This document shows, one piece after another, positions 1 to 24,489 of a stretch of 24,489 nucleotides of DNA. Position 1 is the first letter of the stretch, and the number at the start of each line of letters is the position of its first letter. The notes beneath the pieces were generated by a model. That model made no database searches, was not told where the DNA came from, and worked only from the letters and a program-made list of their open reading frames with translations. Both the position numbers and the translations under genes were made by a program. Where the stretch lies: positions 1 through 24,489 of IMG/VR virus record IMGVR_UViG_3300003886_000077. One strand, given 5' to 3'. This DNA is from a virus.

Positions 1-1
1 C

Positions 2-187
2 GACCAGTTGCGCGATATGGCTGATCATCAACGTTTAGCCGTTAGAGCGGCCTACAAATCATGGATAAACAAATTCGAGGTCGATCCCGCGTCTATTGAT
101 ACATTGACGTACACCGATATTCTCGGTGATCCTGACGGTGCTGTTCTGGCCGCTCTTTGGGAGCGACTATCTTTGGAGGATGAATAA
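2..187 (+). CDS. C-terminal fragment of an unidentified early protein
   Basis: The window opens inside a gene; 61 codons remain before TAA. The visible tail is mixed charged and helical and ends in an acidic stretch (WERLSLEDE). I do not recognise the family, and no catalytic motif is visible. Its stop overlaps the next ATG in a TAATG junction, and the Shine-Dalgarno for that gene (GGAGGA, 175-180) lies inside its last codons, so the two are translationally coupled parts of one early operon. The open frame with tight coupling supports it as a real gene end. Confidence 0.7.
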   Translation, partial: DQLRDMADHQRLAVRAAYKSWINKFEVDPASIDTLTYTDILGDPDGAVLAALWERLSLEDE

Positions 188-402
188 TGGTGAACCAGAT
201 CATGAAGCCCCGCATCATAGAACGTGAAGCCAAAATGAGCGGCGTATGGTTCGGGTGCTCTGAATGCGGTGACGAGCTTTACGACATTGGCACTGACGAG
301 GGTGGAAGTCACCTGGAGTGCGGGACGTGCGGTCACGAGTGGTATGAGGGTGAATACATTGATCCTACCGTGGTCGAGAAAGGACAGGATCATGGGGACT
401 GA
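187..402 (+). CDS. Small zinc-ribbon protein, 71 aa
   Basis: Two CxxC knuckles (C24/C27 and C45/C48) separated by 17 residues give a classic zinc ribbon, WFGCSECGDEL and ECGTCGHEW. Outside them the protein is short and acidic, with no enzymatic domain. Start chosen at 187 because GGAGGA lies 6 nt upstream and the start overlaps the previous stop; ATGs at 202 or 235 are possible. Zinc ribbons of this size in phages usually bind nucleic acid or a host enzyme such as RNA polymerase, but no partner can be named here. It is the first of three unrelated Cys-rich microproteins in the first 1.5 kb. Confidence 0.75.
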   Translation: MVNQIMKPRIIEREAKMSGVWFGCSECGDELYDIGTDEGGSHLECGTCGHEWYEGEYIDPTVVEKGQDHGD

Positions 403-595
403 TGTTTGTCCCGTATGCGGGAAAGGCGGGGGCGAGGCGGTTTTGTGCTTTCACTGCAACGGTTGTCCTGGCCATTGTAGATGCGATGGATCGGTGGAGA
501 TAGAGCGACAGGTGACTGGCCCGCCTTTGACGGCAGAGGAATGCGACGAAAGCGCGTATCAGCAGGAGCAAGCAGATGAACGCTCCAGACGGTAA
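392..595 (+). CDS. Cysteine-rich microprotein, 67 aa
   Basis: The first third carries seven cysteines and two histidines (CPVCG at 6-10, then CFHCNGCPGHCRC at 19-31), enough for two zinc sites; the rest is acidic and glutamine-rich. Start chosen at the ATG at 392, which has AAAGGA 7 nt upstream at 379-384; longer versions in this frame would overlap the previous gene heavily. It overlaps the preceding gene by 11 nt, so the operon continues. Function not recognised. The pattern differs from the neighbouring ribbons, so it is not a simple duplicate. Confidence 0.65.
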   Translation: MGTDVCPVCGKGGGEAVLCFHCNGCPGHCRCDGSVEIERQVTGPPLTAEECDESAYQQEQADERSRR

Positions 596-606
596 AGGAC
601 CACGCC

Positions 607-1119
607 ATGAACGAGGAAATTGAAACACCAGTGACCAAACGGCCAATGCTGCACCACTATTCACAGGGTATCGTGACTAAGGTTAAGTCCAGAGACGTTA
701 CCAAGCGAGGGTGCGGAGCATATAAGCCTAACGGTTTCTGGGTTTCTGTGGATGAGAAAGACGAGGATGGTAAGTCATACGGCTGGTCAGACTGGTGCAA
801 GGATGAGGACTTCTTACTGGATCACCTGACAGTACGCCACCGCGTGCACCTTTTTCATGCTGAGCGTCTGCTTTGGATCACCAACGCCAACGACCTGGTT
901 TGGTTCGACAAGACGTTTGGCAAAGATGGTTTGTATGGTCCAGACATCGACTGGCCGCTCTTGGCCGAGCAGTTCGCTGGCATTGTCATTGCACCCTATC
1001 AATGGTCACGGCGTTTTGACCTTCACTGGTATTACGGATGGGACTGCGCCAGTGGTGTTATCTGGGATGCGTCGATTGTTCGACACATTGCCGTAGTTCA
1101 CGACGGACAAGATCAATGA
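607..1119 (+). CDS. Conserved hypothetical protein, 170 aa, two-part
   Basis: Residues 1-60 look beta-rich with aromatic residues (FWVSVDEKD, SDWCKDEDF); the C-terminal half has a distinctive aromatic block (APYQWSRR, WYYGWDCASGVIW). From memory, bacterial and phage hypothetical proteins share the WYYGWDCASG signature and the upstream WC motif, but I know no function for them. A Shine-Dalgarno AAAGGA (594-599) precedes the ATG. The stop overlaps the next start in an ATGA junction. No signal peptide or membrane segment is visible, so it is presumably cytoplasmic. Real gene with high likelihood; role unknown. Confidence 0.75.
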   Translation: MNEEIETPVTKRPMLHHYSQGIVTKVKSRDVTKRGCGAYKPNGFWVSVDEKDEDGKSYGWSDWCKDEDFLLDHLTVRHRVHLFHAERLLWITNANDLVWFDKTFGKDGLYGPDIDWPLLAEQFAGIVIAPYQWSRRFDLHWYYGWDCASGVIWDASIVRHIAVVHDGQDQ

Positions 1120-1286
1120 CTGAGCAGCAACAACATGCCCGGCTTACGCAGGAAATACTAATCCATTCAGCAACGTGGTGGATGACGGACGCCGAAAAGA
1201 CTGCGTTTCTAACCAAGACAATTATCGCGGTTGCCGTTAGCGCCACTGACGCACGACAACAGGAGAGACTCGATGCCGGGAGTTAG
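1116..1286 (+). CDS. Hypothetical small protein, 56 aa
   Basis: The start is the ATG of an ATGA overlap with the previous gene. The product is predicted mostly helical (WWMTDAEKTAFLTK followed by a hydrophobic IIAVAVSA segment), too short and polar to call a membrane protein. It overlaps the next gene by 14 nt, and that gene's AGGAGA ribosome site lies within it. Not recognised. Support comes from the tight packing and coupling rather than similarity. Confidence 0.55.
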   Translation: MTEQQQHARLTQEILIHSATWWMTDAEKTAFLTKTIIAVAVSATDARQQERLDAGS

Positions 1287-1458
1287 ATTTAGCGGCCCAA
1301 ACAACAGCACAACATTTACGACTTGTTGCGGCTGCGCAATCATCGAAGAACGATGCTGCCCGCGTTGTGGCGAGGAAATCACGCCACTATCACCGAGAGC
1401 AAGGTTTGATGCTGCCTATGCACCATACCGACGCGCTGAACAGGAGACGACAAAATGA
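1273..1458 (+). CDS. Zinc-ribbon microprotein, 61 aa
   Basis: Six cysteines arranged as CCGC (18-21) and CCPRC (28-32) form a compact zinc ribbon with a very short inter-knuckle loop; the C-terminal part is basic and helical. The ATG at 1273 is preceded by AGGAGA and overlaps the preceding gene, so it is preferred over earlier in-frame codons. The stop overlaps the next ATG (ATGA). Phage ribbons of this form often act as small transcription or replication accessory factors, but nothing here identifies the partner. Confidence 0.65.
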   Translation: MPGVRFSGPNNSTTFTTCCGCAIIEERCCPRCGEEITPLSPRARFDAAYAPYRRAEQETTK

Positions 1459-1691
1459 ACGTGAAAGAAGCAGCGGCATTAACGCTGGATGAAATAGAGG
1501 GGCAGGTCGTCGCCGAGCGAAGGCCAAGCGGCAAGGGAGTGGAGCATGCTCGATGGATGCTGAACGGCATCCTATCTGGCTACGTCGAACAAGAAAAAGC
1601 GCATCGATGGCTCGGATACGCCCAGGGAATAATTGTCGGCAGTAACGCGGCAACACTGGATGAAATGAAGGCTGCGAACAAGCGCGCCTGA
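1455..1691 (+). CDS. Conserved small phage protein, 78 aa
   Basis: A helical protein with a recognisable signature, GKGVEHARWML followed by EKAHRWLGYAQGII and TLDEMKAANK. I have seen this pattern in small early proteins of many gammaproteobacterial phages, where it is annotated hypothetical. It begins in an ATGA overlap with the zinc-ribbon gene with AGGAGA upstream. It has no cysteine cluster, membrane helix or catalytic motif. Likely expressed early; function unknown. Confidence 0.75.
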   Translation: MNVKEAAALTLDEIEGQVVAERRPSGKGVEHARWMLNGILSGYVEQEKAHRWLGYAQGIIVGSNAATLDEMKAANKRA

Positions 1692-1713
1692 CTACAACTG
1701 ACAGGAGTACGAA

Positions 1714-2610
1714 ATGATTTTATGTATTTACCACGGAAACTGCGCTGACGGATTTGGCTCCGCATGGGCCGTGCGGCACGCGCTAGGCGACAATGTAGAA
1801 TTTCATGCGGGCGTACATCAAGACCCGCCCCCGGATGTTGCTGGGCGTGACGTCGTAATGGTGGATTTCAGCTACAAAGCTGACGTCCTACACGAAATGG
1901 GCCTGAAAGCGACCACCATTCTCATTCTCGACCACCATAAAACTGCGGCTGAGGACCTGTCGAAATACCCGCCGCCACTCGAAGGTGAATACAACCCGAA
2001 TGCAATGTATGACTGGGCGAGAGACTGTAACGCACCGAATGCAATACATGCCCTGTTTGATATGGAGCGTAGCGGTGCTGGCATTACATGGGATTACTTT
2101 CACCCAGGTCAGCCACGTCCTCGGCTGATTGATCATATTGAGGATCGCGACCTTTGGCGATTTGCGCTGCCGGGTACGCGCCAGATTCAAGCGGCCGTCT
2201 TCAGTTATCCATACGACTTCGAAGTGTGGGATAAACTGATGGATTCTTTCGATGAGTTTGGTGGCACTCAACTCTTGCAAGAAGGCTCGGCAATTGAGCG
2301 CAAACACCACAAAGATATCGCCGAACTGGTTAAGGTTGTAACGATCAATATGACCATTGACGGCCATGTTGTGCCGATGGCTAACCTTCCCTACACGCTA
2401 ACCAGCGATGCTGGACACCTACTTTGCGGCAATGACGGTCAGTTCGCTGGCTGTTATTGGGACACGCCAGAGGGTCGTGTATTCAGCCTGAGAAGCCGCA
2501 ATGATGGGGCTGATGTTGGCGAGATTGCCAAGAAATACGGCGGCGGCGGCCACAAACATGCTTCAGGTTTTCGCATTCCATTTGATCAACTCGAACAGTT
2601 CGCTGCTTGA
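1714..2610 (+). CDS. DHH/DHHA1-family phosphoesterase
   Basis: A 298-aa metal-dependent phosphoesterase. D12 in the N-terminal HGNCADGFGS motif, D51 in MVDFSY and the signature DHH at 73-75 (LDHHK) form the two-metal site; the C-terminal GGGGHKHASG (276-285) is the DHHA1 substrate-binding motif. The family includes RecJ, NrnA-type nano-RNases and c-di-AMP/pAp phosphatases. The compact size and lack of extra domains point to an NrnA-like enzyme acting on short oligonucleotides, pAp or cyclic dinucleotides rather than a RecJ exonuclease. The start has AGGAG 7-8 nt upstream. It is cytoplasmic and the largest early gene here, so it may recycle nucleotides or remove signalling dinucleotides. Substrate not decidable from sequence. 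Confidence 0.9.
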   Translation: MILCIYHGNCADGFGSAWAVRHALGDNVEFHAGVHQDPPPDVAGRDVVMVDFSYKADVLHEMGLKATTILILDHHKTAAEDLSKYPPPLEGEYNPNAMYDWARDCNAPNAIHALFDMERSGAGITWDYFHPGQPRPRLIDHIEDRDLWRFALPGTRQIQAAVFSYPYDFEVWDKLMDSFDEFGGTQLLQEGSAIERKHHKDIAELVKVVTINMTIDGHVVPMANLPYTLTSDAGHLLCGNDGQFAGCYWDTPEGRVFSLRSRNDGADVGEIAKKYGGGGHKHASGFRIPFDQLEQFAA

Positions 2611-2636
2611 GTCCTACAACGACAAACGGAGACCTG

Positions 2637-2855
2637 ATGGCTACGAGGATCATGCGAAAGATGCACGACCGGCCCGAACCTGGTCAGAGCATTGTTGTGT
2701 TTACCGACGATGATCGAGAATTGGAATGCACCGCGACCATGATGTGGATTGAAGATTGGGCGGGAATCATGATCTACCACAAACGCAAAGCGATCGACGA
2801 ATCCAAGGCTGTTGGCTGGATGCCTGCCACTGATCCACGAAGACTGAAACCATGA
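2637..2855 (+). CDS. Hypothetical small protein, 72 aa
   Basis: The frame can be opened at a TTG overlapping the DHH gene, but the ATG at 2637 has GGAG (2627-2630) at the right distance and gives a sensible N terminus, so it is chosen. The product is a small mixed alpha/beta protein with an acidic patch (VVFTDDDRELECTATM) and a basic C terminus. It ends in an ATGA overlap with the RusA gene. Not recognised. Its place next to a resolvase suggests an early accessory role. Confidence 0.65.
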   Translation: MATRIMRKMHDRPEPGQSIVVFTDDDRELECTATMMWIEDWAGIMIYHKRKAIDESKAVGWMPATDPRRLKP

Positions 2856-3193
2856 TCGAACTGCCTTGGCCACCGACCGTGAATCACTACTACACGGTAT
2901 CGCGTAATCGAAAAATACTAAGCGCGCGCGGCAGAGCCTACAAAAATGAATGTTACTGGATAATGGTAGAAGCGAAGACCACAAAGCTCACAAGCGGTAA
3001 ATTTGCTATCGAAATTACTTGTTTCCCGCCAGATCGTAGGCGTCGCGATTTGGACAATTTGCTCAAGCCAATCCTCGATAGCCTGACTGACTATGGAGCA
3101 ATTACCGATGACAGCGATATCGATGAGATACGAATACGTCGGGCGAAAATCGAAAAACCTGGATATATTATTGTGGAGGTGAATTGTGTCTAA
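2852..3193 (+). CDS. rusA: RusA-family Holliday junction resolvase
   Basis: A 113-aa protein of the RusA family, which cuts Holliday junctions symmetrically as a dimer with Mg2+. The N terminus LPWPPTVNHYY is the usual RusA opening. The catalytic acidic cluster is visible: D66 and D68 in RRDLDNLLKPILDSL, K72 in the position of the E. coli RusA catalytic lysine, and D86/D87 in GAITDDSDI. Length matches E. coli RusA (120 aa). It starts in an ATGA overlap and is followed by the HTH gene with 8 nt overlap. In lambdoid phages RusA sits in the nin region, just before the late regulator and late promoter, as here. It probably resolves recombination intermediates before packaging. Confidence 0.95.
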   Translation: MIELPWPPTVNHYYTVSRNRKILSARGRAYKNECYWIMVEAKTTKLTSGKFAIEITCFPPDRRRRDLDNLLKPILDSLTDYGAITDDSDIDEIRIRRAKIEKPGYIIVEVNCV

Positions 3194-3398
3194 ACACAAA
3201 CCCGTGCCGCGCGACACAGCAGACGAGATTCGTGAGCTGTCGGCCAAAGGATACGGCCGTAATGCAATTGGCATGATAACGGGCATGAGTTCAGCTACTG
3301 TGCGAAATGTGCTCAATGGCACAGCCAAAGGATTTACTGAGCGGCTAACTGCCCGGCAGATATCGAGTCTCCTAAAAGGGGCATTCGGTCCTGTCTAA
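3186..3398 (+). CDS. Small helix-turn-helix protein, 70 aa
   Basis: Starts with GTG; a strong GGAGGT (3175-3180) lies 5 nt upstream inside rusA. Residues 9-45 (DTADEIRELSAKGYGRNAI, then GMSSATVRNVLNG) form a resolvase/transposase-type helix-turn-helix. The remaining 25 residues are basic and could hold a second helix. There is no ligand or catalytic domain. It is coupled to the Ref-like gene by a TAATG junction. It is the only clear DNA-binding regulator in the window and lies about 600 nt upstream of the gap holding the dyads and candidate late promoter, so it may control the late operon or its own. That link is inference. Confidence 0.8.
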   Translation: MSKHKPVPRDTADEIRELSAKGYGRNAIGMITGMSSATVRNVLNGTAKGFTERLTARQISSLLKGAFGPV

Positions 3399-3838
3399 TG
3401 GTCGGCAAAACCCCAAGAATTCTTAAGAACGAGCGCGCCCGACTGGATAAGATCAAGACGTATTGCGGCTGTCTGCCGTGTTTGCTGCGCGGGCATTTGG
3501 ATGTTCAGGCGACGATTCAGCACGTTACCGATTGCGGCCGTCGTCTCGGCAAGGACTCCGAGCAACACCAGAATACATACGGCTCTTGCATTTGGCATCA
3601 CCTCGGACACCTGCCTAATCACAGCAAACGCTCTGAATACCGGAAGGAACTCGGCCCGGCATTGGCCCATGGGCGACAGCCGTTTGAGCAGGCGTTTGGC
3701 GATGAGGTCAAGATATTGATACCGGTGCAGAATTTTCTCATTGCTAAATTTGACGCAGAGCCGTGGCCTGCGCACAATATCAACCGTAAAGCCGCGAGGC
3801 AAACACAAAGACAATGGATCAGCCTGAATGCCCAATGA
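3398..3838 (+). CDS. Ref-like RecA-dependent HNH nuclease
   Basis: A 146-aa protein resembling phage P1 Ref (recombination enhancement function), an HNH-superfamily nuclease that cuts DNA within RecA-made D-loops. Visible features are a zinc-binding CGCLPC (23-28), QHVTDCGRRLG with H42, and CIWHHLGHLP with H67/H68, the HNH core. The basic N terminus (KTPRILKNERARLDKIK) resembles the DNA-binding tail of P1 Ref. The section ELGPALAHGRQPFEQAFG is also typical of the family. It starts on a TAATG overlap with the HTH gene. Together with RusA it makes a small recombination set. Lambdoid Rap/NinG proteins occupy a similar place and are the main alternative, but the motifs fit Ref better. Confidence 0.85.
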   Translation: MVGKTPRILKNERARLDKIKTYCGCLPCLLRGHLDVQATIQHVTDCGRRLGKDSEQHQNTYGSCIWHHLGHLPNHSKRSEYRKELGPALAHGRQPFEQAFGDEVKILIPVQNFLIAKFDAEPWPAHNINRKAARQTQRQWISLNAQ

Positions 3839-3981
3839 CAGCCAAACGAACTGCAGCCTATCCTCGGTATGCTTTCGTCTGCGGCGTACTTTTGCGAATA
3901 CGGTCTCCACTGGAGGTTGTTGAGTGTCTGGTCGGAAACAGGTGGAAAGACCTAGAGGCCGGGGAGTCTCTGCAATTATAA
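3835..3981 (+). CDS. Last early-operon ORF, 48 aa
   Basis: A short ORF starting in an ATGA overlap with the Ref-like gene and ending just before the regulatory gap. The product has a basic N terminus (TAKRTAAYPRYAF), a hydrophobic centre (VCGVLLRIRSPLEVVECLVG) and a polar end. The spacing of the last part (SPLEVVECLVGNRWKDLEAG) could form a small HTH-like helix pair, but this is weak. Coupled start and position support a real gene. In lambdoid phages the last gene before the late promoter is often the late antiterminator Q; this protein is far shorter than known Q proteins, so that role is only a possibility. Confidence 0.5.
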   Translation: MTAKRTAAYPRYAFVCGVLLRIRSPLEVVECLVGNRWKDLEAGESLQL

Positions 3982-3994
3982 TTTGTCGGACAAA
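3982..3994. promoter_or_regulatory. Perfect dyad TTTGTC-G-GACAAA (operator candidate)
   Basis: A 13-bp perfect inverted repeat with one central base begins immediately after the last early stop codon. It lies in a 178-bp gap ahead of the structural genes, and shares the TCGGACA core, in inverted orientation, with a second dyad 70 bp downstream. Perfect odd-length dyads of this form are typical small-repressor or activator sites. No protein partner is shown. Confidence 0.45.
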
Positions 3995-4056
3995 CTCATA
4001 AATCACAAAATAGTAACTGTAACCTGTTGATAGTTAATGTAATTTTCCTAAAAAGT

Positions 4057-4067
4057 GGACAATGTCC
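4057..4067. promoter_or_regulatory. Perfect dyad GGACA-A-TGTCC (operator candidate)
   Basis: An 11-bp perfect inverted repeat with a single central base; the right arm extends to TGTCCGA (4063-4069), the reverse complement of TCGGACA in the upstream dyad. It lies 10 bp before the candidate -35 of the structural operon, so a bound protein could contact RNA polymerase. Candidate binders are the HTH protein or the 48-aa protein upstream. Confidence 0.45.
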
Positions 4068-4077
4068 GATTTAGTTA

Positions 4078-4108
4078 TTGCTCATCAGCCAGCAAACTGC
4101 GATATGAT
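4078..4108 (+). promoter_or_regulatory. Weak promoter candidate for the structural operon
   Basis: A good -10 match (TATGAT, 4103-4108) lies 19 bp after a TTGCTC (4078-4083). The spacing is longer than the ideal 17 and the -35 is only partial, as for promoters that need an activator. It sits just after the two dyads and 52 bp before the first structural gene start. Evidence is by motif only. Confidence 0.3.
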
Positions 4109-4159
4109 TGCGGAATAGGGTTTTTTATAAAAGGCTGGACCTTTTTCAGGAGTATACGA

Positions 4160-4675
4160 ATGCCTTCTACAAGTTATCAAATAGGCGAATCCGATGTCTC
4201 ATGGCTAAATACCGGAGGCTCTGAGGTTATGACACTCACGTCTCTGGCCTCTGGTGCTGGCCGGCAAGGTGCCCGCCACGACTTCGGCGATATTACCGTT
4301 GCACGGGCATTCCTGTTTGATTGGTGGTTTTACATGCAGTTCGCTACTGCTCCTGTTGTTGGCGAAGTAATATCAATTTATTGGAAGGGCTATCACCGGG
4401 CAGGCGTTCGGGCAATGAACGACGACGGTAACGGTGACGCTGCGCTATCTGCTGAGGACAAACTCCTGAACCTCATCCCTTTAGGCACGCTGATTGTTGA
4501 CGAAGCCAGCGCGACACCCGAATTTGCAGTCGGTAACAAAGGCGATCCGGTTTGGCTTCCGCACCGATATGGAATGCCGGTTATATTTAACAATACGGCC
4601 GATGCCTTTAGTGCAACTGCGTCTGAGCACGGCTTTACCTTGACGCCAATAGCGATCCAGGCTCAAGACACCTAG
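4160..4675 (+). CDS. Putative structural protein, 171 aa
   Basis: First gene of the late block. The frame is open from a GTG at 4055, but AGGAG (4148-4152) 7 nt upstream of the ATG at 4160 and the promoter candidate before it make 4160 the likely start. The product is predicted all-beta, with many alternating hydrophobics, Gly, Thr and Ala, no signal peptide and no catalytic motif. I do not recognise the family with certainty. Its place next to a LamG-like gene suggests a minor virion or decoration protein. It is followed one base later by the GTG of the next gene, so the two are co-translated. Confidence 0.65.
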   Translation: MPSTSYQIGESDVSWLNTGGSEVMTLTSLASGAGRQGARHDFGDITVARAFLFDWWFYMQFATAPVVGEVISIYWKGYHRAGVRAMNDDGNGDAALSAEDKLLNLIPLGTLIVDEASATPEFAVGNKGDPVWLPHRYGMPVIFNNTADAFSATASEHGFTLTPIAIQAQDT

Positions 4676-4676
4676 A

Positions 4677-5588
4677 GTGTCTTTTCTTAAACGCACTTGG
4701 ACCCGCAAGCCGCCTTTCGGGGTAGGCCTTAATCAAGGCCATTGGCTTGCGCCGTTCATCGAGGGTTTCTACATCTTCAATGAGCGGTCCGGCATTCGCC
4801 TGAACGATTTATCCAGACACGCCCGGCATGTCGAGTTCAACGGAGCCGACCCAACGAATGTTGACTGGTTCGATGCCGTCTCCGGTTTGGCGAATTACGA
4901 TGGCCCTCTGACGGATCGCGATGGCGGTATGAGTTCCGCTTCGGCCGGTACTGGCGACGAGTTCGTGCAGGTATCAGGAACGACTTTAGAGATTGACAGC
5001 ACGCGCCCGCACGGCATTCTGTTTCGTGGTGCGGGCGGGTCAGACACTGAATCAATCGGTGTTGTCTGTGCGATTCCGAGAAGCAACAATGCCGAGGCAA
5101 TTCAGATTTTGATGGATAGCGGCAATCGTGGATCATTTGGTTATTCGTCAGGAAACACGACAGATGGCGTCGATGCGATAGACGATGGTGGTGTGTTTAG
5201 CGGTGCGCTACTGACGTACCACGACTATGCCGTAGTGTTCGACGGCAACTCGCCTACAGCGACATCGAGTTATCGATTCATGCACGATAGAGTGCTGCGG
5301 GCGACAAATACCGCTTTCGCTTATGCCGGGCATACGAGCGCCAGTGGTTTCTATATACGCAACAGCACCGGCAGTTTTGACTTTTCCGGCGAGTACAGCT
5401 ACCTGCTGATTGTGCAGGGTATTGCGTTATCGAATGAGCAGGTGGCCGAGATTCAGCGCAATCCGTGGCAGTTATGCGAGCCACGTATTCAGATACTGCC
5501 GACTTTCGTGGCGGCAGCAGGTGGTGGACTTAGTGTTCCGGTAGCAATGAACTCATATAGGCAGCGCAATCAATTCGGTGTAGGCTAA
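4677..5588 (+). CDS. LamG/concanavalin A-like lectin-fold protein
   Basis: A 303-aa protein starting at GTG one base after the previous stop. The body (residues about 20-280) has the strand pattern of a LamG/ConA-like jelly roll: GFYIFNERSG with LNDLSRHARH near the start, repeated beta strands in the middle, and the ending LSNEQVAEIQRNPWQL, which is a well-known closing motif of phage and bacterial LamG-domain proteins. Such domains bind glycans or decorate capsids and fibres. An Ala/Gly-rich linker precedes a short basic tail. It may be a head decoration or accessory fibre; the position before terminase is unusual for a receptor-binding gene of a P22-type phage. Confidence 0.75.
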   Translation: MSFLKRTWTRKPPFGVGLNQGHWLAPFIEGFYIFNERSGIRLNDLSRHARHVEFNGADPTNVDWFDAVSGLANYDGPLTDRDGGMSSASAGTGDEFVQVSGTTLEIDSTRPHGILFRGAGGSDTESIGVVCAIPRSNNAEAIQILMDSGNRGSFGYSSGNTTDGVDAIDDGGVFSGALLTYHDYAVVFDGNSPTATSSYRFMHDRVLRATNTAFAYAGHTSASGFYIRNSTGSFDFSGEYSYLLIVQGIALSNEQVAEIQRNPWQLCEPRIQILPTFVAAAGGGLSVPVAMNSYRQRNQFGVG

Positions 5589-5591
5589 GTT

Positions 5592-6965
5592 ATGTATCTA
5601 AGACAATCCACAGCGCAAACAATACGATTTGGTCCGTTTCTGGACGCCACAGACGGCGTAACAGAAGAAGCGGCTCTGACCATAGCTCAAGCCGACCGCC
5701 AGATAAGCAAGGATGGTGCTGCATATGCCCAATCGTCTACGATCGGAAGCTCTGCCCACGATTCACAGGGTAATTATTCAACGACCCTTAGTGCAACCGA
5801 TACAGATACGATTGGAGAAATGAAACTGTATGTGTCTGTTGCTGGCGCATTGCCAGTTTGGGAGAAATGGTTCGTACTGGAAGAATCAATCTATGACGGT
5901 CTGTTCGCCGCCGGCTCAACCTATACCACCCAGACCGGCGATAGTTTTGCCCGACTAGGCGTACCGGCAGGGGCCAGTGTTTCAGCAGATGTTCTAACTG
6001 CGCAGAACGATCTGGACATTATAACGGGTGCCGATGGCGCATTGTTTGATGCAACTGCCCAGACCTCCTTGGTTGATGACGTGTGGGACGAGGTGCTTAC
6101 AGGTGCCACGCACAACATTAATAATTCTGCCGGGCGGCGCTTGCGACGGCTGTCCTCGTTAATTCTAGAAGATGGCACAGCTCAGGCTGGCACGGTTAAC
6201 ACGATTACTCTGGCAGCAGCAGAATCTGCGGTCGATGATATATTCCGTGGCGACCGAGTTGTTATTACGGAAGGCACAGGCGTTGGAGAACACGGCATTG
6301 CTATTGCTTACAACGGTACGACAAAAGTTCTTACAATGTCGCAGAATTGGGTTGTAACACCCGATGCAACCAGCGAATACCAATTACAACCTGCCGATGT
6401 CGATGTGGAAACATGGCAGCACATCCCTGTTACCGGCGATGGCGATTGGGCAGCACTAATAGCCGACACCGATGAATTGCAAGCAGATTGGGCCAATGGC
6501 GGTAGGCTCGATAATTTGCTAGATGCGATTCCGACCACAGCCATGCGAGGCACTGACGGAGTCGATACTGCAACGATGCGGGGAACTGACAACGCAGCTC
6601 TCGCGAGTATAGCGACTGAGTCTCGTTTGTCTGAACTAGACGCGGCGAACTTGCCCGCTACAACCGACAGCATTCTAGCCGATACTGCAGACATACAGCC
6701 AAACTACGCAACGTCGGCGAGCATTGCCGCTTTGAACGATATTGCAGTCGCGGACGTGTTAACCACACAAATGACCGAGAGCTATGCCGCCGATGGTGCA
6801 GCACCAACACTGGCACAAGCAATTATGCTGATTCAGCAATCCCTGGGTGATTTCGCAATATCCGGGACAACCATTACGGTTCGACAGGTCGATGGCGCTA
6901 CGACAGCCGCTACATTTACGTTAGATGATGCGACCAACCCAACGAGTTCTACCCGAGCCACGTAA
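5592..6965 (+). CDS. Repeat-containing structural protein, 457 aa
   Basis: A long, Ala/Thr/Asp-rich protein. The N-terminal 100 residues are beta-rich (YLRQSTAQTIRFGPFLDATDG). A central module around residues 145-280 contains VDDVWDEVLTGATHN and GRRLRRLSS. Residues about 310-360 carry two MRGTD repeats followed by SIATESRLSELDAANLPA, a helical pattern common in environmental phage structural genes. The C terminus (TITVRQVDGATTAATFTLDD) matches a frequent beta-hairpin ending of these proteins. The start has TAGG upstream; the stop overlaps the next ATG. Probably a virion fibre or surface protein; precise location unknown. Confidence 0.7.
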   Translation: MYLRQSTAQTIRFGPFLDATDGVTEEAALTIAQADRQISKDGAAYAQSSTIGSSAHDSQGNYSTTLSATDTDTIGEMKLYVSVAGALPVWEKWFVLEESIYDGLFAAGSTYTTQTGDSFARLGVPAGASVSADVLTAQNDLDIITGADGALFDATAQTSLVDDVWDEVLTGATHNINNSAGRRLRRLSSLILEDGTAQAGTVNTITLAAAESAVDDIFRGDRVVITEGTGVGEHGIAIAYNGTTKVLTMSQNWVVTPDATSEYQLQPADVDVETWQHIPVTGDGDWAALIADTDELQADWANGGRLDNLLDAIPTTAMRGTDGVDTATMRGTDNAALASIATESRLSELDAANLPATTDSILADTADIQPNYATSASIAALNDIAVADVLTTQMTESYAADGAAPTLAQAIMLIQQSLGDFAISGTTITVRQVDGATTAATFTLDDATNPTSSTRAT

Positions 6966-7273
6966 TGGCCATTCGCTCGGTCGTTACGAGAGGCTACGGT
7001 CCGGGCGCTACGATACCGCTAGTCGTATTGCGTGGCTATATAGTTGGCCCAGAAATTGTACTGCCGAATAAGAAAGTCCATACGGTCGATTTCTCAGCAG
7101 AATCAGCCTCTGTGGAATTTGATACAGTCGAACAACGTATACTATTCAGTACCGCCGGCATCTCTGTTACTATGATCACAATAGATGATCCAATTGTCAC
7201 TGAACTAGTAACGCTTGAGGACGGGTTCAATATTTTACTCGAAAACGGCGAGGAAATTGAGCTAGAGCGATGA
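6965..7273 (+). CDS. Small beta-rich phage protein, 102 aa
   Basis: Begins in a TAATG overlap. N terminus AIRSVVTRGYGPGATIPLVV followed by LRGYIVG resembles short proteins that accompany the 457-aa type protein in other phages. The remainder is acidic, beta-rich (SAESASVEFDTVEQRILF) with an acidic tail (LENGEEIELER). No membrane helix or enzymatic motif. The stop overlaps the next gene (ATGA). Likely a small structural partner; function unknown. Confidence 0.65.
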   Translation: MAIRSVVTRGYGPGATIPLVVLRGYIVGPEIVLPNKKVHTVDFSAESASVEFDTVEQRILFSTAGISVTMITIDDPIVTELVTLEDGFNILLENGEEIELER

Positions 7274-7593
7274 GCAGGGTATTTAACGAACTCAGCCAGG
7301 TGGTTGTGACTGCCGAGCCGAAAGATACGAGCAACCAGCCCTACACGCCGGTAACAGCTCGGTACAGGGTCGATGATTGCAATTCCGGTAATGAAATGGT
7401 GGGCTGGACATCACTAATGCCAGCAAGCTCCATGCAGATCGTCATTCCGGGCACAGTCAATAAGATTGTAAGCGACCTTAACCGCAGACCACCAGAACCA
7501 AAGATAGTCACCGTCAACACTGATGAGGGCTTAACTACTCAGCACTATGAGCAGTACCGGTACAATGTCAAGAATCTTGGATTTGTAAGTTAA
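7270..7593 (+). CDS. Ig-like small structural protein, 107 aa
   Basis: Starts in an ATGA overlap. Strand pattern (VVVTAEPKD, VTARYRVDDCNSG, MVGWTSLMPASSMQIVIP, KIVTVNTDEG, YRYNVKNLGFV) resembles a single Ig-like beta sandwich, as seen in short phage proteins located near the terminase genes in environmental phages. No signal peptide. The name is by fold impression only. Its stop is immediately followed by the ATG of the 18-residue basic ORF, so they are coupled. Confidence 0.65.
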   Translation: MSRVFNELSQVVVTAEPKDTSNQPYTPVTARYRVDDCNSGNEMVGWTSLMPASSMQIVIPGTVNKIVSDLNRRPPEPKIVTVNTDEGLTTQHYEQYRYNVKNLGFVS

Positions 7594-7650
7594 ATGAAGC
7601 ACCCGGCAAAGAAGCGAAAGAAGTCAAAGCGTAATAAACCAATGAAGTAA
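7594..7650 (+). CDS. 18-residue Lys/Arg-rich micro-ORF
   Basis: Directly abutting the previous TAA is an ATG-initiated ORF of 18 codons in which 10 are Lys or Arg (core AKKRKKSKRNKPMK). It lacks a strong Shine-Dalgarno and would be translated by reinitiation. Its extreme composition is not expected from chance, and tiny basic ORFs occur near terminase genes in other phages. A nucleic-acid-binding or condensing peptide is plausible. Length too short for firm calling. Confidence 0.4.
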   Translation: MKHPAKKRKKSKRNKPMK

Positions 7651-7704
7651 GCAAAAACGTGTGCATCGCATTGCATATTTATCAAAGCAGTAGGTTCAAG
7701 TCGA

Positions 7705-8037
7705 ATGGCTGAGAGAGGCGGACAACAAGGTAATAAGAACGGAGCGCGTGGAACCGATTGGCGCGACGCCATTCGTCATGCCCTAGCCAAGAAGGGCAGA
7801 GGTATTGAAGGTAATGAAGCCGCGTACCGTAAGGGATTGCAGGCTCTTGCCCAAACATTCATCGAAGCTGCTGAAGATGGCGAGGCTTGGGCCATGAAAG
7901 AGCTTGGCGACAGGACTGATGGCAAGGCAGCTCAATCTATTGAGATTGCAGGTCCAGACGGCGGACCTATACAAGCTATTGAATGGACCATTGCCCCGGT
8001 AATACCGATAGTCGATGAAACGGACGCTGAAACTTAA
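7705..8037 (+). CDS. terS: Terminase small subunit
   Basis: A 110-aa protein directly upstream of and overlapping TerL. The Gly/Asn-rich N terminus (GGQQGNKNGARGTDWRDAI) and the helical ALAQTFIEAAEDGEAWAMK-type core, followed by ELGDRTDGKAAQ, match a common TerS type in podoviruses and siphoviruses. TerS binds the packaging site and loads TerL; in P22 the pac site lies inside the TerS gene. The start is the first ATG after a short gap; a weak AGGT lies upstream. The C-terminal acidic tail probably contacts TerL. No separate pac site can be identified by eye. Confidence 0.85.
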   Translation: MAERGGQQGNKNGARGTDWRDAIRHALAKKGRGIEGNEAAYRKGLQALAQTFIEAAEDGEAWAMKELGDRTDGKAAQSIEIAGPDGGPIQAIEWTIAPVIPIVDETDAET

Positions 8038-9445
8038 CGCCAAGCTGCTGCCGTTTCTAACTAAGCCGCAGCCCATTAAGATAGCGATTGGTGGACGTGG
8101 TGGCGGAAAGTCTATTGGCTTTGGCGACATGCTTACCTTCAAGATGGAGAATGAGGGTGCAGATATTTACTGCCTTCGAGAGTTCCAGGACTCGGTACTT
8201 GATTCGGTCCATAAGGTATTCAGGAGCTCTATTGAGGAACGCTTAAAGCTCAAGGGCTGGGACATACAAGCGAATACTGTTGTCGCTCCCAATGGTGCCA
8301 GAACAACCTACAAGGGCGCTAACCGTAATCCTGATGCTATGCAGTCAGCTCAAGGCTACAAGTACTCTTGGTTTGAGGAAGCGCACAGAATCAGTCAGGA
8401 CTCGCTCGATAAGCTGTTGCCAACGATCTTACGTATGCCAGGAGCGCAGTGTTGGTTTGGTGGTAATCCGCAGTCCAGTGCTGACCCGTTCAGTAAGCGA
8501 TTCATCAATCCCTACCTGAAAGAGCTCATGCGCAATGGCGTATATGAGGACGATATTCACTACATCGTCATGGTTAACTGGCGCGATAACCCGTGGTGGA
8601 ATGCAGAGCAGGAGGCATTGAGGGCTTGGGATTACGAACACATAGACCGGGCTAAATACAACTGGATTTGGGAGGCCGCATTCAATGACAGCATCGAGAA
8701 CGCTATTATCCTATCGGAGTGGTTCGATGCGGCTATTGATGCTCACGTTAAATTAGGCTTTGAGCCAAAGGGCGTGAAGATTGTCAGTCACGACCCATCT
8801 GACAACGGTCCTGATGCTAAGGGACTGTGCTATCGGCATGGCTCGGTTGTTCTGCAAGTGCTGAATCGAGAGTTCGGTGACGTAAACGATGGCTGTGATT
8901 GGGCTACCGGCTTTGCGATCGAGAACCAAGCGGACGTGTACATTTGGGACTGTGATGGCATGGGCGCTGCATTGCGCAAGCAGACACTTGACTCTATCGC
9001 TGGCAAGAAGATGGATCACGTTGAGTTCAGGGGCTCGAAGGGTGTTGACCGACCCAAAGAGACGTATCAGGCTGTAGACTCGCACTCAAACCAGCGTGCC
9101 AAGAATAACGAGCAGACGTTTAAAAACCGCAGGGCGCAGTATTACATTGAACTGGCTGACCGATTCCACAAGACGTATCTTGCCGTTACGAAGGGTAATT
9201 ATACGGACCCAGATGAGATGATAAGCTTGTCGAGTGGTATAGAGAACATGGCGGCATTGCGCGCTGAGGTGTGTAGAATACCGAGCAAGCCTCACGGTAG
9301 CGGCCTGATACAGATATTGAGCAAGGAAGAAATGAAGCGATTAAAGATCGATTCGCCGAACATGTCAGACTCACTTATGATGAATATGGCCAGCCCACCG
9401 CCAATGGCTGCGGTTGTTGAGATGAATTTCAAGACTCGTATTTAG
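8015..9445 (+). CDS. terL: Terminase large subunit (Terminase_3/P22 gp2 type)
   Basis: A 476-aa packaging ATPase-nuclease. Walker A is GGRGGGKS at 26-33; Walker B with the catalytic carboxylate is YSWFEEAH at 117-124. The RNase H-fold nuclease half shows D260 (SHDPSDNG) and D312 (WDCDGMG). Length is close to P22 gp2 (499 aa). It pumps DNA into the prohead through the portal and makes headful cuts. It overlaps TerS by 23 nt in another frame. A possible ribosome site lies inside terS. The following 37 bp carry the portal Shine-Dalgarno. Confidence 0.95.
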   Translation: MKRTLKLNAKLLPFLTKPQPIKIAIGGRGGGKSIGFGDMLTFKMENEGADIYCLREFQDSVLDSVHKVFRSSIEERLKLKGWDIQANTVVAPNGARTTYKGANRNPDAMQSAQGYKYSWFEEAHRISQDSLDKLLPTILRMPGAQCWFGGNPQSSADPFSKRFINPYLKELMRNGVYEDDIHYIVMVNWRDNPWWNAEQEALRAWDYEHIDRAKYNWIWEAAFNDSIENAIILSEWFDAAIDAHVKLGFEPKGVKIVSHDPSDNGPDAKGLCYRHGSVVLQVLNREFGDVNDGCDWATGFAIENQADVYIWDCDGMGAALRKQTLDSIAGKKMDHVEFRGSKGVDRPKETYQAVDSHSNQRAKNNEQTFKNRRAQYYIELADRFHKTYLAVTKGNYTDPDEMISLSSGIENMAALRAEVCRIPSKPHGSGLIQILSKEEMKRLKIDSPNMSDSLMMNMASPPPMAAVVEMNFKTRI

Positions 9446-9482
9446 TACAGGGACGTATTCGGTCACAAGGAAGTGACATTGC

Positions 9483-11576
9483 ATGAATAAGTATGACGAT
9501 CACAGTGGCGTACTGGGGCTTATAAAAGAAGCTCAAAGCGCTGAGAGCGACCGCCGCGACTTGGTCCGCGAAGTTCACGTATTTCTAAACGAGCCAGATG
9601 GTCAGTGGGAAGACGATGTATCTGACCAGTTTTTGGGCCGACCGCGCTATACACTGGACAAGTGTAATGACATTGTCGATGACATTGCTGGCGAGATGGA
9701 ACAGGCGGACTTTAATATCTCGGTTAAGCCTGCCGGTGGCGATGCTACCAAAGACCTCGCCAAGACCTACGATGGATTGATTCGTAACATCGAAAACCTG
9801 TCGGGCGCTACTGACATATTCAACGCGGCCGGTCGTTCTATGGTTGCCGCTGGCTTTGATTGCTGGCGTGTCTCACAGCGTTGGGGCGATAACAACAGTT
9901 TCGACCAGGACTTGTACATTGATCCTATTTCGGATGCGGTGGATAAGGTCTGGTTTGATCCGGGCGCTATCTTGCCAACACGCGAGGACGGTCATTGGGT
10001 GTTCGTGCTGCAGGCCATGATCAAGCACAAGTACGATGAACAGTTTCCCGATGGCTCTGGAATGTCAATATCTGAGGCCACCTATGATTATCAAGGTGGC
10101 TCAGGAAACTACAAAAAGCCTGATGTGGTTGTGGTTGGTGAGTTTTTATACAAGGAAAAGATTACTACACGCATTGTAGAAATGAACAATGGCTCAGTCT
10201 ATGTGGATGATGATAAGTATCAGTCCATTAAGGATGAGCTAGCCCTACAGGGGATTGTTGAGTCTCGCTCGCGTGATCGTGAGATGGACACGATTAAGAG
10301 CCGACTGCTTGACGGTGGTGGCTGGCTAACAGATGTACAGGATACGGTATTCGATATGCTGCCGATTATTCCGGCCTATGGTAACTGGCGTGTGTCGCAG
10401 AGTACGCCTATTTATTGGGGCATTATCTCAAAGAAAATGGACGCGCAGAGAATCTACAATTACTCGGAATCGAGGAAGGTAGAGGAAGGCGCATTGGCTC
10501 CATTGGCGAAGATACTGGCTACCAGTACGCAGATAGGCCCTCACAAGACTCAGTGGGAGGATCTGAATACAAGCTCTGATCCGGTATTGATGTGGATGCC
10601 AGACGCCGAAGCTCCGCCACCTTTCAAGATTGGCGGTCCAGAGATTAACCCCGGCCTTGAGTCCACATCAGCATCGGCAGAGTCTAATCTGCAATCGACT
10701 GCTGGTATTGACCAGCTTAATGGCCAGCCGCTTGGCTTACAGTCAGGTGTTGCGGTCGAACTCAAGCAGAACAAGGGCGATACCAGAAACCACAAGTACA
10801 CGGCGGCTCTACAGCGCGCTATATGCCATACCGGAAAGGTACTAATGCGCGCTATTCCGAAGGTTTACGATACTAAGAGATTGGTGCGTGTTATCGGAGA
10901 GGACGGTGTTTCGTTCGAGATGACGACGCTAAATGAAAGTGTTATTGATGAGGAAACCAAGCAGCTAGTTACTCTGAATGACCTGTCAAGAGGTCTTTAC
11001 GATGTGACTTGTGATGTCGGTCCGGCCTTTAAGAATCGCCAGTCAGAGACAAGTAATGCGTTTGCCGAGATTGCGGCCATTGATCCGTCGATCATTCAGG
11101 AAGGCAAGGATATTTGGTATGGCAACCTTAACGCTCCTGGAATGGACTTACTGGCCGAGCGTGCGCGCCAGAATATGTTGCTTGCTGGCGGCATACCAGA
11201 AAGCCAGATGACCGACGATGAGAAGGAATTGCTCGCCAATCAGCCTGAGGCCGAGCCAGATCCAGTGGCTGAGGCGTTACAGCGTGAGGCTGATAATGCG
11301 GACGATCAGGTGCAATTGAAGGGTATTGAGCAGGCCAGAAAAGACCGCGAGCTCGATCATAAAATAGCCAAAGAGACCAATGAGGCCAACATTGCGTCAA
11401 TGACAGCGGCTACTGATCAGATCAAGGCGATGGCGGATGAGTTGAACACTCAGGCGCAAACGCTTAAACTCATACGTGAGGGCATGGGAATTGAGTCAAT
11501 AACCGGTCCTCAAGGATTACAAGCATTTATTGACCAGGCGGCTGTCGTAGCAGACAGCCAGGCAGAACAAAGTTAA
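9483..11576 (+). CDS. P22-type portal protein
   Basis: A 697-aa protein, near the 725 aa of P22 gp1 and far longer than siphovirus portals. The first 120 residues are the alpha-rich wing region; the middle holds stem and clip segments; the C-terminal 110 residues, from about 590, are charged and heptad-like (LKGIEQARKDRELDHKIAKE, then ADELNTQAQTLKL), as for the P22 portal barrel, an internal helical tube. A dodecamer would form the DNA channel and the site for TerL, gp4 and scaffold. AAGGAAGTGA (9467-9476) lies upstream of the ATG. It is followed after 9 bp by the scaffold gene. Confidence 0.9.
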   Translation: MNKYDDHSGVLGLIKEAQSAESDRRDLVREVHVFLNEPDGQWEDDVSDQFLGRPRYTLDKCNDIVDDIAGEMEQADFNISVKPAGGDATKDLAKTYDGLIRNIENLSGATDIFNAAGRSMVAAGFDCWRVSQRWGDNNSFDQDLYIDPISDAVDKVWFDPGAILPTREDGHWVFVLQAMIKHKYDEQFPDGSGMSISEATYDYQGGSGNYKKPDVVVVGEFLYKEKITTRIVEMNNGSVYVDDDKYQSIKDELALQGIVESRSRDREMDTIKSRLLDGGGWLTDVQDTVFDMLPIIPAYGNWRVSQSTPIYWGIISKKMDAQRIYNYSESRKVEEGALAPLAKILATSTQIGPHKTQWEDLNTSSDPVLMWMPDAEAPPPFKIGGPEINPGLESTSASAESNLQSTAGIDQLNGQPLGLQSGVAVELKQNKGDTRNHKYTAALQRAICHTGKVLMRAIPKVYDTKRLVRVIGEDGVSFEMTTLNESVIDEETKQLVTLNDLSRGLYDVTCDVGPAFKNRQSETSNAFAEIAAIDPSIIQEGKDIWYGNLNAPGMDLLAERARQNMLLAGGIPESQMTDDEKELLANQPEAEPDPVAEALQREADNADDQVQLKGIEQARKDRELDHKIAKETNEANIASMTAATDQIKAMADELNTQAQTLKLIREGMGIESITGPQGLQAFIDQAAVVADSQAEQS

Positions 11577-11585
11577 GGACAGGGA

Positions 11586-12335
11586 ATGTCAGAAGCAGAG
11601 CAAGTAGCAGAGGCCGAGAATCAGGAGACTGAGGACAAGGTCGAAACGCCGGAAGGGTTTGTATCCGTTGAGGATAATCAGGCTCAGGTTAACAAACAGC
11701 ACCGGAAATATAGGGATGCAGAACGGGCGGCGGCTAAGGTCGCTGCCGAGAACGAATCGTTACAACAGCAGCTCGACGAGCTAAAGGTAAAGGATGAGGC
11801 TATTACCGTGCCAGATGCGCCGGACCCTTATTCGGAAACTTATCAGGCCGACATAGCTGCCCGTGACGAAGCCGTAAGGCTGAAAGCCGAACAGGATGCA
11901 CAGGCGCGCTTAGCGGAGTCTGATGAGCAGAGGAAGAACGAAGCTAAGGTCCAGGCAGAGGAAGTTGCCGCACGCGAGAATATTGCGGCGTTTGACGCCC
12001 GAATACTGGAACACGGTCTAAACCAGGCTGAGATAAAGAAAGCCGCCGATACGATGATTGACTACGGCATATCGGACGTTTTCCAAGATGTACTACTGGA
12101 AGATGTTGATGGTCCGCTAATGGTTCAGTATCTGGCAGATAATCCCATTGAGGTCGAGAGACTGAACGGGATGAGCGCATTATCCATGATTAACCATCTC
12201 AACACGGAAGTAAGGCCCAAGGCTTCATTACTCAAACCAAAAACGAGCGATGCGCCGGACCCTCCACAAACGATTACTGGTGGTGGTGCAAAGGAAACTG
12301 TTCATCCTGCTTTGTCGGGAGTTACATACAGGTAG
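11586..12335 (+). CDS. Scaffolding protein
   Basis: A 249-aa acidic, Ala/Glu/Gln-rich protein between portal and coat, the position of P22 gp8 (303 aa). Residues about 35-75 form a coiled coil (YRDAERAAAKVAAENESLQQ), followed by a long helical stretch; the middle has DAPDPYSETYQADIAARDEA. P22 gp8 uses a small basic C-terminal hairpin to bind coat; here the C terminus (RPKASLLKPKTSDAPDPPQT) is basic then Gly/Thr-rich, and a helical hairpin is not obvious. It would direct procapsid assembly and leave before packaging. A strong AAGGACAGGG precedes the start. Confidence 0.85.
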   Translation: MSEAEQVAEAENQETEDKVETPEGFVSVEDNQAQVNKQHRKYRDAERAAAKVAAENESLQQQLDELKVKDEAITVPDAPDPYSETYQADIAARDEAVRLKAEQDAQARLAESDEQRKNEAKVQAEEVAARENIAAFDARILEHGLNQAEIKKAADTMIDYGISDVFQDVLLEDVDGPLMVQYLADNPIEVERLNGMSALSMINHLNTEVRPKASLLKPKTSDAPDPPQTITGGGAKETVHPALSGVTYR

Positions 12336-12343
12336 TCATCGCT

Positions 12344-12366
12344 TGGGAATACAAGGAAGTTTCCCA
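12344..12366 (+). promoter_or_regulatory. Hairpin presenting the coat-gene ribosome site
   Basis: TGGGAA (12344-12349) is complementary to TTCCCA (12361-12366), leaving an 11-nt loop that contains the Shine-Dalgarno AAGGAAG; the last paired base is the A of the coat ATG. Such a hairpin could expose the ribosome site while tuning access to the start codon. The stem is only 6 bp, so this is a suggestion. Confidence 0.35.
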
Positions 12367-13637
12367 TGGCAGCAAATAACTTTACAAGCAACTTTAGTCG
12401 CAAGATTATGGATGCTTTTCTGATCGAATTTGAGGGTGCGCGAGTACTTTCCAAGACGGTCAACACGCAGCTACTCTCTGGAAAATTTAACCCAAAGAGC
12501 GGCACTATCGTTGATTTCAAACGACCACACGACTTTATTGCGATTGAAACAGCGGATGGCGACATCTCTGCCGCAACGAAGAATCACATTATCTCCGGTA
12601 AGGCCTCGGGTACAGTACAGAACTACATCACTGTGCCAGCAGACTGGTCAAACCTTCAAGAAGCAACTGAGTTCAACAGTATGCGCGAGATTTTGCGACC
12701 TGCTGCACGACGTTGTGCGACTCAACTCGAAATAAACCTCGGCAGGTTTATGATGAGGAATTGTGCTCTGGTTCAAGGTGCGGTTGGAACGGCAGTATCG
12801 ACATGGGCTCATGTTGCTAACTCCGGGGCTCTTATGGCCTCGACTGGCGTACCTTCTGACGATGTGTGGAACTACGTATTCAATCCCTTTACGCAGGCTG
12901 CTTTGGCTAATGTTCAGGTAGGTTTGACGGCGGCGGATTCACTCGTTTCAACGGCCTGGGAAAAGGCACAAATCAGCTCGAACCTGGCTGGAATGCGTGC
13001 TTTGACGGGCGTAACGCTGGATTCGTATACGACCAGTGGTGTAGCAGATCGTGCGGGTACACTTAACGCGGCTCCTGATCTAACGTACACAACGGCTAAA
13101 GATACGATGACGCAGGTCTGGGATCTGGCTGGATTTGGCGCCAACCTTGTGTTGCAGGCTGGCGATGTTCTGGAAATCACCGGAACAAGTCGTCTTAATC
13201 TCGACACACGCAATGCAGCTCTCGATGCTGCTGGTGCGGCAATTCCGTTCCGCGCGGTTGTGACGGCAGATGTTACCCTTAGTGGAGCTGGTGCAGGTAA
13301 CGTCACGGTTACGGGTCCGGCATTGTTTGAGGCGACAGGCCAATACAACACGATTGCTGCGGCATTAGCAGGTGGTGAGGTTGTAACGGCGCTTGGTGCT
13401 GCCAGCACGGTGCATCAGCCGAATCTGTTCTATCACCAGCAAGCGTTTGGTGTCGGTTCTGTTCCGATTCCAAAGCTGTTTAGTACGGATACGGTTGCCG
13501 AGACTGAGGATGGTTTCTCAATCCGCGTTAGCAAGTACTCGAACGGCGATACGAACACGCAGTCGATTCGATTCGATCTGTTGCCAGCGTTTGCGGTATT
13601 CAATCCGTTCTTCGCGGGCCATGGATGGGGCGTTTAA
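12366..13637 (+). CDS. Major capsid (coat) protein, P22 gp5 type
   Basis: A 423-aa protein, matching the 430 aa of P22 gp5. The N terminus (NNFTSNFSRKIMDAFLIEFE) and SDWSN-type segment (VPADWSNLQEATEFNSMREI) are typical of the group. After a HK97-fold N-terminal half, residues about 225-340 form the inserted I-domain, an all-beta module rich in Ala, Gly and Thr. The C terminus closes with RFDLLPAFAVFNPFFAGHGWG. The coat assembles on the scaffold around the portal. The ribosome site AAGGAAG lies 8 nt upstream. The gene's 3' end overlaps the next ORF by 13 nt. Confidence 0.93.
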   Translation: MAANNFTSNFSRKIMDAFLIEFEGARVLSKTVNTQLLSGKFNPKSGTIVDFKRPHDFIAIETADGDISAATKNHIISGKASGTVQNYITVPADWSNLQEATEFNSMREILRPAARRCATQLEINLGRFMMRNCALVQGAVGTAVSTWAHVANSGALMASTGVPSDDVWNYVFNPFTQAALANVQVGLTAADSLVSTAWEKAQISSNLAGMRALTGVTLDSYTTSGVADRAGTLNAAPDLTYTTAKDTMTQVWDLAGFGANLVLQAGDVLEITGTSRLNLDTRNAALDAAGAAIPFRAVVTADVTLSGAGAGNVTVTGPALFEATGQYNTIAAALAGGEVVTALGAASTVHQPNLFYHQQAFGVGSVPIPKLFSTDTVAETEDGFSIRVSKYSNGDTNTQSIRFDLLPAFAVFNPFFAGHGWGV

Positions 13638-13819
13638 GCTACGTTGATGATGGGGATATCGGGTGCGATGTACCCGGTACTCCCCGTTGGCACTTATGCC
13701 ATATTGCTCAAATAGAAGACGCTGAGATCGTTGCCTATATACAGGCGGCACTTGGCGTCATTCTTGAGGGCGAGGACATTCGTAAACAGGCTGAGGCTGC
13801 TATTCGTGAAAGCTCTTGA
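13625..13819 (+). CDS. Small ORF between coat and gp4-like genes, 64 aa
   Basis: The ORF exactly fills the gap between coat and the gp4-like gene. The N-terminal half (GRLSYVDDGDIGCDVPGTPR) is loop-rich with two cysteines; the C-terminal half (DAEIVAYIQAALGVILEGED) is helical and acidic. The start ATG overlaps the coat gene and no good Shine-Dalgarno is seen, and no in-frame ATG lies downstream. It resembles the small uncharacterised ORFs found here in other P22-like phages; function unknown. A shorter ORF in another frame (from 13646) competes, so the true start is uncertain. Confidence 0.5.
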   Translation: MGRLSYVDDGDIGCDVPGTPRWHLCHIAQIEDAEIVAYIQAALGVILEGEDIRKQAEAAIRESS

Positions 13820-14267
13820 TGTTATCTCTGGCGCGCTGGTTCTATTAGGTATAAGGGTTGCTGAATCGCCTATCGAGGCCAATGAGTCCCAGGACGGGCT
13901 CAATGCACTAAACGACATGCTGGCCGAGTGGAATACAGACGGTATTCGTTTAGGTTTTGAGACGTTGTCGGGTGTCGAGGAAGAACTGTACGTTCCTGAT
14001 GGCGCGTTAGGTGCTATCAAAGCTAATCTGGCTGTCTACATTGCGCCTGAGTATGAGCGTTCGGTATCGCCAGCACTCGCACAAAGGGCATCTGACGGTA
14101 AGCGCACGGCGCGATCCCTTGAGCCTATGGGCGGTAGTCAGTACCCGGATACATTGCCGGTAGGATCGGGCAATCGTCATGGTGGCCACAGTTCTGATGG
14201 CGATAGTGCTGGGAACACTTCAAACCGTCGCTTTTACCCGCCGAATTCTCGCAGCCGATGCAACTAG
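13806..14267 (+). CDS. Tail accessory factor, P22 gp4-like
   Basis: A 153-aa protein near the 166 aa of P22 gp4, which binds beneath the portal, extends the channel and has reported lysozyme activity. Start set at the GTG at 13806: the resulting N terminus (KALDVISGALVLLGIRVAES) fits the family start, with GAGG about 11 nt upstream, while the upstream ATG at 13731 would add 25 unrelated residues. Typical segments are GLNALNDMLAEWNTDGIRLG and the terminal YPDTLPVGSGN. It overlaps the preceding ORF and the gp10-like gene by 10 nt. Confidence 0.85.
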   Translation: MKALDVISGALVLLGIRVAESPIEANESQDGLNALNDMLAEWNTDGIRLGFETLSGVEEELYVPDGALGAIKANLAVYIAPEYERSVSPALAQRASDGKRTARSLEPMGGSQYPDTLPVGSGNRHGGHSSDGDSAGNTSNRRFYPPNSRSRCN

Positions 14268-15700
14268 AAATTGCTACAGGATTTTATCAATCCGATTCAT
14301 TGCCATTAGCCGCACAGCGTTGCATTAACTGGATTCCGGTTATTGCTGAGCAAGGCGCGCTAAATCAGCGTGCCTTGTTTGATGTTCGTGGCGCGGTTAG
14401 TTTGACGTTGACAGGCGATGCTATTACGGGTCAGAACCGAGGTGGCATAAACCTTAATGGTGTGCCGTACTTTGTTAATGGACTTTCTCTGTATTCGATC
14501 AGTTCGACCAATGTCGTGACCAATCACGGCCAGATACAGGGACAGGGCCGGTGTTCAATGGCTATCTCAAGTCGATACCTGGTGATTGTCGATCCCGGCA
14601 ATAAAGGCTATGTACTCGACAGCAATGATAGCTCACTTACCCAAATTACCGACACTAACTGGATTGTATCGGATACGGTCTCATTCAAAGACGGTTATTT
14701 CATCTTCACATCGAGCGATGGCAAGGTATTCTTTGTCTCTGGACTGAATGACCCGTTTAGCTATAACGCGCTAGACTTTGGCAGTGCCGATGTTAGGCCT
14801 GATGAAATTGTGGCTACACACGTTAACCACAACCAGTTATTTGTCGCTGGCACTGAGACGATCGAGCTATTTCAGAACATTGGTGGTGTAGGCTTTCCGT
14901 TTTTGCGGGTTCCGGGTGGAAACATCCAAAAGGGCGTGTACGCACGGGACTCTCTGATTGATTTCGATAACTCTTTTGTATTTATTGGGGGTGATGTTGG
15001 AGAACTGGCAGCAATATGGAAGGTCAAGGGCGGAGCAAGTGTTGTCAAAATATCGACGTCGGCGATAGACAATGCGATTCAGGAATTTACCGAAGATGAG
15101 ATATCCGACGCCTTTGCGATGGTCTATGCGTTTGGTGGGAACTTTTTCGTCTCATTCACGTTTGTATCGAGCCGAATACCGTCAAAAACGTTTGTTTATG
15201 ATGCGACAACCTCGGCGCTTACGGGTCAGTCAACGTGGCATGAGCGCCAATCAGGCGTGGTGGATGATCGCTGGCGTATAACCTCTATAGTGGACGCCTA
15301 TGGCAAGCTGTTGGTGGGTGATTCGTTTGACGGTCGTATCGGCTCTTTGGAAAAGGACGTCTACACTGAGTATGGCGAGGTGATATTCAGACAAAAGGTG
15401 TCGAAGCCTTTTAGTGCCGACCAAAAGGCGGTGTTTGCAGGAACCATAAGTCTGACAATGGAGTCTGGAACCGGGACGATTTCAGGCAAATCACCACAAA
15501 TCATGATGGATTTTTCTGACAATGGCGCGAGAACATTCTCAAACGGGTTCTGGCGTAGTTACGGCAAGATTGGCCAATATCAGTCCTATCCGCAGTGGCG
15601 ACGCCAGGGGCGTATTCCGCACAACCGTGTATTGCGCTTTACAACCACTGAGGCGGTAAAAAGTACGCTTATACGCCTCGATGCGGACATTGCAGCATGA
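14258..15700 (+). CDS. Packaged-DNA stabilisation protein, P22 gp10-like
   Basis: A 480-aa protein, close to P22 gp10 (472 aa), the second neck ring below gp4 that seals packaged DNA. Opening LEIATGFYQSDSLPLAAQRC with INWIPVIAEQGA is characteristic of the family. The rest is a repetitive beta-sheet protein, in line with the beta-propeller of gp10 (FVNGLSLYSISS, DGYFIFTSSDGKVFFVSGLN). The C terminus ends in the tail-facing sandwich region. It starts inside the gp4-like gene and its stop overlaps the next ATG. Confidence 0.92.
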   Translation: MQLEIATGFYQSDSLPLAAQRCINWIPVIAEQGALNQRALFDVRGAVSLTLTGDAITGQNRGGINLNGVPYFVNGLSLYSISSTNVVTNHGQIQGQGRCSMAISSRYLVIVDPGNKGYVLDSNDSSLTQITDTNWIVSDTVSFKDGYFIFTSSDGKVFFVSGLNDPFSYNALDFGSADVRPDEIVATHVNHNQLFVAGTETIELFQNIGGVGFPFLRVPGGNIQKGVYARDSLIDFDNSFVFIGGDVGELAAIWKVKGGASVVKISTSAIDNAIQEFTEDEISDAFAMVYAFGGNFFVSFTFVSSRIPSKTFVYDATTSALTGQSTWHERQSGVVDDRWRITSIVDAYGKLLVGDSFDGRIGSLEKDVYTEYGEVIFRQKVSKPFSADQKAVFAGTISLTMESGTGTISGKSPQIMMDFSDNGARTFSNGFWRSYGKIGQYQSYPQWRRQGRIPHNRVLRFTTTEAVKSTLIRLDADIAA

Positions 15701-15966
15701 TTGTCCCACCAACCCGTGAAACTCAAATAGTTAGCCCTAATGGGCTCTCACAAATACGTTTCGCCTCGTATTTAGAGGACATTACCCGAAAGGTTAATGA
15801 TTTGGATACCCGCGTTTCAACGTTAACCGGCAATACTGACGTTTATACAGCAACGAATGTCAGTGCTGATCGTGATTTTGACGCGAATACGGTTGCTGTT
15901 GCGGAGCTTGCCGATATTGTGGGTACTCTGATCGCTGATTTGCGTGCGGCGGGGGTGATCAAGTGA
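15697..15966 (+). CDS. 89-aa protein in the gp26 (tail needle) position
   Basis: Starts in an ATGA overlap with gp10. The N terminus has a conserved proline-rich opening (PPTRETQIVSPNGLSQIRFA) followed by a heptad-like helix (YLEDITRKVNDLDTRVSTL) and a C-terminal helix (ELADIVGTLIADLRAAG). P22 gp26 plugs the neck and is 233 aa; this protein is much shorter, so if it is a needle it is a stub. It may instead be a small neck plug or connector. It overlaps the next gene's GTG start by 4 nt. Confidence 0.7.
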   Translation: MIVPPTRETQIVSPNGLSQIRFASYLEDITRKVNDLDTRVSTLTGNTDVYTATNVSADRDFDANTVAVAELADIVGTLIADLRAAGVIK

Positions 15967-16364
15967 TTACCGAAACCCACAATATGGATATCGTGAACTC
16001 AATCTTGCAACACCCCAAGATATGGGCCGATATTGCTCCACGTGGAATAACGGCTTTCGATATCTGGCACAAGCCGGGCCTTGTTTATCACCTGGTGGGT
16101 GATGGCGATGGCGTCATTATCTACAATCCGTATCGTGACGGCGTTGAGATTCACCCCAACATCTTGCCGAAGCACCGTGGCAAACAGGCCTATAAGGCGG
16201 TAGAAAAGTCGATTCAGATGGTCTTTGGCTGCGGCATTCGGGCGATCTATTGTGAGATAGACCCTTGCCTACGGCATGTTACTATGTTTGCACGGGCCTT
16301 GGGGTTCAAGCGGATGGAGCACAAAGACCGTGATCTATTTGTACGATTCAAGCTCGATAGTTAA
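15963..16364 (+). CDS. GNAT-fold protein, P22 gp14-like (DUF2824)
   Basis: A 133-aa protein with an N-acyltransferase-like layout: a central beta hairpin (LVYHLVGDGDGVIIYNPY) and an acetyl-CoA-loop-like segment (HRGKQAYKAVEKSIQ), then FGCGIRAIYCEID and ARALGFKRMEHKDRD, the usual GNAT end pattern. It starts with GTG in an overlap. The position between gp26 and gp7 equals that of P22 gp14, a DUF2824 protein. Whether it acetylates anything is unknown. Confidence 0.75.
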   Translation: MITETHNMDIVNSILQHPKIWADIAPRGITAFDIWHKPGLVYHLVGDGDGVIIYNPYRDGVEIHPNILPKHRGKQAYKAVEKSIQMVFGCGIRAIYCEIDPCLRHVTMFARALGFKRMEHKDRDLFVRFKLDS

Positions 16365-16375
16365 AAGGATTTAAC

Positions 16376-16960
16376 GTGAGTATTATAAAACGCCTCTTTG
16401 GCGGCGGTGCTGAAAAAGACGCAGCCGATGCACAGGTCGCGGCCCAACAGCAGGGTATTGAGGAAGATCGCCGCCAATTCGATTTAAACCGGCAGGACTT
16501 TGCGCCGCAGATCGAGGCCGGGAATCTTGGTCGTGAGGAATTGCTGAATTTGTTAGGTCTGCGCGGCGTTGCCGGCGAGCAGGATGCTGTTGATCGATTT
16601 AGCGAGTCACCGGGCCAAAAGTTTCTACGTGAGCGCGGCGAGCGAACCTTGCTTCGGAACAATGCTGCTATTGGTGGTCTCGGTGGTGGTAATGTCCGGC
16701 GTGAACTGCAAGAGCAGGCGATCGGCTTTGGTCAGAAATTCTTAGGTGAGCGCAAGGATCGTTTAGCTGGCGTTGCTGGTGGTGGTGCGAGTGCGGTTGC
16801 TAATCAGGCCGGTTTAGGCACGCGGATATCCGGTCGAATTGGACAGAGATTTGCCAATCAAGGAAATGCCAGAGCTTCGGGGATATTGGATTCTGCGGGT
16901 CGGATTCGCAATACTCTTGGTCGTGTGGCGGGTGCCTTTAGCGTACCGGGGTTTGGCTAA
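16376..16960 (+). CDS. DNA ejection protein, P22 gp7 position
   Basis: A 194-aa protein starting at GTG with AAGGA (16365-16369) upstream. The N terminus SIIKRLFGGGAEKDAADAQVA is amphipathic; the middle is Gln/Asp/Arg-rich helix with SESPGQKFLRERGERTLLR, common in podoviral internal proteins; the C-terminal third is Gly/Ala-rich (AGVAGGGASAVANQAG). P22 gp7 (229 aa) is packed inside and leaves with the DNA to build a channel across the envelope. Its stop overlaps the next ATG. Confidence 0.78.
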   Translation: MSIIKRLFGGGAEKDAADAQVAAQQQGIEEDRRQFDLNRQDFAPQIEAGNLGREELLNLLGLRGVAGEQDAVDRFSESPGQKFLRERGERTLLRNNAAIGGLGGGNVRRELQEQAIGFGQKFLGERKDRLAGVAGGGASAVANQAGLGTRISGRIGQRFANQGNARASGILDSAGRIRNTLGRVAGAFSVPGFG

Positions 16961-18243
16961 TGGCACATTCAGGACTTTTACAGCAGGCTGGCTCTCCGAA
17001 AAAGAAGCCAAGCGTATTGGCTCGTGTTGGGCAGGGCTTAATAGCTTTTGGCCGTGATGTGCCTGTGGCTCAGCTTGAGCGTGAGCAGCGCAGTAATGAG
17101 ATATTGCGCAATCAGGAGCAATTAACAGCCGGAGACGTTACCGTCCAACAGCAAGATATTAAGGCTAATCGGGACGAAGCCTTTCGCCAGCAGCAAATTC
17201 AGAGTTTGAGCCAGGTATTTGTCGGCGGTGGCGCGGATAGCCAAAAGGCGCTTGATCGACTGATGGTAATTGCGCCCGAGATTGCCGAACAACAGTATGA
17301 TCTCGCAGGAGCTCGTACAGCAGAGCAGCGCCAGAATATGACGCTACGAGCTGGCCAATTGCTCGCCGTTCCACCTGAGAAGCGTGATGCGGCTATGGAA
17401 GAAATGGCGGTCTCTATGGAGGCCGAGGGGCGTGACGCTACCGCTACTCGAAGCCTGATCGGATTGCCACCTGATGAGCAGGATGCTTCGTTGCGGTTTT
17501 TTGCCAGTGCGGGTGGTAAAGCCGCAGCGTCAAAACTCGGTCAGAGTGTAGTAACAAAAGACGCCGAGGGGAATCTTAGTTTTGCAACTCCCGTGTTAAC
17601 AGGCGATGAGGTCAGTACTCAAACTACGCCAATTGGTGGCCAGATAGTATCGCGAGGTCAGGGTGAAACGGCAGCAGAACGCCAGCAGCGTGATGTTGAC
17701 ACGGCAGGACAAAAGTCAACCGCAGTTGAGATATCAAAGCGAGATCAAGAATTTATAAATATTGGACAACGCCAAGCAGATGCTACTGCCATTATGCGGC
17801 GCGGACTACAATTGCTTGATACGATCGGAACCGGACGGCCAGAAGCTATTGCTCTTTCCGCCAAAAACTTATTTGGCATTGCCGGTGCGGATGAGACGGA
17901 GCTAAACGCTAACTTAGGAAAAGCAATTTTAAGTCAGTTGCGTGAGACTTTCGGCGCTCAATTCACCGAGAACGAAGGTAAAAGGCTGGAATCCATCGAA
18001 TCTAATTTCGGCAAGTCAACGGCCGGTAACAGGCGATTACTACAGCAGACCTTGCGACTTATGGAGCGTGACGCAAGACGCGGTATTGATATTGCTAACA
18101 GAGTTGACACGTTTGCTGCCAATGAAATACAGAATGCACTGGATTTCAGTCTTGATCCGAACAAAGTTAACGCTGTTGTCGAAAAGCCGGTCAGTGAAAT
18201 GACCGATGAAGAAATAAGGCAAGGTCTTGCCGAACAGGAATGA
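16960..18243 (+). CDS. DNA ejection protein, P22 gp20 position
   Basis: A 427-aa protein close to P22 gp20 (471 aa) in length and place. Gln/Arg/Ala-rich helices predominate; the segment LSQLRETFGAQFTENEGKRL followed by RRLLQQTLRLMERDARR is a recurring block of podoviral ejection proteins. No signal peptide or long membrane helix. The start lies in a TAATG overlap; the 3' end overlaps the next gene by 17 nt. It would leave the virion with gp7- and gp16-like proteins at infection. Confidence 0.78.
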   Translation: MAHSGLLQQAGSPKKKPSVLARVGQGLIAFGRDVPVAQLEREQRSNEILRNQEQLTAGDVTVQQQDIKANRDEAFRQQQIQSLSQVFVGGGADSQKALDRLMVIAPEIAEQQYDLAGARTAEQRQNMTLRAGQLLAVPPEKRDAAMEEMAVSMEAEGRDATATRSLIGLPPDEQDASLRFFASAGGKAAASKLGQSVVTKDAEGNLSFATPVLTGDEVSTQTTPIGGQIVSRGQGETAAERQQRDVDTAGQKSTAVEISKRDQEFINIGQRQADATAIMRRGLQLLDTIGTGRPEAIALSAKNLFGIAGADETELNANLGKAILSQLRETFGAQFTENEGKRLESIESNFGKSTAGNRRLLQQTLRLMERDARRGIDIANRVDTFAANEIQNALDFSLDPNKVNAVVEKPVSEMTDEEIRQGLAEQE

Positions 18244-19876
18244 ATTACTAGCAGAGGCTAAACGTCGCGGTTTGGTAGTTGATCGGCGTAGTGAACTGCT
18301 TGCCGAGGCGCAAAAGCGCGGTATATCCATTGCCGATGAGGTTACTCCTGAGCAACGTCAGGCGAGAATAGAAAGTCTTGAGGCTGAAAGTTCGGCATTA
18401 AGTCAGCCTGGTGCGCTGGGTATAGCTGCCCAGACCATTGGTGGCACTATAGGTGATCTTAGGGGTCTACCTGAGACCGCATTGCAGATGGCAACAGGCG
18501 GAGCGGCGACCATTGCGGGAGCGGTGGCGGCTGTTCCGGTAACGGCTTTTGATGCGCTTACTGGCGGTGATGATCCTGCTGGCGCTGGTCGTGCTGTTAT
18601 CGAGCAGTTTCAGGATGCCGGAACCTTTCAACCACGCACTGATGTTGGCCAGCGTGCGTCGTCTGCAATTGAGGCACCTTTAATGGCGGTTGATAAGTTC
18701 GCAGACACTGTTGGCGAGGTAACCGGCGATCCAGATGATGTGCTTGGAGCAACGCTTGTTAAGACTGCTATTTTAGCAGCGCCAGCATTATTCGGTATGC
18801 GCCGTGGCGGCGTTACTACGAAGTCTGCTGACGCTCCAACGCCGCGCCAACAGGTAGCGGCAAACGCAGCCGAAGAAGGTTACGTCACTACTCCATCAGT
18901 TCGTGCTGAGGCTGGCTCGGCGGGTTTGGCTGAGGGTCTTGGCGGAAAAATCAAGACTGGCCAACAAGCCATTGAAACAAATCAGGCTGTTACCAATAAG
19001 CTTGCGAGCCGTGCAGTTGGGCTACCTGATGATGTTCCTGTGACTGTTGATGTTCTGCAGGGCATACGGTCACAAGCAGGACAAGCATATGAGGCTGTTC
19101 GTGGCGTTGGTCAAGTTTTTACTGATACTGCTTTTCGCCGTGACCTGTCAGCGGCAACAGCGCGCTTTAGAAGCGCCGCAAAAGATTTTCCGGATCTTGC
19201 TAAGAGCGAGATTTTAGATATTGTCGATGGGCTCCGTGTGCCAGAGTTTGCGGCTGGTTCTGGTATTGACGCCATTGCGCTATTACGCAACAGGGCTGAT
19301 GTTGCCTTTCGTGGCGGAGACAAGTCATTAGGAAATTCGTACCGATCAGCCGCTAATGCCATAGAGGGTGTAATGGAGCGCCACTTGGCTAGGGGCGGTG
19401 ATTCTACTTTGGTTGATGGATTTCGGCAGTCTCGTCAACAAATAGCAGAAACTTATTCTGTCCAAGAGGCATTGCAGGGACGTATAACTGGCGAGGTAAA
19501 TGCCGCGAATCTTTCAGCACAGATAAAAAAGGGAAAGCCGCTTACTGGCGAGCTGCGCCAGATTGCAGATTTTGCCAATACCTTTCCATCTGTATCGAGG
19601 CTTTTCGTTGGCAAAGCGCAAGCATTCTCCCCGCTGGACCTCGGCGTTGCTGCTCTTGGATCAACGGGCGCGCTTGCTGCTGGGACTTTAGGCGCTGGGC
19701 CACTAGCTGCCTTGCCGATACTCGCGGCCGGAATAGCGCGGCCATTACTTAGAAGAGTCGCATTAAGTAATGTTGCCAGACGGTCGGGTATATCTAAAGA
19801 GAATGTCGGGGCGTCGTTAGGAGCAAAGACTGGCGTTATTGCAAGCTCAGCACTTAGCCAAGTTGCAGATCAATGA
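18227..19876 (+). CDS. DNA ejection protein, P22 gp16 position
   Basis: A 549-aa protein (P22 gp16 is 609 aa) starting at TTG with AAGG (18216-18219) 7 nt upstream. The first 33 residues hold a tandem 17-residue-spaced repeat, ELLAEAKRRGL and ELLAEAQKRGI. Two Ala/Gly-rich hydrophobic stretches follow, at about residues 75-110 and 455-500, which could enter the inner membrane. The middle is helical and basic. It would help DNA cross the envelope. Its end overlaps the opposite-strand gene by 7 nt. Confidence 0.8.
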   Translation: MPNRNELLAEAKRRGLVVDRRSELLAEAQKRGISIADEVTPEQRQARIESLEAESSALSQPGALGIAAQTIGGTIGDLRGLPETALQMATGGAATIAGAVAAVPVTAFDALTGGDDPAGAGRAVIEQFQDAGTFQPRTDVGQRASSAIEAPLMAVDKFADTVGEVTGDPDDVLGATLVKTAILAAPALFGMRRGGVTTKSADAPTPRQQVAANAAEEGYVTTPSVRAEAGSAGLAEGLGGKIKTGQQAIETNQAVTNKLASRAVGLPDDVPVTVDVLQGIRSQAGQAYEAVRGVGQVFTDTAFRRDLSAATARFRSAAKDFPDLAKSEILDIVDGLRVPEFAAGSGIDAIALLRNRADVAFRGGDKSLGNSYRSAANAIEGVMERHLARGGDSTLVDGFRQSRQQIAETYSVQEALQGRITGEVNAANLSAQIKKGKPLTGELRQIADFANTFPSVSRLFVGKAQAFSPLDLGVAALGSTGALAAGTLGAGPLAALPILAAGIARPLLRRVALSNVARRSGISKENVGASLGAKTGVIASSALSQVADQ

Positions 19877-20010
19877 CCGCGTTCTGCAAGCCAATCCGCA
19901 GCAGCAGATTCTCGCTGGTTCTTCTTATACTCTTTGTTTTCCGCAGCCCATGGTCCAAAAGCGTAAGCAATGATCAGGGCTGGTATGATTAGCCATAGTT
20001 CTATGTACAT
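19870..20010 (-). CDS. Small minus-strand membrane protein, 46 aa (moron candidate)
   Basis: Reading the minus strand from 20010 gives ATG and 46 codons to a TGA at 19870. The product opens MYIELWLIIPALIIAYAFGP, a single strong hydrophobic helix at residues 3-19, and then a charged cytoplasmic tail (ENKEYKKNQRESAAADWLAE). GGAG lies 9 nt upstream of the ATG on the minus strand (20020-20023), an excellent ribosome site. It is the only minus-strand gene in the window, convergent with and overlapping the gp16-like gene by 7 nt. P22 carries sieA and the immI genes exactly here, between gene 16 and the tailspike, so a superinfection-exclusion or host-altering role is plausible. No family is recognised. 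Confidence 0.65.
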   Translation of the reverse strand: MYIELWLIIPALIIAYAFGPWAAENKEYKKNQRESAAADWLAERGH

Positions 20011-20025
20011 TTTTAATTTCTCCAA

Positions 20026-20042
20026 TATGCTGTAATAGCATA
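20026..20042. promoter_or_regulatory. Dyad TATGCT-GTAAT-AGCATA
   Basis: Perfect 6-bp inverted repeat with a 5-bp spacer, between the minus-strand ribosome site and the -10-like TATAGT (minus, 20047-20042). It would cover the start point of a minus-strand transcript, as an operator often does. It could instead fold as a small RNA hairpin just ahead of GGAG. Confidence 0.45.
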
Positions 20043-20054
20043 CTATATATATAG
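20043..20054. promoter_or_regulatory. AT palindrome CTATATATATAG, -10 region
   Basis: A perfect 12-bp alternating AT palindrome directly next to the upstream dyad. On the minus strand it supplies TATAGT (20047-20042), a near-consensus -10 for the 46-aa gene, giving a leader of about 25 nt. No consensus -35 is present, so activation by a bound protein may be needed. Confidence 0.4.
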
Positions 20055-20056
20055 AC

Positions 20057-20085
20057 TGTACATCATTAGTGTACTGATGTATAGC
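20057..20085 (+). promoter_or_regulatory. Candidate divergent promoter for the tail genes, with dyad
   Basis: On the plus strand TGTACA (20057-20062) and TATAGC (20080-20085) are spaced 17 bp, 4 of 6 bases each to the consensus. The inverted repeat TACATCA (20059-20065) with TGATGTA (20075-20081) overlaps it and also the -35 zone of the minus-strand promoter, so one bound protein could govern both directions. A transcript from here would cover the adaptor and tailspike genes. Confidence 0.35.
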
Positions 20086-20132
20086 TCCGTGTTATTATTG
20101 AGTAACCACAATTTCCAAGGACGGAGATACGC

Positions 20133-20948
20133 ATGGCGTATAGGTTTGACCCGCCGCTGTTTGACGCTGGAAACGGTATAGACCCGGCCGATGGTGCTGA
20201 GTTGTTTTTCTTTGATTTCCAGACCAGCAATCCTAAAGTCACGTATGCGGATTTTGCCCTATTGGTCCCTAATACAGACCCGGTTGTGGCCGATTCTAAC
20301 GGCCTGTTCGGCGATATCTTTCTGGATATTAGAGCCAGCGTCACGTTACGAGACAGAAACGGCGTATTGATATACGGTGCAAAGGATATTTACCCCCCAG
20401 AGGACGCTATTTCAGCCCTTGCAGCGTCGCTTGTGAGTGTTCTGGATACGGCTGGTAACTTTACGGCGATAAACGTTGAGACGGTACTGGCTGAGATTGC
20501 CACTGGCTGGTCCAGACTTGACCGTGCCGAGACAGCGTCTGGAACCAAGACCTTTGCCGGTGCTAATATTGAAATGGCCGATAACGTCATTGGTGGCGCT
20601 TTGCTGAGAGACTATGCGATTAGTCATAACGTGATCACCAGCGCAGCCGGGGTGCTGACTGTTGATCTTGAGGACGGCAATAGTTTTGGGGTAACTCTGT
20701 CTGAAAATATCACTAGCATGGTTATCCAGAATCCTCCTGTTACTGGTCGCAAAGGTCAGTTTACGTTGACAATTACTCAAGACAATGCGGGTGGTGCGTA
20801 TACCCTAGCGCAGCCCGCATCTATCGTCTCGCCGGGCGGAACACTGCCTGTTGTTACCACCAGTAACGGTGCGATCGATGATTTTACTTATCGCACTGAC
20901 GATGGCGGGACTACATGGCTGATCGATTTCAGTCAGGCATATTCGTAA
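20133..20948 (+). CDS. Tail adaptor / spike head-binding protein, 271 aa
   Basis: The first 95 residues (YRFDPPLFDAGNGIDPADGA, then TYADFALLVPNTDPVVADSN and IRASVTLRDRNGVLIYGAKDI) match a widespread podoviral N-terminal adaptor domain that fixes fibres or spikes to the tail. A short helical linker (about 105-140) is followed by a beta-rich C-terminal part ending DDGGTTWLIDFSQAYS. GGAG lies about 8 nt upstream of the start. It lacks a receptor-binding body, so it presumably anchors the spike encoded downstream. Confidence 0.8.
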   Translation: MAYRFDPPLFDAGNGIDPADGAELFFFDFQTSNPKVTYADFALLVPNTDPVVADSNGLFGDIFLDIRASVTLRDRNGVLIYGAKDIYPPEDAISALAASLVSVLDTAGNFTAINVETVLAEIATGWSRLDRAETASGTKTFAGANIEMADNVIGGALLRDYAISHNVITSAAGVLTVDLEDGNSFGVTLSENITSMVIQNPPVTGRKGQFTLTITQDNAGGAYTLAQPASIVSPGGTLPVVTTSNGAIDDFTYRTDDGGTTWLIDFSQAYS

Positions 20949-21374
20949 ATGTTACAGCATATTCATTCAGGGTCTGAAGGAGTCGCTGGCGGTGTCGTCA
21001 GTATTGTTTCTCAGACAATATCAAGATTCCGCATGGACCAGACTTGTTACTCTGGGATTATGTTTGGAAGCGATGGCGTTTTGTACGCAATCCAAAACAA
21101 CACAGGTACTAGCGCCATTATTGGCCAGTGGTTGGTTAACGGTACGCCTTCGGACTTCTATGTATCGAGAATGATCAATAGCGGAACTTTGAACACGGAT
21201 GCGGGAGCCGGACCGCTACAGCTAAACGCTGCACGTTTATACCGTATCAGTCGGAGTATAACAGGCGCTAAAACAACGATTATTACGTGTCAGTTGTCAG
21301 ATGATGTCAGCGGTTTGCCCATCCTTGATTCTGCGACATTTACCCTGATAGCAGAATATGAGAACTTAGCCTAA
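20949..21374 (+). CDS. Small beta protein of the receptor module, 141 aa
   Basis: The ATG follows the adaptor stop with no gap and no strong ribosome site, so reinitiation is likely. The product is all-beta, with the segments SRFRMDQTCYSGIMFGSDG, YAIQNNTGTSAIIGQWLVNG and a C-terminal strand FTLIAEYENLA. Small proteins of this type commonly stand between adaptor and spike genes in environmental podoviruses. It may be part of the tail fibre or a connector; function unproven. Its stop overlaps the tailspike start in TAATG. Confidence 0.65.
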   Translation: MLQHIHSGSEGVAGGVVSIVSQTISRFRMDQTCYSGIMFGSDGVLYAIQNNTGTSAIIGQWLVNGTPSDFYVSRMINSGTLNTDAGAGPLQLNAARLYRISRSITGAKTTIITCQLSDDVSGLPILDSATFTLIAEYENLA

Positions 21375-23107
21375 TGAGCACACCTCAACGAACCAGTGAT
21401 CTTGTCGATAAGCCGATACCGGACGATACGGACCTGATAAGAATTGCCGCGACTGCGCCTGTCGGTGATTTCAGTATAACTTATGCGAATCTGAAAGCGT
21501 CTATTCGGGTTAGATTAACGCTAGCAGAAAATGTTGCTGGTTTGGCCGTTAGTGATATCGATACAACTTATAATCCTGGTGATACAAGGCGATATCCAAA
21601 CGGTTTAGCCGATGCTATTTCAGTAGCTGAAGTCGCTGAAGCTACTTCAGAAAAACGCATTATATTCTCTGCCTCAGAAACTATTAGTTCTGGGCTGACT
21701 ATTATTGGTGATCGAATAGACGTGAGAGCCGTTGGTGATGCACGCTTAACTTATACCGGAACGGGCGATGCGGTTACGCTTGGGTCTGCTGCGACTTTAG
21801 CTAGAGGTTTGTATTGGAAGGTTCCTATTCTAAAATCTGGGCAGGATTGGGATGACGGTACAGATACGACAAGTCGTGGTCTTGTTTTAGCTCGTTGTGA
21901 TGAATCTACGATATGGGTTGATATTGAGGGTTTCAATGACGGCTTTGCACTTTATGGAACGAATGGAGGGAATGTTCATAATGATATTCGCATAATATTA
22001 GTTCTTGACTGCCGGCGCGGGTTTGTTGCTGATAGAGGAATTCCGGCAGGGTGGAATAATTCCAATATAATACGTGCAGGTCTAATAACCTACAGATCTG
22101 GAACATTTAATAATGCTTGCGACAATTTGATTGTCACGCGTCACATTGACTTAGTACATGAATCAGACAATGAACTGAATTTTATTGGAGTTGCTCTTGA
22201 AGCGGCTACAATTGTTGCAAGAACCGCTGCGGCTGAGTCAATGCTGATTCGATGCAACGGAGGATTTCATCAGTGGTTTAAGGGACGCATAGAGACCAGT
22301 AATATTACGTGGTCTCAATATATTCGATGGGATACTGATGCTCAATTTAATGTTTTCGACGGCGGCCGTTTTCCAACGGCAGTAGCGTTGTCTACTTTTC
22401 TTGATGACTCAGCTATACAAAATACCAATAGCTTATTGAATTTCGCCAATATTAATCGACATGGTAGTAACCGTGGCATTATTGCCGGCGTAGTCCAGGC
22501 TACCGGGCAACCGGGCTCGGCCCAATTCGGTCCAGACGATCCTTTTTTTGCTAATATTATGGCAGGACCAAACACCAATAGCCATGCGGACAAAGTGTTC
22601 GCTGGTGTTGGTTCGGCAGGCGCTATTGTAAGTGCTATTACTGGCACTGGTCGCCATGGTCTTGGCAAAGATCCTGCTGTATCTTATGGCCACGAACAAC
22701 TGAAAGACCCAGACGCAGGATTTGATACTGAATCTGTAAATAGAACGACATTTCATCGCAGCACTACAGATGCAACGTTGCAAACGATAAATGTTGACTC
22801 TATTAACCCGCCCGCTGGTGCAGGTGTTTGGATTACCATGAAAGTTGTTTGTTTTAATGATGCCAGTACAGTTGGGATGGCTAGAATAAGAGCTGGGTTT
22901 ATCCAGAGATTGGGAGCAGGAAACTTGGCAATCAATAATCAGGCGAATATTTATAATGCTGTAGATGGCGGTCCAGCAGATGCAGTATTTGCGGTTAGTG
23001 GCACGCAGATAAACCTGGCTCTAACGGGTGTTGCATCCACTAACTTGCGTTGGTCGGGTACATTGGAATGGCAGTATTGCAGCGTTGACGAAGCATTTCC
23101 GCCATAA
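21374..23107 (+). CDS. Tailspike, beta-helix-like, 577 aa
   Basis: The N terminus (STPQRTSDLVDKPIPDDTDL) is a short adaptor-docking stretch. The body from about residue 70 carries short repeating beta turns with Asn/Gly/Asp and branched residues (IGDRIDVRAVGDARLTYTG, DNLIVTRHIDLVHESDNELN), the look of a right-handed parallel beta-helix as in pectate lyase-like spikes. A C-terminal beta domain follows. Such proteins bind and often cleave surface polysaccharide. No catalytic residue can be assigned by eye. By eye the DNA is clearly more AT-rich than the head genes, suggesting exchange. Confidence 0.75.
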   Translation: MSTPQRTSDLVDKPIPDDTDLIRIAATAPVGDFSITYANLKASIRVRLTLAENVAGLAVSDIDTTYNPGDTRRYPNGLADAISVAEVAEATSEKRIIFSASETISSGLTIIGDRIDVRAVGDARLTYTGTGDAVTLGSAATLARGLYWKVPILKSGQDWDDGTDTTSRGLVLARCDESTIWVDIEGFNDGFALYGTNGGNVHNDIRIILVLDCRRGFVADRGIPAGWNNSNIIRAGLITYRSGTFNNACDNLIVTRHIDLVHESDNELNFIGVALEAATIVARTAAAESMLIRCNGGFHQWFKGRIETSNITWSQYIRWDTDAQFNVFDGGRFPTAVALSTFLDDSAIQNTNSLLNFANINRHGSNRGIIAGVVQATGQPGSAQFGPDDPFFANIMAGPNTNSHADKVFAGVGSAGAIVSAITGTGRHGLGKDPAVSYGHEQLKDPDAGFDTESVNRTTFHRSTTDATLQTINVDSINPPAGAGVWITMKVVCFNDASTVGMARIRAGFIQRLGAGNLAINNQANIYNAVDGGPADAVFAVSGTQINLALTGVASTNLRWSGTLEWQYCSVDEAFPP

Positions 23108-23184
23108 TTCCAGGCTAACCCGTTGAAGCGAGATAGTTCGCTGCAAGAGCTTAAACAAATAGTCGATTATGTAGAGAAGAATCT

Positions 23185-23643
23185 ATGCGCTTGAGTCGAA
23201 ATTTCACACTCGACGAGTTCCTTGTCAGCCAAACGGCGACTCGGCACGGCATCGATATGACACCGTCACCCGAGGTCATTGAAAATCTGCAGCGGCTCGT
23301 AACAGGTGTAATGCAGCCTCTCAGGGATCAGGTCGGGGTGGGCATCTTCATCAGCTCCGGGTTCCGGCCGCTTGAGTTGAACACGAAGATAGGCGGCTCC
23401 AAAACGAGCGAGCATATCAATGGCAATGCCTGTGACTTCAAGGTCATAGGTCAGACACCCTACGATACCGCTTTGCTCATTGTGAAAATGGAGCTGCCGG
23501 TGGATCAAATTATCAATGAGTTCGGTAGATGGGTCCATTGCGGTGTCCGTGATATTCTTCGTGGTCAGCAGCTTACCGCATATAAGAAAAACGGCAAAAC
23601 TCAGTACATCAACGTAATTCTCACAATGGAGTCAATTACATGA
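23185..23643 (+). CDS. M15-family D-Ala-D-Ala-type peptidase (endolysin)
   Basis: A 152-aa zinc peptidase. SGFRPLELNTKIGGSKTSEH, with H77 and D84 in SEHINGNACDF, gives two zinc ligands; E112 and H118 in NEFGRWVHCGV supply the catalytic glutamate and third ligand. No signal peptide, so a holin is needed for release. The family cuts peptidoglycan stem peptides. A GAGAAG lies upstream of the start. Its stop overlaps the next ATG, and holin and spanin genes follow, which fixes its lysis role. Confidence 0.9.
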   Translation: MRLSRNFTLDEFLVSQTATRHGIDMTPSPEVIENLQRLVTGVMQPLRDQVGVGIFISSGFRPLELNTKIGGSKTSEHINGNACDFKVIGQTPYDTALLIVKMELPVDQIINEFGRWVHCGVRDILRGQQLTAYKKNGKTQYINVILTMESIT

Positions 23644-24041
23644 AAAATTGGTTTACGAATGTAAGAGAGTGGATGTCCAGGCAAATAAACAGATTCAAGC
23701 GATGGTTTTATGGCCTTCTGGTTGCTGTTGGTCTCATAAGTGGTGGACTACTTTATGCAGAGACCGTCAGCTTTACCTACACGCGGGCAACCCTGTATGA
23801 CGATGGAACGATAATGCCTCTCAGTGAGATTCAATCAACGAGACTGTATTGTAACGGTTCTCTTTTAACTGAAGAGCCGGGTGCTGATCAAAGCATAGAT
23901 GGTGACCTTGGCATTGGAACTCACGAGTGTTATGCGACGCATGTAGATATTTATGATCGAGAATCATTGCCGTCGGGCAGCGTTACCAGGGTGGTTTCTC
24001 CTCCTGGCACAGGACCATCTCCGCCTGTACTTGAACAATAA
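23640..24041 (+). CDS. Exported Ig/FN3-like lysis-cassette protein, 133 aa
   Basis: Starts in an ATGA overlap with the endolysin gene. A 24-residue basic amphipathic n-region is followed by a hydrophobic helix at 25-39 and a possible signal-peptidase site after LLYA (40). The rest is a small beta-sandwich-like domain (VSFTYTRATLYDDGTIM, ending ESLPSGSVTRVV) with two cysteines (in RLYCNG and HECYAT) that could form a periplasmic disulfide. A proline-rich tail ends it. Function unknown; it may anchor in or cross the inner membrane during lysis. Confidence 0.7.
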   Translation: MKNWFTNVREWMSRQINRFKRWFYGLLVAVGLISGGLLYAETVSFTYTRATLYDDGTIMPLSEIQSTRLYCNGSLLTEEPGADQSIDGDLGIGTHECYATHVDIYDRESLPSGSVTRVVSPPGTGPSPPVLEQ

Positions 24042-24062
24042 GTAAATTACCAGGAGATTGAC

Positions 24063-24266
24063 ATGAAACCAGCATCATCGACAATTAAAGCGGCAGGTTC
24101 TTGGGGATTTATCGCCAGTATTGCACTTGGTCTTATAGCCATTATATGGCCTGATATTTACGCACGAGTACCGCCTGGATTTGAGGGTGCCTTAGTGATT
24201 GGTATAGCAACAATCGCCGGCAAGCTGCAGAAAGAGAATGTTTACACCATGGTTCTCAAAAAGTGA
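24063..24266 (+). CDS. Putative holin, 67 aa, two helices
   Basis: AGGAG lies 8 nt upstream. The protein has two hydrophobic segments, about 12-29 (GSWGFIASIALGLIAIIW) and 39-53 (GFEGALVIGIATIAG), joined by a short charged loop, and a Lys-rich C terminus, the form of small class II-like holins. It lies between the endolysin and a spanin-like gene. It would make the inner-membrane lesion that frees the endolysin. A non-holin membrane role cannot be excluded. Confidence 0.7.
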   Translation: MKPASSTIKAAGSWGFIASIALGLIAIIWPDIYARVPPGFEGALVIGIATIAGKLQKENVYTMVLKK

Positions 24267-24274
24267 GGGTATGG

Positions 24275-24489
24275 ATGTTGTGGCTTGGAGGTTCGCTGCT
24301 TGGTCTGGCATTGTTAATCCTCGGTCGTGACGGTCGTGCGCTTAAAAAGGTCGAGGGTCAACGCGACGATATGCTGGCGACCGGCATCAAGCGCGAGCAG
24401 GACAAGGCTGAAAAGCTCAACAAGATCGTGGAGAAACGTAAGGCGGGTGCTAAACTCGCCGCCGAAGCCACGGTTGCCCAACTGGAGAA
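24275..24489 (+). CDS. Rz-like i-spanin, N-terminal part
   Basis: The gene runs off the window. The ATG at 24275 has GAGGGT (24266-24271) upstream; an in-frame GTG at 24263 overlapping the holin stop is the alternative start. An N-terminal helix (LWLGGSLLGLALLILG) is followed by a charged heptad-like coiled coil (RALKKVEGQRDDMLATG, then KRKAGAKLAAEATVAQLE), the i-spanin form that joins with an o-spanin to break the outer membrane. The missing C-terminal half would also show whether an Rz1-like gene is embedded. Confidence 0.7.
   Translation, partial: MLWLGGSLLGLALLILGRDGRALKKVEGQRDDMLATGIKREQDKAEKLNKIVEKRKAGAKLAAEATVAQLE

Follow-up and report, generated by a model that had tools for sequence, protein, structure and literature searches.

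A small gene on the minus strand, lying between the third ejection-protein gene and the first tail gene of a P22-like phage, is best explained as an accessory (moron) gene at a site where environmental P22-like phages would exchange small minus-strand genes for membrane proteins. Its 46-residue product most likely acts like a very small SieA, and, by analogy, exclusion of related phages through their ejection conduit may be assigned a probability of roughly 0.4. The window, the whole stretch of DNA analysed here, is a virus record of 24,489 bases and represents a fragment of a P22-like podovirus. P22-family matches were obtained for its portal, coat, head-closure (gp10-like), and gp7 ejection proteins, and the gp7-family gene is followed by two further ejection-type genes, the reverse open reading frame (ORF), and a tail-fibre-type gene. 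Given that neither of the two further ejection-type genes has a Pfam or PHROG match, the one at 18227-19876 is called gp16-like by position and synteny; its product is 69-71% identical to proteins of the relatives L002, L003, and L004. Upstream of the packaging genes lie a DHHA1-domain (DHH-type) protein gene (1714-2610) and a RusA-like resolvase gene (2852-3193), the latter assigned by reading the sequence only. The features of the region are as follows.

18227-19876, plus strand: third ejection-protein gene, in the position of P22 gene 16, convergent with the 46-residue gene
19870-20010, minus strand: gene for the 46-residue single-helix membrane protein, ATG at 20010 and TGA at 19872-19870
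20011-20132, no strand assigned: A+T-rich divergent spacer (34% G+C) of 122 nt between the minus-strand gene and the tail gene
20020-20023, minus strand: Shine-Dalgarno GGAG, read from the sequence, 9 nt upstream of the ATG of the 46-residue gene
20026-20042, no strand assigned: perfect dyad TATGCT-gtaat-AGCATA, a possible operator
20059-20081, no strand assigned: perfect dyad TACATCA-ttagtgtac-TGATGTA, a possible operator
20133-20948, plus strand: first tail gene, in the position of P22 gene 9, with matches to tail-fibre PHROGs

An earlier, sequence-only reading had described a single reverse gene between the gp16-like and tail genes, and this proved exact: the surrounding long ORFs with recognised functions are all on the plus strand. 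The frame has 46 codons from its ATG to its TGA (translation MYIELWLIIPALIIAYAFGPWAAENKEYKKNQRESAAADWLAERGH), and its last 7 nt, stop codon included, overlap the gp16-position gene (stop at 19874-19876) tail to tail. The ribosome site reported for it is present, with GGAG, a 9-nt interval, and ATG. The membrane helix and charged tail were likewise found as described, in the form of a single membrane-grade segment (Kyte-Doolittle 19-mer mean 1.84) followed by a charged C-terminal half that contains a KEYKK cluster, the predicted helix being only moderately hydrophobic. By the positive-inside rule, the KEYKK cluster predicts that the tail is cytoplasmic. The AlphaFold2 single-sequence model is a continuous helix over residues 5-44 (mean pLDDT 81.5), although a long helix modelled from a single sequence is weak evidence. 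The protein had also been called unrecognised, and searches of phages, plasmids, viral contigs, Pfam, and PHROGs returned no credible homologue. There was no PHROG match at E values up to 10, with P22 SieA as a control matching phrog_7745 (PHROG 7745, superinfection exclusion), and none of the related phages found carries the same protein.

What these relatives do carry at the junction is a comparable type of ORF. Using the gp16-like, tail, and gp10-like proteins as queries, relatives were found among both viral contigs and isolated phages. All 11 of the 11 junction gaps of 100-330 nt contain a hydrophobic minus-strand ORF whose end coincides with the gp16 stop or slightly overruns it; of 37 other gaps in these phages, one contains such an ORF. 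The associated Fisher P of 5e-10 is indicative only, since the criteria were set after the pattern had been seen. To be counted, a gap had to hold a minus-strand ORF that starts with ATG, spans 36 codons or more, includes a membrane-grade segment, and ends near or inside the end of gp16; L122 and the loci bearing HNH-like genes were left out of the count. The ORFs encode 69 aa in L003, 55 in L004, 53 in L009 and L025, 48 in L024, 47 in L027, 43 in L029, 48 in L093, 37 in L072, and 58 in L122. Among isolated phages, the ORF is 51-53 aa in Rhodoferax phage P26218 (L022), where it covers 17751-17912 of KP792623 on the strand opposite to the late genes, and up to 116 aa in Xanthomonas phage PBR31 (L128) if it reaches into gp16; the least secure entries in this list are L072 and the PBR31 ORF at its full length. 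A GGAG-type site precedes the minus-strand ATG at four loci, the window included.

The junction is not reserved for such ORFs. HNH-like minus-strand genes are found there in L012 (5445-5942), L013 (4827-5927), and L112 (3416-3916), their likeness to HNH homing endonucleases being judged from translations only, and the junction content of L013 consists of two tandem units. Because these genes also occupy the junction, it represents a general insertion site. In L002, L014-L018, L045, L048, L049, L053, L055, and others, the gp16-like and tail genes abut. The window ORF thus displays features of a moron at a variable insertion site, lying on the opposite strand as an extra gene that is present, replaced, or absent in relatives. 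Pseudoalteromonas phage H6/1 (L018) carries four small minus-strand genes between its portal and scaffold genes (4789-5478), one of which encodes a 53-aa hydrophobic protein; this interval is a second minus-strand insertion site in a relative.

To judge from their sequences, the junction membrane proteins are several unrelated families. The ORFs of L003, L004, and L122 are homologous, as are those of P26218 and PBR31, and a shuffle test gave no convincing relationship for the other junction proteins, among them that of the window. For L003 and L004, the minus frame has a translation score of 147 versus at most 84 in the other frames, and its differences (non-synonymous 0.34, synonymous 0.64) give the lowest ratio of the six frames. 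The minus frame is also the best-scoring for P26218 and PBR31, and in both pairs the signal is that of coding sequence on the minus strand. The gp16-like proteins of L002, L003, L004, and L024 are 57-71% identical to that of the window, whereas the junction contents of these five are unrelated or absent, except in the L003/L004 pair. Consequently, the junction cargo turns over faster than its neighbours, and such rapid turnover fits an exclusion gene.

The spacer is presumed to hold the minus-strand promoter of the 46-residue gene. No sigma-70 consensus promoter passes a scan of the spacer, and the promoter and terminator scan gave no terminator for the gene. The two perfect dyads are candidate operators, and divergent control of the minus-strand gene and the tail gene is possible; each occurs only once in the window as a perfect copy. 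In L004 and L009, just 12-30 nt or so separate the minus-strand ATG from the tail gene, too little for a promoter of its own in the spacer. In PBR31, two tandem G+C-rich hairpins with T runs, terminator-like on the plus strand, are located between the unannotated minus-strand ORF and the tailspike start codon (6200-6265). They would cut late transcription before the tailspike, unless the tailspike has its own promoter.

In dinucleotide shuffles of the gap, a minus-strand ATG ORF of equal length arises with P=0.10, one of this length with a Shine-Dalgarno with P=0.016, and one with a membrane helix with P=0.009. By itself, then, the ORF is modestly better than chance and amounts to weak evidence; it becomes convincing because the same pattern recurs at the junction in relatives, and it is very probably a real gene. 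An alternative is that the ORF is accidental and that the spacer serves regulation (a late promoter or terminator, and the dyads). This would account for the shuffle result for length alone, for the two dyads, and for the lack of a homologue, but it is improbable. It does not explain why hydrophobic minus-strand ORFs fill every counted junction gap and almost none elsewhere, the Shine-Dalgarno preceding the window ORF, or the conservation of the coding frame in two related families. Also against it, the fold of the minus transcript is ordinary and no better than shuffles (z = -0.98), and the spacer has no Rfam match. Less probable still is that the gene lies on the plus strand, as a 39-aa ORF (19873-19992) whose start falls in an ATGA overlap with the gp16 stop. 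That coupling and a hydrophobic stretch speak for it, but its best 19-mer reaches only 1.4, it is without a ribosome site of its own, and the other junctions have no consistent plus-strand ORF.

P22 SieA is an inner-membrane protein that is sufficient to block DNA injection by P22-like phages, and escape mutations map to the C-terminal regions of gp16 and gp20 (PMC10883804). Because SieA acts on gp16 and gp20 (PMC10883804), a superinfection-exclusion role for the 46-residue protein is plausible. The gene would be expressed from its own minus-strand promoter before, or without, late transcription, and the protein would lodge in the inner membrane, its lysine-rich tail facing the cytoplasm. There it would interfere with how the ejection-protein conduit of related phages assembles or works, and superinfection would thereby be excluded. 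The late plus-strand transcript, crossing the gene as antisense, would then shut it down. Counted against exclusion via the conduit are the lack of a homologue, of SieA similarity, and of a promoter consensus, the differences from SieA in length and helix number, the moderate hydrophobicity of the helix, and the short spacers of L004 and L009.

Two other functions merit consideration, each about half as probable as exclusion and neither likely. The protein might be a small hydrophobic host-takeover or toxin-like peptide in the style of type I toxins, its single helix depolarising the membrane or inhibiting a host membrane protein, and its gene silenced by a late antisense transcript. Size and topology fit such a peptide, the plus-strand late operon would supply the antisense RNA, and the unrelatedness of the junction sequences could mean that function requires a membrane helix only. 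However, no known toxin family was matched at a reportable score, a charged tail of 25 residues is long for such toxins, and the position of the gene beside an ejection gene is left unexplained. Alternatively, the gene might be a moron with another membrane role, such as setting the time of lysis, masking a receptor, or interfering with host defence, at a junction that merely tolerates insertions. The HNH-like genes imply that the site accepts unrelated cargo, and the minus-strand genes between portal and scaffold in H6/1 point the same way. Yet the cargo other than HNH genes consists uniformly of small membrane ORFs, in all 11 of the counted gaps, which argues for one shared kind of function.

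Lysogenic conversion, which the earlier reading had offered as an alternative to exclusion, is unsupported for the group to which the window belongs, as 20-21 related records, including more than ten of 36-45 kb, gave no match to Phage_integrase (tyrosine integrase), S24 peptidase, or Resolvase (serine recombinase). The same integrase search recovers the integrases of P22 and PBR31; HTH_3 gave two matches above the cut-off in relatives, which could be any small regulator. Xanthomonas phage PBR31, which has a junction membrane ORF, is reported to be temperate (PMC10975493), and Rhodoferax phage P26218 is reported to be lytic (PMC4657236); the junction slot is therefore used in both life styles. 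Bacterial genome contigs contained no gp16 relatives, consistent with few integrated relatives, but this carries little weight because a scan of the same collection for SieA was also empty.

More broadly, and tentatively, the gp16/tail junction may be a dedicated slot for hyperdiverse, mostly unannotated membrane micro-exclusion factors of 40-70 residues, of which sieA would be the large enterobacterial version. Such a slot would extend across environmental P22-like podoviruses, lytic ones included, with the ejection conduits of rival phages as the target, a proposal that is possible rather than likely. Were this so, the sieA slot would mark a niche for exclusion genes in short-tailed phages generally, limited neither to enterobacteria nor to temperate phages. 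Its occupants would be too small and too divergent for family searches to detect, and synteny would offer a way to many new exclusion proteins. The P26218 version is directly testable, as its host, Rhodoferax sp. IMCC26218, is cultivated.

Small inner-membrane proteins that block DNA entry have precedents. T4 Imm is a small inner-membrane exclusion protein of this kind, and HK97 gp15 can be likened to the window protein by its description as a small inner-membrane protein blocking DNA entry, although both belong to different phage types and are encoded at different genomic sites. The unannotated junction ORFs of PBR31 and P26218 share the slot, strand, and hydrophobic character of the window gene; their proteins are homologous to one another but not to the window protein. 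In P22-like prophages, the known sieA genes examined occupy the interval from gene 16 to gene 9, and identity among three SieA types is only about 25% (PMC10883804). The earlier placement of the window gene at the P22 sieA/immI site was correct in part: the sieA slot (by synteny) and strand stand, while mnt, arc, and ant do not, the gap between the gp16-like and tail genes being only 256 nt. In P22, a minus-strand sieA follows 22 nt after the gene 16 stop, and gene 9 comes later, whereas the window gene overlaps that stop by 7 nt. The window protein is far smaller than SieA, as had been stated (46 versus 164 residues in P22 and 212 in type B, within a range of about 160-210), and has one predicted transmembrane helix where SieA has three or four, three of them in the P22 protein. 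The cytoplasmic-side motif FxRYPxEAxxFNK of SieA is absent from it. A loose FG...NKEY resemblance to type A SieA after the helix (P about 0.05) was rejected as a likeness to the SieA C terminus, given that type B SieA aligns at a different place, and membership in the SieA family was rejected on length, helix number, motif, and similarity. Both are nonetheless membrane proteins, that of the window by prediction, encoded on the minus strand in the same gene 16/tail slot, and by analogy the 46-residue protein, though outside the SieA family, may work like SieA.
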